A stretch of DNA of 64,000 nucleotides from Tolumonas osonensis (GTDB taxonomy: Bacteria; Pseudomonadota; Gammaproteobacteria; Enterobacterales; Aeromonadaceae): NCBI RefSeq assembly GCF_014202415.1, contig NZ_JACHGR010000005.1, positions 62,001 to 126,000 on the forward strand, in the 5' to 3' direction. Below, piece after piece: positions 1 through 64,000 of the stretch (the first letter of the stretch is position 1; each line of letters starts with the position of its first letter). Both the position numbers and the translations under genes were made by a program. The notes under the pieces were generated by a model that saw only the letters and a program-made list of their open reading frames with translations, was not told the origin of the DNA and did not search any database.

Positions 1-60
1 AAGATTCAAAAGCCATACACTACCCGGCAATCAATACTCTCTGTTACAGACTGACAAATC

Positions 61-756
61 ATGCGATTAGATAAACATCTTCATCAATGTCTTGGTATTT
101 CCCGTTCTCAGGCATCTCAGTTACTGAAAACCGGCCGTATCAGCGTCAACAATCTGATCATCAAAAGTGGCGCGCACCATGTAACAGAGCAAGATCTCAT
201 TCTGCTGGATGGTGAACCACTGGATACCCCCGGCGAAAAACATTATTACTTTATGCTGCATAAGCCACAGGGGTATGTATGTGCTAACGGTGATGCCAGC
301 CATCCGGGTATTGCACGGCTGTTTGATTTGCCTGGTGCCAGTGAATTGCATGCTGCCGGCCGGCTTGATGTCGATACTACCGGGCTGGTGCTTGTTACCA
401 ATGATGGACAGTGGTCTCACCGCGTCACCTCCCCCCGGAAACAATGCGATAAAACCTACCGCGTATGGCTGGCCGAACCACTCTCCCCAGAAACAGAAGA
501 AGTATTCGCTAACGGTATTTTACTACGCAGTGAAACCCAGGTGACACGACCGGCGCAACTGGAAATCATTACCCCGCAGGAAGTGTTACTGACCATCCAT
601 GAAGGAAAATATCATCAGGTCAAGCGCATGTTCGCGGCCGTCGGCAATCATGTGGAACGGTTACACCGTGAACGCATTGGTGAACTGGTGCTGGATCCGG
701 CTGTCCCGGAAGGCAGTTACCGGGAGCTGACCCCTGAAGAGATTGCTCTCTTCTAG
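61..756 (+). CDS. rsuA: 16S rRNA pseudouridine(516) synthase RsuA
   Basis: Isomerises uridine 516 of 16S rRNA to pseudouridine during small-subunit assembly in the cytoplasm. The 231-residue product has an N-terminal S4 RNA-binding domain (about residues 1-60), then the RsuA/RluB/E/F-type catalytic domain. The signature GRLDVDTTGL at residues 100-109 holds the catalytic Asp103. The length matches E. coli RsuA. The gene is read from the first ATG. It ends tail-to-tail with the DMT transporter on the other strand, and the two stop codons share the tetranucleotide CTAG at 753-756. RluE/RluB paralogues share the fold; the length and S4 domain favour RsuA. Confidence 0.93.
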   Translation: MRLDKHLHQCLGISRSQASQLLKTGRISVNNLIIKSGAHHVTEQDLILLDGEPLDTPGEKHYYFMLHKPQGYVCANGDASHPGIARLFDLPGASELHAAGRLDVDTTGLVLVTNDGQWSHRVTSPRKQCDKTYRVWLAEPLSPETEEVFANGILLRSETQVTRPAQLEIITPQEVLLTIHEGKYHQVKRMFAAVGNHVERLHRERIGELVLDPAVPEGSYRELTPEEIALF

Positions 757-1637
757 CGGGCCAGTACCAGCGCCGTTCCGGTCACGACTAATACAGCCCC
801 CAGCCATGAGCCGGCGCCGGGTCTCTGCCGGGTAAAAATCCAGAGGATCGGCAACAGCATCACCGGTGAAGTGGATGACATAATGGCCACTAATGTCACG
901 TTGCCATGCTTCAGGGCAAACAAGAAGATCGTCATCCCGAGCACCATCGCCAGCAGACCATTCAGTGTGATGATACCCAGAATCCGCAAATTGATCGGTG
1001 ATATGGCTTTGCTGAACGGCACTTGTGTCAGCCTCAGCGCGGCATGTGCAGCAAAAGCAACCAGCATCCGGATACATGACGCGGCAATGGGATCTGCCCC
1101 GGCCATCATCACCGGTTTGGCAATAATAGTACCCAGCGACTGACACAATGCCGCCATGAGTCCCAAACACAGGCTCAGCCACAAGGCACCATGGCTATAT
1201 TCGAGTTTTTGTGTTTGAGAACCACTAAAAGCGACCGCAATCAAAACGCCGGCAAATACCAGCGCAGCCCCACTCCAGCCTTGCAAAGAGAGCTGTTCCT
1301 GAAACAACCAGATACCGAATAGGGCCGAGAATGCCGCATGCGTAGCGAAAAGCAGACTGGATCGGCGGGGACCAATACGGTTCATGCAGGCATACAGACA
1401 GGTATCGCCGATAAAAATACCGATCAATCCGGAACTGGCCATCATTCCCACCTGAGTCAGGGATAGAGAATAAAAACCACCACTGACCAGCCCCATCACG
1501 CCCAGCATCAGACTGACACAGGCCATTCGCCAGCGACTGAACGCAAACGTACCCAGATGTCTTGCCGGAACAACAGATAACAGACTGGCACAGGCCCATA
1601 AAAAAGCTGACACTAGGGCCAGCCATTCCAGAGACAT
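753..1637 (-). CDS. DMT-superfamily (EamA) transporter
   Basis: Inner-membrane protein of 294 residues, strongly hydrophobic, with the pattern of two tandem five-helix EamA domains. The first half contains the motif GIFIGDTCLYACMNRIGP, the second a helix-rich block ending in ALKHGN. The family exports small metabolites such as amino acids or nucleosides, but the substrate cannot be read from sequence. It is a single gene converging on rsuA with a 4-base overlap, and nothing nearby indicates its role. The start is the first ATG, and the length is normal for the family. Confidence 0.85.
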   Translation of the reverse strand: MSLEWLALVSAFLWACASLLSVVPARHLGTFAFSRWRMACVSLMLGVMGLVSGGFYSLSLTQVGMMASSGLIGIFIGDTCLYACMNRIGPRRSSLLFATHAAFSALFGIWLFQEQLSLQGWSGAALVFAGVLIAVAFSGSQTQKLEYSHGALWLSLCLGLMAALCQSLGTIIAKPVMMAGADPIAASCIRMLVAFAAHAALRLTQVPFSKAISPINLRILGIITLNGLLAMVLGMTIFLFALKHGNVTLVAIMSSTSPVMLLPILWIFTRQRPGAGSWLGAVLVVTGTALVLAR

Positions 1638-1700
1638 AACAACCTCAAGACAACACGGCAGATCGGCCAGATCCGACCTGCCTCAGAAAAGAGTTACCGA

Positions 1701-2858
1701 TCAGAGAAGACCCGGTTCATCACGTTTCAGCGGATCCAGTTCCCAACTCAAAGCCGGACCTTTAATTTCCACCTTGCCGTTCTCATCATGTAATTTGATC
1801 TTCAGCTTCAGGTTATTGACGGAGTCTGCGTTACGCAACGCTTCATCTTCATCAATCACCCCTTCGCAATAAAGCTCAAACAGACACTGGTCAAATGTTT
1901 TCATGCCCAGGTTGACCGATTTTTCCATAATATCTTTGATATTGGAGAAATCGCCGCGACGGATCATATCCTGAATCGTTGCCGTTCCTAACAGCACTTC
2001 GACGGCTGCACGGCGTTTGCCGTCCACGGTTTTTACCAGACGCTGGGAAACGAAAGCCTTCAGGTTATTACCCAAATCGTTCATTAACTGCGGATGACGC
2101 TCTTCCGGGAAGAAGTTGATAATACGGTCCAGTGCCTGGTTCGCATTGTTGGCGTGTAGTGTCGAGATCGCCAGGTGACCTGTTTCGGCAAATGCCAGGG
2201 CGTGTTCCATCGTTTCACGATCGCGGATCTCCCCGATCAGAATAACGTCCGGCGCCTGACGGAGTGTATTTTTCAGTGCCGCATGAAAACTGCGGGTATC
2301 CACACCGACTTCACGCTGGTTGATGATGCTTTTCTTGTGCGGATGAATATATTCAATAGGGTCTTCAATGGTGATGATGTGCCCGCTGGTGTTTTTATTG
2401 CGGTGATCGATCAGTGCCGCCAGCGACGTTGACTTACCAGAACCGGTCCCGCCGACAAACAGCACCAGACCGCGTTTTTGCATAATGACATCCAGCAGCA
2501 CCGGCGGCAGCTTCAACTCTTCAAACGTCGGAATATCCAGTTTGATGTTACGGGCGACAATCGAGATTTCATTACGCTGGCGGAAAATATTGACACGGAA
2601 GCGGCCAACCCGGGGTAAAGAAAGCGCCAGGTTCATCTCCAGCTCTTTTTCAAACGCGATTTTTTGTTCTGCATCCATGACTTCGTCGGCAATCGCCGCC
2701 ACTTCGCCCGGCTTCATCGGAAGTTCCTGGATCGGTGTCAGTACACCATTAAATTTGATACTGGGTATTGCTCCTGTAGAAAGATATAAGTCTGAGCCAT
2801 TTTCATAGGCCAGCTTAATCAGCATATCCAGAAACTCCATCGATTCGACAACAGGCAT
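1701..2858 (-). CDS. pilU: Type IV pilus retraction ATPase, PilU-type
   Basis: Cytoplasmic hexameric ATPase of the PilT/PilU family that powers pilus depolymerisation at the base of the type IV pilus. The 385-residue product has an N-terminal PAS-like domain (about 1-110), then the RecA-like ATPase with Walker A GGTGSGKST at residues 136-144, an Asp box with IRDRETMEHALAFAETGHL, and the AIRDRE-like segment typical of retraction motors. The longer C-terminus ending near DPLKRDEPGLL fits PilU rather than PilT, which is usually near 345 residues. A good ribosome site (GGGAGA) precedes the chosen ATG; Met7 is an alternative start. PilT is not adjacent, which is unusual because pilT and pilU are often neighbours. 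Confidence 0.85.
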   Translation of the reverse strand: MPVVESMEFLDMLIKLAYENGSDLYLSTGAIPSIKFNGVLTPIQELPMKPGEVAAIADEVMDAEQKIAFEKELEMNLALSLPRVGRFRVNIFRQRNEISIVARNIKLDIPTFEELKLPPVLLDVIMQKRGLVLFVGGTGSGKSTSLAALIDHRNKNTSGHIITIEDPIEYIHPHKKSIINQREVGVDTRSFHAALKNTLRQAPDVILIGEIRDRETMEHALAFAETGHLAISTLHANNANQALDRIINFFPEERHPQLMNDLGNNLKAFVSQRLVKTVDGKRRAAVEVLLGTATIQDMIRRGDFSNIKDIMEKSVNLGMKTFDQCLFELYCEGVIDEDEALRNADSVNNLKLKIKLHDENGKVEIKGPALSWELDPLKRDEPGLL

Positions 2859-3039
2859 GTCACGTCTCCCTAGCGTGCTTATGTTTTATATGGCGTGTAT
2901 TTTGCCGGTTTATTTCCGTCATGTACCAGAAATATATAGAAAAATTTACACAAGTCGCATCTGTGACCAAAGATATCCGCCTAATCCAGCAACCTGCTCT
3001 ATACTTTAAGCAGCGTGTGGACTGAGTCTGGAGGTTTAT

Positions 3040-3906
3040 ATGTGGCAATCCATTACAAAACAGATCTCCGAATGTATGGATACACCGTTTACTATCGAGA
3101 AACGTCAGTTGTTGCTGCATAACGAAGACTCGAATTATTACCGGATAACCGATCAAACCCGGGATATCTCTTTTGTCATACGGATCACGCCCAAATCCCT
3201 GTCCACCAAATTTGATATTGTAACCCGTAACCAGGCCCTTATGGCTGACTGGCTGACCTCCCCTAAAATTATTTTATACGGTTCAACTTCGGATCAATGC
3301 TTTGTTGTTTTCCAGCCGTTTGAGGTAAAAGACGCCCAGCCCACTTCGGATGAATGGTATGACTTAGGCAAACGCTTTGCCGGCATGCACAAAAATTGTC
3401 AGCAAGGTATGTATGGCTGGGAAGAAGATACCTATATATTCCAGCAAATTCAGCCTAATCGCTGGCAAAAAAACTGGGCCTCGTTCTTTTCTGAGCAGCG
3501 GATTGGCTGGCAGTTGCAGTTACATGAGGAAAAGGGAAAACACCTGATCAATATTTCAGATATGACCAGCGTGATACACCGTCTTCTGCATCATCATCAT
3601 CCTGAGCCCTGTATGCTGCACGGGCAATTATTACCAGACAACATACTGACCACTGATGATGGTCTTTTCCTGCCCGATAACGCCTGCTACTGCGGGGATC
3701 GGGAACTGGATCTGGCCTGGCTGGCAGCCTTCTCGCCCGACCAAACCGATTTTATGCGCGGCTACCAGGAGGTCTGGCCACTACCCCACGGGCACGATGT
3801 CCGGCAGGTCATCTATACGTTATATCCGTTACTGGTGCAGTTACATAATGATCCTGTGGTGGAAACCCGGGTGCAGCATCAGATTGCGCTAATTTTAGCC
3901 ATTTGA
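3040..3906 (+). CDS. YniA-like fructosamine kinase family protein, probable pseudokinase
   Basis: The 288-residue protein can be aligned by eye with E. coli YniA, a fructosamine kinase family member, through WQKNWASFFSEQRIGWQL and CYCGDRELDLAW. YniA-type enzymes phosphorylate sugars or glycated amines. Here the key catalytic positions differ: the catalytic-loop HGD appears as HGQ, the metal-binding DPA appears as DNA, and the Lys of strand beta-3 (FVK in YniA) appears to be Arg (FVIR). Those three changes suggest it has lost or altered kinase activity. It is a single gene, divergent from pilU, preceded by GGAGG at a normal distance. In E. coli, yniA sits close to yniC/hxpB; here hxpB lies 1.8 kb downstream, so part of that neighbourhood is retained. 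Confidence 0.72.
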   Translation: MWQSITKQISECMDTPFTIEKRQLLLHNEDSNYYRITDQTRDISFVIRITPKSLSTKFDIVTRNQALMADWLTSPKIILYGSTSDQCFVVFQPFEVKDAQPTSDEWYDLGKRFAGMHKNCQQGMYGWEEDTYIFQQIQPNRWQKNWASFFSEQRIGWQLQLHEEKGKHLINISDMTSVIHRLLHHHHPEPCMLHGQLLPDNILTTDDGLFLPDNACYCGDRELDLAWLAAFSPDQTDFMRGYQEVWPLPHGHDVRQVIYTLYPLLVQLHNDPVVETRVQHQIALILAI

Positions 3907-3977
3907 GAGAGATAAACTGGCGGGTTAAGCCACTTATGGCTATAGTGTCGGCGGTTTAAAATAACAGAGACTGACCG

Positions 3978-4187
3978 ATGAAACACCTCGCCTACTGCGA
4001 AAAAATCAGGGAGGTTTACAGTCAAATCGGGAGCGGTGATCAGGGCTATATGCCAAATGCTATCGGTGTTGTGTTAACCACACTGGATCAAATTGCCGCC
4101 AATCCGGATCTGCCTGAAGACGTTCGTAACAGAGCAGCGTTTGCTGCAGCCAATCTGCTAATCAGTGATTACTCCGAAGACGCCTGA
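3978..4187 (+). CDS. yaeP: YaeP family small protein (UPF0253)
   Basis: Small acidic protein of 69 residues matching the YaeP/UPF0253 family along its whole length: SGDQGYMPNAIG in the middle, and AAFAAANLLISDY near the C-terminus. Its function is unknown. The protein is compact and helical with no signal peptide or membrane segment. The stop codon lies inside the left arm of a strong intrinsic terminator, so the 3' end of the gene doubles as the terminator stem. It reads in the same direction as the MATE pump that follows but is separated from it by that terminator. Confidence 0.85.
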   Translation: MKHLAYCEKIREVYSQIGSGDQGYMPNAIGVVLTTLDQIAANPDLPEDVRNRAAFAAANLLISDYSEDA

Positions 4188-4206
4188 TATTCAGGCGTCT
4201 TTATTT
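4179..4206 (+). terminator. Intrinsic terminator of yaeP
   Basis: Perfect 9-base-pair stem GACGCCTGA / TCAGGCGTC with a TAT loop, followed by TTTATTTT. The yaeP stop TGA (4185-4187) forms the top of the left arm. Confidence 0.85.
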
Positions 4207-4230
4207 TCTTACACGTATAAAGGTCATGTT

Positions 4231-5589
4231 GTGATTCAGTATCAACAGGAGATCCGCCGCCTGGTCCGGCTGGCATTCCCTATTCTTCTGGCGCAAGTCG
4301 CCCAAACAGCGATGACGCTGGTGGATACCATTATGGCTGGCCGGTACAGCGCTATCGACCTGGCCGCTATCTCCGTTGCCAGCAGCTTCTGGCTGCCCAT
4401 CGTATTAACCAGTCAGGGCATCATCATGGCGCTGACGCCGATCGTTGCGCAACTCAACGGAGCCCAGAAAAAAGACAAAATACCCAATGCGGTGGCACAG
4501 GGGTTGTGGCTGACCTTACTGGTATTGATTCCTGCCGGACTACTGCTGTATTTCAGTCCGTTGTTACTTCACTGGATGGATGTTTCCAGCGTGATGGCGG
4601 ATAAAACCACCCGCTATCTGCATGCCATGCTGCTGGGGCTGCCAGCCTATCTTTATTATCAGGTATTACGGAATTACGCCGAGGGGCTGTCGCACACCAT
4701 ACCCGGCATGTGCATCGCTTTTGCCGGTCTGCTGCTCAACATTCCGCTTAACTATCTGCTGATCTACGGTGTCTGGGGATTACCTGAATTAGGTGGTGTC
4801 GGCTGCGGCTTTGCATCCGCCGCTGCCATGTGGTTCATGGCCATCGTCATCACAGTATATGTACTGAAATCACCGGCTTACCAGGAATACCGCCTGTTCC
4901 GTCAATACATCGGCTGGCAATGGAGCAGCATGGCTCGCATCTTCAAACTTGGTGCGCCCATTGCAATGGCACTGTTTTGTGAGGTGACCCTGTTTACCGT
5001 GGTTGCCTTGCTGCTGGCACCGCTCGGCCCGGAAATTGTTGCCAGCCATCAGGTTGCGTTGAACTATTCTTCACTGATTTTCATGCTGCCTTTGTCTCTG
5101 GGATACGCCATTACTATCCGGGTTGGACACTCGATGGGAGAAGAACAGCCAGCGCAGGCCCGCGTTGCAGTATTCAGTGGTCTGATGGTGGGCTTATCAA
5201 TCACCGTCATCACCGCGACTTCCACCATTTTGCTCCGGCACTGGATAGCCACACAATACACCAGCGAACCTTCCGTGATCACATTAGCCGCCCACCTGAT
5301 CATCTTTGCGGCAGTTTATCAGTTCTCTGATACCGTGCAGGCCATATCATCCGGCGCTTTGCGTGGATTCAAGGATACCCGAATCATCTTCCTGATCACT
5401 CTGTTCGCATATTGGCTGATCGGCATTCCAACCGGCGTCCTGCTGGGATTAACGGACTGGGTCACGCCGCGGATGGGACCTCAGGGTTTCTGGATCGGCA
5501 TCATTCTTGGTCTGACGACCGCGGCAGCTCTGCTGGCCTTCCGCTTACGGACCACCTTACGGAAAACACTTAGCCAGCAGATTAGCTAG
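4231..5589 (+). CDS. norM: MATE family multidrug efflux pump, NorM/MdtK type
   Basis: Inner-membrane cation-coupled exporter of drugs and cationic dyes. The product of 452 residues has 12 predicted helices in two homologous halves. Family motifs include LAQVAQTAMTLVDTIMAG near the N-terminus and GLPELGGVGCGFASA mid-protein, both closely matching MdtK/NorM. I start at the GTG at 4231, preceded by AAAGG, because the longer in-frame reading would begin within yaeP and run through its terminator. Start VIQYQQEIRRL aligns with MdtK. It is a single-gene unit; no regulator is adjacent. Confidence 0.88.
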   Translation: MIQYQQEIRRLVRLAFPILLAQVAQTAMTLVDTIMAGRYSAIDLAAISVASSFWLPIVLTSQGIIMALTPIVAQLNGAQKKDKIPNAVAQGLWLTLLVLIPAGLLLYFSPLLLHWMDVSSVMADKTTRYLHAMLLGLPAYLYYQVLRNYAEGLSHTIPGMCIAFAGLLLNIPLNYLLIYGVWGLPELGGVGCGFASAAAMWFMAIVITVYVLKSPAYQEYRLFRQYIGWQWSSMARIFKLGAPIAMALFCEVTLFTVVALLLAPLGPEIVASHQVALNYSSLIFMLPLSLGYAITIRVGHSMGEEQPAQARVAVFSGLMVGLSITVITATSTILLRHWIATQYTSEPSVITLAAHLIIFAAVYQFSDTVQAISSGALRGFKDTRIIFLITLFAYWLIGIPTGVLLGLTDWVTPRMGPQGFWIGIILGLTTAAALLAFRLRTTLRKTLSQQIS

Positions 5590-5721
5590 TCAGAATGCGA
5601 GCAGATGAAATGGGACACAGTTCACTGTTCGCACCCATGAAACCGGTTTCATCTTTACAGTCGACATGAATACCCATACCTTTCGTAAAGTCATTATTCC
5701 TTAATATTCAGAGACGCCCAG

Positions 5722-6372
5722 ATGCAGAAAAAAGCCGTAATTTTCGATATGGATGGTGTATTGATCGACTCAGAACCTTTCTGGCAACAAGCCCAGATTG
5801 AAGTATTAAAAGATCTGGGTATCGAGATCACGCCTAAAGAATGTGAAGAAACCATGGGACTGCGTATTGATGCGCTGGTCGCTCACTGGTATGCCAAATA
5901 TCGTTGGGAAGGTCCGGGTATTGAGGAAACGGCTAGCACCATTGTCGGCCGGGTAGCCAGTAATGTGATGCTTTCAGGCGTGGCAAAAGAAGGGGTTCGG
6001 GATGCACTGAAAGTAGTGTCCGACCAGGGGTTTGCCATCGGTCTGGCCACGTCCTCCCCCATGGAGCTCGTTCATGCCGTTCTGGCTCGTCTGGAAATCA
6101 GCCATTATTTTTCTATATGTCATTCCGCCGAGTTCGAAGAGTATGGCAAACCACACCCTGCGGTTTATCTGCAGACCGCGGTTCAGATGGGTGTTCATCC
6201 GAAAGAATGCATCGCAATCGAGGACAGCTTCAATGGGCTACTGGCTGCCAAAGCCGCAACCATGAAGGCGATTGTGATACCAGAATCTGTTCATGCCGCT
6301 AACCCGCGTTTCTCTATTGCGGATATCTGTTTATCCAGTCTGAAAGAGCTGACAACAGATCATCTGGGCTGA
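5722..6372 (+). CDS. hxpB: Hexitol/2-deoxyglucose-6-phosphate phosphatase HxpB (HAD family)
   Basis: Cytoplasmic HAD-superfamily phosphatase of 216 residues resembling E. coli HxpB (YniC), which dephosphorylates sugar phosphates such as 2-deoxyglucose-6-phosphate. Motif I is FDMDGVLIDSEPFW with nucleophile Asp at residue 9. Motif II is the Ser/Thr in LATSSPMEL, motif III the Lys in GKPHPAVY, and motif IV IEDSFNGLLAAKAA. The LGLRID-type segment (MGLRIDALVAHWY) is typical of HxpB. It converges on aroG with a shared bidirectional terminator. The name is by similarity; related HAD phosphatases have overlapping substrates. Confidence 0.83.
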   Translation: MQKKAVIFDMDGVLIDSEPFWQQAQIEVLKDLGIEITPKECEETMGLRIDALVAHWYAKYRWEGPGIEETASTIVGRVASNVMLSGVAKEGVRDALKVVSDQGFAIGLATSSPMELVHAVLARLEISHYFSICHSAEFEEYGKPHPAVYLQTAVQMGVHPKECIAIEDSFNGLLAAKAATMKAIVIPESVHAANPRFSIADICLSSLKELTTDHLG

Positions 6373-6375
6373 AAA

Positions 6376-6405
6376 AAACAAAGCCCGCATTCCGGCGGGC
6401 TTCTC
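6376..6405. terminator. Bidirectional terminator between hxpB and aroG
   Basis: Stem AAGCCCGC (6381-6388) / GCGGGCTT (6395-6402) with A-rich sequence on the left and TTCTCTT on the right. It can serve both convergent genes; the T-tract is better for the leftward aroG transcript. Confidence 0.75.
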
Positions 6406-6427
6406 TTCGCATGCACATTAACGTGAA

Positions 6428-7477
6428 TTAGCCACGGCGTGCTTTTACGGCTACCGCCAGCTGACGCAGCAAATTGGCAGTATCATCCCAGCCGATGCAG
6501 GCATCAGTGATACTTTGGCCACAGATCAGCTCCTGACCTTCAACCAGATCCTGACGACCTTCAACCAGATGACTCTCCACCATCACACCCATGATGTGGT
6601 GATTGCCGGACGCGATTTGACCACAGACATCAGCACACACTTCCATCTGTTTCTTGAACTGCTTGGAACTGTTGGCGTGGCTGAAGTCGATCATCATCTT
6701 GGTTGGCAGATCGGCTTTTTCCAGATCTTTCACTACTGCAGCAACATGTTTGGCACTGTAGTTTGGCTCTTTACCACCACGCAGGATGATATGGCAGTCT
6801 TTGTTGCCTTCAGTAGACACGATGGCTGAATGACCGAATTTGGTGACAGACAGGAAGTTGTGTGGCGCACCTGCCGCGCTGATCGCATCGATCGCGACTT
6901 TGGTGGTACCGTCAGTGCCGTTTTTGAAACCCACCGGGCAAGACAGACCGGAAGCCAGTTCACGGTGAACCTGAGATTCGGTAGTACGCGCACCGATAGC
7001 ACCCCAGCTCATCAGATCCGCCATATACTGTGGCGTGATCATGTCGAGGAATTCGGTAGCTGTTGGCATACCCATATCATTCAGGTCCAACAGCAATTTA
7101 CGGCCAATACGCAGACCGTCATTGATCTTATAGCTGTTATCCAGATACGGATCGTTGATCAGGCCTTTCCAACCAACTGTAGTACGCGGTTTTTCGAAAT
7201 AAACGCGCATTACGATTTCCAGTTCGCCCTTCAGCTCGTCACGCATTGCCAGCAAACGCTTACCGTATTCGATAGCCACTTCCGGATCATGAATAGAGCA
7301 AGGACCAATCACGACCAGCAGACGATCATCCTGATCATTGAGAATATTATGAATCGCCTGACGGCTCTGAAACGCCGTCTGAGTGGCGGTTTCAGTCGCA
7401 GGATACCGCTCCAGCAGAGCAATCGGCGGTAATAATTCTTTAATCTCTTTAATCCTTACATCGTCTGTCTTATACAT
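6428..7477 (-). CDS. aroG: 3-deoxy-7-phosphoheptulonate synthase AroG (class I DAHP synthase)
   Basis: Condenses phosphoenolpyruvate and erythrose-4-phosphate into DAHP, the first step of the shikimate pathway. The 349-residue product resembles E. coli AroG, the Phe-inhibited isozyme, almost end to end: IKEIKELLPP, VIGPCSIHD, YFEKPRTTVGWKGLINDP, GARTTESQ and ILRGGKEPNYS are all present. I use the start giving MYKTDD, which aligns with MNYQNDD of E. coli; an adjacent ATG one codon upstream is possible. GAGG lies about 5 bases before. The Phe-sensitive assignment rests on resemblance to AroG over AroF. A second DAHP synthase (aroF) lies about 19 kb downstream. Confidence 0.92.
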   Translation of the reverse strand: MYKTDDVRIKEIKELLPPIALLERYPATETATQTAFQSRQAIHNILNDQDDRLLVVIGPCSIHDPEVAIEYGKRLLAMRDELKGELEIVMRVYFEKPRTTVGWKGLINDPYLDNSYKINDGLRIGRKLLLDLNDMGMPTATEFLDMITPQYMADLMSWGAIGARTTESQVHRELASGLSCPVGFKNGTDGTTKVAIDAISAAGAPHNFLSVTKFGHSAIVSTEGNKDCHIILRGGKEPNYSAKHVAAVVKDLEKADLPTKMMIDFSHANSSKQFKKQMEVCADVCGQIASGNHHIMGVMVESHLVEGRQDLVEGQELICGQSITDACIGWDDTANLLRQLAVAVKARRG

Positions 7478-7537
7478 CATGACCTCTACGCTATTTTCAT
7501 ATACAGGCAATTCCTGTTTGCCCGTTTGTGGCGAATT

Positions 7538-7566
7538 AATCTAGTTAGATTGCCCCGCTACGTCAA
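7538..7566 (-). promoter_or_regulatory. Candidate sigma-70 promoter for aroG
   Basis: On the minus strand, TTGACG (7561-7566) and TAGATT (7538-7543) are 17 bases apart, about 60 bases upstream of the aroG start. I found no good TyrR box here. Confidence 0.5.
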
Positions 7567-7653
7567 TCATATTGTGACTTTGTTCGCCCGGAACCCCGGC
7601 TCAGGGTATAATGATTAGAAATTTTATCTGTTGTTCCAACCAGGAGATTTACA

Positions 7654-9045
7654 TTGCGCTTTGATGAACTAACGATGCACAAACGCTTAAAAGAGGCCAT
7701 GGCGCATCTTGATTACACGGAGATGACCGAAGTACAGGCTCAGACTATCCCTTATGCGTTAATAGGGCGGGATCTTGCCGTGGCTTCCAGAACCGGATCC
7801 GGTAAAACACTGGCCTATCTGCTTCCGTTGATGCATCGGTTGTTAACCTCAAGAGCGCTTTCAACCCGCGGCCCCCGCGCCCTGATTCTGGCGCCAACCC
7901 GGGAACTGGCAAAACAGGTCTATGCCCAGTTGCGTTTTCTGGTCGCCGGAACCCAAATCCACTGCAGTCTGGTGCTGGGTGGTGAAAACTTTAACGATCA
8001 GATCAAGGCACTGCGTAAAACGCCTCAGGTTCTGGTCGCGACACCTGGCCGTCTGGTCAACCATCTGGAAGCCCGTAGCTTCCTGTTCGATGGGGTTGAA
8101 ATCCTGGTTCTGGATGAAGCGGATCGTATGCTTGATCTCGGATTTGCCGATGCGTTGAAATCTATCCACTCGGCAGCCTCGCACCGTTTACGCCAGACCT
8201 GGTTATTCTCGGCCACGCTGCACCACAAGGCCGTTGAAATGCTGTCCGGCTATATCCTGAAAGCACCGCAGACCATTTCTATTGGTGAAATGCACGCGGT
8301 TCATGCGGATATCAACGAAGTATTCTATTTATGTGATCATCTGGATCATAAACAGGCATTGCTGCAGCATCTGCTGTCCCAGCCTGATTATCAGCAATCG
8401 ATTGTGTTTCTCGCCACGCGTGAAGATACCGAGCGTCTGGCCAGTCACTACAGCAGCCTGAATATCCCGGCACTGGCATTATCCGGTGACATGAAGCAAG
8501 CGCAGCGTAATCAGGTGATTGATCAGTTCTCCCGCGGCCATGCCAAAGTGTTGTTTACCACCGATGTCGCGGCCCGTGGTCTTGACTTGCTGCATGTCTC
8601 GCTGGTGGTGAACTTTGATATGCCTAAGCAGGCTGAAGAATATATCCACCGTATCGGACGTACGGGTCGTGCCGGTAATCAGGGTACGGCGGTCTCACTG
8701 ATCAGTCCGAAAGACTGGGGCTCTTTCCAGAATCTGCTGACATTACAGCGTCGGGAAATAACATTCAGTGTGATTGAAGGTCTTGAAGGTAAGTTCAAAG
8801 GCGTACTGGCACCGAAGAACAAGAAATTCTCCGGCAAGGAACTGCATCCGCTGGCAGCAGCAAAAGCGGCGCAGGGTAAGCGGACCGTCAATAAGAAAGG
8901 CGGACCGGCCGCCAGAAAAGGACCCGGACGTAAAAGCGAAGCCTGGGAACGCGATACCGATGGTTTTGCACCGGTGCGCCGCAAGGCCCCGGCGGAAAAC
9001 AACTACACCGATAACGATACTGGTAACGAGACAGAAGCCGAGTAA
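7654..9045 (+). CDS. DEAD-box ATP-dependent RNA helicase (SrmB/RhlE-like)
   Basis: RNA helicase of 463 residues, probably acting in ribosome assembly or RNA turnover. It shows the Q motif region (MTEVQAQTIP), motif I ASRTGSGKT, Ia PTRELAKQV, II DEAD (LDEADRMLDLGF), III SAT, and VI HRIGRTGRAG. The C-terminal 90 residues are basic and rich in Lys, Arg and Gly, as in SrmB and RhlE tails. The chosen start is TTG at 7654 because CAGGAG lies 7 bases upstream; ATG at 7675 is an alternative that would trim the N-terminal FDEL. Which family member it is cannot be settled by eye, so I give no symbol. Confidence 0.85.
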   Translation: MRFDELTMHKRLKEAMAHLDYTEMTEVQAQTIPYALIGRDLAVASRTGSGKTLAYLLPLMHRLLTSRALSTRGPRALILAPTRELAKQVYAQLRFLVAGTQIHCSLVLGGENFNDQIKALRKTPQVLVATPGRLVNHLEARSFLFDGVEILVLDEADRMLDLGFADALKSIHSAASHRLRQTWLFSATLHHKAVEMLSGYILKAPQTISIGEMHAVHADINEVFYLCDHLDHKQALLQHLLSQPDYQQSIVFLATREDTERLASHYSSLNIPALALSGDMKQAQRNQVIDQFSRGHAKVLFTTDVAARGLDLLHVSLVVNFDMPKQAEEYIHRIGRTGRAGNQGTAVSLISPKDWGSFQNLLTLQRREITFSVIEGLEGKFKGVLAPKNKKFSGKELHPLAAAKAAQGKRTVNKKGGPAARKGPGRKSEAWERDTDGFAPVRRKAPAENNYTDNDTGNETEAE

Positions 9046-9069
9046 TTGTTTCGGCAGCCGGTTAAGTTG

Positions 9070-11088
9070 TTAGCCTAACCGGCTGTGTAACGCCTGCCAT
9101 GAGGCTTCAGCAACATTGGTCGTTGCCTGCAGTAATGCCGCAATGTGTGGCTTTGACTCCCGGCAAGCAATTTCAAGCTGACCACACATATCCTGCAATG
9201 CCACCGCCCCCAGCGCACCAGCGCTGCTTTTTACCGCATGAGCCCGTTTCGCGGCAGCGGCCGAATCTCCTTGCGGGATCAATTGTGCCATGGCATCAAA
9301 ATGCTCCCGGCTTTCCTGCAGGAAAATGATAACCAGCTGTCTGAACAAGTCCGGACTGATATCATTGAGCAGAGTCTGAATAATGTGCTCGTCAAGAATC
9401 GGCTTCGTTGTGCCAATCATGGTAACGGGCGGCGGCAGTGTCTCAGTAACAGTCCCCGTGTCTTTGCTCAATGTCCATTTTTTCAGCAATGAGTAGAGTT
9501 GTTCCCGCTGTAGTGGCTTACTCAGGTAATCATTCATTCCGGCTTCCAGACAGGCTTCCCGATCATGGGCAAACGCATGCGCCGTCATCGCCAGAATCGG
9601 CAATGTCTGATATTTGCCGCCCAGAGCCCGGATCCGCCGGGTCGCTTCCAGACCATCCATTCCCGGCATGGAAACGTCCATCAGCACAATATCAAAATCA
9701 GCCTGCTGAACCTTTTCGAGTGACTCATAGCCGTTATTGGCAATGGTTAGCCGGCAGCCCGTTTTTTCCAGCATGGCCGTTGCCACCATCTGATTAGTCT
9801 GGCTATCTTCCACCAGCAAGACATTGACAGGCTGTAGCCCGGAGCTATCCGTCCTGCTCTGTTCATGCACGGTGCCATTGGTTCTGACCGGCAAGGTAAA
9901 CCAGAAGGTGCTGCCAACACCCGGCACCGAATGGCAGCCAATTTTTCCGCCCATCAGCATGACCAGTCTTGCCGCAATCGCCAATCCCAGACCAGAACCA
10001 CCAAACCGGCGATCCAGATTCGTATCAACCTGAGAAAACTCCTGAAATAACCGTTGCTGATCCTGTTCTGAAATACCGATCCCGGTATCGCTGATATGGA
10101 AAATCATCATGGGCACATTACCGGCTCTCTGTTGCTCCTTTGGCAACATCTTCACCGTCACGCTGACACTGCCCTTTTCCGTGAATTTAATCGCGTTCGC
10201 CAGGAGGTTTTGTAATATCTGACGCAACCGGGAAGGATCTGCGGCAATGACTTCAGGAACATCGTCGCCGATACTCAGCCCGAAATAGAGTTTTTTCAGC
10301 GCTGCATCTTTCTCAAACAAGGATGCCAGCCCGTCCAGCAGATCATGCAGTCTGAACGATGTCGTCACCAGCTCCAGCCGGCCAGCCTCTATCCGGGAAA
10401 AATCCAGTACATCATTCACCAGCTGTAGTAGCGAACGGCCACCTTCGCAAACACCCTGGATTAATTTTCGTTGCCGGTCATCCAGCTTCGTTTCCAGCAA
10501 CAGTTCTGACAGATTGATAACCGCATTCAGCGGGGTTCTGATCTCATGACTCATCGTCGCCAGAAAATGGCTTTTCGCCTTATTGGCGGCCTGAGCCTCA
10601 TCTCTGGCCTGAATCATGCTCTGCTGTGCCAGCTTCAGCCGCTGATACTGGCGACAACTGACTAACGCCAGTGCTAGCTTATTGACCAGCGGCTGGATTT
10701 CCCTGAGCAAGCCATCGCGGAACTGGGTGCTGCGGCCCAGTAATAATGCGCCGAAATCCTGTACCGGCCAGGCATAATAGTAGAGTCCGGTCGACTCAAA
10801 ATGACACAGGGGAACAGGTAAGGGTTCATGAACGGTCAGGCATTCTACCGAGCGGTTAATAGCCTGGTGCAGATGATGATTACGGACAGCTGCCCGCGGT
10901 AAAATATAAGTAGGGGTATAAAACTCATCCTGCTCATCCCGCAGTAACACCGCTGCGGTCGCACATCCCAGTCCACGCAGAAAAACCGGAATGCACTCTG
11001 CCAGCATGTTCTCCATTTCAATACTCTCGCCAATCGACATGGCGATTTCATGTAATACTTCCTGCTCAATTAGTCCCTGACGTATCAC
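9070..11088 (-). CDS. Soluble hybrid sensor histidine kinase (GAF-like, HisKA, HATPase, REC, Hpt)
   Basis: Phosphorelay kinase of 672 residues with no membrane segment. The N-terminal ~150 residues look like a GAF-type sensor. The HisKA box is MSHEIRTPLNAV with His181; the N box is LLANAIKFTEKG and the G boxes DTGIGIS and GGSGLGLAIA. A receiver domain starts at VNVLLVEDS with phosphoacceptor Asp471, and an Hpt domain has His617 in RAHAVKSSAG. All four phosphotransfer sites are intact. The start (GTG) overlaps the end of the FIST gene by 23 bases, which indicates translational coupling. With the FIST protein and the sigma-54 regulator it forms one leftward cassette. The signal is unknown. Confidence 0.88.
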   Translation of the reverse strand: MIRQGLIEQEVLHEIAMSIGESIEMENMLAECIPVFLRGLGCATAAVLLRDEQDEFYTPTYILPRAAVRNHHLHQAINRSVECLTVHEPLPVPLCHFESTGLYYYAWPVQDFGALLLGRSTQFRDGLLREIQPLVNKLALALVSCRQYQRLKLAQQSMIQARDEAQAANKAKSHFLATMSHEIRTPLNAVINLSELLLETKLDDRQRKLIQGVCEGGRSLLQLVNDVLDFSRIEAGRLELVTTSFRLHDLLDGLASLFEKDAALKKLYFGLSIGDDVPEVIAADPSRLRQILQNLLANAIKFTEKGSVSVTVKMLPKEQQRAGNVPMMIFHISDTGIGISEQDQQRLFQEFSQVDTNLDRRFGGSGLGLAIAARLVMLMGGKIGCHSVPGVGSTFWFTLPVRTNGTVHEQSRTDSSGLQPVNVLLVEDSQTNQMVATAMLEKTGCRLTIANNGYESLEKVQQADFDIVLMDVSMPGMDGLEATRRIRALGGKYQTLPILAMTAHAFAHDREACLEAGMNDYLSKPLQREQLYSLLKKWTLSKDTGTVTETLPPPVTMIGTTKPILDEHIIQTLLNDISPDLFRQLVIIFLQESREHFDAMAQLIPQGDSAAAAKRAHAVKSSAGALGAVALQDMCGQLEIACRESKPHIAALLQATTNVAEASWQALHSRLG

Positions 11089-12196
11089 TGGCCAGTAATC
11101 CTACTACCGAAGTTTTGTTATAAAGTTCCAGATAATCATAGCCACAGTTGGCTATTTCACCCACCGTCAGAGCACCGGCAAGCGGAACCCCCGGCATAGA
11201 CACATTGGAGATCTCCCGGGCAAATAATTCCCCCAGAAACAGAACGCGGGAAATACAATCCATAAACAGCATCAGATTCGGTGCCCGCCCCTTCAGATTC
11301 TCAGCCGCTTTCTGACGGGCTCTTCCAGCTGCAGCCGAAACATAGTCCGGCTTCCCGTGCATCACATGCACATAAGATCCGCGGCGAACATCCCCGACAC
11401 AGACAATACGCTGACCATTGAGCGCGATAGGATCCCGGATAACCAGTTCATCGGCGAGTTTTGCAATACCAAACGGATATGCCCGTGCTATTTCCGAAAA
11501 AGGTATTTCAGAAAAACGAATGCCGGAATGATCTTCAACTACATTACGGTACACATCAATCGCAGGGCGCCAGTCAATGGAGATAATCTCATTACCTTCC
11601 ACTTCAGTGACCTTGAACGCCCGGGAGATGGATTGCCAGCCATGTGCGACCCCGATACCACTCGGGACATCTGCCATGACTAACACCGCCGCATCAGACA
11701 GAATCCCCTGCGGAGTGATCACACAGGGTTGATTCAGCTTTTTCAGGGAGCCACAGCCACCGCCAATGTAGTTTATCTCCAGACCATACTGGTTAAACAA
11801 ACCATCAATAAGTCGCTGTACCCCCGAACTCATACCATGAACGAAAGTAAACAACGTACCCCGTCCGGTATTCTGCCAGGGAAGCTGTCTTTGTAATTCG
11901 GCCTCCATCTGGCCGTTTTTACTTAACTCGGGAATGACCGCCATACTATACGGACAGGAGAATCCGATAAGCACAATGCCGCTCGCCAGCAGCGATTTGT
12001 CATACAGGACATAAGGGAAGACACCGCCGATAACAGGCTTTGAATTGGTCACCAGCAGATGATTGATCTTTTCATGAGCAATATCTGTTTGTACCGCCAG
12101 CAGCATCATAATGAACCGGATCTCCGGATCATCATTTAACGCCTGCAATTCAAGCTGCAACTGAGCAACGCCAGCCGATACCAGCACACATTTCAT
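11066..12196 (-). CDS. FIST-domain sensory protein
   Basis: Soluble protein of 376 residues with the FIST N and FIST C architecture. The pattern includes FVHGMSSGVQRLIDGLFNQYG, the glycine-rich YIGGGCGSL, a GIGVAHGW segment and the C-terminal GALTVGEIANCGYDYLELYNKTSVVG, which is the characteristic end of FIST_C. FIST proteins are proposed to bind small ligands such as amino acids and feed signal transduction, usually beside kinases or chemoreceptors. Here it sits between a response regulator and a hybrid kinase and is coupled to the latter, so it is probably the input module of that system. No signal peptide or membrane segment is seen. Confidence 0.82.
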   Translation of the reverse strand: MKCVLVSAGVAQLQLELQALNDDPEIRFIMMLLAVQTDIAHEKINHLLVTNSKPVIGGVFPYVLYDKSLLASGIVLIGFSCPYSMAVIPELSKNGQMEAELQRQLPWQNTGRGTLFTFVHGMSSGVQRLIDGLFNQYGLEINYIGGGCGSLKKLNQPCVITPQGILSDAAVLVMADVPSGIGVAHGWQSISRAFKVTEVEGNEIISIDWRPAIDVYRNVVEDHSGIRFSEIPFSEIARAYPFGIAKLADELVIRDPIALNGQRIVCVGDVRRGSYVHVMHGKPDYVSAAAGRARQKAAENLKGRAPNLMLFMDCISRVLFLGELFAREISNVSMPGVPLAGALTVGEIANCGYDYLELYNKTSVVGLLASDTSGTN

Positions 12197-12229
12197 AACC
12201 CCGACTCCGTCTTACACTTATGCAGGCCT

Positions 12230-13612
12230 TCAGTTTGACTGCCAGGCCAGCCTTTTGCGATATATGGTAGAGGGACTCAGTTCCAGCAATGCCGCCGCCT
12301 GCGGAATGTTACCTGAACACGCCGCTATCGCATTTTCAATGGTTTCCTTTTCTACCAGCCACATCGGGCGGATAGCATCAGCACTGCTGACAGCCACCGG
12401 CGCAGAGGTAATGGCCTGAGCAACAGGAACAGTGACCGGCACCGTATTCAGCGGAGGCGGGAACATGGCAGGCAGTACCTTCTCCCCATCATGCAGAACC
12501 ACAATATTGCGGACGACATTCTGTAATTGTCTGACATTTCCGGGCCACTCATAGTTCAGCAACATCTGCGCTGATTCCGGGCTGAAATCGGTGAAATGCT
12601 TGTTTTCCTCTTCGGCGAACTGACGAAGAAAACGGCGGGCGATCGCCAGTACATCCTCACCTCGTTCACGTAACGGTGGCAGGTTTACCGGAATAACATG
12701 CAGCCGGTAATATAAATCTTCCCGGAAACGGCCAGCTTTAACCTCTGCGATCGGGTCACGGTTGGTTGCACAGACAAAACGAACATCCACCGTCTCCAGT
12801 TTGCTCCCCCCGACGCGCTGGAAAGTTCCGGTCTGAATAAACCGTAGCAATTTAGCCTGCAGATCCAGCTCCATTTCACAGATTTCATCCAGGAACAGCG
12901 TTCCCCCGTCAGCACGGGCCGCCGCCCCTTCGCGATCTGCCTGGGCACCAGTGAATGCGCCTTTGACATGACCAAAAATTTCACTTTCGATCAGATCCCG
13001 GGGGATCGCGGCACAGTTCAGCACCACCAGCGGTTTATCTTTCCGCGGACTGATTTTATGCAGGGTTTCGGCACAGACTTCCTTGCCGGTACCACTCTCC
13101 CCGGTAATAAAGACGGTCGCCTTGCTGGGCGCCGCACTTTCCAGAATACGGTATACCGACTGCATTTGCAGTGAACTGCCGATGAACCCGCCAAAACCGG
13201 ACAAATCGTAGTTTGCCCGGTAGATATCAACCAATGAGGTCAATTGCTGATGTTTGGCCGCATTGCGCACGGTCGTGCACAAACGCTTGCCATCAAAAGG
13301 TTTGGTCAGAAAATCAAATGCACTATGCCGCATCGCCTCAACGGCAATGTCAACCGAGCCGTGAGCAGTGATGACCACCACACTGGTGGGCAGCCCTTGT
13401 TCACTGACATAACGCAGCAAGTCCATACCATCCATATCAGGAAGTTCAAGATCCAGCAGCAGCACCTGTGGCGGCTGTTCCTTTAAGGCATCCAGACCTT
13501 CTTTGCCAAAGCGGAATGCCCTGATGTCATAGGATTCTGCACGCAAATAATCCTGATAGAGCATGGACAGCATTTCGCTGTCTTCTACCAGATAAACCAG
13601 TGGACTCGTCAT
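12230..13612 (-). CDS. Sigma-54-dependent response regulator (NtrC family)
   Basis: Transcription activator of 460 residues. The receiver domain (1-120) has phosphoacceptor Asp54 in [12 protein letters not shown]. The AAA+ domain has Walker A GESGTGKE at 171-178, the sigma-54 contact loop GAFTGA at 218-223, and Walker [11 protein letters not shown] Fis-type helix-turn-helix closes the protein ([16 protein letters not shown]). It resembles the LuxO/NtrC group in layout, but the neighbouring FIST and kinase genes differ from the lux locus. It is the first gene of the leftward cassette, 33 bases before the FIST gene, and is divergent from pabB. I see no clear -24/-12 promoter in the adjacent DNA, so its targets are likely elsewhere. 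Confidence 0.88.
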
Positions 13613-13746
13613 TCTTGTTCTCTTCGTTATTCTAGTGTGATACCCAGATCGGCAGTTGCAAATGATTAGAATTATTCGTTACCAAAGCTCTCTTATGATA
13701 CGCTTTGCGCATCTCTCCTGCTATGTAACATCGTGTTTTCTATCAC

Positions 13747-15120
13747 ATGTCTTCAACATTTAGCTTAAAAACTTTTCCGATTCAATCGACAACACAGCAG
13801 ATGTTCTCAAAAATTGCACATCTGCCATGGTCAGTGTTACTTGAATCTGCTAATCCTGACCATATTGATAACCGATTTGATATCTTCTCTGCTGATCCAG
13901 TTGCCACCGTACAGACCACGGGAAACCAAACCACCGTGACGGAAGGTGAACAAAAGATCAGTTATGCCGATCGTTCACCGTTGCAACTTTTGAAAGACGT
14001 GCAGCAACGCGTGCTGGGTTCAGACCCCGGCTACCAGGATGAACTCCCGTTTACTGGCGGCAGCATTGGTTTGCTCGGCTATGACCTGGGCCGGCAATTC
14101 GAAAAACTGCCTGAGCAGGCTTCAAGGGATATTGATTTACCTGATCTGGCAGTCGGCATTTATGACTGGGCATGGATCATCGATCATAAAACCGGACAAG
14201 CGCATTTTCTGGTTTGTGGTTCGCAAACTGACTTGGAACACCGCTGGGAATGGTGGCAACAGCAGGTAACAAGAAATAGTGAGACATTCGAATTAAAATC
14301 CAGCTGGAAATCGAATCTGTCGCAACAGGAATATACGGAGCGCTTTAATGCGATCCAGCGTTATCTGCGGGCCGGCGATTGTTATCAGATCAATCTGACC
14401 CAACGTTTTCAGGCTGAATACAGTGGCGATGAATGGCAGGCCTATTGCCTGTTATCACAAGTCAATCAGGCGCCTTTTTCCGCCTTTATGCGCCTCCCGG
14501 ACGCAGCTATTCTCAGTTTATCACCGGAGCGTTTTCTGGCACTGAATCAGCAGCATGTGGAGACCAAGCCAATCAAGGGAACCCGCCCCCGTTATGCTGA
14601 TCCCATCGCCGATCAGGCCAGTATTACAGCATTACAACAATCTCCCAAAGACCGGGCGGAAAACCTGATGATCGTTGATCTACTGCGTAATGATATCGGC
14701 CGCGTTTGTAAGCCAGGAACAGTCCGGGTGCCGAAATTGTTTGATATTGAATCGTTCAAGGCAGTGCATCATATGGTCTCGACCGTCACCGGTACGCTGG
14801 CTGATGAATACGGTGCAACCGAACTGCTGCAGGCCTGCTTTCCGGGCGGTTCCATTACCGGCGCGCCCAAGGTCCGAGCCATGCAGATTATTGAAGAACT
14901 GGAACCTCATCGCCGTTCTGCTTATTGCGGTAGTATGTTCTATATCAGTCGGCATGGCCGGATGGATTCAAGTATTACCATCCGCACACTGATTGCCTGG
15001 CAGCATCAATTGTATGTCTGGGCTGGTGGTGGCATCGTTGCCGACTCTGATGCCGACGCCGAATATCAGGAAACATTTGATAAGCTGGCCAGAATTCTGC
15101 CGATACTGGAAAAACGCTGA
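13747..15120 (+). CDS. pabB: Aminodeoxychorismate synthase component I PabB
   Basis: Converts chorismate and ammonia (from PabA) to 4-amino-4-deoxychorismate for folate synthesis. The 457-residue product is collinear with E. coli PabB: HLPWSVLLES near the N-terminus, YDLGRQFEKLPE, SGDEWQAY, and the conserved KPIKGT motif with the Lys that forms the covalent intermediate. It ends with FPGGSITGAPKVRAMQII and GGGIVADS. The ATG has no strong Shine-Dalgarno sequence. It is followed one base after its stop by the nudL-type gene, so the two probably form an operon. Anthranilate synthase TrpE is excluded by the PIKGT signature. Confidence 0.92.
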   Translation: MSSTFSLKTFPIQSTTQQMFSKIAHLPWSVLLESANPDHIDNRFDIFSADPVATVQTTGNQTTVTEGEQKISYADRSPLQLLKDVQQRVLGSDPGYQDELPFTGGSIGLLGYDLGRQFEKLPEQASRDIDLPDLAVGIYDWAWIIDHKTGQAHFLVCGSQTDLEHRWEWWQQQVTRNSETFELKSSWKSNLSQQEYTERFNAIQRYLRAGDCYQINLTQRFQAEYSGDEWQAYCLLSQVNQAPFSAFMRLPDAAILSLSPERFLALNQQHVETKPIKGTRPRYADPIADQASITALQQSPKDRAENLMIVDLLRNDIGRVCKPGTVRVPKLFDIESFKAVHHMVSTVTGTLADEYGATELLQACFPGGSITGAPKVRAMQIIEELEPHRRSAYCGSMFYISRHGRMDSSITIRTLIAWQHQLYVWAGGGIVADSDADAEYQETFDKLARILPILEKR

Positions 15121-15121
15121 T

Positions 15122-15688
15122 ATGGACCGAGCCGGGCATTTTCTTAACCGCTTTGTATTGCAAACCGTTCACCAGGAGCGAACGGACAAACCATCGCAGA
15201 TCCGTGATGCAGCCGTCATTATCCCGCTGATACAACGTCCCGAAGGCTGGTTTGTGCTATTCACCCAGCGTAGCTGGCAGTTACGGCATCATCCTGGTCA
15301 GATCTGCTTTCCGGGCGGCAGAAAAGACAGCGGTGATTCATCACTACAGATGACCGGTCTGAGGGAAATGGAAGAAGAACTAGGCATTCCAGCCAGCCAG
15401 GTTGACATTATCGGTGAACTGGCTGGAGGGCAAACGCTCACCGGTTATCAGATCCATCCCTATCTTGCGCGGTTACATACCCCTTTCATACTTTCTCCGG
15501 CCCAGGCGGAAGTAGCCGCAGTGTTTGAACTGCCACTGAGCACATTACTTGATATCAGGAACTACCATTCATTAATGATCGTCCGGAACAATAAACCACA
15601 TAAGATCATCGGTCTCACCGTGAATGGCTGGTTTGTATGGGGAGCAACGGCACGAATGCTTTATCAGCTGGCGAAACAATATGGCTGA
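15122..15688 (+). CDS. nudL: Nudix hydrolase, CoA pyrophosphatase type (NudL)
   Basis: Predicted to cleave coenzyme A into 3',5'-ADP and 4'-phosphopantetheine. The 188-residue product carries the CoA-pyrophosphatase signature LFTQRSWQLRHHPGQICFPGG immediately before the Nudix box (GGRKDSGD, then LREMEEELGI). The start is the ATG at 15122, one base after the pabB stop. Longer in-frame readings run inside pabB and are not credible. pabB and nudL are also neighbours in other gammaproteobacteria such as E. coli (pabB-nudL). Confidence 0.87.
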   Translation: MDRAGHFLNRFVLQTVHQERTDKPSQIRDAAVIIPLIQRPEGWFVLFTQRSWQLRHHPGQICFPGGRKDSGDSSLQMTGLREMEEELGIPASQVDIIGELAGGQTLTGYQIHPYLARLHTPFILSPAQAEVAAVFELPLSTLLDIRNYHSLMIVRNNKPHKIIGLTVNGWFVWGATARMLYQLAKQYG

Positions 15689-15734
15689 CGGACGATTATT
15701 TTTCAGATGAAAATCAGGATAAGAAAAGAAAATC

Positions 15735-15808
15735 TGGAGGCGCGTCCCGGAGTCGAACCGGGCTAGACGGATTTGCAATCCGCTACATAACCGCTTTGTT
15801 AACGCGCC
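15735..15808 (-). tRNA. tRNA-Cys (GCA)
   Basis: A 74-base cloverleaf on the minus strand. The acceptor stem is GGCGCGT/ACGCGCC, the anticodon loop TTGCAAA gives anticodon GCA, the T loop is GGTTCGACTCC, and the 3' CCA is encoded. It is nearly identical to E. coli tRNA-Cys. It lies 5 bases downstream of tRNA-Gly in the same transcript. Confidence 0.96.
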
Positions 15809-15813
15809 ATATT

Positions 15814-15889
<76 letters not shown>

Positions 15890-15913
15890 TTTAATGATGT
15901 GTTGCCTTGGCAA

Positions 15914-15949
15914 CGGGGCGCATTATACGCAGAGGCAGAGTGAAGGCAA
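15914..15949 (-). promoter_or_regulatory. Promoter of the tRNA-Gly/tRNA-Cys unit with GC-rich discriminator
   Basis: On the minus strand, TTGCCT (15944-15949), a 16-base spacer, and a perfect TATAAT (15922-15927). These are followed by GCGCCCC, the GC-rich discriminator typical of stringently controlled stable-RNA promoters. A 14-base perfect palindrome GTTGCCTTGGCAAC (15901-15914) lies just downstream in the leader. Confidence 0.72.
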
Positions 15950-16013
15950 AATACTTTTTACAGAACAATGAACTGACTGCTTAGTATTTCCGCACTTCAC
16001 TCCTGATTGATGA

Positions 16014-18623
16014 TTACTTGGCCTTTCCGGCAGAAACCTGCCACAGGCCGTTTGCATAATAAGCCGCCCAGCCGGTCGCTTTGCCTTCTACCTCGGAAGC
16101 CACATACTGCTCTTTGGTTTTACGGCTGAAACGAACCACGGTCGGATTACCCTGCGGATCGGCCACCGGTGCTTCGGCCAGATACCGGTGTTTCGGCGCT
16201 AACCGATCTTTAAACCGGACCAGCTCAGAAACCAGAGGCGCGCGTGTTTCCCGTGATTTCGGGAAGGTACTGGCCGCCAGGAACAGACCCGCAGCGCCGT
16301 CACGTAGTACAAAATGCGCATCCGATTTGCTGCATTTCAGTTCCGGCAATGGCACAGGATCTTCTTTTGGCGGGGCTACATCGCCATTTTTCAGGATCTT
16401 CCGCGTGTTCTTGCACTCCGGATTGGTACACGCCATAAACTTGCCAAAACGGCCTGTTTTCAGCTGCATATCCGCACCGCAACGATCACATTCGACCACC
16501 GGGCCATCGTAACCTTTCAGGCGGAAATTACCTGTTTCAATTTCATACCCGTCACAGTCCGGATTATTACCGCAAATATGGATCTTGCGGGTTGCATCCA
16601 GTACGTAGGAATCCATTGCGGTACCGCATTTCTTGCAACGGTGCATCGCACGCAGCGCATCAACTTCACCATCCTCGGAGTCTGCAGCAATAAACTCATC
16701 ACCCGGAACCAGGTTAATCGTCTGTTTGCAACGCTCTTTCGGTGGTAACGCATAACCGGAACAACCCAGGAATACCCCGGTCGACGCAGTACGGATGCCC
16801 ATTTTGCGGCCACAGGTCGGACAATCGATATCCGTCAGCACCATCTGGTTACTGCGCATACCGCCGGCCTCGCCTTCCGCTTTCTGTAGATCGGCTTTGA
16901 ACTCGGCGTAAAACTCATCCAGCTGCTTATGCCAGTCCAGTTTGCCCTGAGCAATATTATCCAGTGAGTTTTCCATCTGCGCGGTGAAGTCGTAACTCAT
17001 CAGATCAGTAAAGCTCTCGACCAGACGATCCGTAACGATTTCGCCCATCTTTTCTGCATAGAAACGACGGTTTTCCACCTTCACATAACCCCGATCCTGA
17101 ATCGTGGAAATGATTGATGCATACGTGGATGGACGGCCGATACCGCGTTTTTCCAGTTCTTTAACCAGCGCCGCTTCAGTAAAACGTGCTGGTGGTTTGG
17201 TAAAGTGCTGTTTTGGATCCAGTTTGACCAGTTGCAGGATATCGCCGGCATTAACTGCAGGTAACTCAATATCGTCACCTTTGCGTCCCATCGGCGGTAA
17301 AGCTTTGGTCCAGCCAGCGAAACGCAGAATACGGCCTTTCGCTTTCAATTCAAAATCAGCCGCCGTGACAGTCAGCGTGCTGGTGTCATATTGTGCTGGT
17401 GTCATCTGACAGGCAACAAACTGACGCCAGATCAGGTCATACAGACGAACCGCATCCGCTTCCATATCTTTCAGTGCATCGGCTTTCACTTCCACATTCG
17501 ATGGACGGATCGCTTCGTGCGCTTCCTGGGCATTGGCTTTAGCCCCGTAAGTCAGCGGATCTTTCGGCAGATATTTTTTGCCGAACTGCTGTTCAATATA
17601 TTCACGAACCGCGACGACAGCTTCCTGACTCAAATTAGTTGAGTCGGTACGCATATAGGTAATATGCCCGGCTTCGTACAGACGCTGTGCCATCATCATG
17701 GTCTTTTTCACACCGAAACCAAGGCGCGTACTGGCAGCCTGCTGTAAAGTCGATGTGATGAATGGCGCCGAAGGCTTGCTACTGGTCGGTTTATCTTCGC
17801 GATCACGGACCTGATAGGCAGCATTTTTCAATGTCTGCACTGCAGCCATCGCTTGCTGTTCGTTCTTCGGATCGAACGCTTTGCCTTGCTGCGAAGTAAC
17901 CTGCAGTCGCAGCGCTTCGCGGGTTGGTGTCTGTGTATCGGCGTGAATATCCCAGTACTCTTCCGGTACAAAGGCTTTAATCTCACGCTCTTTTTCAACA
18001 ATCAGACGCAGTGCAACGGATTGAACACGGCCGGCAGAAAGTCCGCGGGCGATTTTTTTCCATAACAGCGGCGAAACCATATAGCCAACCACACGGTCCA
18101 GAAAACGGCGGGCCTGCTGCGCGTTCACGCGTTCGATATTCAGTAGTCCCGGATGGGAAAACGCTTCCTGAATGGCTGTCTTGGTAATTTCGTTGAAGAC
18201 CACGCGTTTAAAACGGGACTCATCGCCGCCAATCAGCTCACGCAGATGCCAGGCAATGGCTTCCCCTTCTCTATCCAAGTCGGTTGCGAGATAGATGGTA
18301 TCGGCCTGCGCCGCTAAAGTACGGAGTTCCGCAACAACTTTTTCTTTACCGGGAAGCACTTCATAGCGGGCTTTCCAGCCATGTTCCGGATCAATCCCCA
18401 TCCGTGACACCAGAGACGAATATTCTTTTTGCGCTTTATCAGCAGCACTGGCTTTCGTGCCTTTTTTCGCTCCTGCTTTATCGGCTGAAGGAGATGCGCT
18501 GCCACTCGTAGGCAGATCTCTGACATGACCAACACTGGATTTGACGACAAAGTCTTTACCCAGATATTTATTGATTGTTTTGGCTTTTGCCGGGGACTCT
18601 ACAATGACCAGTGCTTTGCCCAT
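16014..18623 (-). CDS. topA: DNA topoisomerase I TopA
   Basis: Relaxes negative supercoils by a type IA mechanism. The 869-residue product starts with the TOPRIM domain ([17 protein letters not shown], later [13 protein letters not shown]). It carries the active-site region [14 protein letters not shown] containing the catalytic Tyr, and has three C-terminal Cys4 zinc-finger segments ([27 protein letters not shown]), as in E. coli TopA. I start at the internal ATG that gives MGKALVI, as in the family; an upstream in-frame ATG would add 10 residues (start at 18653) and has a slightly closer ribosome site. sohB lies next upstream in the same direction, as in E. coli, with 156 bases between. Confidence 0.94.
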
Positions 18624-18779
18624 ATGACCGACGATTTCCTTATTAACACGCAAAATTAAGCAAATTTAATAGCTTCGCCCGGCGTCAGGCGAAGTCTCTT
18701 CTTTTTATAAAATGGTTGGAGCTTCGGTGATAATCAACTTTTATTTACAGTAAAACTGCAAAATTCTCATTTTTAGCCA

Positions 18780-19799
18780 TCAGAACGGAATCTTACAGGT
18801 CTCAATGACACGATATATCGCCTTTTCTACGGCCAGTGACGCGGCATGAGAAAAACGATCGGCGAGCCCTTTTTTGTTGTGCCAGGTCACTTTGATCACC
18901 TGTTTATTCTCAAACTGAGACAACAGATAATCGTCGCTGGTACGTAATTCATCCACCAGGCCCAGCTTCTTCGCTTCCGCCGCCAGCCAGTGTTCACCGG
19001 TTGCAATCTGCTCAATATCCATCCGCGGACGATGTTCACTCACAAACTGTTTAAACTGCTGATGTACCGTTTCCAGTTCCGCCTTGAATTTCTCACGGGC
19101 CTTATCATCATTCTCACCGAAGATGGTCAAGGTACGTTTGAATTGCCCTGCAGTATGCAACTCGACATCAACATCGTGTTTTTTCAGCAAGCGGTTAAAG
19201 TTAGGCAATTGCGCGACGACACCGATAGAACCCACGATGGCAAAAGGTGCGGCAAGGATCTTCTGCGCCACACAAGCCATCATATAACCACCACTGGCAG
19301 CGACTTTATCAATGGACACGGTGAGGAACAAACCCCGGTCCCGGATCCGCTGTAACTGGGATGCTCCCAGTCCGTAGCCATGAACGACACCGCCACCTGA
19401 CTCCACGCGCACCAGCACTTCATCATCACTTTTGGCCATGGTTAAAACCGCCGAGATTTCCTCACGCAGTGATGACACTTCACGGGCATCCATTCCACCT
19501 TTAAAATCAATCAGAAACAGACGAGGCTTGACCGAATCAGACGCATTTTTCTTTTGAGCTTTGGCTTCTTTTTTCTGTTGCTTCGCAAAAGCTTTCAGCT
19601 GATCTTTCGTCAGCAAGGATTCTGTCAGATGCTGTTTGTTCTGCTGATAATCAGCGGACAAATCCGTAATTTCCAATGAGCCTTTGCGTACTTTATGTCG
19701 TGCAATTGTTGTTATGATTGCGATCACACCCAAAACAATCACGAGGACAAGTGTGATACTCTTGGCAGCGAATAAACCATACTCATAAATAAATGCCAT
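18780..19799 (-). CDS. sohB: Probable protease SohB (peptidase family S49)
   Basis: Membrane-anchored serine protease of the signal-peptide-peptidase A family, with 339 residues. An N-terminal transmembrane helix (about 10-30) is followed by a Lys/Gln-rich linker. The S49 domain follows, with the catalytic Ser in KVAASGGYMMACVA and the GSIGVVAQLPNF segment. The length is close to E. coli SohB (349). It is encoded upstream of topA on the same strand, as in enterics, but yciN is absent between them. Its substrate is not known; in E. coli it suppresses a degP defect when in multicopy. Confidence 0.88.
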   Translation of the reverse strand: MAFIYEYGLFAAKSITLVLVIVLGVIAIITTIARHKVRKGSLEITDLSADYQQNKQHLTESLLTKDQLKAFAKQQKKEAKAQKKNASDSVKPRLFLIDFKGGMDAREVSSLREEISAVLTMAKSDDEVLVRVESGGGVVHGYGLGASQLQRIRDRGLFLTVSIDKVAASGGYMMACVAQKILAAPFAIVGSIGVVAQLPNFNRLLKKHDVDVELHTAGQFKRTLTIFGENDDKAREKFKAELETVHQQFKQFVSEHRPRMDIEQIATGEHWLAAEAKKLGLVDELRTSDDYLLSQFENKQVIKVTWHNKKGLADRFSHAASLAVEKAIYRVIETCKIPF

Positions 19800-19913
19800 T
19801 CATGCTCTCCTGAAAATGAAAAACTGTTGCATTCTACGCGGTTAGACTAGCAGACAAAATCACTTCCGGGTGACTGGTTCAGAGACGGCAATAAAATTAT
19901 TGGAGACGATTCA

Positions 19914-20870
19914 ATGTTTCGTCCTAAAAGTACACTGGAACAATGGCGCATATTTCAGGCAGTGGTTGAGCATGGTGGCTATGCTCAGGCAGCCGAAAAG
20001 CTCAACAAAAGTCAGTCATCCCTCAATCATGCCGTTGCAAAACTGCAACAGACGCTTGGGGTGGCATTGCTTGAAGTCCGTGGTCGGAAAGCCTATCTGA
20101 CGGACGCCGGTGACATGTTTTTACGCCGGGCCAAACTGCTGAATCAACAGATGCAGGAACTGGAGTTGCTGGCGCACAACATTCATCAGGGATGGGAAGC
20201 CGAAATCCGTCTGGCCATTGAATTAGTCCATCCCCGCCGTCCACTGAATCGCGCATTACAAAATTATTATCCGCTCTCCCGTGGTACTCATCTACAGATG
20301 TTCGATTCCGTACTGAGCGGAACGCTGGAATATATTCATGAACAAAAGGCCGATATTGTTATCTCCGGCCATGTACCCAAGGGATTTCTGGCCGAACCAC
20401 TGGCTGAGGTCACTCTCTTGCCGGTTTGTCATATACAGCATCCGCTAGCGCTGGAAAAAGGGATGCTGAGCCCGGATGAACTCAGTCAGCAACTGCAGAT
20501 AGTGATCCGCGATACCGCGAAGAATCCGAAAGAATTAACAGGTTGGCTGAAAGCCGAACAACGCTGGACCGTCACCAGCTTTCATGAAGCCATCGAAGTG
20601 TTACTGACCGGAATGGGATTTGCCTGGTTACCCCAGCATCTGGTGGAAGGTTTTATTCAGCGCCAGCAACTACACCGTATTTCTTTACGCGAAGGTAACG
20701 AACGTAAATTTTTCACGCATCTGATTGTTCCGGCACCGGATCGGCTGGGACCAAGCGCAAATTGTCTTCTGGAGTGTCTACGGCTCTCTCACCCGCTGAC
20801 TGCGAGTTACTGGCTGAACAACAAGAAAGCAACCGCCGTTGAGCTGACGCCTCCTACTACAATGAGCTGA
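19914..20870 (+). CDS. LysR family transcriptional regulator
   Basis: DNA-binding regulator of 318 residues. The N-terminal winged helix-turn-helix is typical: TLEQWRIFQAVVEHGGYAQA, then KLNKSQSSLNHAVAKLQ, and GVALLEVRGRKAYLTDAG. A periplasmic-binding-protein-like effector domain follows from about residue 95. The ligand is unknown. It is divergent from sohB, and its 3' end overlaps the 3' end of the SetB-like exporter by 14 bases. LysR proteins often control a divergent gene; here the divergent gene is sohB, which is not an obvious target. Confidence 0.85.
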   Translation: MFRPKSTLEQWRIFQAVVEHGGYAQAAEKLNKSQSSLNHAVAKLQQTLGVALLEVRGRKAYLTDAGDMFLRRAKLLNQQMQELELLAHNIHQGWEAEIRLAIELVHPRRPLNRALQNYYPLSRGTHLQMFDSVLSGTLEYIHEQKADIVISGHVPKGFLAEPLAEVTLLPVCHIQHPLALEKGMLSPDELSQQLQIVIRDTAKNPKELTGWLKAEQRWTVTSFHEAIEVLLTGMGFAWLPQHLVEGFIQRQQLHRISLREGNERKFFTHLIVPAPDRLGPSANCLLECLRLSHPLTASYWLNNKKATAVELTPPTTMS

Positions 20871-22026
20871 TCCGCCATAATGCGAGCAATGCGCAAAGAG
20901 ATAATCCAAGCGCACAGATAAATACCCCGTCAAACTGAAACCATTCCACAATAGTACCCGCCAGCATACCGGCGACAATGCCGCCGCAGCGGATACTATT
21001 GCTGAATAGCGTCGACGCCTGGCCAGCATAGCCCGGCAATAGATCCTGGAAACAGGTCATACCTATCCCGGCCAGAATGCCAATGAACAGGGCATTTAAT
21101 ATCTGCGCCAGAAACAGCACCGATGGTTGCTGCGACAAAAGCAGGACCACATAGAACGCCACCGCAGACATGCCGGATATCAGCATGAGTTTGCGATTGC
21201 CAATACGCAGGCTATAACGGCCTGCGAGCAGCATCACCGGTATTTCCAGTCCGGCAGCTAACCCCATCAGCCATCCGGCCAGCCCTTGCGACCAGTGCAG
21301 TGCCTTGCTGATATAAAGCGGCATCGTGATTAGATACATGCTATTGCAGGTCCATAGGAGAAAAGAACTCAGAAACAGCAATAACAGGCGCCGGTTCTGC
21401 CAGATATTACCCGATGAGGTCAGCTTGGCAGCAGCTTGTCTTGGGATCACCGGCAGATACCGCGCCATGATCACGACGCACAATAAATACAAAACAGCGA
21501 CGCCGGCAAACAGACGGGTAAAGTCAAAATGCGCGACAATGAAAAAAGCCAGCGGCGGACCGATCACCCAGGCCAGCGAGAACTGCGCACGCATAACGGT
21601 ACCGAACGTCACCGCCTGCTTATTCTCGGCATCCGTATATTCCCGGGCCAATGCGTAGAGTTGTGGTGTAATGGAACCACAGACACTCATCAGCACAATG
21701 CCCAGACTGATCAGCACGCCAAAATGACGATCAAAGGCATATAACAGACTCCCCAGAATACCGGCTATACCACAAATAATGATCAAGGGTTTCCGGTTAG
21801 TGAGATTGTCTGAATACCTAGCCAGTATCTGTCCGATAATGATCCCCATCACCGCATTTGCAGTAAAAAATGCTCCTATCAGTAATGGTCTGACCTTTAA
21901 TTCATCGCTGAGAAACAAGCTCAACACCGGAACAAGAAACGCTATAGCCAGACCGGTCAGAAATGTCACGCCCATAAAGCTCATTTCAACCGGGTTTCGC
22001 ATGAAAGCGGGTAATAAACGTTTCAT
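20857..22026 (-). CDS. MFS transporter, sugar efflux SetA/SetB-like
   Basis: Inner-membrane protein of 389 residues with 12 predicted helices. The N-terminal FLTGLAIAFLVPVLSLFLSDELKV and RPLLIGAFFTANAVMGIIIGQILARYSD resemble the Set family of sugar efflux transporters, as does the GMTCFQDLLPGYAGQASTLFSN segment in the C-terminal half. The substrate is inferred from family only. It is divergent from the PatB/MalY gene with an 86-base gap and converges on the LysR gene. Confidence 0.8.
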   Translation of the reverse strand: MKRLLPAFMRNPVEMSFMGVTFLTGLAIAFLVPVLSLFLSDELKVRPLLIGAFFTANAVMGIIIGQILARYSDNLTNRKPLIIICGIAGILGSLLYAFDRHFGVLISLGIVLMSVCGSITPQLYALAREYTDAENKQAVTFGTVMRAQFSLAWVIGPPLAFFIVAHFDFTRLFAGVAVLYLLCVVIMARYLPVIPRQAAAKLTSSGNIWQNRRLLLLFLSSFLLWTCNSMYLITMPLYISKALHWSQGLAGWLMGLAAGLEIPVMLLAGRYSLRIGNRKLMLISGMSAVAFYVVLLLSQQPSVLFLAQILNALFIGILAGIGMTCFQDLLPGYAGQASTLFSNSIRCGGIVAGMLAGTIVEWFQFDGVFICALGLSLCALLALWRISSL

Positions 22027-22112
22027 TTGCTTTTGTTTCTCCTTGCACCACTCCGAAATTCACCCTAGAGTGACCATTCTTTGATATTGCTCATTAATGA
22101 CAGGGATGCAGC

Positions 22113-23267
22113 ATGTTTGATTTCGATAAGCAGATTGATCGCCGCGGTACAAACAGCCTGAAATGGAACAAATATAAAGATCAGGATGTTATTCCGTTAT
22201 GGGTAGCTGATACCGACTTCATGGCACCACAGGGTGTCATCGATGCATTGCATCAGCGCGTTGCTCATGGCGTCTTCGGTTATAGCCGTCCATCCCCGCG
22301 CCTGATCGAGCTGATTATTGAAAGAATGCAGCAGCGGTATGGGTGGAAAATTGAACCCGAGTGGCTGTTATTCATGCCTGGTGTGGTACCGGGCCTAAAT
22401 TTTGGCATCAAAGCATGGTGTCGTCCGGATCAGCATGTTATCACACCTAAACCGGTGTATTACCCATTTCTTCATGCGCCTGAATATAACGAACGCCCCG
22501 TCAGCCACTTACCAATGCAGTTGGTAGACAACCGCTGGTTGCCGGATTATGAGCAACTGGAACAGTTGGCAAAAACAGCGGATGTCCTGCTGTTATGTAA
22601 TCCGCATAATCCGGGTGGTACCGTATTTACCCGTGATGAACTGCAACGTATTGCTGACATAGCGATTCGCCACGATTTGATCGTGATTTCAGATGAAATC
22701 CATTGCGACCTGCTACTGGAACCAGGAGCACAACATATTCCGTTTGCGTCACTTTCACCTGAAGCCGCAGCCCGCAGTGCAGTTCTGATGGCACCAAGCA
22801 AGACATTTAATATTGCCGGCTTATGCAGCTCCTTTGCAATCATTCCGGATAGCCGCCTGCGCTTTAAACTGCAGCAGGCGATGCGCGGATTAATGGCAGA
22901 CAACAATCTGATTGGACTGGTTGCCGCCGAAGCTGCCTATGAGTATGGTGACGAATGGTTACAGGCCCAGCTGGTATACCTGCGGGCTAACCGGGATTTA
23001 GTGGAACAAACACTGGGCTCTATTCCGGGTATCAAAATTGCCAAACTGGAAGCGACCTATCTGGCATGGATTGATGTTTCCGGCTTAGGAATGGAAGACC
23101 CTATCGCCGCATTTGAAGCCGGTGGCGTTGGTTTATCACCTGGCGCACAGTTTGGGGACAAAAATTTTGTCCGCCTCAATTTCGGCTGCAGCAGAGCTTT
23201 ACTGCAGCAGGCCCTGGAGCGGATGGTAAAAGTGATTCAAATGACACGGCTGGCGGTTCAGAAATAA
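22113..23267 (+). CDS. PatB/MalY family PLP-dependent C-S lyase
   Basis: PLP enzyme of aminotransferase fold I, 384 residues, of the MalY/PatB cystathionine beta-lyase group. Motifs: PLWVADTDFMAPQGVIDAL at the N-terminus, CNPHNPGGTVF, SDEIHCDLLLEPG, and the PLP-binding Lys in APSKTFNIAGL. The final LNFGCSRALL binds substrate carboxylate. The family cleaves C-S bonds of cystathionine or cysteine conjugates, and MalY of E. coli also represses the mal regulon. No maltose genes are next to it. It is expressed on its own, 51 bases ahead of the TAXI protein. Confidence 0.85.
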   Translation: MFDFDKQIDRRGTNSLKWNKYKDQDVIPLWVADTDFMAPQGVIDALHQRVAHGVFGYSRPSPRLIELIIERMQQRYGWKIEPEWLLFMPGVVPGLNFGIKAWCRPDQHVITPKPVYYPFLHAPEYNERPVSHLPMQLVDNRWLPDYEQLEQLAKTADVLLLCNPHNPGGTVFTRDELQRIADIAIRHDLIVISDEIHCDLLLEPGAQHIPFASLSPEAAARSAVLMAPSKTFNIAGLCSSFAIIPDSRLRFKLQQAMRGLMADNNLIGLVAAEAAYEYGDEWLQAQLVYLRANRDLVEQTLGSIPGIKIAKLEATYLAWIDVSGLGMEDPIAAFEAGGVGLSPGAQFGDKNFVRLNFGCSRALLQQALERMVKVIQMTRLAVQK

Positions 23268-23317
23268 AACAGGGATAATCCCGCTTTTGCATATGAACAA
23301 TAACCATAGGAAAAACT

Positions 23318-24313
23318 ATGTCTTGCATGCGTTTATGTGGCGTATCTCTGACAAATGCACTGACATGGATGTGTCTCACATTGGGAATCAGCAGTAGTGC
23401 CTCAGCAGCAACGCCTGTCAGTCTGACCATAGCGACCGGAAATGTTTCCGGCGTTTACTATCCGGCCGGCGGCGCCATTTGCCGGCAGATAAATAAAAGT
23501 CAGAGACAGCATATGCTGCGTTGCTCTGTCACTACCAGCGAAGGTTCCGTGGCAAATATTCAGAAGCTCCGTAACAAAGAAGTGCCTTTGGCGCTGGTTC
23601 AGTCAAATATTCAGCAGTACGCATTTACCGGTACAGCTGGATTTGCGCAGAACGGAGCAATGCCTCAGTTAAGAGCGCTATTCAGCCTCTACCCAGAAGC
23701 ATTTACTTTGATTGCCCGTCAGGACAGCAATATCGCTCGGTTTTCCGATTTGAAGGGGAAACGGGTAGATATCGGCAATACCGGATCAGGTGAGCATGCA
23801 ACCATGCAACTGTTACTGCCGTTATTCAACTGGAAACTAACCGATTTTTCTGTGCTTTCAGGCCTGAATGCGGATGAACGGGCGCAGGCACTCTGTGATA
23901 ACCAGATCGATGCTTTTGTTTATATCGTTGGCCACCCTAACGGCGCTATCAGAGAAGCAACGAACAGCTGTGATACCCGGTTGATCTCCTTCTCTCCGGA
24001 GGAAATCAAGACCATTCTTTCTTCTTATCCGGAATATCATGCCATGACCATCCCCGGTGGACTGTACCAGGGAAACGATAATGATATTAATACGTTTGGC
24101 GTTACATCTACGTTGCTGACTACTGAAGATCTGGATGAAGAAACTGCTTACCAGATCGTAAAAGCCACGATGGAAAATCTGACACAACTGGAACGCAGTC
24201 ATCCGGCATTAAGAGGGCTTAAACCGGAAACAATGGCCACCGAAGGCCTGACCGTACCACTGCATCCCGGCGCACTGCGCTATTACCGGGAACATAACAT
24301 TCCGGTGAAATAA
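23318..24313 (+). CDS. TAXI family TRAP-transporter solute-binding protein (orphan)
   Basis: Periplasmic binding protein of 331 residues with a signal peptide ending near SSSASAA. The mature start, TIATGNVSGVYYPAGGAICRQIN, is the hallmark of TAXI proteins, as are SVANIQKLRNKEVPLALVQSN and DIGNTGSGEHATM. TAXI proteins deliver substrates such as glutamate or 2-oxoglutarate to TRAP membrane subunits. No DctM/DctQ partner is next to it, so either it uses a distant permease or has a sensing role. It lies downstream of the PatB gene and may be cotranscribed with it. It ends at a shared terminator opposite tyrA. Confidence 0.82.
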   Translation: MSCMRLCGVSLTNALTWMCLTLGISSSASAATPVSLTIATGNVSGVYYPAGGAICRQINKSQRQHMLRCSVTTSEGSVANIQKLRNKEVPLALVQSNIQQYAFTGTAGFAQNGAMPQLRALFSLYPEAFTLIARQDSNIARFSDLKGKRVDIGNTGSGEHATMQLLLPLFNWKLTDFSVLSGLNADERAQALCDNQIDAFVYIVGHPNGAIREATNSCDTRLISFSPEEIKTILSSYPEYHAMTIPGGLYQGNDNDINTFGVTSTLLTTEDLDEETAYQIVKATMENLTQLERSHPALRGLKPETMATEGLTVPLHPGALRYYREHNIPVK

Positions 24314-24330
24314 TTCCTTTGAGTCAAGAT

Positions 24331-24368
24331 AAAAAAGAGAGGCCAGCAAATGCTGACCTCTTTTTTTA
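24331..24368. terminator. Bidirectional terminator between the TAXI gene and tyrA
   Basis: Imperfect stem AGAGGCCAGCA / TGCTGACCTCT with a C-A mismatch and AA loop (24338-24361), flanked by AAAAAA on the left and TTTTTTT on the right. It suits both convergent transcripts. Confidence 0.8.
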
Positions 24369-24392
24369 TCTTTTTTCAGACTGATTGCTGAA

Positions 24393-25520
24393 TCAGTCGT
24401 GATGACGACGATCACTGGCCTGCGCCAGCAGTTGCTTACTCTCTCTGAGGAATTGCTGTGCATAATCGCCGAAGTACGCTGCAACTTCCTTGAAATGGGA
24501 AATAAAGACCTGCTTATCACCTTTTTCCAGTCGCTGAATAGCTTCGCCCATACGCTGATGATAACGACGGATAAGCTGCAGATTCTGTTCGGATGACAAA
24601 ATAATATCGGCATACAAAGCCGGATCCTGCGCGAAGAGTCGCCCTACCATGGCTAGTTCCAACCGATAAATCGGAGAACTCAGCGCCAGCAGACACTTGA
24701 TATCCGCTTTTTCTTCAAATAAATGATAGCCATACGCATAGGTGGTGAAATGACGCAGAGCCTGAATAAAGCTCATCGCATCATCATGTTCTTTAGCTGT
24801 CACACTTTGCAGACGAGCACCCCAGATCTGCATCTGTTCCAGTAACCACTGATACTGTTCTGCACCGCGGCCATCACAGCAGACAATCACCTGCTTCGCC
24901 AGGCTGGCCACATCCGGACCAAACATCGGGTGCAGGCCCAGAACCGGCCCTTTATGCGCAGCCAGCATATGCTGCAATGGCTTCTGCTTGATACTGGTGA
25001 TGTCAACCAGCAGACAATCCGCCGGTAAATGAGTCAGACGGTCGATGATCTGACAGGAAATATCAATCGGTACCGCCACCAGAACCACACTAGCCCCTGC
25101 CAACAGGGTATCTGCTTGTTCCCAGTCGTCTTTTTCCAGGATATCAACCTGATAGCCGGAAAGGCGGAACATCTGGACAAACAGGCGCCCCAGTTGTCCC
25201 TGGCCACCGACCACAACAATACGCCGCAGCTCAGGCTTGACACACTTGAAACCAGAGTCATTTTCACTACTGTAGGATTCACGCATAACGCGGCGCAGTA
25301 CATCTTCAATCAGATCAGCCGGAATTCCTGCGGCTTCCGCTTCCGCTCTGCGACTGGCCAGCATCGCAGCTTCACGCTCCGGAGCATAAACAGGTATACC
25401 ATACCGGCTTTTAACTTCCCCTACTCCGGCAACCAATTTCAGACGCTGTGCCAGAAGATCAACCAGTTGCTTGTCGACGTGATCAATCTGATCACGCAAC
25501 GCATTCAGCTCTTCATTCAT
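24393..25520 (-). CDS. tyrA: Bifunctional chorismate mutase / prephenate dehydrogenase TyrA
   Basis: Makes 4-hydroxyphenylpyruvate for tyrosine from chorismate via prephenate. The 375-residue product has an AroQ-type mutase domain at the N-terminus ([22 protein letters not shown]) and a dehydrogenase domain starting at about 100 with the dinucleotide fold [27 protein letters not shown] and the catalytic His region follow. The length equals that of E. coli TyrA (373). It lies downstream of aroF in the same direction, but a strong terminator stands between them. The ribosome site is GGAA. Confidence 0.94.
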
Positions 25521-25534
25521 CCGTATGCTTCCAT

Positions 25535-25563
25535 TAAAAAAACTCCGGCCTTAAGGCCGGAGT
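25535..25563 (-). terminator. Intrinsic terminator between aroF and tyrA
   Basis: Perfect 9-base-pair stem ACTCCGGCC / GGCCGGAGT with a TTAA loop (25542-25563), followed on the minus strand by seven T residues (25535-25541). It lies after the aroF stop and only 15 bases before the tyrA ATG, so it should reduce readthrough into tyrA. Whether it is constitutive or an attenuator is not visible. Confidence 0.85.
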
Positions 25564-25585
25564 ACATTATGCATTGTGTTCAGGC

Positions 25586-26653
25586 TCAGAGTCGATCTCT
25601 CAAAGGCTCTTTCAGCTCTTCGTAGCAGCCTGCCAGCAGTTTTTCTGTCGCATGCCAGTCAATACAGGCATCGGTAATCGATACACCGTACGCCATATCG
25701 CATTTTGGCTGTTCACTGGACTGACTGCCTTCCCCGATGTTGGACTCCAGCATAATACCAATGATGGATTTATTGCCATCCTGAATCTGACGGATCACGT
25801 TTTCAGCGACCAGCGGTTGCAAGCGGTGGTTTTTGTTGGAGTTACCATGGCTGCAGTCTACAACCAGACACGCAGGTAGTTTCGCCTTCGCCAGTTCCTG
25901 TTCAGCCAGAGCAACATTTACAGAATCATAGTTCGGCTGTTTACCGCCACGCAGGATGACATGGCCATCCGGATTACCCTGGGTCTGCAGCAGCGCCACC
26001 TGGCCTTGCTGGTTGATACCCATGAAAGTATGCGAAGAAGAGGCGGCTTTCAGTGCATTGATGGCTGTATCCAGATTACCATCGGTGCCGTTTTTGAAAC
26101 CAACCGGCATAGACAGACCGGATGCCATTTCGCGGTGTGTCTGAGATTCAGTGGTACGCGCACCGATAGCAGACCAGCTGAACAGATCGGCCAGATATTG
26201 CGGGCTGATCGGATCCAGCGCTTCAGTCGCCAGCGGCAGACGCAGTTCACCTAACCAGGAAAGCAATTCACGCGCTTTTTGCAGACCCAGTTCGATATCA
26301 AATGTGCCATCCAGATTAGGGTCATTGATAAAGCCTTTCCAGCCGACGGTGGTACGTGGTTTTTCAAAATACACACGCATTACGATATACAGAGTGTCAG
26401 CATATTTGTCATGCAGCGCTTTCAGACGAGTGGCGTAGTCTTTCGCTGCTTCCATATCATGGATAGAACAAGGGCCGCAGATCACCAGCAGACGATGATC
26501 TTTATGATGAACGATATCAGAAATCTGACGACGTGCGTCGGCGATGAAAGTCAGCGTTTCGTCTGACACAGGCACTTTCGCTTTCAGCTCTTCCGGCGTC
26601 AGTAGTACTTTTTCTGATTGGATGTGAATATTATTCAGTAAATCTTTCTGCAT
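25586..26653 (-). CDS. aroF: 3-deoxy-7-phosphoheptulonate synthase AroF (Tyr-sensitive type)
   Basis: Second class I DAHP synthase of the window, 355 residues. It begins MQKDLLNNIHIQSEKVLLTPEELK, very like E. coli AroF (MQKDALNNVHIT...). It contains VICGPCSIHD, YFEKPRTTVGWKGFINDPN, GARTTESQTHREMASG, HVILRGGKQPNY and VDCSHGNSNK. The Tyr-sensitive label follows from that resemblance and from linkage to tyrA. A perfect TyrR box lies 13 bases upstream of the ATG, consistent with repression by TyrR and tyrosine. Confidence 0.94.
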   Translation of the reverse strand: MQKDLLNNIHIQSEKVLLTPEELKAKVPVSDETLTFIADARRQISDIVHHKDHRLLVICGPCSIHDMEAAKDYATRLKALHDKYADTLYIVMRVYFEKPRTTVGWKGFINDPNLDGTFDIELGLQKARELLSWLGELRLPLATEALDPISPQYLADLFSWSAIGARTTESQTHREMASGLSMPVGFKNGTDGNLDTAINALKAASSSHTFMGINQQGQVALLQTQGNPDGHVILRGGKQPNYDSVNVALAEQELAKAKLPACLVVDCSHGNSNKNHRLQPLVAENVIRQIQDGNKSIIGIMLESNIGEGSQSSEQPKCDMAYGVSITDACIDWHATEKLLAGCYEELKEPLRDRL

Positions 26654-26666
26654 GATGGCACCACTC

Positions 26667-26684
26667 TGTAAACCTTTCTTTACA
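26667..26684 (-). promoter_or_regulatory. TyrR box upstream of aroF
   Basis: The 18-base sequence TGTAAA-N6-TTTACA (N6 is CCTTTC on the plus strand) is an exact match to the strong TyrR box consensus. It lies 13 bases upstream of the aroF ATG, inside the probable leader. Confidence 0.85.
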
Positions 26685-26789
26685 CCAACACTGCATCCTG
26701 AATTTTAATCTCGTATTGACATAATTCTGAATTAGCATTAGCTCCGATGACAAAATACCAGTCTCAGCTATTTTTGCAAGTCCTAAACA

Positions 26790-26824
26790 TCAGATAAAAA
26801 AGAGCAACCCAAAGGTTGCTCTTC
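26790..26824 (-). terminator. Intrinsic terminator of the BMP-type ABC operon
   Basis: Stem AAGAGCAACC / GGTTGCTCTT with a four-base loop at 26799-26822, followed on the minus strand by a run of T (26793-26798). It lies 29 bases beyond the last permease gene. Confidence 0.85.
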
Positions 26825-26850
26825 ACAGGAACGAAATGAGACAGAAAGGG

Positions 26851-27816
26851 TTATTCCCTTTCCTTCACGTATGCCGTCCCCAGCGCTTTCGGGGCAATGG
26901 CTTTACCAATAAATCCGGCCAGCAGGAATACCGTCAGCACATATGGTAAGGCTTCAATGAACTGAACCGGAATGGTATGTCCGGCAATTTCAACACCTTG
27001 CAGGCGGATCGCCAGCGCATCCAGAAAACCGAACAGCAGGCAGGCACTCATGGCTGGCCACGGGCGCCATTTACCAAACACCAGGGCCGCCAGTGCCATA
27101 TAGCCTTTACCAGCACTCATATTAGGAATGAATTGCGCGGTCTGAGCCATAGAGAGATAGACGCCACCCAATCCGGCCAGCAATCCACAGATCAAGATGG
27201 CGCTGTAACGCATACGGATGACAGAGATCCCGGCGGTATCAACCGCCGCCGGCGCTTCCCCAACGGCTCGCAGACGTAATCCAAACCGGGTGCGGTATAA
27301 AACCCACCATGCGGCGGGTACCGCAAGAAAGGCCATATATTCCAGGACAGTGTGGCCACTCAGCAACTCGGAATAGAGCTGACCGATCACCGGAACATCA
27401 AACAATTCCTTTTCAAACGGGAAATGCAGCGGCGCAAACCGGGCATCGCCATCCAGCGCCGGCGTTTGTCCACCCTGATCAAACCAGTAACGCCCCAGCG
27501 TCACCGTGAGACCAGCCGCCAGAATGTTCACCGCCATACCACTGACAACCTGATCGCCACGGTGAGTAATCGTTGCAAAACCATGCAGTAAAGACATGGC
27601 GATGGATACCACCACACCAGCCAGCAAGCCCTGAACTGCGGATCCCGTCATGGATGCCGTTGCGGCGCCGGCAAAAGCCGAAGCCAGCAAGTTACCTTCC
27701 AGACCGATATTAACCACACCAGAACGTTCACAGAACAAACCGGCCAGTACAGCAAAGATCAGCGGTGTCGCGACACGGATGGTGGAGTCCAGCATCAAGA
27801 TTAATGTTTCGTACAT
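26851..27816 (-). CDS. ABC transporter permease, nucleoside type (NupQ-like)
   Basis: Inner-membrane permease of 321 residues, BPD_transp_2 family, the partner of BMP-type binding proteins. It is helical with conserved FCERSGVVNIGLEGNLLASAF, GLRLRAVGEAP and MGYMALAALVFGKW-like segments (the last reads KGYMALAALVFGKW). It is last in the four-gene operon and its start overlaps the end of the preceding permease by one base. Bacterial homologues with the same gene order take up nucleosides; a substrate cannot be proven here. Confidence 0.87.
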   Translation of the reverse strand: MYETLILMLDSTIRVATPLIFAVLAGLFCERSGVVNIGLEGNLLASAFAGAATASMTGSAVQGLLAGVVVSIAMSLLHGFATITHRGDQVVSGMAVNILAAGLTVTLGRYWFDQGGQTPALDGDARFAPLHFPFEKELFDVPVIGQLYSELLSGHTVLEYMAFLAVPAAWWVLYRTRFGLRLRAVGEAPAAVDTAGISVIRMRYSAILICGLLAGLGGVYLSMAQTAQFIPNMSAGKGYMALAALVFGKWRPWPAMSACLLFGFLDALAIRLQGVEIAGHTIPVQFIEALPYVLTVFLLAGFIGKAIAPKALGTAYVKERE

Positions 27817-28922
27817 TATTCAGCCTCCTGCTTACCGGCCAGCCGGAGATAAAGTGTTTCAAGCTTGGGTTTGAACATATGTTCCAGCGCACCGGAAAAC
27901 AGAATCACCAGCCCCTGCAGTACCACCACGATGTTACGATCCACGCCATATTCAAAGCTGAGTTCTGCCCCACCCTGATACAGGAAACCAAACAACAAGC
28001 TTGCCAGGATGACGCCAACCGGATGATTACGGCCCATCAGCGCGACGGCAATCCCGGTAAAACCAAACCCTTCCACATAGTTCAGTTTGATCTGATGCAG
28101 TTCCCCCTGGATGACATTCAAAGCGAAGAAACCGGCCAGCATACCGGACATAACCATCGCGATGATTGTGACCCGGGAATAAGAAATACCTGCATAGCCG
28201 GCGGCATGCACGTTAGAACCGACTGAACGGATCTGATATCCCCAGCGGGTGTACCACAGAAATCCCCAGACAAAGACCGCACATAGCAAGGCCCAGATCA
28301 GACTGGCATTGACCGGACTCGCCGGTACTTCAATACCCATACCGGCCAGTATGGCATGCAGTTTGGGTAACCAGCTTGCCTCGGCAAAGACCGCACTCTC
28401 GGGCGCCATGGTAGTGGCCGGTTTCAGCACATCCACCAGCAGATACGCCATCAGCGATGAGGCAATAAAATTGAACATAATAGTTGTGATGACGATATGA
28501 CTGCCACGCTTTGCCTGCAGATACGCCGGGATAAATGCCCAGGCGGCACCAAACAGACCGCCAGCCAGTAATGCCAGTGGCAACAATAGCCAGAAAGGCA
28601 ATGTATTCCCCAGCCACAGACAAACCAGACCCACGCCCAGTCCGCCGACATAAGCTTGTCCTTCACCACCGATATTGAAGAGACCCGCGTGATAGGCTAC
28701 GGCAACCGCCAGCCCGGTAAAAATAAAACCGGTGGCATAGTAAAGCGTAAAGCCAATCCCTTCGGCATAGCCAAACGCGCCTTCCCACATTACCTTCACT
28801 GCATCCAGTGGATTAATGTCAATGTAGTAAAACAGCAGCACAGACACGGCAAACGCCATTAAAAGATTAACCAGCGGAATTAATCCGACGTTGATCCAAA
28901 GCGGGATCCGTTGCTGACTCAT
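27816..28922 (-). CDS. ABC transporter permease, nucleoside type (NupP-like)
   Basis: Second permease of the BMP-type importer, 368 residues, BPD_transp_2 family. It contains HAGLFNIGGEGQAYVGGLGVG, IPAYLQAKRGSHIVITTIMFNFIA, and the loop VIQGELHQIKLNYVEGFGFTGIAVALMGRNHP, all typical of the YufP/NupP type. It overlaps the ATPase gene by four bases upstream (ATGA) and the second permease by one base downstream. It forms the heterodimeric channel with its neighbour. Confidence 0.87.
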   Translation of the reverse strand: MSQQRIPLWINVGLIPLVNLLMAFAVSVLLFYYIDINPLDAVKVMWEGAFGYAEGIGFTLYYATGFIFTGLAVAVAYHAGLFNIGGEGQAYVGGLGVGLVCLWLGNTLPFWLLLPLALLAGGLFGAAWAFIPAYLQAKRGSHIVITTIMFNFIASSLMAYLLVDVLKPATTMAPESAVFAEASWLPKLHAILAGMGIEVPASPVNASLIWALLCAVFVWGFLWYTRWGYQIRSVGSNVHAAGYAGISYSRVTIIAMVMSGMLAGFFALNVIQGELHQIKLNYVEGFGFTGIAVALMGRNHPVGVILASLLFGFLYQGGAELSFEYGVDRNIVVVLQGLVILFSGALEHMFKPKLETLYLRLAGKQEAE

Positions 28923-30481
28923 ACATGATCCCCTTGTTTAGCCTGTAAATGATCAGGAACAATATTGGCCATCATTAAACCCAGTGTTTTTTCATCCGCC
29001 TGTGCAGCAGATACTTCACCGACGATAGCGCCATCAAACATCACCAGAATACGATCGGCGAGTGAGAGAATTTCATCCAGCTCTACCGAGACCAGCAGCA
29101 CGGCTTTGCCGGCATCACGCATTGCAATAATCTGTTTATGAATAAACTCTATTGCACCGATATCCACCCCACGGGTTGGCTGTCCTATCAGCAGTACATC
29201 AGGATTTTTTTCCACTTCCCGGGCAATAACCAGTTTCTGCTGATTCCCGCCGGAGAAATTGGCGGTTTTGAGTTGCGGATTCGCCGGACGGACGTCCCAT
29301 TTATCCATCTTTTCCTGGCAATCACGCAGGATCGCATTTTTATCCTGCAATACACCCCGGTTGTACATCGAATGATTGTGATAGCCCAGAATGAAGGCTT
29401 CCTGCGCCGTAAACTTATTGATCAGCCCCATCTTGTGACGATCTTCCGGTACATGCGCCAGACCGTATTTGCGCATGGTCGCGGCATCGGCCGGCATATC
29501 GGCACCAATCTGGTGTTCACCGACCGAGAATGAGCCGCTGACCGGCTGAATAATACCGCTCAGTAATTCCAGCAGTTCCGACTGACCATTACCGGAAACC
29601 CCGGCAATGCCGACCACCTCACCGGCACGAACATGAAAGGAGACCGATTTAACCCGTTCTACCCCGTTGGCATCGATGTAACGCAACTTGTCTGCACGCA
29701 GCAATACATCCGCCGGGTGTGCTTCCTGCTTATCTACTTTGAGGCGAACCTTGCGACCCACCATCAGCTCGGCCAGGTCCTCACGCGAGGTTTCTTTCGT
29801 CGCAACATGCGCGACCATTTCGCCACGGCGCATGACTGATACCTGATCTGTTATCGCCATGATTTCACGCAATTTATGCGTGATCAGAATCACCGTGGTC
29901 CCCTGCTCTTTCAATTTCGCCAGAATAGCGAACAGGTGTTCCGCTTCCTGTGGAGTCAATACCCCGGTTGGCTCATCCAGAATCAGAATTTCGGCGCCAC
30001 GATACAGCGCTTTCAGGATTTCAACCCGTTGCTGCAAGCCAACCGGCAGATCGCCGACATAAGTATCGAGCGGCACTTCCAGCCCATATTGCTCCGCCAG
30101 CTCTTTCAGTTTCTTTCTGGCGGAAGAAAGACTTGGCTCCAGCATCCAGCCCTGCTCAACACCCAGAATGATGTTTTCTAATACTGTGAAGGTATTTACC
30201 AGCATGAAGTGCTGATGAACCATACCGATACCGGCGGCAATCGCATCCTGCGATCCCTCGGGTTGATAAGGAACACCTTTGACTTTCATTTCACCGCTGT
30301 CCGCGTGATAAAAGCCATAGATGATGCTCATTAATGTCGATTTTCCCGCACCGTTCTCCCCAACGATGCCATGGATCGAGCCTCTCCGAACCTGTAAATC
30401 AATATGCTTATTGGCATGAACCTCACCAAATCGCTTATCAACACCACTCAGTTCTAACGCATATGAGTCTGATTGCGTCAC
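28919..30481 (-). CDS. ABC transporter ATPase with two nucleotide-binding domains (NupO-like)
   Basis: Energises uptake by the BMP-type importer. The 520-residue product has two ABC domains in tandem, as in RbsA and YufO. Domain 1 has Walker A GENGAGKST and a degenerate signature DLPVGLQQRVEIL with LDEPTGVL; domain 2 has GVSGNGQSELL and FSGGNQQKLVIARE. I start at GTG 30481, preceded by GGGA, because it gives a family-like N-terminus and leaves a hairpin (30518-30541) in the untranslated gap. An upstream GTG at 30553 is in frame but would run through that hairpin. Confidence 0.86.
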   Translation of the reverse strand: MTQSDSYALELSGVDKRFGEVHANKHIDLQVRRGSIHGIVGENGAGKSTLMSIIYGFYHADSGEMKVKGVPYQPEGSQDAIAAGIGMVHQHFMLVNTFTVLENIILGVEQGWMLEPSLSSARKKLKELAEQYGLEVPLDTYVGDLPVGLQQRVEILKALYRGAEILILDEPTGVLTPQEAEHLFAILAKLKEQGTTVILITHKLREIMAITDQVSVMRRGEMVAHVATKETSREDLAELMVGRKVRLKVDKQEAHPADVLLRADKLRYIDANGVERVKSVSFHVRAGEVVGIAGVSGNGQSELLELLSGIIQPVSGSFSVGEHQIGADMPADAATMRKYGLAHVPEDRHKMGLINKFTAQEAFILGYHNHSMYNRGVLQDKNAILRDCQEKMDKWDVRPANPQLKTANFSGGNQQKLVIAREVEKNPDVLLIGQPTRGVDIGAIEFIHKQIIAMRDAGKAVLLVSVELDEILSLADRILVMFDGAIVGEVSAAQADEKTLGLMMANIVPDHLQAKQGDHV

Positions 30482-30517
30482 AGTATATTTCCCAGGCCAC
30501 AGGTTAATAAATACACA

Positions 30518-30541
30518 AAACCGGCCCCTGTGAGCCGGTTT
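30518..30541 (-). terminator. Hairpin between the BMP binding-protein gene and the ATPase gene
   Basis: Stem AAACCGGC / GCCGGTTT, loop of eight, followed on the minus strand by TGTGTATTTATT. A weak terminator or RNA-stabilising structure that would make the binding protein more abundant than the membrane parts. Confidence 0.6.
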
Positions 30542-30562
30542 CATGAGTTTCACAGATAGAAA

Positions 30563-31564
30563 TCAGTATTTGCAGGTGTTATCAGTCATGTAGTCATGAA
30601 TCTGAATTTTGCCCGCAATAATATCTTTCCGGATCTCTTCCATTTTAGCTTTCATTTCTGGTGTGATCAGTTTTGCATTGTTTTCATCCTGCGCCCAATC
30701 CACCCCGTTTTCTGCCAGACCCAGGGCTTTTACCCCACCTTTCCATTTACCCTGAGCCGCATCATCCCAGCTCTGGAAGGACGCCAGTCCCACACTTTTC
30801 ACCATGGAGGTCAGCATTGTGCCCGGATGCAGGTGGTTCTGGTTTGAATCCACGCCGATTGCCAGCTTGCCGGCATCTTTCGCAGCCTGATATACGCCCA
30901 GACCGGTACCACCAGCGGCAGCATAAACAACATCAGCGCCTTTGGAGAACTGGGTTTTCGCCAGTTCCGCACCTTTAGCCGGGTCAGCGAATGCCGCTGG
31001 CGTAGAACCGGTCATATTCTGGAACACTTCTGCTTTAGGGTTGATATATTTTGCACCCTGCTCATAGCCACATTCAAATTTGCGGATCAGCGGGATATCC
31101 ATCCCACCCACGAAACCGACTTTGCCGGTTTTGGAGGCCTGCGCTGCCAGAGCACCAACCAGGAAGGAGCCTTCATGCTCTTTAAAAACAACAGACTGGA
31201 CATTTGGTTTATCAACGACCGCATCAATAATCGTAAATTGAATATCCGGAAACTCGGCAGCCACTTTTTCAACGGAAGATGAAAAATTGAAACCAACCGC
31301 GACAATAGGACTGAAACCTCGGCTGGCCAGACGACGCAGACCCTGTTCACGCTGTGCTTCGTTCTGCGGCTCGAATTCTTTAACCGTAATATTTTTGACC
31401 TTTTTGTACTCTTCAACGCCATCACGGAAAACCGCTTCGCTAAATGATTTGTCAAATTTGCCCGCGGTATCATAAATAACAGCTGGCTCAGCAGCTTTGG
31501 CATGAGCGCTTAATGAAGTCAGTGTAAACGTCGCTATCGCTGCCATTTTCAGAATATTATTCAT
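30563..31564 (-). CDS. BMP family ABC transporter substrate-binding protein
   Basis: Periplasmic binding protein of 333 residues with a signal peptide ending near SAHAKAA. It belongs to the BMP/PnrA family: VIYDTAGKFDKSFSEAVFRDG, SPIVAVGFNFSS, KVGFVGGMDIPLIRKFECGYEQG and the ADVVYAAAGGTGLGVYQAAK segment are conserved. The family binds purine nucleosides in several bacteria and other ligands in some. It is the first gene of the importer operon. Unlike many Gram-positive homologues it has no lipobox, so it is soluble. Confidence 0.88.
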   Translation of the reverse strand: MNNILKMAAIATFTLTSLSAHAKAAEPAVIYDTAGKFDKSFSEAVFRDGVEEYKKVKNITVKEFEPQNEAQREQGLRRLASRGFSPIVAVGFNFSSSVEKVAAEFPDIQFTIIDAVVDKPNVQSVVFKEHEGSFLVGALAAQASKTGKVGFVGGMDIPLIRKFECGYEQGAKYINPKAEVFQNMTGSTPAAFADPAKGAELAKTQFSKGADVVYAAAGGTGLGVYQAAKDAGKLAIGVDSNQNHLHPGTMLTSMVKSVGLASFQSWDDAAQGKWKGGVKALGLAENGVDWAQDENNAKLITPEMKAKMEEIRKDIIAGKIQIHDYMTDNTCKY

Positions 31565-31765
31565 TTTTTTATCCTTTCAAAGGTAATCTGGCCTGAGCCC
31601 GGAGAAAAGCACAGTATATAAGTCTATGAAACGCCGCATTCTGGTCAAGTTTTTTACCGTAAAACTTGCGCTCTCAATGATTTATTGCATAAAAATGAGC
31701 TGGTGCAAGGTCAGCAGCCATGTCACCTCCTAAAATGAGACAAACCAATCGGGGTCCATATCATC

Positions 31766-33487
31766 ATGAGTCTTCAGCAAATCACGCTTATTGTGTCGCT
31801 TTTGCAGCAGATGTGCGTCTATGTCGTCATTGTTTATCTGCTCAGTAAAACGCCTCTTTTCCAGCTGCTGACACAGGTGACGATCAGATTACCCAATAAA
31901 ATCCTCTGTTATCTGATCTTTTCCGCTTTTTGCATTATGGGGACCTATTTCGGCCTCCGCATTGACAACTCGATTGCCAATACACGCGCAACCGGCGCTG
32001 TGCTGGGCGGTATTGTCGGTGGCCCGATGGTTGGTTTTATGGTCGGTCTGACAGGCGGAATCCATCGTTACAGTCTAGGTGGTTTTACTTCTTTTGCCTG
32101 CATGGTATCAACTATTGCGGAAGGTGTGTTGGGCGGATTGGTGCATCGTTACTATCTGAGACAACGACGTCCGGAGCAGTTATTTAATCCCTGGATCGTC
32201 TTCTCTACCGCTTTAGTCGCCGAATGCCTGCAGATGGGAATTATCCTGCTACTGGCACGCCCTTTTGATCAGGCATGGCATCTGGTGCAAAACATCGCAT
32301 TACCGATGATGCTGGCCAACAGTTTTGGCGCGGCGATCCTGATGCAGATGTTGCTGGACCGACGAGCCATGTATGAAAAGTATTCCGTCGCTTTTTCCGC
32401 CCGCGCCCTGAAAATCGCCGAACGCTCCATGGGGATTCTGAACAAGGGCTTTAATCAGGAAAACTGCAGCCAGCTTGCCCGGATACTACTGGAAGAAACG
32501 AATGTCGGAGCGGTTGCGCTGACCGATCGGGAAAAACTGCTCGCCTTTATTGGTATTGGTGAAGACCATCACTTGCCCGGTTCACCGATTACTTCTTCGC
32601 ATACACTCAGGGCGATAGCCAACAATGAAGTGGTTTACGCCGACGGTAACCTGATCCGTTATCACTGTACCCTCGATCCGCGCTGCAAACTCGGTTCCAC
32701 ACTGGTGATCCCGCTGCGGGGTGAAGATAACCAGGTCATCGGCACCATCAAACTCTATGAACCGAAGCGAAAACTGTTCTCCTCGCTGAACCGGACACTG
32801 GGTGAAGGCGTGGCAAGACTGCTTTCCACCCAGATCCTGGCCGGGAAATATTCCGCACAAAGTGAACTGTTAGCTCGTTCGGAAATAAAACTACTGCATG
32901 CGCAGGTTAATCCGCATTTCCTGTTTAACGCATTAAATACGCTGGCTTCCGTTATCCGCACCGATCCGGAGAAAGCCCGGCAGTTAGTCCAGCACCTGTC
33001 GCTGTTTTTCCGTAAAAATTTACGCCGGGAAGCGGAAGAAGTGACTCTGAAAGAGGAGCTGGAACACGTAAACAGTTATTTACAGATAGAACTGGCCCGG
33101 TTTCCTGATCGGCTAAAAGTCAATTTAGAGATTGATGAATCACTGCTGCAGCAAAAATTGCCGGCGTTCTCACTGCAACCAATCGTGGAAAATGCGATAA
33201 AGCACGGTATATCTCACGCTATGGATGGTGGAACAGTGTCGATCAAAGGACAACCGTACGCTGATCACTGGCAACTGCTGGTCGAAGATGATGCCGGTTT
33301 ATTTGATGCCCCTGCGCAGCCGGAGAAAAGCGAGAGTAGTAATGGCCTGGGCATGAATCTGGTTGATCGCCGCATTAAAGCACATTACGGGGAACAGTAT
33401 GGCGTACAGGTTAAATGTCAGCCGGAAGTATTAACCCAGGTCATCATTGAATTACCGTTTTCAGAGGTTCAGCCATGTTGCGCGTGA
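31766..33487 (+). CDS. btsS: LytS/BtsS-type sensor histidine kinase
   Basis: Membrane sensor kinase of 573 residues. Its N-terminal ~200 residues form the 5TM LytS module with RIDNSIANTRATGAVLGGIVGGPMVG-like conservation (ATGAVLGGIVGGP). A GAF-like domain (about 215-365) precedes a His_kinase domain with the phosphorylated His in QVNPHFLFNALN and a shortened catalytic domain. E. coli BtsS binds pyruvate through its transmembrane region; YpdA is the paralogue. The BtsS assignment rests on the downstream regulator, the transporter, and the BtsR-type repeats. It overlaps the regulator gene by 13 bases. Confidence 0.82.
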   Translation: MSLQQITLIVSLLQQMCVYVVIVYLLSKTPLFQLLTQVTIRLPNKILCYLIFSAFCIMGTYFGLRIDNSIANTRATGAVLGGIVGGPMVGFMVGLTGGIHRYSLGGFTSFACMVSTIAEGVLGGLVHRYYLRQRRPEQLFNPWIVFSTALVAECLQMGIILLLARPFDQAWHLVQNIALPMMLANSFGAAILMQMLLDRRAMYEKYSVAFSARALKIAERSMGILNKGFNQENCSQLARILLEETNVGAVALTDREKLLAFIGIGEDHHLPGSPITSSHTLRAIANNEVVYADGNLIRYHCTLDPRCKLGSTLVIPLRGEDNQVIGTIKLYEPKRKLFSSLNRTLGEGVARLLSTQILAGKYSAQSELLARSEIKLLHAQVNPHFLFNALNTLASVIRTDPEKARQLVQHLSLFFRKNLRREAEEVTLKEELEHVNSYLQIELARFPDRLKVNLEIDESLLQQKLPAFSLQPIVENAIKHGISHAMDGGTVSIKGQPYADHWQLLVEDDAGLFDAPAQPEKSESSNGLGMNLVDRRIKAHYGEQYGVQVKCQPEVLTQVIIELPFSEVQPCCA

Positions 33488-34191
33488 TGATCGTTGATGA
33501 TGAATTACCTGCCAGAGAGGAATTACGCAGTATTCTTGCAGACTATGATGGTCTGGAGATCATAGGAGAATGCAGTAATGCGCTGGAAGCAATTCCGGCT
33601 ATTCATAAATTACATCCGGATGTCGTCTTTCTGGATATCCAGATGCCTCGAATCAGCGGGCTGGAAATGGTGAGCATGCTGGATCCCGAGCAAATTCCTG
33701 CGATTGTCTTTGTTACCGCTTACGATGAATTTGCGCTGAAAGCGTTTGAGGAAAATGCGTTTGACTATTTGCTGAAACCCATTGAACCAGCCCGGCTGGA
33801 GAAGACGCTGCACCGGTTACGCAAAGAGCTGCCCCCCCAATCCTATCAACCACTGACTGAACTGGCGCCGTTGCGCTCTATTCCCTGCTGTGGTCATAAC
33901 CGGATTTTTTTAGTGCCACTGACGGAAGTGGAATATATTCACAGTGATCTGGCCGGCGTGCATGTCTGCAGTGCCAAACAGGCCGGCGTCACCCAGCTGA
34001 CCATGCGTACGCTGGAAGAGAAAACACCATTCCTGCGCTGTCACCGGCAGTACATGATTAATCCGGATCAGGTGGCGGAAATTCAGTTACTGGAAAACGG
34101 CAGTGCCGAAGTCATTACCCGTGCACAGCAACGGATCCCAGTCAGCCGCCGTTATCTGAAACCGCTTAAACAGAGTCTGAACATTCCTTAA
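33475..34191 (+). CDS. btsR: LytTR-type response regulator (BtsR-like)
   Basis: Response regulator of 238 residues. Receiver domain with phosphoacceptor Asp54 in VVFLDIQMPRISG and the conserved Lys in YLLKPI; LytTR DNA-binding domain from about 135 to the end (IFLVPLTEVEYIHSDLAGV, FLRCHRQYMINPDQV). It is translated from an ATG inside the kinase gene, so the two are coupled. LytTR domains bind direct repeats; matching repeats lie 10 to 60 bases after the stop codon, before the transporter gene. The E. coli equivalent activates btsT in response to pyruvate. Confidence 0.85.
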   Translation: MLRVMIVDDELPAREELRSILADYDGLEIIGECSNALEAIPAIHKLHPDVVFLDIQMPRISGLEMVSMLDPEQIPAIVFVTAYDEFALKAFEENAFDYLLKPIEPARLEKTLHRLRKELPPQSYQPLTELAPLRSIPCCGHNRIFLVPLTEVEYIHSDLAGVHVCSAKQAGVTQLTMRTLEEKTPFLRCHRQYMINPDQVAEIQLLENGSAEVITRAQQRIPVSRRYLKPLKQSLNIP

Positions 34192-34201
34192 ATACATAAA
34201 A

Positions 34202-34251
34202 ACCACTCCCCGGCGAATTAAAACCGCTTAAATACGTCATACAACCGCTCA
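34202..34251 (+). promoter_or_regulatory. BtsR-type direct repeats upstream of the CstA/BtsT gene
   Basis: Three direct repeats at 21-base spacing: ACCACTCC (34202), ACCGCTTA (34223) and ACCGCTCA (34244), with 13-base spacers. The last two fit the pattern ACC(G/A)CT(C/T)A-N13-ACC(G/A)CT(C/T)A as I recall it for E. coli BtsR (YehT); the first matches 7 of 8. They lie about 100 bases before the transporter start, in the position of an activator site. Confidence 0.8.
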
Positions 34252-34352
34252 CCTGATTAGAAATGTGATTCCTGAAATGAGTCTCCTAAAGTGAACCTGT
34301 ACCGCCAGAAAGGATCTGGCGTCAGTTTCCACTTAAATCAGGAGTAACACAC

Positions 34353-36173
34353 ATGACGCATGCAATTACATTTGTCATCAGTGCACTGTGTATTCTTGCC
34401 ATCTGCTATCGGTTCTACGGTATTTTCTTCGTGCGTAAAGTACTGCAGGCTGATGACAGTCAGGTCACGCCTTCTCATGCGTTATCTGATGGCAAAAATT
34501 ACGTGCCAACCAACCGTTGGGTTAACTTCGGTCAGCATTTTGCTGCTATCGCGGCTGCCGGCCCGCTAGTTGGTCCGGTTCTGGCCGCCCAGTATGGCTA
34601 CCTGCCCAGCTTCCTCTGGCTGCTGATAGGCTGTGTCATTGGCGGTGCGGTGCATGATACGGTTGTGCTGTTTGCCTCAATGAAATATCAGGGTAAATCC
34701 CTCTCTGAAGTTGCCAAAGCCGAGCTTGGTCCGGTAGCCGGCTGGTGTACTGGTCTGGCGATGCTGTTCATCATCACCATTACTATGGCGGGTTTGTCTA
34801 TGGTGGTTGTGCATGCGCTGGAACGTAACCCATGGGGTACTTTCGCGGTATTCATGACGATTCCGATTTCCATGGTGGTTGGCCTGTATCACAAATATAC
34901 CGGTGATCTGAAAAACTCATCCATCGTTGGTTTTATTGCCGTGCTGGCCTGTGTGTTCTTCGGCCCGTATATTCAGGGCACCGTGTTCGGTGACTGGCTG
35001 ACCCTGCACGAAACCACCATCAGTCTGGCACTGCCAATCTATGCCTTCTTCGCGACCGCCCTGCCAGTCTGGTTACTGCTGACTCCTCGCGGCTACATTT
35101 CTTCTTTCATGAAGATTGGTGTATTCGGTGCGCTGGTGATCGGTGTGGTATTCATCAACCCCGAAATCAAGTTCCCTGCTCTGACTCAGTTCATTCACGG
35201 CGGTGGTCCTGTTCTGGGTGGCCCGGTATGGCCATTTATTTCTATCACCATCGCTTGCGGTGCCATCTCAGGTTTCCATGCCTTCATCGGTTCAGGTACT
35301 ACACCGAAACTGGTCGACAAATGGAGTGACATCCTGCCTGTCGCATTTGGCGCCATGCTGGCGGAATGTGTGGTTGGTGTGATGGCGCTGATCGCTGCTA
35401 CTGCCTTACATCCTGCAGATTATTTTGCCATCAACTCATCTCCGGCTGCCTTTGCAACGCTGGGCATGAACGTGATTGATTTGCCGCAACTGTCTCAGGA
35501 AATTGGTCTGGACCTGTATGGCCGTACCGGCGGTGCCGTTACTCTGGCTGTTGGTATGTCTTATATCTTCACCAAAGTCAGCTGGTTCAGCAGCCTGGCC
35601 TCTTACTTCTTCCAGTTCGTAGTTATGTTTGAAGCCGTGTTCATCCTGACTGCGGTTGACTCAGGTACTCGTGTGTCACGCTATCTGATCCAGGACTTCT
35701 TCGGTGAATTCTATGCGCCACTGAAACGTCTGGACTGGTTGCCAGGTGCTATCGGCGCGAGCGTACTGGCTTGTGTGATGTGGGGCTACCTGCTGATGTC
35801 CGGTGATATCGGCTCAGTCTGGGCACTGTTCGGGGTTTCTAACCAGCTGATGGCTTCTGTGGGCCTGATCATCGGTACAACCATCATCCTGCGACTGTCC
35901 CAGAAACGTCGTTACGCCCTGACCTGTCTGATCCCACTGGCCTATCTGTTCGTGACAGTGCAATACGCCGGTTACTGGATGATCAAAAATGTTTACTTCA
36001 ATCCGGTTGCCAAAGGTTACAACATCTTCAACGGCTGTATTTCCATCATCATGCTGGCATTGGGCATCATCATCCTGATCTCTGCCATGCGTAAATGGAA
36101 AGAATTGCTGGCAAAACCTGCATCGCAACGCGCACAGGAAGCTATCGAATCAGCGGCTGAACAAGCTGGTTAA
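34353..36173 (+). CDS. CstA/BtsT family peptide or pyruvate transporter
   Basis: Inner-membrane transporter of 606 residues with many helices. It has the family signatures NFGQHFAAIAAAGPLVGPVLAAQYGY, GAVHDTVVLFASMKYQGKSL, and SGFHAFIGSGTTPKLVDKW. E. coli CstA and BtsT are near 700 residues; this shorter form resembles other bacterial CstA proteins. Its place after a BtsSR-type system and the BtsR-type repeats argue for pyruvate uptake, but CstA has also been linked to peptides. It ends at a strong terminator. Confidence 0.85.
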   Translation: MTHAITFVISALCILAICYRFYGIFFVRKVLQADDSQVTPSHALSDGKNYVPTNRWVNFGQHFAAIAAAGPLVGPVLAAQYGYLPSFLWLLIGCVIGGAVHDTVVLFASMKYQGKSLSEVAKAELGPVAGWCTGLAMLFIITITMAGLSMVVVHALERNPWGTFAVFMTIPISMVVGLYHKYTGDLKNSSIVGFIAVLACVFFGPYIQGTVFGDWLTLHETTISLALPIYAFFATALPVWLLLTPRGYISSFMKIGVFGALVIGVVFINPEIKFPALTQFIHGGGPVLGGPVWPFISITIACGAISGFHAFIGSGTTPKLVDKWSDILPVAFGAMLAECVVGVMALIAATALHPADYFAINSSPAAFATLGMNVIDLPQLSQEIGLDLYGRTGGAVTLAVGMSYIFTKVSWFSSLASYFFQFVVMFEAVFILTAVDSGTRVSRYLIQDFFGEFYAPLKRLDWLPGAIGASVLACVMWGYLLMSGDIGSVWALFGVSNQLMASVGLIIGTTIILRLSQKRRYALTCLIPLAYLFVTVQYAGYWMIKNVYFNPVAKGYNIFNGCISIIMLALGIIILISAMRKWKELLAKPASQRAQEAIESAAEQAG

Positions 36174-36192
36174 GATAGAGATTCCAGATAGC

Positions 36193-36220
36193 AAAACGGC
36201 CCTTAACGGGCCGTTTTTTA
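36193..36220 (+). terminator. Intrinsic terminator of the CstA/BtsT gene
   Basis: Stem AAAACGGCCC / GGGCCGTTTT with a TTAAC loop, ending in T6. The A-run on the left allows it to serve ackA from the other side as well. Confidence 0.88.
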
Positions 36221-36242
36221 TATCCGTCAAAACTGACAGAAA

Positions 36243-37451
36243 TTATTTGGCGAACTCAGCCGCGCCTTGTGCAATCACCAGCTCTTCGTTAGTAGGGATA
36301 ACGAACGCTTTAGTGCTGCCAGCTTTGGTGATCAGGCCTGAATTGCCGAAACGAGCTGCTGCGTTACCAGCTTCGTCTTCAACAAAACCGAAGCCTTCCA
36401 GCAACTTCAGTACCGCACTGCGCATTGGCATGGAGTTTTCACCGATACCACCGGTGAAGATCAGTGCGTCTACTTTGCCTACGGCAACGTAGTAAGAAAC
36501 GATATATTTCGCCAGACGGTAGCAGTAGATATCAAATGCCTGCTGGCACTGCTCATCACCCTGCTCCAGACCTTCGATAACACCACGGAAATCGCTGGTT
36601 TTACCAGACAGACCCAACAGACCTGATTTTTTGTTCAGGGTGTTGCGTACATCTTCAACAGAGTAGCCCAGTGTGTCGATCAGGAAGAACACGATGGATG
36701 GATCGATATCACCACAACGGGTACCCATCACGATACCTTCCAGCGGAGTCAGACCCATACTGGTATCAACACATTTACCATTTTTGATTGCGCTGACAGA
36801 ACCACCATTACCCAGATGTGCAGTAATGATATTGGTTTCTGACATCGGTTTACCCAGCAGTTTCGCCGCTTCGGTAGTCACATAATAATGGCTGGTACCA
36901 TGTGCGCCATAGCGACGGATCGCGTGTTCTTTGTACAGCTCGTTCGGGAGCGGATACATGAACGCTTTAGCTGGCATGGTCTGATGGAAAGCGGTATCAA
37001 AAATAGCGACGTGAGGAAGTTCGGAGAAGAGACGGCGGGCTGCTGCAATACCTAACAAGTGAGCCGGGTTATGCAATGGTGCCAGAGGGATGCACTGTTC
37101 AATGCCTTTTACCACTTCGTCAGTGATCAATGTTGGATGAGTGAACAACTCACCGCCATGAACCACACGGTGACCTACTGCGATGAAAGATTTCATCAGC
37201 TCTGGTTTACCTTCAAGAATATGCTCTTCAAGATAAGTCAGTGCTGCAGTGTGATCCGCGCCGGAGGCCAGACTATCTTTCCGCTTCTCGCCATCACCGA
37301 AACGCCAGCTGATCTGAGCTTCCGGTAAACCTAACGCTTCCGCAAGACCACTCAGGTATTGCTCACCAGTCACTGGATCGACAATAGCAAATTTAAGAGA
37401 TGAACTACCGCAGTTCACAACCAGAACGGTTGGATTGATTGTTACTTCCAT
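36243..37451 (-). CDS. ackA: Acetate kinase AckA
   Basis: Interconverts acetyl phosphate and acetate with ADP/ATP. The 402-residue product has [11 protein letters not shown] at the N-terminus, [41 protein letters not shown] and FTGGIGENS. The ATG at 37451 has GAGGAAAG just before it; in-frame codons upstream would add 15 residues with no support. pta, the usual partner, is not downstream. A 512-base gap separates it from the next gene, with a PdhR-type box inside it. Confidence 0.94.
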
Positions 37452-37828
37452 TCTTTCCTCGCATGGCTTAAGACACTCTGTGTCCAAGCAGTTCAAGGTC
37501 AGGGCGAACGAATATTGGATTAAACGCTCGGCGATGGCCTATTTGTATAGGTAACGTCTAAAAACCGGCTCAACGACTTATTCTTCATAAGTTTCAGCTT
37601 TTAGATGCAGCCTGTATTACTGTCTGAACAACTCAGACAACCATTACTGCAAGGCAATCATAATTTATGCCAACCCACAAAAACGGACCCATTTATCATC
37701 TGTTCACCCCAAAACCGCAGTGGTATGGCGTTACAGGCTGACAGTCTGACAGTCTGTTTGTGCGCCGTTTGTAACAAACGACACATTCAAAAACAGGGTG
37801 TCACGTTCTTGTGGTTATCAGCACAATA

Positions 37829-37845
37829 AATTGGTAATACCAATT
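37829..37845. promoter_or_regulatory. PdhR-type operator
   Basis: AATTGGT-AAT-ACCAATT, a perfect inverted repeat matching the E. coli PdhR consensus ATTGGTNNNACCAAT. PdhR is released by pyruvate. It lies 378 bases upstream of the ackA start. Confidence 0.7.
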
Positions 37846-37931
37846 ACTGATTGGCTTGCAGGGCTATTCTCCCTCATTCCAACCCATCAGTCACCTGTTT
37901 AAATAAGATTTAAATTAACGTTAATACTGTT

Positions 37932-37949
37932 AAATGATTTAGATCATTT
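37932..37949. promoter_or_regulatory. FNR-like palindrome
   Basis: AAATGAT-TTAG-ATCATTT. The core TGAT-N4-ATCA matches the FNR site TTGATNNNNATCAA apart from the outermost base on each side. It lies between the HAD gene and the PdhR-type box. Confidence 0.4.
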
Positions 37950-37963
37950 TTCTGTATCAGCCG

Positions 37964-38563
37964 CTATTCTGCCCATGAAATGTACTTTCTTAATTCAGTT
38001 GTCATCTGAGTTACAGACTGAAAGTGAATGCCTTTGATTCCCAGATTTTCTGCAACCTGAACGTTAATCAGCGAGTCATCGATGAAGATGCAATCAGAAT
38101 TGGTCAGACCATTATTTTTTAGCAGATATTCGAATATCGCCGGATCCGGTTTAACCAGTTGCACTTCGGCAGAAATCACTCTGGCATCAAACTCATTCCA
38201 GAATGGTGCAGTCGCAGCAAGATATGCTGCAGATTCATGCCCCATATTGGAGAGAGCATAAAGACTAAACCCAGCCTGCCGGAGTTGTTGTAGTACAGCG
38301 ATATTTTCAGGGATAGGAGTCAATGAAGCAGGAACAGAACGATAAATGGCAGTCACGATATCCTCATCAATATCGGTACGCTCTACAGCACGGGCGATGA
38401 CATCCGGAATTGAAAGACACCCCTTATCCACCTCCTGCCAGTCAGAATGAGCAAACAAATGCTCCGCGACCCGGACTGCCCCCGGCGCGTTAATCACTGA
38501 ACGCACGATATTGACCGGATCCCATCTGACCAGCACATTTCCGATATCAAAAATAATATTCAT
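37964..38563 (-). CDS. HAD family phosphatase, YihX-like
   Basis: Cytoplasmic phosphatase of 199 residues. Motif I is FDIGNVLVRWDP with the Asp nucleophile, motif II is in ALSNMGHE, motif III the Lys in VKPDPAIFEYLL, and motif IV IFIDDSLINVQVAENLG. This pattern is that of the YihX (alpha-glucose-1-phosphatase) subgroup. The ATG at 38563 has GAGGGTGG before it and gives the usual short N-terminus (MNIIFDIGN). It is a single gene upstream of the ackA region and divergent from serA. Confidence 0.78.
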   Translation of the reverse strand: MNIIFDIGNVLVRWDPVNIVRSVINAPGAVRVAEHLFAHSDWQEVDKGCLSIPDVIARAVERTDIDEDIVTAIYRSVPASLTPIPENIAVLQQLRQAGFSLYALSNMGHESAAYLAATAPFWNEFDARVISAEVQLVKPDPAIFEYLLKNNGLTNSDCIFIDDSLINVQVAENLGIKGIHFQSVTQMTTELRKYISWAE

Positions 38564-38814
38564 AACCACCCTCATCTGTAATTCCGGTAACAATATGAAC
38601 ATACAGTCAGACTGTCCATCAGTTATTCAGTATCCGGTTTTTTATTACGGTATATTTTTTGCTTAATCTTGAATCTCTCTGATGCATATTGGTATAGCGC
38701 ATTAGTCATATAGAAAATTTGTATTACGTTAAGGCAATCTTCCTTGGCGCAGACTCCCCTTTTTTGTTAATTTACTACGCAATCCAATGACGTTGCGTAA
38801 AAGGGAGCGCAGAC

Positions 38815-40047
38815 ATGACCAAATATTCTCTCGACAAGGACAAGATCAAGGTTTTACTGCTGGAAGGTGTGCATCCGAACTCAGTAGATAACTTCAAATC
38901 TGCTGGTTACACCAATGTGGAATATGTGAAAGGTTCACTGGAAGAAGAAGCGCTGATCGAAAAAATCCGCGACGTGCATTTCATTGGTATCCGCTCCCGT
39001 ACTCACCTGACTGAAAAAGTTCTCGACGCAGCGCAAAAACTGGTTGCCATCGGTTGCTTCTGTATCGGCACCAACCAGGTTGATCTGGCAGCAGCTGAAA
39101 AACGCGGTATTCCTGTATTCAACGCGCCATTCTCAAATACCCGCAGCGTAGCTGAACTGGTATTGGGTGAAATCCTGCTGTTATTACGCGGTATTCCGCA
39201 CAAAAACGCCGGCGCTCACCGTGGCGATTGGGACAAGAGCGCAACCAATTCCGTTGAAGCCCGTGGTAAAAAACTGGGTATCGTGGGTTACGGTCATATC
39301 GGTAGCCAGCTGAGTGTTATCGCTGAAAGCATCGGTATGAAAGTTTATTACTACGATATCGAAAACAAACTTTCCATGGGTAACGCTATTCAGGTCGCGA
39401 CACTGGATGAGCTGCTGGCTCAGTCTGACGTGATCACGCTGCATGTTCCGGAAACGCCATCCACCAAAGACATGTTCGGCGAAGAACAGTTCGCGAAGAT
39501 GAAAGCCAACTCCATTTTCATCAACGCTGCCCGTGGTACCGTTGTTAAAATCGACGACCTGGCTGCAGCACTGGAAAGCGGTCATATTGCCGGCGCCGCT
39601 ATTGACGTATTCCCGGTTGAACCAAAAGCGAATGGCGAGAAATTTGTTTCTCCGCTGCAGAAGTTTGACAACGTGATCCTGACTCCGCACATCGGTGGTT
39701 CTACTCAGGAAGCACAGGAAAACATCGGTATCGAAGTTTCCAGCAAACTGATCAAGTACTCCGATAACGGTTCAACCCTGACTGCAGTGAATTTCCCTGA
39801 AGTATCACTGCCAGAAGTGAATCGTAAAACCAGCCGTCTGCTGCACATTCACCGCAACCAACCTGGTATTCTGAACAAGATCAACCAGGCATTCGCTGAT
39901 GAAGGCATCAATATTGCTGGCCAGTTCCTGCAAACCAATGCAAACATCGGCTACGTTGTGATCGAAGTTGAGACAGAGCACAGTGATGTTGCTCTGGCGC
40001 GTCTGAAAGAAATCGACGGCACACTGAAAGCACGTATCCTGTTTTAA
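38815..40047 (+). CDS. serA: D-3-phosphoglycerate dehydrogenase SerA
   Basis: First step of serine synthesis: oxidises 3-phosphoglycerate with NAD. The 410-residue product has the substrate domain (GIRSRTHLTEKVL, FCIGTNQVDL), the Rossmann motif LGIVGYGHIGSQL, the catalytic His in LTPHIGGSTQEAQENIG, and a C-terminal ACT domain (LHIHRNQPGILNKINQAF) that binds serine for feedback inhibition. Length equals that of E. coli SerA. It has GGGAG before the ATG. serC lies 3 kb away on the other strand. Confidence 0.95.
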   Translation: MTKYSLDKDKIKVLLLEGVHPNSVDNFKSAGYTNVEYVKGSLEEEALIEKIRDVHFIGIRSRTHLTEKVLDAAQKLVAIGCFCIGTNQVDLAAAEKRGIPVFNAPFSNTRSVAELVLGEILLLLRGIPHKNAGAHRGDWDKSATNSVEARGKKLGIVGYGHIGSQLSVIAESIGMKVYYYDIENKLSMGNAIQVATLDELLAQSDVITLHVPETPSTKDMFGEEQFAKMKANSIFINAARGTVVKIDDLAAALESGHIAGAAIDVFPVEPKANGEKFVSPLQKFDNVILTPHIGGSTQEAQENIGIEVSSKLIKYSDNGSTLTAVNFPEVSLPEVNRKTSRLLHIHRNQPGILNKINQAFADEGINIAGQFLQTNANIGYVVIEVETEHSDVALARLKEIDGTLKARILF

Positions 40048-40084
40048 GCGTATTCTGTTCTAAGACAAAAAAGTTATCTTATCC

Positions 40085-40109
40085 AACCCGGCTATATGCC
40101 GGGTTTTTT
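40085..40109 (+). terminator. Intrinsic terminator of serA
   Basis: Stem AACCCGGC / GCCGGGTT with a TATAT loop, followed by TTTTC. Confidence 0.88.
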
Positions 40110-40246
40110 CTGCCCGATAGATTTTCCCACCCCCGAGAAAAAAACGAAAAGTCTCATTCAGATCTCAATTAAATTGCAAATGGTCACAATCGGAAATGTG
40201 ATTCAGCAATCGCAATAAAGCTGAATCAATTCAGCTTTACTTTAAG

Positions 40247-40262
40247 CGTGATAGCGATCACA
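40247..40262 (+). promoter_or_regulatory. CRP-like site
   Basis: CGTGA-TAGCGA-TCACA matches the CRP consensus TGTGA-N6-TCACA at 9 of 10 positions. It lies 85 bases before the DUF4432 start. Confidence 0.65.
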
Positions 40263-40346
40263 AATAAATCTCATATCAGTTATTACCATGTAAGAAGAAT
40301 CGTTTCAGCAACACAAATGAATCCAATAAACATGGGAATTACTGTT

Positions 40347-41558
40347 ATGAAAAAAACACTGTTGTCCTTGAGTATTTCTGCATTACTCCTCTCTCCTGCT
40401 GTTTTCGCCAAGGACTTCATCCTGACCGATGTTGCCGACAATACCGAAGTCGCCAACTGGAAAGTCACCAGTGATGAGCTGGGTCTGAAAGATGCTCCGG
40501 CCTTTACTGTGACCAAAAAGACATTGCACGGTGGAAAACAGGAAGGCAGCACCCTGATCACCATTGATGCCAAGGATCTGCAGGTATCCCTGATCCCAAC
40601 CCGCGGTATGGATATTTATGAAATCAAAAGCGGCGATGTCCGTTATGGCTGGAAATCCCCGGTGGATGAAATCGTCAATCCAGCCTATATGAATCTGGAA
40701 ATGCGTAATGGTCTGGGCTGGCTGGACGGATTTAACGAGATGATGGTTCGCTGTGGTTATGAATGGACCGGCCATCCTGGCGAAGAAAATGGCAAACTGA
40801 TGAGTCTGCATGGCCGCGCCGGCAATACGCCAGCCTCCAAAGTGACTGTCAGTATTGACGAGACCGCACCTTACGCGATTCATGTTAAAGGCCTGGTGAA
40901 AGAGAATACCTTCAAGCTGAGTGCGCTGGAAACATGGACACAACTCACTGTTGTTCCTGGTCAGAAATCGGTGAAAGTACATGATGAACTGACAAATAAC
41001 AGCGACTATGACCGCGATTACCAGATCATCTACCACAGCAATTTCGGCGCACCTGTCCTGGAAGAAGGGGCCAAGTTTGTTGCGCCAGTGAAAGAAATCT
41101 CTCCGTTTAATGACTATGCGAAAAAAGGTCTGCAAGACTGGCAAACCTATCTGGGGCCAACCAAGGGCTATGATGAGATGGTCTTTAATCTGATCCCCTA
41201 TGCCGATAAAGATGGGATGACAACCGCTATGCTGCATAACAAGGCTGCCGATAAGGGTATTGCCATCAGTTATGATACTAAACAACTGCCAGCCCTGACC
41301 TTGTGGAAAAACACGGATACCCTGAAACAGGGTTATGTCACCGGCATTGAGCCAGGCACCAGCTACGCTTATCCGCGTCAGATTGAACGTGAACAAGGTC
41401 GTGTAAAAACACTGCCGCCACTGGGCCGTCAGGCATTTGATCTGGAATATCGTGTCATGACGACAACGGAAGAAGTTTCTTCTGTTCAGAAAGAAATCGA
41501 CACGATCACCGCCGATCAGAAAACCAAAGTAACAACCAAACCGATAGCAAAAGAATAA
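40347..41558 (+). CDS. Secreted DUF4432 / aldose 1-epimerase-like protein
   Basis: A 403-residue protein of the DUF4432 group within the galactose mutarotase-like superfamily. The start gives MKKTLLSLSISALLLSPAVFAKD, a clear signal peptide with an AFA cleavage site, preceded by GGGA. The conserved region includes LIPTRGMDIYEI, FNEMMVRCGYEWTG, LHGRAGNTPA, and YHSNFGAPVLEEG. Members of the group are usually cytoplasmic, so the signal peptide is notable. The C-terminal 30 residues are polar and Lys/Thr-rich. A carbohydrate-binding or epimerase role is an inference from the fold; the substrate is unknown. A CRP-like site suggests carbon control. Confidence 0.72.
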   Translation: MKKTLLSLSISALLLSPAVFAKDFILTDVADNTEVANWKVTSDELGLKDAPAFTVTKKTLHGGKQEGSTLITIDAKDLQVSLIPTRGMDIYEIKSGDVRYGWKSPVDEIVNPAYMNLEMRNGLGWLDGFNEMMVRCGYEWTGHPGEENGKLMSLHGRAGNTPASKVTVSIDETAPYAIHVKGLVKENTFKLSALETWTQLTVVPGQKSVKVHDELTNNSDYDRDYQIIYHSNFGAPVLEEGAKFVAPVKEISPFNDYAKKGLQDWQTYLGPTKGYDEMVFNLIPYADKDGMTTAMLHNKAADKGIAISYDTKQLPALTLWKNTDTLKQGYVTGIEPGTSYAYPRQIEREQGRVKTLPPLGRQAFDLEYRVMTTTEEVSSVQKEIDTITADQKTKVTTKPIAKE

Positions 41559-41576
41559 TTTGCCGGGATGAAGTAA

Positions 41577-41610
41577 GAAAAAAGCCGGTGTTTCATCACC
41601 GGCTTTTTAT
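41577..41610. terminator. Bidirectional terminator between the DUF4432 gene and aroA
   Basis: Stem AAAGCCGGTG / CACCGGCTTT (41581-41606) with a TTTCAT loop and A- and T-runs on either side. Confidence 0.85.
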
Positions 41611-41627
41611 TGATCCGAATACCAGAA

Positions 41628-42911
41628 TCAGCGTTTAGAAATAGACGCGAACTTGGTGAAATAATCCGGGAAGGTTTTAGAGGTACAGTCCGGATCATTA
41701 ATGGTGACTGGAGTATCACTCAGAGCCACCAGCGAGAAGCACATTGCGATACGGTGATCATTGTAGGTATCGATGGCTGCATGTTTCAGTTGCGCCGGTG
41801 GCGTGATTTCGATGAAATCATGCCCTTCCACTACTTCGGCACCCACTTTACGCAGTTCGGTAGCCATCGCCGTCAGACGGTCGGTTTCCTTGACGCGCCA
41901 GTTATAGATGTTGCGAATCGCCGTTTTACCGTTGGCAAACAATGCCGCTGTGGCAATCGTCATCGCCGCATCCGGGATCTGGTTCATATCCTGATCAACC
42001 GCCTGCAATTCACCGACGTTTTCAGCCTCGATATAATCATCACCCCAGGTAATTTTCGCACCCATGTTTTCCAGTACATCGGCAAAACGGATATCGCCCT
42101 GGATACTGTCTTTACCAATACCTGTCACGCGGACTTTGCCTTTAATGGCGCCCGCAGCCAGGAAGTAAGAGGCTGAAGAAGCATCGCCTTCCACCAGGAA
42201 AGTACCTGGAGAAACATAAGTCTGATTACCACGCACATAGAACACCTGATAATTATCGTGCTCTACGGTGACACCAAACTGTTTCATGATATGCAGGGTG
42301 ATGTCGATGTAAGGTTTGGATACCAGCTCGCCACGAATACGGATGCGGACATCGCCGGAAGCCAGTGGCGCCGCCATCAGGAACGCAGTCAGGAACTGAC
42401 TGGAAACGGAACCATCGATAACAACTTCCCCACCCCACAGGCCTTTGCCTTCAATGGTCAGCGGCGGATAGCCATCTTTTTTCAGATAGTGAACATGCGC
42501 ACCAGCCTGACGCAGCGCATCAACCAGATGCGCGATCGGACGTTCTTCCATCCGGGGCTCGCCAGTCAGCGTAAATTCGCCATTACCAAGACACAACGCG
42601 GCACACAGAGGGCGCATTGCAGTACCTGCATTACCCAGGAACAGACTTACCGGCTCGGAAGAAGAAAATGCACGGCCTAATCCATGTACGGTGCATTCGG
42701 TCTTGTCCGCGGACAACTCATAGCTTACGCCCAGTGTTTTCAGTGCGTTCAACATATGACGGATATCGTCACTATCCAGCAGGTTAGTTAATCGGGTTGT
42801 TCCACGAGCCAGAGCAGCCAGCAATAAAGCACGGTTGGAAACGCTCTTGGATCCAGGCAGGTTAACCGTTCCTTCTACACGCGCAATCGGTTCCAGAGTC
42901 AGGGTTTTCAT
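41628..42911 (-). CDS. aroA: 3-phosphoshikimate 1-carboxyvinyltransferase AroA (EPSP synthase)
   Basis: Sixth step of the shikimate pathway: transfers enolpyruvyl from PEP to shikimate-3-phosphate. The 427-residue product matches E. coli AroA throughout: [18 protein letters not shown], the class I signature [23 protein letters not shown], and [11 protein letters not shown]. The start is the ATG at 42911 giving [14 protein letters not shown]. It lies downstream of serC, as in many gammaproteobacteria, with 173 bases and a strong hairpin between the genes. The sequence is the glyphosate-sensitive class I type. Confidence 0.95.
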
Positions 42912-42975
42912 AGTGTTCCTGTTACAACGAAAAATTCTTATTGTTCGGGCAATGAGCAAGGCTCATCGATTCCAC

Positions 42976-43007
42976 CAGAAAAATAACGCCGGATAATCCG
43001 GCGTTAT
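42976..43007 (-). terminator. Hairpin between serC and aroA
   Basis: A 25-base perfect palindrome ATAACGCCGGAT-A-ATCCGGCGTTAT (42983-43007), followed on the minus strand by TTTTTC. It looks like an intrinsic terminator after serC, so aroA depends on readthrough or on its own promoter. Confidence 0.7.
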
Positions 43008-43084
43008 CCTCTTACATTTAATATTACACTGCAGCGCAGAGGAACGCTGCTTTAAATCACGTCAGGTTATGACTGATTCGCGGA

Positions 43085-44170
43085 TCACGCATGTTTCTTG
43101 GCGAAATCATCCATGAAACTGACCAGCGCCTTAACACCTTCCAGCGGCATGGCGTTATAAATGCTCGCACGCATACCACCAGCAATACGGTGACCTTTCA
43201 GCGCCATCAGACCCGCCGCTTTTGATTCAGCCAGGAAAGCAGCATCCAGTTCAGGATTTGCCAGATGGAATGGTACGTTCATGCGTGAACGGAATTCAGG
43301 ATCAATGTTGTTGCTGTAGAAGCTGCTGTTATCAATGTAGTTATACAGATAATCCGCTTTTTCCTGATTCAGCTTGTCCATTGCTTCCAGACCACCGATA
43401 CGTTTCAGCCATTTGAACACCAGGCCTGCCAGATACCAGGCATAAGTTGGCGGCGTGTTGAACATGGAATCGTTTTCTGCAGTCAGTTTGTAATCCAGAA
43501 TTGCAGGAACATCAGCACGAGCCTGGTTCAGCAAGTCATCACGTACGATGGCAATACACAGACCGGAAGGGCCGATGTTTTTCTGAGCGCCAGCATAGAT
43601 GATGCCGAATTTGGACACATCCAGAGGACGGGACAGGATGGTAGAAGACAGGTCTGCCACCAGCGGAATATCACCGGTGTCCGGCAGATCGACCATTTCG
43701 ATCCCTTCGATAGTTTCGTTCGGGCAGTAATGCACATAAGCGGCATCAGGACGGAACTGCAGATTTTTGTTTACAGTAGTACGACCCTGCGCATCTTTTG
43801 TGATGCAGTCTACGGCAACCATATCGCCATATTTTTTGGCTTCAGTCAGTGCAGCTTTAGACCAGACGCCGGAGACGATGTAGTCTGCTTTTTTGTTCTC
43901 GCCACCCAGCAGATTCATTGGCACTGCAGCAAACTGGCCACGGCCACCGCCATGCATGAACAGGACTTTGTAGTTATCCGGGATGTTCAGCAGGTCACGC
44001 AGATCCTGTTCCGCTTCAGCCGCCAGCGCCATGTATTCCTTGCCGCGGTGGGACAATTCCATTACAGAGACACCTAAGCCTGCGTAGTCAATGAACTCGC
44101 TTTGTGCCTGTTGCATTACTTCCACCGGCAACATAGCCGGGCCTGCGCAGAAATTGTACACTTTCTTCAT
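43085..44170 (-). CDS. serC: Phosphoserine aminotransferase SerC
   Basis: PLP enzyme for serine and pyridoxal phosphate synthesis, 361 residues. It shows [33 protein letters not shown], and the PLP Lys in [14 protein letters not shown]. The start gives [10 protein letters not shown] as in E. coli. It heads the serC-aroA unit. Together with serA it covers two of the three serine synthesis steps; serB is not in the window. Confidence 0.95.
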
Positions 44171-44508
44171 AATGTCCTTATACCTCAGCGTCTTATAGCT
44201 AAATAACAAAACGGAACTGTCAGCTTTTTGCAATGTGTTGCGGAATTCCGGATAACGAAGGAAAAAGCCAGGCAGATTTGATCTGGATCTCATCATACAA
44301 CATTGCGCGGGCTGGGACGGAGTGGTTTTTTTACTAAATATTCTGAGATCTGATCTCGTTGATTTTCGGGATATGGAATAACCGGAATACCTTTAATCTG
44401 ATTTCATTTGGATTAACTTTCTCACTAATCCATGTATCCCCTGTTCATTGATGGACAGGGGATACTTTATGCCCGGAGATAAAACACCTCCGAATGGAGC
44501 TGTTTTTA
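44171..44508. other. Gap between the glycine-rich secreted protein and serC
   Basis: No gene. It contains a perfect 11-base-pair inverted repeat GTATCCCCTGT / ACAGGGGATAC with a 10-base loop (44434-44465) and the probable terminator of the upstream leftward gene (44481-44506). The part next to serC should hold its promoter; I see no clear element. Confidence 0.5.
44481..44506 (-). terminator. Probable terminator of the glycine-rich secreted protein gene
   Basis: Stem of 11 positions with one mismatch, AAAACACCTCC / GGAGCTGTTTT, loop GAAT, three bases after the stop codon. The U-tract is mostly inside the stem. Confidence 0.55.
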
Positions 44509-45780
44509 TTACCGTCTGCCGCCACCTCCTTTGGTGGACAACGGGATATCGATGTAGACTAGGCCACCTTCATCACCAAGAGCGGAGTCACCTTTGGCTA
44601 TGATGTTCGGGGAGAAGTTCTCACCGACATTCACAAGCTGAGTGCCGCCAAGAGGACCGAACATGGTTGCCAGCGCTGTTGGGCACTGAGGTCCTTCTGT
44701 ATCGTTACCATCCAGCACAAAGGTCAGGCGATACGTCCCTGTGGCAGCAGTCTTGGCGTTCCAGTTGTAGCCATATACAATGCTGCCACCTGAGGTAATT
44801 TCAACCGACCAAGGGCTAGTAGTCGAGTAAGTAGCAACGTTGACCATCGGTACATCCACGCCTGCGCCAACCCACCGACCAGTGGTCTTATCCCAAGTCG
44901 GCGTTCCGCTGATTTTCTGGATCACCAGACGTGCACACTGGGAATATACCAGCGCGTGGACCGGGATAGAGGTACCCTCGGAAGTTAACGCTTGTCTCAC
45001 GCTAGTCGGGTCAACCAGAGCTTGTGTGCCTGGGTATGAACCGTCACCAGAGCCGAAGTCTGTGCCCTGCATCTCGTTACCGGACTGTTCAGTACCGGGC
45101 ACCGCCCCGCTCATGCCTAGGGCTGCGAAGCAGCCAATGCTGGTATTGCCTCCCACCTCATTAGGTATGTTGCATTCCGTCGGAATACCGGTGGTAGGCC
45201 ACTCGGTTACAACATAGGGGCTCAGAGGGCTACCTGTCTCTGGTACGCTCTGCAACAGGTTGAACTCGACTCGGATCTGCCGCGTGGCAAGCGACGGGGT
45301 GGATTCCAGCAGGTCACCAACATCGACCGCACTCACGACTAGTGGTGTGCCGGTGTTATTCCCAACGGTCAGCGCTTTCCAGAAGTTCTGTGTACGTTTT
45401 TGCAGCCACCAGACCCTGGTTGGCTCGTCAAATTGGAGCTCGCCAGTCTCCGATATTACGGTGATATGTCGTCCGTAGTAGCACAGGTAGTTAGGCGGTA
45501 CCGGCTCACCAGCGGTCACGCCAGTTTCGCCAATACACTCACTTTGCGGAGTGGTGATCGGGGCGAATCGCCAGACACCGTCAGCTGGGAAGGGGCCGGT
45601 GTTGTCTGACAGGATCACCGGGAAAGATAGGTTGTTGGAGCCTGTTTCAGTGGTAGGTGGTTCACCTCCGCTTCCTCCACCGCCAGGGCCGCCCTTCGCT
45701 GCGTAGACGCCGGCACTCATGCCAATTAATAACGCTGCAACCACGATTTGCCGCAGCCTGTTTAATTTGAATGCGTTCAT
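44509..45780 (-). CDS. Putative secreted protein with Gly-rich ends, unknown function
   Basis: I do not recognise this 423-residue protein. The ATG at 45780 (AAGGAACG before it) opens a signal peptide, MNAFKLNRLRQIVVAALLIG to VYAA. The mature protein begins GGPGGGGSGGEPPTTETG, has a polar, Ser/Thr/Gly-rich body with several Cys (SECIGE, NYLCYYGRH, TECNIPNEVGG, SIGCFAALG, QCARLVI, GPQCPTALA), and ends in STKGGGGRR. The Cys pattern suggests disulfides in the periplasm or outside. It has no transmembrane anchor or lipobox. The Gly-rich ends flanking a folded core recall secreted substrates, but no secretion system is nearby. A downstream hairpin ends its transcript. Confidence 0.6.
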   Translation of the reverse strand: MNAFKLNRLRQIVVAALLIGMSAGVYAAKGGPGGGGSGGEPPTTETGSNNLSFPVILSDNTGPFPADGVWRFAPITTPQSECIGETGVTAGEPVPPNYLCYYGRHITVISETGELQFDEPTRVWWLQKRTQNFWKALTVGNNTGTPLVVSAVDVGDLLESTPSLATRQIRVEFNLLQSVPETGSPLSPYVVTEWPTTGIPTECNIPNEVGGNTSIGCFAALGMSGAVPGTEQSGNEMQGTDFGSGDGSYPGTQALVDPTSVRQALTSEGTSIPVHALVYSQCARLVIQKISGTPTWDKTTGRWVGAGVDVPMVNVATYSTTSPWSVEITSGGSIVYGYNWNAKTAATGTYRLTFVLDGNDTEGPQCPTALATMFGPLGGTQLVNVGENFSPNIIAKGDSALGDEGGLVYIDIPLSTKGGGGRR

Positions 45781-46001
45781 ATTACGTTCCTTTTTATGAA
45801 TGTAATCAAGGTTCAGGGAACGGATTACCCAGGCGCTTGAGTTCCGGCGCGTCTGGCGCAACTCCATAGAGACCGTGAAGGGCCTCTTTTTTAATTATAG
45901 ATAAATCGATAAATTCGTGATAAGGGGTGTATTGTTTTGGACGTATAGTGTGAGGTGTGTAACGTAGCGCCTATTTCAAAAAATATATGATCCGCAATAA
46001 A

Positions 46002-46035
46002 AATCCGGAGCCAACTTAAAGCTGAGCCCCGGATT
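46002..46035 (-). terminator. Terminator of the repeat-protein gene
   Basis: Ten-position stem AATCCGGAGC / GCCCCGGATT (one G-U pair in the transcript), 14-base loop, followed on the minus strand by TTTTATTG. It lies 20 bases beyond the stop codon. Confidence 0.65.
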
Positions 46036-46054
46036 CGTTCGTTTTACAAAGAGT

Positions 46055-46927
46055 TTATTTACTATTGCCGCCGCTTCCGCCGCCGCCACTATTTCCACCA
46101 CTTCCGCTATTTCCGCTGCTTCCACTACTGTTTCCACTTCCTGCGCTACTTCCGCTGCTTCCACTACTGTTTCCACTTCCTCCGCTACTTCCGCTTCCGC
46201 TGCTACTACCTCCCTGGCCCATTCCCATACCTTTACCCATGCCCTGACCGTTCATCATTGGCATGTCTGGCAAGGTTATGCCCTGAGCTTTAGCACGTTC
46301 AAGCATTTGTTCCCGGTGTTGCAGACGGATTTGCTGACGCTCTTCATCAGTTGCAGCATTCTGCATCTGAGTACGGAACTGCAGCCGTTCTTCCATCGTC
46401 ATCATCTGACCACCAAAAACAACTTCGTCGCCAGGAGTTATAGCTGGCGGGTCAGTCAAGGTGACGCCTTGGGCCTTGGCGCGCTCAAGCATCCGTTCCC
46501 GGTGCTGAAGACGGATCTGCTGACGTTCTTCGTCAGTTGCAGCATTCTGCATCTGAGTACGGAACTGCATCTGTTCCTGATTCGTCATCATCCGACCACC
46601 AAAAACAGGTTGCTCACCAGGCGCAACCACAGGTGGTTCAGGTAAGGTGACGCCTTGAGCCTTGGCGCGCTCAAGCATTTGTTCGCGGTGCTGAAGACGG
46701 ATCTGCTGACGTTCTTCTTCTGTTGTAGCCGTTTGCATTTGATTGCGGAAAGTTGCCCGTTCTTCCTCAGTCATCAGTTGGTAACCATAAATAGGTTCTT
46801 TGTCTGCAGTAGCGACAACCGGCGTTTCTGGCTTAGCCGGCGGTATGGGCTTGTCAGCGGCCACACTCAAAGCCGGCAGCAATAACAAGCCGAGCAATGC
46901 AGATTTTTTAAACAAACCAGATTGCAT
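46055..46927 (-). CDS. Secreted protein with three 62-residue repeats and a Gly/Ser tail
   Basis: A 290-residue protein, function unknown. The signal peptide MQSGLFKKSALLGLLLLPAL ends at SVAA. Three tandem repeats follow at about residues 45-106, 107-168 and 169-224, each with (V/I)(F/Y)G, MMT, an FRxQMQ segment, EERQQIRLQHRE and MLERAKAQG(V/I)TL. Each looks like an amphipathic helical hairpin with many Arg, Glu and Gln. The last 65 residues are nearly all Gly, Ser and Asn. It is divergent from the lipid-export operon, separated by 128 bases with overlapping promoter-like palindromes, so the two may be co-regulated. The ATG with GGAGG five bases upstream is preferred over a TTG four codons before. 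Confidence 0.65.
   Translation of the reverse strand: MQSGLFKKSALLGLLLLPALSVAADKPIPPAKPETPVVATADKEPIYGYQLMTEEERATFRNQMQTATTEEERQQIRLQHREQMLERAKAQGVTLPEPPVVAPGEQPVFGGRMMTNQEQMQFRTQMQNAATDEERQQIRLQHRERMLERAKAQGVTLTDPPAITPGDEVVFGGQMMTMEERLQFRTQMQNAATDEERQQIRLQHREQMLERAKAQGITLPDMPMMNGQGMGKGMGMGQGGSSSGSGSSGGSGNSSGSSGSSAGSGNSSGSSGNSGSGGNSGGGGSGGNSK
46280..46795 (-). repeat. Three tandem 186-base coding repeats
   Basis: The DNA repeats with a period of 186 bases within the secreted-protein gene. On the plus strand near-identical blocks such as AGACGGAT(T/C)TGCTGACG recur near 46324, 46510 and 46696. Copies two and three agree best, suggesting a recent duplication. Confidence 0.8.
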
Positions 46928-46946
46928 GTTAACCTCCAATGTTCAT

Positions 46947-47024
46947 TGATAGCTGTTAAACCGCTATCAGGATTTATCTTAATAAGTATAGGTCACGATG
47001 ACCGGAACGAGGCTATCTATACTT
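46947..47024. promoter_or_regulatory. Divergent promoter region with nested inverted repeats
   Basis: Between the repeat-protein gene and the exporter operon. TGATAGC-N9-GCTATCA (46947-46969), AAGTATAG / CTATACTT (46984-46991, 47017-47024), and GGTCA-CGA-TGACC (46991-47003) between the latter arms. Each arm of the middle pair contains TATACT in outward orientation, a good -10 element for each direction. No -35 elements are good, so an activator is likely. Confidence 0.5.
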
Positions 47025-47055
47025 AACTTAAGGCGGAACAAATCAGGAGCGGGAT

Positions 47056-48081
47056 GTGCTGACCTGGCGAAAGGCATTTCTCATTTTTCTGTTACTGACA
47101 GTGGCAGTTGCAGGAGCCATTTATTTTTATCTGCCGCTCAGTGTCAACGTGGCCTATCCTTCCCGCGGACAGGTAGTAGAGGCCGTTTACACCACCGGCA
47201 CGATTGAACCTGACCCACCGATTCGTGTGGCAACAGAACGGGCGGCAAGGCTGACAGCCTTACTGGCCGATGAGGGAATGCAGGTGAAAACCGGTCAGGT
47301 GCTTGCCCGGTTTGATGATGCAGAGTTGCAGGCGACACTGCGGGAAATGCAGATCCGACAGCGTAACGCCGAGAATAATTTTTCCCGTGTGGGAAGGCTG
47401 TATCAGCGAAGCATGGTCAGTGCAGAACAGCTGGATCAGGCCCGTACAGAAGCAGAAGCGGCACGGGAAGTGACACGGCGAACGCTGGCACAAATAAAAG
47501 CGCTGACGCTTATCAGCCCGGTGGATGGTGAAATCATCAAACGTGATGGTGAAGTCGGTAATTATATACCCGCCAATCAGGTGGTTTTCTCCCTGAGAAA
47601 ATCAGCTACGCAATTGCGTCTGACCGCCGAGGTGGATGAGGAAGATATTCCCAGGGTCAAACCGGCGCAACGCGTTCTGATCACTGCGGATGCATTTCCG
47701 GGAAAAGTATTTGAAGGCAGCATCCGGGAGATTACCCCTGAAGGTGATCCTGTCACCCGCAGTTACCGGGTGCGGATCAGTCTGTCTGACGATGTACCGT
47801 TTTTCATTGGCATGACAGCGGAAAGCAATATTCTTGTCTCACAACGGGATAACGCCTTGCTGGTGCCCAACTCCAGCGTCCTGGATAATGCTGTCTGGCT
47901 GGTCAAGGATGGCAAAGCGTTCCGCCAACCGGTCAAAACCGGGGTGAAAAACGCGGATAAAACAGAAATAACGGAGGGCTTAACCGGGAAAGAAGCGGTC
48001 ATTGTTGATCCACCCGAAAAGCTGACCAACGGGCAATCCGTGCGTGAAGCCTGGTTACGTCAGTCGGACAAATCATCATGA
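47056..48081 (+). CDS. Membrane fusion protein (MacA/HlyD-type periplasmic adaptor)
   Basis: Adaptor of 341 residues for an ABC exporter. It has an N-terminal membrane anchor (about 7-24), a barrel-sandwich half GTIEPDPPIRVATERAARL, a helical hairpin (about 100-145), and the second lipoyl half LISPVDGEIIKRDGEVG. It is read from GTG 47056 with AGGAG six bases before. The last codons overlap the permease gene (ATGA). With the next two genes it makes a MacA/MacB-like complex in which ATPase and permease are separate proteins. The substrate is unknown. Confidence 0.85.
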   Translation: MLTWRKAFLIFLLLTVAVAGAIYFYLPLSVNVAYPSRGQVVEAVYTTGTIEPDPPIRVATERAARLTALLADEGMQVKTGQVLARFDDAELQATLREMQIRQRNAENNFSRVGRLYQRSMVSAEQLDQARTEAEAAREVTRRTLAQIKALTLISPVDGEIIKRDGEVGNYIPANQVVFSLRKSATQLRLTAEVDEEDIPRVKPAQRVLITADAFPGKVFEGSIREITPEGDPVTRSYRVRISLSDDVPFFIGMTAESNILVSQRDNALLVPNSSVLDNAVWLVKDGKAFRQPVKTGVKNADKTEITEGLTGKEAVIVDPPEKLTNGQSVREAWLRQSDKSS

Positions 48082-49322
48082 ATCTGGCCACATCCATTGC
48101 ACTCAGCCATCTGATGTCGCGTCGCCGGCAAACCGTCGTTTCTGTGCTGGGCATTTCGCTGGGTGTTGCTTTTTTTCTGGCTATTTCAGGGTTGATGCGC
48201 GGCTCTGAAGAGGATTTTATACAGCGTCTGGTCGACAATTCGCCCCACATCACCGTTTACGATGAATATCGTCATCCCCGCTTGCAGCCGGTTGAAATTG
48301 TTTATCCCGATGCCGTTTACGAATTACATGGCATTCAGCCACGTACCGAGATCAAGGGAATACGGCAATACAAAGAAAAACTGGCCCGGATCGCCCTGCG
48401 ACCTGATTTACAGATCGCACCTGTTTTACAAGGACAAGTGATCGCTTCCTATGCCGGCATGACACGGGGCGCAACGATTTCCGGAGTTGAACCGGAGCTG
48501 ATGAAGAGTGTCAGTTCCCTGACAAAATATTTCATTCACGGCTCACTCGACAGTCTGTCGGTGAATCCGAATGGTGTCATTATTGGTGCCGGACTGGCCG
48601 AGAAATTCCAACTGCAGATGGGCGATAAACTGACCATTACCTCTTCCTCGGGCACGGTGCGTCTGATGAAAATTGTGGCCATCTTCCGTACCGGCACTGC
48701 CAATTATGATGATCGCCAGATCTATGCCCTCTTAAACCGGGTACAAAATCTGCTGGAACAGCCGAATATCGCCAACATGCTGATTATCCGGCTTTCTGAT
48801 CCGGCGCTGGCACCCACTGTCGCGCATCAGATTGAGCAGGATCTGGGTTATAAAACGCAGTCCTGGCAAGAAGCCAGTGAAGATCTGATGAGCATGGTAC
48901 TGATCCGGAATCTCATCATGTACAGCGTCGTCAGTGCGATCCTGCTGGTTGCGTCATTTGGTATTTATAACGTGATTTCGACAGTGGTACTGGAAAAGAC
49001 CAAAGACATCGCCATTCTGAAATCGATCGGCTTTGATGCAAGTGATATTGAGCGTATTTTTCTAATTGAAGGCACACTGCTGGGTCTGTTCGGCAGCCTG
49101 CTTGGGACTACCCTTGGCTTGTCACTGATGTATGGCCTTAGCCGTATTTCTTTCAAAAGTCCGTTTTATACGGCGGAGGCTTATATGCCGGTTTACTGGG
49201 GTATGGATCAACTGCTGCTGGCAATCGCGTTTGCCATGTTGTCAGCCCTGTTTGCTGCCTGGTTACCTGCGCGAAAAGGCGGACGCGTCAGACCAGTCGA
49301 TATTCTGCGGGGTGCCGAATGA
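48078..49322 (+). CDS. ABC transporter permease, FtsX/MacB type
   Basis: Inner-membrane protein of 414 residues. Helix near 20-40 is followed by a large periplasmic domain (about 50-280, MacB_PCD), then three helices in the FtsX region (ASFGIYNVISTVVLEKTKDIAILKSIGF). This is the mechanotransmission type of ABC protein found in MacB and LolC/E. It overlaps its neighbours by ATGA at both ends. It pairs with the following ATPase. Confidence 0.87.
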   Translation: MNLATSIALSHLMSRRRQTVVSVLGISLGVAFFLAISGLMRGSEEDFIQRLVDNSPHITVYDEYRHPRLQPVEIVYPDAVYELHGIQPRTEIKGIRQYKEKLARIALRPDLQIAPVLQGQVIASYAGMTRGATISGVEPELMKSVSSLTKYFIHGSLDSLSVNPNGVIIGAGLAEKFQLQMGDKLTITSSSGTVRLMKIVAIFRTGTANYDDRQIYALLNRVQNLLEQPNIANMLIIRLSDPALAPTVAHQIEQDLGYKTQSWQEASEDLMSMVLIRNLIMYSVVSAILLVASFGIYNVISTVVLEKTKDIAILKSIGFDASDIERIFLIEGTLLGLFGSLLGTTLGLSLMYGLSRISFKSPFYTAEAYMPVYWGMDQLLLAIAFAMLSALFAAWLPARKGGRVRPVDILRGAE

Positions 49323-49993
49323 ACAGTATTTTGCGCACAGAAAAACTAACCCGGGTTTTGCCGGGTGAAGTGCCCGTGACGCTGGTACAAGATATCGATC
49401 TGACGATCGGAAACAGTGAATTTGTGGCGATCATGGGCCCGTCAGGCTCGGGAAAATCATCGTTGCTGTATCTGCTCGGTCTGCTTGATTCCCCTACTTC
49501 CGGAAAATTATGGCTGGAAGATGAGGAAACCAGCCTGTTCAATGATAGTCAGTTGGCACAGGTTCGTCTGCAGCGGATTGGTTTTGTCTTCCAGTTTCAC
49601 TTTCTGCTGGCCGAGTTCTCGTCACTGGAAAATGTCATGCTGCCAATGCGCAAACTGGGGCTGCTTTCCGAATCACAGGCTAGGGAGAAAGCAGGCATGC
49701 TGCTGAATAGTTTAGATATGCAGGAACATAAACATAAGCTTCCCAGCCAGCTTTCCGGTGGCCAGCGGCAGCGGGTGGCGGTAGCCAGAGCACTTGCCAA
49801 TGACCCGGTACTGATTCTGGCTGATGAACCCACCGGCGCCCTGGATACCAAATCCAGCGCCAATGTCCGCGACATCCTGCACGATCTTTCCCATCATCAG
49901 AAATGTGCCATTGTGGCGGTGACGCACGATCCAGAGTTTGCCCAGGCAGCTGACCGGCAAATTCATCTGATCGACGGGCATCTGGTGCCCTGA
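49319..49993 (+). CDS. ABC transporter ATPase, LolD/MacB type
   Basis: ATPase of 224 residues. Walker [11 protein letters not shown] loop [14 protein letters not shown], signature [19 protein letters not shown], Walker [13 protein letters not shown], and the H loop VAVTHD. It is of the LolD class that works with FtsX permeases. The first half of the gene is coupled to the permease by ATGA; the MlaE-type gene starts 18 bases after its stop, the largest gap in this operon. Confidence 0.88.
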
Positions 49994-50011
49994 ATCACGG
50001 AGGACAAAGTG

Positions 50012-51157
50012 ATGACATCACAGATATCTCCCGGTTTGCTGTCGTTACAACAGGATTCCGCACCGCCGGTATTACGGATCAGCGGCGACTGGACGCTGCA
50101 CCACTATGCCACCCTGAAACACCGGATCGCGGAGTTCAGCGAGCCGCTCCCGTCTGACACCCTCATTGACTGGGATGATACAGTCGTGCTGGACACCGCC
50201 GGGGCCGCGTTGCTGGCCGAATTACTGGGTACGGCGCGTATCGCCGGTCTGACAACACAAAACACCAATCTGCCGGCTGAACGACTGGCATTACTGCACA
50301 CCATCGCCACGGCGCTCGCTGAATGCGAGAAAACAACACCCCAGCCCGGACATTCAACCCTCAGCGAAATACTGGCTCATATCGGCGAAGTCATGATCCG
50401 GTTATGGCAACAGCAAGTCGCATTAACCGGCTTTATCGGGCTGACGCTGGAAACCCTGGTCAAAAGTCTGTTCCGGCCTGCTCGCTGGCGGGTTACCGCA
50501 TTGGTCGCCCATATCGAACAGACCGGACTGAACGCCGTGCCAATTATTGCTTTACTGACCTTTCTTGTCGGTGCAGTCGTCGCCTTTCTCGGCGCCACGG
50601 TCCTCTTTGATTTCGGCGCCAGTATCTATACCGTCGATCTGGTGGCCTTCGCCTTTCTGCGTGAATTTGGTGTCTTGCTGACCGCCATATTAATGGCAGG
50701 ACGCACAGCCAGTGCGTTCACGGCGCAGATCGGTTCGATGAAAGCCAATGAAGAGATAGATGCCATCCGGGCGCTGGGGCTGAATCCCATTGAATTGCTC
50801 GTTCTGCCCCGCGTGCTGGCTATGCTGATTTCTTTGCCCATTCTGACGTTTATTGCCATGGGATGCGGCATCATCGGAGGGGCCGTAGTCTGTTCTCTGG
50901 AACTGAATATCTCCCCCCGGCTGTTTCTGACCATTATGCAGCGCGATATCAGTCTGACCCATTTTTGGGTTGGTATCAGTAAAGCGCCGCTGTTTGCGTT
51001 TATCGTGGCCGTCATTGGTTGTCTGGAGGGATTTAAAGTCAGCGGTAGCGCGCAGTCCGTCGGTGAACACACGATTTCCAGCGTGGTGCAGTCTATTTTC
51101 ATGGTGATCCTGCTGGATGCACTCGCGGCCCTTTTCTTTATGGAGATGAGCTGGTGA
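50012..51157 (+). CDS. MlaE-type lipid ABC transporter permease with N-terminal STAS domain
   Basis: Inner-membrane protein of 381 residues. The first ~100 residues form a STAS-like domain (LRISGDWTLHHYATLKHRI, DTAGAALLAELL), which in standard Mla systems is the separate MlaB protein. The rest is the MlaE permease: GRTASAFTAQIGSMKANEEIDAIRALGLNPIELLVLPRVLA is the family hallmark. Here MlaB- and MlaE-like parts are fused. The ATG at 50012 is chosen, with GGAGGA seven bases upstream; a GTG at 50009 is possible. It is coupled to the ATPase gene downstream. Confidence 0.86.
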   Translation: MTSQISPGLLSLQQDSAPPVLRISGDWTLHHYATLKHRIAEFSEPLPSDTLIDWDDTVVLDTAGAALLAELLGTARIAGLTTQNTNLPAERLALLHTIATALAECEKTTPQPGHSTLSEILAHIGEVMIRLWQQQVALTGFIGLTLETLVKSLFRPARWRVTALVAHIEQTGLNAVPIIALLTFLVGAVVAFLGATVLFDFGASIYTVDLVAFAFLREFGVLLTAILMAGRTASAFTAQIGSMKANEEIDAIRALGLNPIELLVLPRVLAMLISLPILTFIAMGCGIIGGAVVCSLELNISPRLFLTIMQRDISLTHFWVGISKAPLFAFIVAVIGCLEGFKVSGSAQSVGEHTISSVVQSIFMVILLDALAALFFMEMSW

Positions 51158-51948
51158 TGAGCACAACACAACCGCTGGTCAGTGTGCGCGGACTGATTAA
51201 CCGCTTTGGCGATCAGGTCGTACATGAGAATCTGGATCTGGACATTCAGCGTGGCGAAATCACGGCGATCGTCGGTGGCTCCGGTACAGGGAAATCGGTG
51301 CTGCTGCGCAGTATTGTCGGGTTGCATCAGCCGAATGCCGGCGACATCCGGATTTTTGGCCGAAGCCTGACGACGTTATCCGCAGAAGAGCGTTCTGCTC
51401 AGGAGCAACGTTTCGGCATTCTGTTTCAGCGCGGCGCTCTGTTTACATCGCTCACTGTGCTGGAAAATACCGCGCTGCCCCTGATGGAGCATGCCGGCCT
51501 GCCCCGGTCCGATGCCGGTTATCTGGCGCGGATGAAATTAGCTCTGGTTGGATTACCTCCGAATGCTTGCGACAAGTACCCCGATGAACTATCCGGTGGC
51601 ATGATTAAACGAGCCGCGTTAGCCCGTGCGCTGGCATTGGATCCGGAAATCCTCTTTCTGGATGAGCCCACCGCCGGGCTGGATCCTATCGCGGCAGCCG
51701 CATTTGATCAGCTGACGCTCACGTTGCGCGACGCATTGGGTCTGACGGTGTTTCTGGTGACTCATGATCTTGATACGCTCTACAGTATTTGTGATCGGGT
51801 AGCAGTATTAGCCAATAAGCAGGTGCTGGTAACAGATAATATTGAAACGGTCGCCAATACTGATAATCCATGGATTCGTGAATATTTTCATGGACCCCGC
51901 GGCCGGGCTGCGCGTAAAGCGGCAGAGAAACTGAAGGAGAAATCCTGA
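51154..51948 (+). CDS. MlaF-type lipid ABC transporter ATPase
   Basis: ATPase of 264 residues. Walker A GGSGTGKSV, Q loop GILFQRGALFTSLTVLENTALPL, signature LSGGMIKRAALARALALDP, Walker B LFLDEPTAGLDP. The GTG (51154) and ATG (51157) starts both overlap the stop of the permease gene. It energises MCE-type phospholipid transport across the periplasm. The C-terminus is rich in Arg/Lys, as in MlaF. Confidence 0.88.
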   Translation: MMSTTQPLVSVRGLINRFGDQVVHENLDLDIQRGEITAIVGGSGTGKSVLLRSIVGLHQPNAGDIRIFGRSLTTLSAEERSAQEQRFGILFQRGALFTSLTVLENTALPLMEHAGLPRSDAGYLARMKLALVGLPPNACDKYPDELSGGMIKRAALARALALDPEILFLDEPTAGLDPIAAAAFDQLTLTLRDALGLTVFLVTHDLDTLYSICDRVAVLANKQVLVTDNIETVANTDNPWIREYFHGPRGRAARKAAEKLKEKS

Positions 51949-51949
51949 G

Positions 51950-52888
51950 ATGGAAACACGTGCTCACCATGTGATCATCGGGTTGTTTGTCATCAGCGCA
52001 TTTGCCGGCATAGTGCTGTTCTCCCTTTGGCTGGGAAAATCCAGTGCCGAGAGGGAGTTTGTTTACTACGACATTGTATTCAATGAAGAGGTCAGCGGCC
52101 TGACCCCGGGAAGTCCGGTGGAATACAGCGGCATTAAAGTCGGTGATGTCGACACACTGCAACTGGCGCCGGACGATCCACGGAAAGTCATCGCCCGCGT
52201 CCGCTTATCCGCCAGTACCCCTGTAAAAAAGGATACGCATGCCCGGCTGGCACTGGCGAATATTTCCGGCAGCGCCTTGATCCGTCTGTTTGGCGGTTCG
52301 CCGGGAAGCCCGTCGCTACAAGCCAGTGAGGAGTTCATTCCCGTTATTATTGCCGATCCCTCACCCATCAGCCGTTTTCTGGCCAATGGCGAAAGTCTGA
52401 TGGCAGACCTGAATAGTCTGGTCACGAATGCCAACCGGTTACTTTCCGAGGATAACATCAAAAATCTGAGCAAAATGCTCAACAATGCGGAACAGGTGAC
52501 CGGCATCGTTGCCACACAGAAAACCGAACTCTCCGATACGCTCCACCAGCTCAATCTATTGAGCAAACAGGCCAACACGGCCATGCAGGATATTTCCGCG
52601 CTGGCCGCTAACGCCAACGGATTACTGACCTCTCACGGGCGTCAGGCGCTGGACAACGCCGCCCGCTCCATGACAACACTGGAGCAGACGACCCGTCGAA
52701 TCGATCAGTTACTGGCGAAAAACAAGGTGCCTCTCGAAAATGGACTGCAGAGTCTGAACGACCTGGGCCCGGCGTTGCAGGAACTGCGTATCGCGCTCGC
52801 CACGCTTAATCGTCTGAGCCGCCGCATTGAGGAAGATCCGTCCGGTTTTCTGCTCGATCGGGAAAAGAATAAGGAGTTTCAGCCATGA
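51950..52888 (+). CDS. MlaD/MCE-domain lipid transfer protein
   Basis: Periplasmic protein of 312 residues anchored by one helix (about 8-28). It has an MCE domain (YYDIVFNEEVSGLTPGSPVEYSGIKVG) at about 40-120, then a long, helical, coiled-coil-like C-terminal half with repeated Leu, Ala and Asn (about 150-290). This long tail is closer to MceD-type or PqiB-like tunnel subunits than to the short E. coli MlaD (183 residues). It overlaps the lipoprotein gene by ATGA. Confidence 0.86.
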   Translation: METRAHHVIIGLFVISAFAGIVLFSLWLGKSSAEREFVYYDIVFNEEVSGLTPGSPVEYSGIKVGDVDTLQLAPDDPRKVIARVRLSASTPVKKDTHARLALANISGSALIRLFGGSPGSPSLQASEEFIPVIIADPSPISRFLANGESLMADLNSLVTNANRLLSEDNIKNLSKMLNNAEQVTGIVATQKTELSDTLHQLNLLSKQANTAMQDISALAANANGLLTSHGRQALDNAARSMTTLEQTTRRIDQLLAKNKVPLENGLQSLNDLGPALQELRIALATLNRLSRRIEEDPSGFLLDREKNKEFQP

Positions 52889-53523
52889 GCATCCCTCTGC
52901 GCAGTCTGCTATTTCCATGCCTTATCCTGCTGCTCAGTGCCTGCTCTCTCTTGCCTGAAAGCAGCCCCGTCAGCATCTATACACTGCCAGCGAGCCCGGC
53001 AGACAAAAATACAGACCAAAATACAGCCACACTGGACTGGTCTGTGCGGGTAATGACACCTTATGCCAATCAGACATTAGACAGTACCCGCATTGCCGTC
53101 ATCCCCGAAGCCAACCAGATCAGTCATTATAAAGATGCCCGCTGGAGTGATCGCGCGCCGGTTTTACTGCGGGAACGGCTCATTGATGCCTTGCGTAGTG
53201 ATGGCCGGATTAAAACCATTACCGGCGATACCAGCCTGCTGGCTGCCGATACCGAATTATCCGGCGAACTGTACGCCTTCCAGAGCGAATATCACGATGG
53301 TCGCCCTGAAATCCATATCCGGCTTGATGCACAATTGATACAGCAAAATACACGGAAGGTGCTGGCCAGCCATCGCTTTGAGGTACGTTTGGCAAGCCCG
53401 GAGACGGATATAAAATCCATTGTCCGATCATTCGGCTCTGCCTGTGACAAGCTGACACAGGAAATGACGGCGTGGACAATCCATATTCTGCAAAATCAAC
53501 CTCGTGGTGATAACCATGATTGA
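52885..53523 (+). CDS. PqiC-type ABC transport auxiliary lipoprotein
   Basis: Outer-membrane-directed lipoprotein of 212 residues. Lipobox LLSAC with Cys at about residue 20, then the DUF330/LipAux region (VSIYTLPASP, RDGRIKTI-like segment LRSDGRIKTI). In E. coli, PqiC is the outer-membrane partner of the PqiAB MCE system, so this protein completes an inner-to-outer membrane lipid path with the preceding three genes. The ATG overlaps the stop of the MCE gene and AAGGAG is at the right distance. Confidence 0.83.
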   Translation: MSIPLRSLLFPCLILLLSACSLLPESSPVSIYTLPASPADKNTDQNTATLDWSVRVMTPYANQTLDSTRIAVIPEANQISHYKDARWSDRAPVLLRERLIDALRSDGRIKTITGDTSLLAADTELSGELYAFQSEYHDGRPEIHIRLDAQLIQQNTRKVLASHRFEVRLASPETDIKSIVRSFGSACDKLTQEMTAWTIHILQNQPRGDNHD

Positions 53524-54619
53524 TCAGGTCACAGCACGTTTTATCCGCCGGATCATTATCAGCCTGTTGCTGGGCGGACTGGTTCTGCTTGGTTATATCG
53601 TCGTACAGCCATTTATCGTGCCTGTGGCCTGGGCAATGATCATTGCCTATGCGAGCTGGCCATTGCATGTGCTGGTCCGGCGGTATGTAAAACAGCGGAC
53701 GACACTGAGCGCTTTGCTCACGACCTTGCTGCTGGCAACTGCTTTCATATTGCCTACGTTATGGATCATCTCTCTGCTGCGTACTGAAATCGGTTTTGCC
53801 TATACCCACTTCAGCGCACAAGTTGCGATGGGGCCGCCCAAACTCCCCGACTATATGCGTAACCTGCCGTGGCTGGGCGAGTGGCTGAATAATCTGATAT
53901 TGCAAAGTAATGATAACCCTCAGGCCTTTCAGGATAAAATTACTCTCTGGCTGCAGGAGAGCTCGAATCAGCTGATTTCTGTTTTAGGCGATGTCGGACG
54001 CAATGCAGCCAAAATAGGTTTTTCGCTGATCACCCTGTTCTTCATGCTACGCGACGGTGATCGGCTGTTCCGGCAGGTTCACAAGGTATTATTCCGTTTT
54101 CTGGGTGCCCGCATTGATAACTACCTGACTGCCGTCGGCAATATGACCACCGCCGTGGTCTGGGGGTTGATTGTGACTGCACTGGCACAAGGCTTTGTTG
54201 CCGGATTAGGCTATTGGTGGGTGGGGCTGTCTGCGCCGATGCTGCTGGGGACGATTACTGCGTTAGTCGCCCTGATTCCGTTTGGTGCGCCATTTGCGTG
54301 GGGAAGTATTTCGCTGTTTCTGCTGGTCAACGAACAATATTTCAACGGCGTGATCCTGCTCCTATGGGGCGCGCTGGCAGTCAGTTCCGTCGATAATCTG
54401 GTCCGGCCAATCGTCATCAGCACGGCGACCCGGATCCCTTTCCTGCTGGTGATGTTTGGTGTACTGGGCGGATTAGCGGCATTTGGTCTGATCGGATTAT
54501 TCCTGGGGCCGGTGATTCTTGCGATATTGATGGCAATCTGGCAGGAATGGCTGGAAGAGTCAGAACTGGAGTCACAAACTGAAAATGATACCGCCTCACA
54601 GGATGATCAATCTCCGTGA
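53516..54619 (+). CDS. AI-2E family transporter (YdiK/PerM-like)
   Basis: Inner-membrane protein of 367 residues with eight predicted helices and the family region LVALIPFGAPFAWG and DNLVRPIVIS. Members are called autoinducer-2 exporters or permeases, though most have unknown substrates. I start at ATG 53516, which overlaps the lipoprotein gene by eight bases. The position as the last gene of a lipid-export operon is unusual and suggests a role in the same process, but I cannot say which. Confidence 0.83.
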   Translation: MIDQVTARFIRRIIISLLLGGLVLLGYIVVQPFIVPVAWAMIIAYASWPLHVLVRRYVKQRTTLSALLTTLLLATAFILPTLWIISLLRTEIGFAYTHFSAQVAMGPPKLPDYMRNLPWLGEWLNNLILQSNDNPQAFQDKITLWLQESSNQLISVLGDVGRNAAKIGFSLITLFFMLRDGDRLFRQVHKVLFRFLGARIDNYLTAVGNMTTAVVWGLIVTALAQGFVAGLGYWWVGLSAPMLLGTITALVALIPFGAPFAWGSISLFLLVNEQYFNGVILLLWGALAVSSVDNLVRPIVISTATRIPFLLVMFGVLGGLAAFGLIGLFLGPVILAILMAIWQEWLEESELESQTENDTASQDDQSP

Positions 54620-54646
54620 GCAGCATTTGTGACAGACAAAAATAAA

Positions 54647-54672
54647 AAAGGCCACTTTGTTAAGTGGCCTTT
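54647..54672 (-). terminator. Terminator of the initiator tRNA transcript
   Basis: Perfect 11-base-pair stem AAAGGCCACTT / AAGTGGCCTTT with a TGTT loop, followed on the minus strand by T-rich sequence (TTTTTTATTTTTG). It can also end the rightward operon. Confidence 0.85.
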
Positions 54673-54678
54673 CTGATT

Positions 54679-54755
<77 letters not shown>

Positions 54756-54778
54756 TCAATACATTACTTTTTCGAATC

Positions 54779-54855
<77 letters not shown>

Positions 54856-54862
54856 TCAAAGT

Positions 54863-54898
54863 GGGCCGAATCATAGTCATAACCTGTTATACATGCAA
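54863..54898 (-). promoter_or_regulatory. Promoter of the initiator tRNA genes
   Basis: On the minus strand, TTGCAT (54893-54898), a 17-base spacer and TATGAT (54870-54875), then the GC-rich discriminator TCGGCCC. The layout fits a stable-RNA promoter. Confidence 0.7.
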
Positions 54899-55062
54899 GC
54901 TTTTTTTCTTCATCATGGTTCTATCGGCGACAAAATGAACTATAACCAATCAAACAGCGATGACTCACTGCCCTACAGTCAAGGAACTCATTTCGGCTTG
55001 GACAAGTCGCAGAACAGATGGGATCATGACTTCCTACTTTCATCCCCGAGATAAGGCACATT

Positions 55063-55467
55063 ATGAGCTACGAACTGACTGAACTGGAACGCAATGCCGC
55101 ACTGAGATTAAATGCTGATTATCGTTATGACCACTTTGTCAGCAAAGTCGCGCGCAGTGGCGAATTATGGGCACTGAAAGATGAGAACGGACTGCTATTC
55201 TTAAATTCAGACAGTGATGAAAATTGTCTGCCAGTGTGGCCGCATCCTGATTATGCAAAACTGTGGGCCGTTGGCGATTTAGAACGTTATCAGCCACAAG
55301 CAATCACGCTGAAGATCTGGCTGGAACGCTGGATTGACGGACTGACACAAGACGGTATTGATGTCGCGGTGTTCCCTGTGCAGGGGGAAGAAAATATGGT
55401 GGAAACCCCGTCTGCGCTGGCTGAATCACTGACTAAAAAGCTGGAACAGTACGCGCAGGAAGTCTGA
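55063..55467 (+). CDS. DUF2750 domain protein
   Basis: Small cytoplasmic protein of 134 residues of unknown function. The DUF2750 pattern is clear: RYDHFVSKVARSGELWALKDENG, VWPHPDYAKLWA, and LKIWLERWIDGL. No signal peptide or membrane segment. It is followed 47 bases later by the HbpS-like gene and may be cotranscribed. Confidence 0.8.
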   Translation: MSYELTELERNAALRLNADYRYDHFVSKVARSGELWALKDENGLLFLNSDSDENCLPVWPHPDYAKLWAVGDLERYQPQAITLKIWLERWIDGLTQDGIDVAVFPVQGEENMVETPSALAESLTKKLEQYAQEV

Positions 55468-55514
55468 TCCGAGATAAGACTGGCCATGCATAACCCCCGA
55501 TAAGAGGAGTTAAT

Positions 55515-56024
55515 ATGATGAACCTGCTGGAAATAAACGATGCGCTGACAGAAATTCGTCAGCAGGAAGAATCTCTGCAATGGCCGGTATTTAATGAAGC
55601 GCTGGCCTGGGAACTCGGTTGCACCTTACAACGGGCGGCGGAACTGAATCAGGCCGCAGTGCATATTGAAATCGAAGCATTCGGCCGGACCCTGTTTGTC
55701 TGTGCGATGCCCGGTAGCGCCCCCAGTAATGCCGACTGGGCACGCCGTAAACGGAACGTCACCCAGCTGTTACAACGCAGCTCGCTCGCCATCGGTTTGG
55801 GTCTGAAACGTGATGAAACCGATCTGCAGCTGAAGATGGGCCTGCCTGACCGTGACTATGCCGCTGCCGGTGGCAGCTTCCCGTTACGGATTGCCGGTTC
55901 AGGTTGTATCGGTTCAATTACGGTTTCCGGTATGCCGGAATTTGATGACCATGCCATGATCGTGAATGTACTGGAAACCTGGCAGGAGAACGGCTGGGAA
56001 AAACCGACACTGGTGATGGAATAA
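55515..56024 (+). CDS. GlcG/HbpS-like (UPF0303) protein
   Basis: Protein of 169 residues matching the UPF0303/heme-degrading-domain family: the N-terminal LLEINDALTEIRQQEESLQWPVFNEALAWELG, the core ARRKRNVTQLL, and the C-terminal SGCIGSITVSGMPEFDDHAMIV. The family fold is that of HbpS/GlcG; the catalytic role is not established for most members. It has GAGGAG before the ATG and ends at a terminator shared with the amylosucrase-like gene. Confidence 0.8.
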   Translation: MMNLLEINDALTEIRQQEESLQWPVFNEALAWELGCTLQRAAELNQAAVHIEIEAFGRTLFVCAMPGSAPSNADWARRKRNVTQLLQRSSLAIGLGLKRDETDLQLKMGLPDRDYAAAGGSFPLRIAGSGCIGSITVSGMPEFDDHAMIVNVLETWQENGWEKPTLVME

Positions 56025-56032
56025 CAGCAGAT

Positions 56033-56059
56033 AAAAAAAGACCGCCCCGGGGGGCGGTC
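56033..56059 (-). terminator. Terminator of the sugar operon
   Basis: Stem GACCGCCCC / GGGGCGGTC (56040-56059) followed on the minus strand by seven T (56033-56039). It lies 20 bases beyond the amylosucrase-type gene. Confidence 0.88.
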
Positions 56060-56079
56060 AGGATTACACAGGGGGTGAA

Positions 56080-58011
56080 TCATTTCTGTTTCAGCCACAG
56101 GAACTGGAATGGTTCCAGTGTCACGACGCCGTTTTCCAGTGCCACATCCTGCTGCTGATACTGGTCGTAAACATAGTGACCAAAACCAGTCTGCTCCAGA
56201 ATCGCCTGTGACACCGTTTGCGGTTGTGCAGACATATTCATCAGCACCAGTGTCTTGTGCCAGTCACGGGTACGCAGGAATGAGAACACATGCTGATTCT
56301 CGTTTTTAACCAGCTGATAATCGTTTTCGTTATAGAATTCAGGAATCGATTTACGCAGCGCAATCATGCGTTTTAATGCGCTGAAGACCCGGTGTTCAAT
56401 CGTCCCTTCTTCATTACGTTTTGCGGCTTTCTTCCAGTCAATGACCGGGCGGTTCAGCCAGCGGTTATCATCGAATTTCGTTGGATCATTCAGGAAGGAA
56501 TAATCATTGGTACAGGCAATTTCATCACCGTAATACACCAGTGGAATACCGCCGAACGACATGATGCCGCTATGCATCAGCAAAATTTTGCGTACCGCCA
56601 TTTCGGTCAGCTTCGCATCACCTGCTTCCAGCCCTTTTTCCAGCCCCAGTAACGTCGCTGTTGCACCGGTAATACGGGCATCTTTGGTTTTCGGGTTATA
56701 CATGAAGCGCTGGCCTTTGGCCGGGCTGCCCTCAAACTCACCCACATAGTAGGAGATCATGAATTGCTTATGATCGAACGGGTTGTAGCCGGCAGCCAGA
56801 ATGTCCTGATCGGCATAACCTAACCCGATATCATCATGACAACGGATGTAGTTGATCCAGGTTGTGCCTTTCGGCAGCCGTGGAATATTCTGTAAGCCAT
56901 GCTCCAGAATCCGCTTGTTCTGTGTCGCCATCGCATCCCACAGATACACCATGTACGACGCGTTATAGGCAATCTCGCATTCATCGACGACGCCACCGCC
57001 AAGGTATTTGACGATCTCAACCGGCTGCACGATCGCTTCGGCCTTGAAGACCGCACCCGGTGCAGCGATTTTGCTACAGGCCTTAAACAGCTGCAGCAGG
57101 ATATGCGCCTCTTCCAGATTCTGGCTCTGTGTGCCCAGTTTCTTCCACATGAAAGCCACGGCATCCAGGCGCAGAATATCCACCCCCTGATTCGCCAGAT
57201 TGAGCAGGATCTTGATCATCTCAATAAAGACTTTCGGGTTGGTGTAATTCAGATCCCACTGGTAGGTATTGAAAACCGTGAACACCCACTTATTGATCGA
57301 TGGCAGAAAGGTGAAGTTGCCCGGCGCATTTTCCGGGAAGATTTCCGGCAGGGTCTGCTCAAACGCATCTGGCATCGAGCGATCATCATACATGTAATAC
57401 ATGTCCTGATACTCTTTCTCGCCTTTCAGTGCTTTTTGCGCCCACTCATGCTCGTTCGAGGTATGGTTCAGCACCAGATCCAGTTCCAACAGCATATTTT
57501 TCGCACGGAACGTTTTCGCGATCTTGCGGATATCCGCCATTGAACCAAAACGCTTTTCCACCGCCCGGTAGTCACTGACGGCATAACCGCCATCATTGGC
57601 TTCCTGCGGCATTTTTAACAGTGGCATCAGGTGTACGTAGTTGACACCCAGCTCTTCCAGATAGTCGATCTTCTGCATAAAGCCTTTCAGGTTTTTGCTG
57701 AAGCGATCGACATACAACATGGTGCCGACCCAGTTCGGGCTCATGAACCAGCCTTTGTCTTCCTCACGCTGGCGATCCAGTTCGCGCAGTTCAGGATCAC
57801 GCGCCAGATACATTTCTGCCAGCGCCAGCACCAGTTCGGCAACGCGGTTGGAAAAATCCTCCCGCTCACCATACAGGCGGGTAAATTTGGCGAACACCTC
57901 GCCAAACTGCGCTCCCAGACGAACCATAAATTCCGATAAATCCTTACCGGGATGTTTTTTACTCAGAAGGCTTACTACATCATGCAGTAATTTATCTTTA
58001 TTCACTGGCAT
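56080..58011 (-). CDS. GH13 amylosucrase-family enzyme
   Basis: Intracellular alpha-amylase superfamily enzyme of 643 residues, subfamily GH13_4 (amylosucrase or sucrose hydrolase). The nucleophile Asp lies in VDILRLDAVAFMWKKLG, the acid/base Glu in FKAEAIV, and the transition-state Asp in NYIRCHDDIG. The N-terminal helical region and the final FQFLWLKQK fit the amylosucrase fold. No signal peptide. As the last gene of an ABC operon it probably acts on the imported sugar, sucrose being the main candidate. Amylosucrase, sucrose hydrolase and sucrose phosphorylase activities cannot be told apart here. Confidence 0.83.
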   Translation of the reverse strand: MPVNKDKLLHDVVSLLSKKHPGKDLSEFMVRLGAQFGEVFAKFTRLYGEREDFSNRVAELVLALAEMYLARDPELRELDRQREEDKGWFMSPNWVGTMLYVDRFSKNLKGFMQKIDYLEELGVNYVHLMPLLKMPQEANDGGYAVSDYRAVEKRFGSMADIRKIAKTFRAKNMLLELDLVLNHTSNEHEWAQKALKGEKEYQDMYYMYDDRSMPDAFEQTLPEIFPENAPGNFTFLPSINKWVFTVFNTYQWDLNYTNPKVFIEMIKILLNLANQGVDILRLDAVAFMWKKLGTQSQNLEEAHILLQLFKACSKIAAPGAVFKAEAIVQPVEIVKYLGGGVVDECEIAYNASYMVYLWDAMATQNKRILEHGLQNIPRLPKGTTWINYIRCHDDIGLGYADQDILAAGYNPFDHKQFMISYYVGEFEGSPAKGQRFMYNPKTKDARITGATATLLGLEKGLEAGDAKLTEMAVRKILLMHSGIMSFGGIPLVYYGDEIACTNDYSFLNDPTKFDDNRWLNRPVIDWKKAAKRNEEGTIEHRVFSALKRMIALRKSIPEFYNENDYQLVKNENQHVFSFLRTRDWHKTLVLMNMSAQPQTVSQAILEQTGFGHYVYDQYQQQDVALENGVVTLEPFQFLWLKQK

Positions 58012-58031
58012 TGATTACCTCTCTCTGAAAC

Positions 58032-59159
58032 TTATGCCGCAGACAAAATTTTCGCCACGACAGGCGCTTTCTGTTGCTGTAACAGGCTGGTCGCAGTATT
58101 GGTGTCAAACAGATGCACATGCTCCAGATTGAAGCTGGCAGTAATAGTTTTTCCACGTGGGATAATGTGGCTGCCATCAGTCACAACCACGACCTGATCT
58201 TCCCCGGCGTATTGGGTATACGCGAACGTCGTACCACCCAGCGCTTCCACCACATCCACTTTCAGCGAAATATTCACATCCCCGGAGGTATCCACCTCAA
58301 GATGCTCAGGACGGATCCCCATCAGCAGCACATCACCCACAGAAACCGGACGATCCAGGGTCATGGAGAACTGCTCACCGCCGGTCAGTTCCAGCGAGAC
58401 TTTATTGCCATCCATCTGCAGCACTTTGGCATTCAGGAAGTTCATCCGCGGTGAGCCGATGAAACCGGCAACAAACTGATTCACCGGGTTGTGATACAGC
58501 TCCAGCGGCGCACCCACCTGCTCTACCCGACCATCACGCAATACCACGATCTTGTCGGCCATAGTCATCGCTTCCACCTGATCGTGCGTAACATAGATCA
58601 TGGTGTTACCCAGTTGCTCATGCAGCTTGGAAATTTCCACGCGCATCTGCACACGCAGTTCGGCATCAAGGTTGGACAGCGGTTCGTCGAACAGGAACAC
58701 TTTCGGGTTACGCACGATGGTACGGCCAATCGCCACACGCTGACGCTGACCACCGGAAAGCTGTTTCGGCAGACGATCCAGCAAATGTTCCAGTTTCAGA
58801 ACACGGGCCGCTTCGGCCACGCGTTGTTCGATCTCTTCTTTAGGTTTCTTGGCCAGACGCAGACCAAAGCTCATGTTTTCTTTGACCGTCATATGCGGAT
58901 AAAGCGCATAGGACTGGAACACCATCGCGATGCCACGATCAGACGGAGATACGTCATTAACAGTCAGACCATCGATGATCACTTCCCCATCAGAGATGGT
59001 TTCCAGACCGGCAATCATACGCAGCAGCGTCGATTTACCACAGCCGGACGGTCCGACAAACACCACAAATTCGCCATGTTTGATATCCAGATCCACACCG
59101 TGGATAGTCTGAACATCACCGAAACGTTTAATGACTTTATTCAGTTTTAAATCAGCCAT
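58032..59159 (-). CDS. Sugar ABC transporter ATPase, MalK/UgpC type
   Basis: ATPase of 375 residues for a CUT1 importer. Walker A GPSGCGKST, signature [19 protein letters not shown], Walker B LFDEPLSNLDAELR, H loop YVTHDQVEAM, and a C-terminal TOBE-type regulatory domain (about 240-360) with MGIRPEHLEV. It lies between the permease gene and the GH13 gene. Confidence 0.9.
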   Translation of the reverse strand: MADLKLNKVIKRFGDVQTIHGVDLDIKHGEFVVFVGPSGCGKSTLLRMIAGLETISDGEVIIDGLTVNDVSPSDRGIAMVFQSYALYPHMTVKENMSFGLRLAKKPKEEIEQRVAEAARVLKLEHLLDRLPKQLSGGQRQRVAIGRTIVRNPKVFLFDEPLSNLDAELRVQMRVEISKLHEQLGNTMIYVTHDQVEAMTMADKIVVLRDGRVEQVGAPLELYHNPVNQFVAGFIGSPRMNFLNAKVLQMDGNKVSLELTGGEQFSMTLDRPVSVGDVLLMGIRPEHLEVDTSGDVNISLKVDVVEALGGTTFAYTQYAGEDQVVVVTDGSHIIPRGKTITASFNLEHVHLFDTNTATSLLQQQKAPVVAKILSAA

Positions 59160-59241
59160 TCTGGTAATCCTTCTTTAAATTCTTTGCTAATCAACTCGTA
59201 ACTAACCGGTTATTGGTGAATGATTTGCGCTTGGCGTCTTA

Positions 59242-60141
59242 TCAACCTTTCACACCGGCACTTGCCATACTTCTGACGAATTTTTTCTGGAACAGCAGGA
59301 ACACAATCAGTACCGGGATAGTCACCATGCTGGCATAAGCCATGATTTCACCCCACTCGGTAGTCGTACCGAAGAACTGCTGGATACCTGGTTGCAGCGG
59401 GCGCGCCGCTTCGCCCTGCACCACCATGATTGGCCACAGATACTGGTTCCACATGTTCAGGAATTGCAGGATGGCAACGGTGGCGAACACCGGACCGGAC
59501 ATCGGCACAATCACCTTCCAGTAGATCTGCCATGGGGTAGCACCATCAATCGCCGCCGCTTCATCAAAGTCTTTCGGAATATCACGGAAGAACTGATAGA
59601 ACAGGAAGATCGAGAACGCATTGGCCACCATCGGCAGGATCTGCACATGCAGCGTATTCAGCCATGAGGTTTCCAGAATGAACTGACCGTTCTCCCAGCC
59701 GATCCATGGCAGATGAGCAACCAACATCAGCAGCGGAACAGAGATCGCTTCAAACGGAATAATCAGCAGTGCAATGATCGCAGCCAGCACCAGCCCTTGC
59801 CCTTTCCAGCGCAGGCGTGACAGAGAGAAAGCGGCCAGACTGTTGACCAGCAAACCGAGCAGCACTGTTGAACCAGTAATGAACATGGAGTTCACAAACA
59901 TGGTTTCGATAGCACTCTTCTCAAACACCGAGATGTAGTTGTGCAGAGAGATCTCGCCCACCGGCAACAAAGCTCGGATAGAGAACAAATCAGTGAAGAT
60001 CTGCTGTTCTGGTTTAAATGACGACATGATCATGAAAACCAGCGGGAACAGGAAGATATACGCCAGCAACAACAGGGCTGCATACGTCAGCAGACGTTTA
60101 TAGATAAAGCGAGGATCAACCATATTAGATGAGGAAACCAT
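59242..60141 (-). CDS. Sugar ABC transporter permease, MalG type
   Basis: Inner-membrane permease of 299 residues with six helices. The EAA loop with DEAAAIDGATPWQIYWKVIVP contacts the ATPase. It forms a heterodimer with the following longer permease. The start is two bases before the end of the preceding gene's stop region. Confidence 0.9.
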   Translation of the reverse strand: MVSSSNMVDPRFIYKRLLTYAALLLLAYIFLFPLVFMIMSSFKPEQQIFTDLFSIRALLPVGEISLHNYISVFEKSAIETMFVNSMFITGSTVLLGLLVNSLAAFSLSRLRWKGQGLVLAAIIALLIIPFEAISVPLLMLVAHLPWIGWENGQFILETSWLNTLHVQILPMVANAFSIFLFYQFFRDIPKDFDEAAAIDGATPWQIYWKVIVPMSGPVFATVAILQFLNMWNQYLWPIMVVQGEAARPLQPGIQQFFGTTTEWGEIMAYASMVTIPVLIVFLLFQKKFVRSMASAGVKG

Positions 60142-60143
60142 GA

Positions 60144-61262
60144 TTATCTCTCCCGCTTGTCGAAGTAGTATTTCTGACCCAGCGCAATCGCCAGAATCAC
60201 CAGGAAGTACACCACACTGATGGTGGCGCCGTAGCCGATATCCTGCTCACGGAAGCCTTTACGCACCGCGTGATACATAACCGTAGTCGTTGAATCAGCC
60301 GGACCACCGGATGTCATGACATCCACCTGAGTAAACAGACCAAATGCGGCAATCGTGGTGGACATGATGACGAAGATCGTCGTATTACGCAGACCCGGTA
60401 AGGTCACATTGACAAACTTCTGCCAGCTGTTGGCACCATCCAGAGAAGCTGCTTCATAGAGGTCTTCCGGAATATTCTGCAAGCCAGCCAGGAAGATCAG
60501 CATCTGATAACCTGCACCTTGCCAGGCAGACATGATGACGATAGCGGGCATTGACCATGCCGGATCGCCCAGCCAGTTGATCTTGTCGATCAGACCGAAT
60601 GAGGCTTTGTTGAGGAACTCGTTCACCAAACCGATATCTTTGTGATAGAGGAACGTCCAGACAATGGACACAACGACCATCGACGTTACAACCGGCGCGA
60701 AATAAGCCGTCCGGAAGAAATTGGTCCCCTTAAGCCCCAGGTTGACCAGCAATGCCAGTAACAATGCCGCACCACACTGCAGCGGTATCACCAGAAAGGC
60801 GAATTTGATGGTATTGATGAAAGATTTAATAAACAGCGGATCTTTCGCTACAAAAACCACCCGTGAATCACTGAACGTGAGCGTAGAGAGTTCGCTGTAA
60901 CCTTTATACGATGGATCTTTACGCAACACCGTACGCAGACGCTCGAACTGAGGTTCCCCTTTTACGTCAAGAACGAGATTATTCTGTTCATCACGTTGTG
61001 CGTCCTGCGTTAACCAGCTCACCGCCAGCAGGCGATCATAGTTGCGCAGCCCGATGCCTTCGGTCGGATTTGGCGACAACAAACGCTGATCGGTGAATGA
61101 CAAAACAATTGCCATTACAAATGGAATAAAAATAAACAGGATCAATCCCAGAAATGCAGGACTGCCCATGAGCCAGCCGTAAAACCGCTGACGCCGCATC
61201 AGGCTGTCTTTCTCTGGTTTCCGCACCGGCGGAGCGGGAATGAAATCTGAATCGGTCATCAT
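60144..61262 (-). CDS. Sugar ABC transporter permease, MalF type, with large periplasmic insert
   Basis: Inner-membrane permease of 372 residues. The EAA loop is LYEAASLDGANSWQKFVNVTLP. It is about 75 residues longer than most CUT1 permeases because of an extended polar loop after the first helix (roughly 60-150: RLLSPNPTEGIGLRNYDRLL to SRVVFVAKD). MalF of E. coli has a comparable insert that contacts the binding protein. The GGCCCGC hairpin lies just upstream, between it and the binding protein gene. Confidence 0.9.
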   Translation of the reverse strand: MMTDSDFIPAPPVRKPEKDSLMRRQRFYGWLMGSPAFLGLILFIFIPFVMAIVLSFTDQRLLSPNPTEGIGLRNYDRLLAVSWLTQDAQRDEQNNLVLDVKGEPQFERLRTVLRKDPSYKGYSELSTLTFSDSRVVFVAKDPLFIKSFINTIKFAFLVIPLQCGAALLLALLVNLGLKGTNFFRTAYFAPVVTSMVVVSIVWTFLYHKDIGLVNEFLNKASFGLIDKINWLGDPAWSMPAIVIMSAWQGAGYQMLIFLAGLQNIPEDLYEAASLDGANSWQKFVNVTLPGLRNTTIFVIMSTTIAAFGLFTQVDVMTSGGPADSTTTVMYHAVRKGFREQDIGYGATISVVYFLVILAIALGQKYYFDKRER

Positions 61263-61288
61263 TTACGTCCTATCTGAACATCAGGAAG

Positions 61289-61307
61289 GGCCCGCATTGC
61301 GCGGGCC
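61289..61307 (-). terminator. Hairpin between the sugar-binding protein and permease genes
   Basis: Stem GGCCCGC / GCGGGCC, loop ATTGC, without a T-run. It is likely an mRNA-stabilising structure rather than a terminator, as in malE-malF type operons. Confidence 0.5.
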
Positions 61308-61325
61308 GTCTTGCAGAATTGCTGA

Positions 61326-62591
61326 TTATTTCTTGAAGCCGTAACCGTTGTTGTCTTCAATGTTACGCTCAATCGCTTCTACCGCTTTATCCAGCGCATC
61401 CTGAACATCGCCGCCATCCAGAATGTCATTCATCGATTTTTCGAAGCTGCTGGTAATTACCGGATAGGCTGGTGTTTCCGGACGCATCTTGGCGAATTTC
61501 TTGGAGAATTCGTAGAACACGCGCCATTTACCACCGGTCTTGTAATTTTCAGTCAGCGCGGCAGCCGCTTCCGTATTCGGGATCAGGCTGGTCGCATTAG
61601 ACATCGCAGCAATTTCTTCCGGTTGCAGCAGGAAGCTCAGCCATTTGGCCGCGCCGGCTTTGTCCGGACAAGCCTTGCTGATACCCCAGTGCCATGAACC
61701 GCCACCAATCACCGGACCATTGCCGAAATCAGGTACCGGCATGATGGCCAGATCATCACCATATGCGGCCGTCATATCACCTACCGCCCAGGAGCCGTTG
61801 TAGTGGATAGCCACTTTGCCTTGCAGGAAGCCTTTATCGTCGGTTGGTTTACGATCGATGTATTTGTTTTTAACCAGTGATTGCATCCAGTTACCAAATG
61901 CCACCGCTTTCTCACCATTCAGCACGCCTTCAGATTCGACATAATTGTCGCGGTTGATCTGATCGCCACCGAAGCTCTGCAGGAACGGCGCAAAGCCATA
62001 GGAATACCACTCACCGCTCCAGCTGGTGTTCACATCGAACGGATAACGGAACTCACCGGACTGTTTCAGTTTTTCCAGGATCTGGTTGAACTCTTCCAGA
62101 GTGTAAGGTTTATCCAGGGTTGCGATACGGATACCGTGTTTTTCCAGAACGCTCTTACGGCTGAACAGAGTCAGTGATACGTCATACTGACCAACGGAAT
62201 AGACTTTACCTTTATAAGTACCTTTACCAACGTTGTTCAGCTGTTGCAGCTGATCCGCAGGCAGCAAGCCATCCAGCTCGACCAGGTTGCCGGCCCAGGC
62301 AAAGTTAGGCACAACCGGTTGGTCCATATCCAGTGCGCAAGGCAATTTACCCGCCAGCGCCGCCGCGTTGATGGTTTCGGTATAGGCCCCTTCCGGGATC
62401 ATTTCCATCACCACTTTGTAATCATTCTGACTCTTATTGAAACGTTCCACTGCAGCCTTGGAAGCGGCGATCTCTTTCTCGTTGGTATCGTGACGCCATA
62501 CTTTAATTTCAACTGGTGCTGCCATTGCTTGTGCAGAAGCTGCTGCAATCAATGTAGCCAGAACAGAGAAGCTTACCGTTTTCATGTTCAT
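61326..62591 (-). CDS. Sugar ABC transporter substrate-binding protein
   Basis: Periplasmic protein of 421 residues, family SBP_bac_1, with signal peptide MNMKTVSFSVLATLIAAASA and AMAAP cleavage region. Typical features are VEIKVWRHDTNEKEIAASKAAVERFNKSQ, the VNTSWSGEWYSYGFAPFLQSFGG segment and YNGSWAVGDMTAAYGDD. It should bind a di- or oligosaccharide. It is the first gene of the five-gene leftward operon and is divergent from the ROK kinase. Confidence 0.9.
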   Translation of the reverse strand: MNMKTVSFSVLATLIAAASAQAMAAPVEIKVWRHDTNEKEIAASKAAVERFNKSQNDYKVVMEMIPEGAYTETINAAALAGKLPCALDMDQPVVPNFAWAGNLVELDGLLPADQLQQLNNVGKGTYKGKVYSVGQYDVSLTLFSRKSVLEKHGIRIATLDKPYTLEEFNQILEKLKQSGEFRYPFDVNTSWSGEWYSYGFAPFLQSFGGDQINRDNYVESEGVLNGEKAVAFGNWMQSLVKNKYIDRKPTDDKGFLQGKVAIHYNGSWAVGDMTAAYGDDLAIMPVPDFGNGPVIGGGSWHWGISKACPDKAGAAKWLSFLLQPEEIAAMSNATSLIPNTEAAAALTENYKTGGKWRVFYEFSKKFAKMRPETPAYPVITSSFEKSMNDILDGGDVQDALDKAVEAIERNIEDNNGYGFKK

Positions 62592-62728
62592 TTGATCATC
62601 CTTTGTTGATTTCCGCTTACCTGGCAGTGGAACACTGCATTTTTACGGCTGAAAAAGCCTGCACCCTTAATGAAACAGAGGGAAACAAGTTAAAAAACAC
62701 CGCTTTGTTTCAATGGCGCTAACTATGC

Positions 62729-62746
62729 CGCTAAAACGTTTTAGCG
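62729..62746. promoter_or_regulatory. LacI/GalR-family operator
   Basis: Perfect 18-base palindrome CGCTAAAACGTTTTAGCG with a central CG, the hallmark of LacI-family sites. It lies 138 bases before the binding-protein gene. The regulator is not in the window. Confidence 0.75.
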
Positions 62747-62807
62747 TGTGTGATCTATGCTGTGAATTTGTAACAAACGCAACAATGTAACTGTTACATC
62801 AATGAAA

Positions 62808-62823
62808 CATGAGCTGCATCACA
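62808..62823. promoter_or_regulatory. Weak CRP-like site
   Basis: CATGA-GCTGCA-TCACA: the right half is perfect, the left half matches 3 of 5. Confidence 0.35.
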
Positions 62824-63073
62824 AAAGCTCAAAACACCCCTGCTTTACTTCTGTTCCTGCTTTGGTTTGATGGCACATCACATTGCAGTTACAGAAAGAA
62901 GTATGGTTCAACTTTTCAGCTCTGCACGCGCAGGAACCTCTTCAGAGGGTGAGTCAGAACGGATTTGTTATACAGACTGAACAGAGTGCGCAGCGGATCA
63001 CAAACACACCGCCCGCACTTAGTGGACTATTATTAATAGTAGGAAAATCAATAACGCGCCGGAGTGCATTACC

Positions 63074-63982
63074 ATGAAATATCTGGTTATAGATGTAGGT
63101 GGCTCAGCCATTAAATATGCATTAATGGATAAACAAGCCACGATACTGGAAAGTGGTCAGGTAACGACGCCATCCGATAGCTTTGATACTTTCCTGGCCG
63201 AAATTGCCGGGTTATATCAGCACTATTCGGAACGAATAGCAGGCATTGCGTTTAGTTTGCCCGGCGTCATCGACAGTGAACAAGGCAGAAGTGTCACCGG
63301 AGGGTCACTGACTTACAACAACAACCGGGATTTCGTTGCCGATATACAGGCTATCTGTCCTGTGCCTGTAACCATCGAAAACGATGCCAAATGTGCCGTC
63401 CTTGCCGAAGCCTGGAAAGGTAGCCTTACGAACTGCAAAAATGGTGTGGTGGTCGTGCTGGGAACCGGCGTCGGCGGGGGTATATTCCTGAACGGTCAGC
63501 TTTATAAAGGCTCTCATTTCGCAGCCGGAGAACTAAGCTTTTTACTCACCGATAGTTGGCATTGCAAAGGCGATCCTTACCACTACTGGGGGCATGACGG
63601 CGGCGTCCGGGGTTTATGCCGTGCGGTAGAACACATCAAGCGTTTACCCCCCAAGAGTATTAATGGGCATCAGGTATTTGAATGGGCGAATGAAGGCGAT
63701 ACTGAGGTTTGCGAGGCGCTGGATGCATACACCTATCGTCTCGCTATCCAGTTCTTCAATCTGCAATCGCTGTTTGACCCTGATGTGATTGCCGTTGGTG
63801 GCGGGATCAGCGCACAGCCGCTGTTATTCCAGTATATCGAACAGAATATGAACTATCTGGAAGAACATCTGCCGATGCATCTGACCATCCCGAAAGTCGT
63901 TCGCTGTCATTTTATGAATGATGCCAATCTGGTGGGCGCACTGCAGCATCATCTGCAAATGACAGAAACTCCAGTTCCTTGA
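63074..63982 (+). CDS. ROK family sugar kinase
   Basis: Sugar kinase or regulator of the ROK family, 302 residues. N-terminal phosphate motif DVGGSAIKYAL, the catalytic Asp in ENDAKCAVLAE, and LGTGVGGGIFLNG. The zinc-binding CxCGxxGC motif of most ROK proteins is missing: the region reads DSWHCKGDPYHYWGHDGG. There is no N-terminal DNA-binding domain, so it is a kinase. The related beta-glucoside kinase type also lacks the zinc motif. It is divergent from the sugar operon and probably phosphorylates a released hexose. Confidence 0.8.
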   Translation: MKYLVIDVGGSAIKYALMDKQATILESGQVTTPSDSFDTFLAEIAGLYQHYSERIAGIAFSLPGVIDSEQGRSVTGGSLTYNNNRDFVADIQAICPVPVTIENDAKCAVLAEAWKGSLTNCKNGVVVVLGTGVGGGIFLNGQLYKGSHFAAGELSFLLTDSWHCKGDPYHYWGHDGGVRGLCRAVEHIKRLPPKSINGHQVFEWANEGDTEVCEALDAYTYRLAIQFFNLQSLFDPDVIAVGGGISAQPLLFQYIEQNMNYLEEHLPMHLTIPKVVRCHFMNDANLVGALQHHLQMTETPVP

Positions 63983-64000
63983 TACAAACAAGCCCTCTTC

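Follow-up and report, generated by a model that had tools for sequence, protein, structure and literature searches.

Three phased boxes of BtsR type lie between a btsSR-type gene pair and a CstA-family transporter gene of Tolumonas osonensis, and the site they form is very probably a BtsR operator. Gene content and sequence comparison make it probable, too, that this operator serves the adjacent BtsSR system, in which pyruvate would bring phospho-BtsR onto three boxes on one DNA face and activate a CstA-family importer. Phased boxes of this kind are conserved in related promoters and co-occur with BtsR. The three boxes, ACCACTCC, ACCGCTTA and ACCGCTCA, begin at 34202, 34223 and 34244 of the window (the whole 64-kb stretch of DNA analysed) and are separated by two exact 21-nt steps, as an earlier note on this DNA had reported; each spacer is 13 nt long, and the 161-nt gap from btsR to the CstA-family gene holds all three. 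Profile matches and alignments also bear out that note's view that the boxes are of BtsR type, with a BtsSR-type system on one side and a CstA-family gene on the other. The features of the locus are as follows.

31766 to 33487, forward strand: btsS-type sensor kinase gene, 573 aa (Pfam 5TM-5TMR_LYT, His_kinase and HATPase; a GAF match is weak and below cut-off).
33475 to 34191, forward strand: btsR-type LytTR response regulator gene, 238 aa (NCBIfam NF008677 BtsR, 380.7 bits, cut-off 246; Pfam Response_reg and LytTR).
34202 to 34209, forward strand: predicted BtsR box 1 (distal), ACCACTCC, with A1, C2, C3, C5 and T6 identical in 10/10 Tolumonas promoters.
34223 to 34230, forward strand: predicted BtsR box 2, ACCGCTTA, mean column identity 0.95 among 10 Tolumonas promoters.
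34244 to 34251, forward strand: predicted BtsR box 3 (promoter-proximal), ACCGCTCA, mean column identity 0.85 among 10 Tolumonas promoters.
34287 to 34292, forward strand: candidate -10 element TAAAGT, identified by eye, 35 nt past box 3.
34303 to 34321, forward strand: hairpin CGCCAG-AAAGGAT-CTGGCG in the probable 5' leader, with GGA in the loop and a stem kept in Tolumonas.
34353 to 36173, forward strand: CstA-family transporter gene, 606 aa (PF02554, 592.7 bits).

The sensor kinase scores 207.7 bits for its 5TM-LYT domain (PF07694) and is 61% identical to E. coli BtsS. Its residues R74, R101, C112 and S115 align with R72, R99, C110 and S113 of E. coli BtsS and are identical at all four positions, and passages of PMC10653868 give these E. 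coli residues as those that form the pyruvate site. The regulator is 59% identical to E. coli BtsR and 92, 91 and 79% identical to BtsR of Tolumonas MAGs. The transporter is only 41% identical to E. coli BtsT and falls short of the CstA equivalog model NF011590 (PRK15015; 468.5 bits against a cut-off of 1188), so that, of its previous description as a CstA/BtsT gene, membership of the CstA family (PF02554) stands and orthology to BtsT does not. The protein is a probable pyruvate importer of the short-CstA subfamily, pyruvate being suggested as its substrate by the neighbouring BtsSR genes. A profile search of the whole assembly returned one LytTR match and one CstA match, and regulator and target are therefore partners by position. 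Upstream of btsS, the stretch from 27816 to 31564 contains a divergent gene for a BMP-type binding protein, with a weak match in NCBIfam, and ORFs resembling those of ABC transporters. Beyond the CstA-family gene lie a terminator-like inverted repeat with a T-run at 36196 to 36219, seen by eye and absent from the scan's list, and a convergent ackA-type gene at 36243 to 37496.

Linkage of btsSR to the transporter gene had been put forward as distinctive, a view that does not hold, given that 47 of 80 BtsR loci carry a CstA-family gene within the sequence fetched, which included flanks of up to 4 kb, and that such linkage is already published: passages of Behr et al. 2017 (PMC5552118) describe targets adjoining the BtsSR system in A. 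hydrophila and V. harveyi. The linked genes in the 47 loci are nearest to short CstA in 18 cases, BtsT in six and BtsU in 23, and a CstA-family gene is absent from the fetched stretch in the other 33 loci. The btsR gene stands directly upstream in 9/9 other Tolumonas and 10/10 Aeromonas-like stretches; locus L095 gave no BtsR match.

The consensus ACC[AG]CT[CT]A, which we take to be the BtsR box, was used for scoring. Phased copies of this consensus stand upstream of the transporter gene, as in a BtsSR system, and the array departs from the exactly two direct repeats of a LytTR two-site operator in having three phased predicted boxes. A two-box pattern, ACCRCTY-14 nt-ACCRCTYA, matches only the two overlapping pairs at this site in the 64-kb window; none of 100 dinucleotide shuffles of the window gave two matches, the largest count being 0, and in the 3.29-Mb assembly the same pattern, which covers the 21-nt step only, again matches at this site only. 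Single exact copies of ACCRCTYA number 8 in the window against 5.95 expected, a difference that is not significant, and it is thus the phasing that carries the signal. A triple test, in which three boxes at 20- or 21-nt gaps were sought in the 300 nt before the gene, gave one mismatch in 24 positions, and 0/200 shuffles were as good. In the alignment of 10 Tolumonas promoters the spacers have mean identities of 0.57 (beside box 1) and 0.71.

Two further candidates near the array were set aside. A fourth copy of ACCGCTTA occurs at 34161 to 34168, in the 3' end of btsR and 41 nt upstream of box 1. Among the nine remaining Tolumonas this copy lies 39-40 nt before box 1 or is missing (L086 and L093), with no mismatch in five genomes, one in L090 and two in L094; it was treated as incidental because its phase is not conserved and because the Pro-Leu codons at that point favour a sequence of this kind. 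Also dropped was a CRP-like half site, AAATGTGA, noticed by eye near 34262, as most relatives read AAATGTTA or similar.

The E. coli BtsR site is described as two boxes, and the third copy in Tolumonas had accordingly been regarded as an addition to the E. coli layout. The K-12 btsT promoter, however, reads GCCGCTCA-N12-ACCGCTTA-N13-ACCACTCA, that is, three phased boxes, of which the third has one mismatch and lies 20 nt upstream of the pair. According to passages of PMC4847170, the SPR oligonucleotide for yjiY already includes this third box. A possible weak fourth box in K-12, GTCACTTA (L085:6477-6484, minus strand), has two mismatches and sits 20 nt upstream of the third. Triples are present in 11/11 enteric BtsT promoters, K-12 included (0-3 mismatches), and in 10/10 Tolumonas promoters (1-2 mismatches in 24; 11 genomes were searched, one of which had no CstA match), with 0/200 shuffles as good in each promoter of both groups. 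As controls, E. coli-type cstA promoters all gave 8-11 mismatches (10/10) and were matched or bettered by 16 to 200 of 200 shuffles, and 0/10 had two or more phased boxes. When the spacing was compared in relatives, the exact 21+21 layout proved not to be conserved: 8/10 Tolumonas promoters have 21+20, one has 20+20, and 21+21 is found in this genome only. The third predicted box is not a local extra, and three predicted boxes are ordinary for the BtsR family.

A search of the phylum for short CstA (398 genomes) yielded only 4 genomes, all belonging to one order and too few alone, and the wider promoter set was therefore drawn from named loci, together with E. coli K-12 and further genomes. 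Under a chain rule that counts 20- and 21-nt steps only, chains of two or more phased boxes occur in 112 of the 124 related promoters whose locus or genome contains BtsR, of three or more in 88 and of four or more in 29; removal of near-duplicates leaves 97 promoters, for which the corresponding numbers are 88, 69 and 24. Left out of the 124 were L095 and L204 (no BtsR found, no chain) and L058 (gene start unmatched), and some named BtsT- and BtsU-type loci were scanned for boxes but lie outside this set. No chain is present in 12 of the 124, including 5/13 short-cstA promoters of other genera and 4/12 Aeromonas-like promoters. Several chainless promoters beat nearly all shuffles in the triple test, with L025 (22/200) and L078 (8/200) as weak cases. 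Where the genome has a BtsR match, the BtsU-type promoters contain two or more phased boxes in 54/54 cases and three or more in 46/54. Three boxes are not universal, as is seen in family f27, where ten of 15 promoters have two boxes, three have three and two have none. Three is nevertheless the commonest box number in the promoters examined, within a range from two (many Aeromonas and f27) to ten (some Vibrio).

Transporter promoters from genomes of other families without a BtsR match, BtsR absence being read from the list of matches, include none with two or more phased boxes (0/19; one of 20 planned was dropped, its gene starting at a contig end). The first BtsR-less class, defined by a 1e-55 cut-off, is not clean, with arrays in three of six promoters (G113, G165 and G228). 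BtsR of the genus-mates of these three genomes scores just inside 1e-55, and we think that their own BtsR falls just outside it. Triples with no more than 3 mismatches occur in the fetched stretch of 36 of the 80 named BtsR loci and are absent from that of the other 44; they total 88, overlaps counted apart, against 2 for the reversed consensus.

Aeromonas-like promoters have weaker phased boxes, often with G at the start or end, and these weaker boxes may be the reason that the motif was left unidentified in A. hydrophila, as stated in passages of Behr et al. 2017 (PMC5552118). The named Aeromonas loci L025, L063 and L068 have a pair of boxes with a 20-nt step. Weaker boxes at 21+21 nt are present in the Aeromonas-like short-cstA promoters L097 to L105, and in eight of these nine (not L101) an exact box, which may be real there, lies 41 nt further upstream; L096 is laid out differently.

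Boxes beyond the first pair are spaced from it almost exclusively by multiples of 20-21 bp. This was seen in an offset scan of 9-69 nt in 90 non-redundant promoters, anchored on the best 20/21-nt pair with at most one mismatch per further box. A further box lies upstream at 20/21 nt in 50 of the 90, at 40/41 nt in 14 and at 60/61 nt in 10, and downstream at 20 nt in 7 and at 40/41 nt in 7; elsewhere there are at most two matches per offset, with a background of 0.30% per offset upstream and 0.17% downstream. Restricted to the 88 promoters with BtsR shown, the upstream counts are 49, 14 and 10. The longest arrays, of ten boxes at 20-nt steps, are found upstream of a BtsU-type gene in V. owensii (L046:396-583) and V. 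jasicida (L062:394-581), where every box has at most one mismatch except one box of L062, ACCACTAG, which has two. Loci L081, L069 and L065 are also among the Vibrio loci with eight to ten phased boxes at approximately 20-nt steps. Across these five long Vibrio arrays, box-to-box identity is 0.75-0.79 and spacer-to-spacer identity 0.26-0.32, and the arrays are therefore unlike fresh duplications, since the spacers are unrelated while the boxes are alike. All 22 promoters of family f22 have at least three boxes, and five have ten when two mismatches per box are allowed.

A consensus scan found no sigma-70 consensus promoter between the boxes and the gene. The hexamer aligned with the candidate -10 element reads TAAAGT or TAAGGT in 9/10 Tolumonas, and the -35 position implied by this candidate lies 12 nt past the end of box 3 by eye, without overlap. 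In E. coli btsT, 135 nt separate the end of the last box from the start codon; passages of PMC10653868 give the btsT reporter as -212/+88, and if +88 marks the start codon, the last box would end near -47. The box placement here and in E. coli fits an activator adjoining the -35 region.

The possibility that the boxes bind BtsR but repress the transporter gene, or set its basal level, instead of activating it is very unlikely. In its favour, the boxes sit just past btsR, and passages of PMC11347149 describe a LytTR protein, CoxC, that represses via a three-repeat operator overlapping the -35 box; box 3 here ends short of the implied -35 by eye instead of lying over it, the array precedes the transporter gene also where btsSR is non-adjacent or on the transporter's other side (E. 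coli and Vibrio L046), and E. coli BtsSR activates btsT in passages of PMC10653868. Chance, or a recent tandem duplication without function, can be given hardly any weight: single boxes do occur at chance frequency in the window, but the phased pattern was matched in 0/100 and the triple in 0/200 shuffles, array presence tracks BtsR, and the divergent spacers of the five Vibrio arrays, set beside their similar boxes, speak against duplication.

A more substantial, though still unlikely, alternative is a classic two-site LytTR operator in which boxes 2 and 3 alone are functional and box 1, a weak relic, has no effect. Against it, the ACC-CT of box 1 is kept in 10/10 Tolumonas promoters while the neighbouring spacer drifts, a third box 20/21 nt upstream is present in 50/90 anchored promoters against a background of 0.3% per offset, and it is kept in 11/11 enteric BtsT promoters. 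Those who prefer two sites could point to passages of PMC4847170, which present two repeats as the general form of a LytTR site, to box 1 as the least consensus-like copy in the window, and to the two boxes only of 10/15 f27 and some Aeromonas-type promoters.

The favoured reading, activation from a three-box BtsR operator, would proceed as follows. Extracellular pyruvate would be bound by BtsS and lead to phosphorylation of BtsR, monomers of which would go on to occupy the three directly repeated boxes, head-to-tail and probably side by side. Steps of 20-21 bp correspond to approximately two helical turns, so the boxes lie on one DNA face, and binding would probably be cooperative, by likeness to CoxC and YpdB. 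Box 3 would lie immediately before the -35 region, and the bound regulator would activate the gene of the putative pyruvate importer.

Among the closest known systems is E. coli BtsSR-btsT (formerly YehUT-yjiY), which shares the sensor and regulator families, the pyruvate-site residues, the box consensus, a CstA-family target and three phased boxes; it differs in that the genes are adjacent here and in that the transporter here, of 606 aa, is of the short-CstA kind and shares 41% identity with BtsT. Vibrio BtsSR-BtsU, described for V. campbellii in passages of PMC10653868, also has a transporter that adjoins the system, and boxes at 20-21 nt are present in the named Vibrio loci, whereas the BtsU-type transporter (494 aa in L046) belongs to another CstA subfamily and up to ten boxes occur. 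The RcoM1 and CoxC operators, in passages of PMC11347149, are likewise three 8-bp direct repeats approximately two turns apart with LytTR recognition, and CoxC needs all three repeats for efficient binding; their consensus is a different one, both are one-component CO regulators, and CoxC represses. YpdB/PyrR at yhjX, in passages of PMC4847170, is a LytTR response regulator whose direct repeats are bound sequentially and cooperatively, unlike the present case in its two sites, different consensus and MFS transporter target. BldC of Streptomyces (PMC5859096) forms cooperative multimers on direct repeats and offers a model for variable-length arrays, although it is a MerR-like protein of an unrelated family.

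The hairpin, which follows the candidate start in the probable leader, is a plausible CsrA site. GGA occurs here both in the hairpin loop and in the ribosome-binding site, csrA is present in the genome, and passages of PMC7730263 state that CsrA inhibits BtsT and CstA synthesis in E. coli. In an alignment of 10 Tolumonas promoters, 2 of which were left out, all 6 pairs of the stem are present in 8/8 rows and one pair is altered on both sides; this is not decisive, as 45/500 shuffles equal the covariation score and 236/500 equal the number of two-sided changed pairs. The loop GGA is missing from two of the 8 rows, and folding z-scores for five sequences lie between -1.5 and -2.9. Rfam returned two matches for 34150-36300, each below the family cut-off.

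More tentatively, and with slightly less than even confidence, BtsR may be a LytTR activator that oligomerises head-to-tail on a phased array of boxes that can be extended, with a three-box unit across several Proteobacteria classes, E. coli included, and a box number, from two to ten, that would tune how steeply or how sensitively the promoter responds to pyruvate, some Vibrio coating approximately 200 bp. The passages of the literature searched name no BtsR operator of three or more boxes, and an earlier description is possible. These results suggest that the BtsR site, as usually described, lacks one box and that a LytTR operator can take the form of a long phased array. The stoichiometry and cooperativity of LytTR binding become directly testable in E. 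coli K-12 with one box removed, and the promoters assembled here constitute a natural series, of two to ten sites, for one regulator family.
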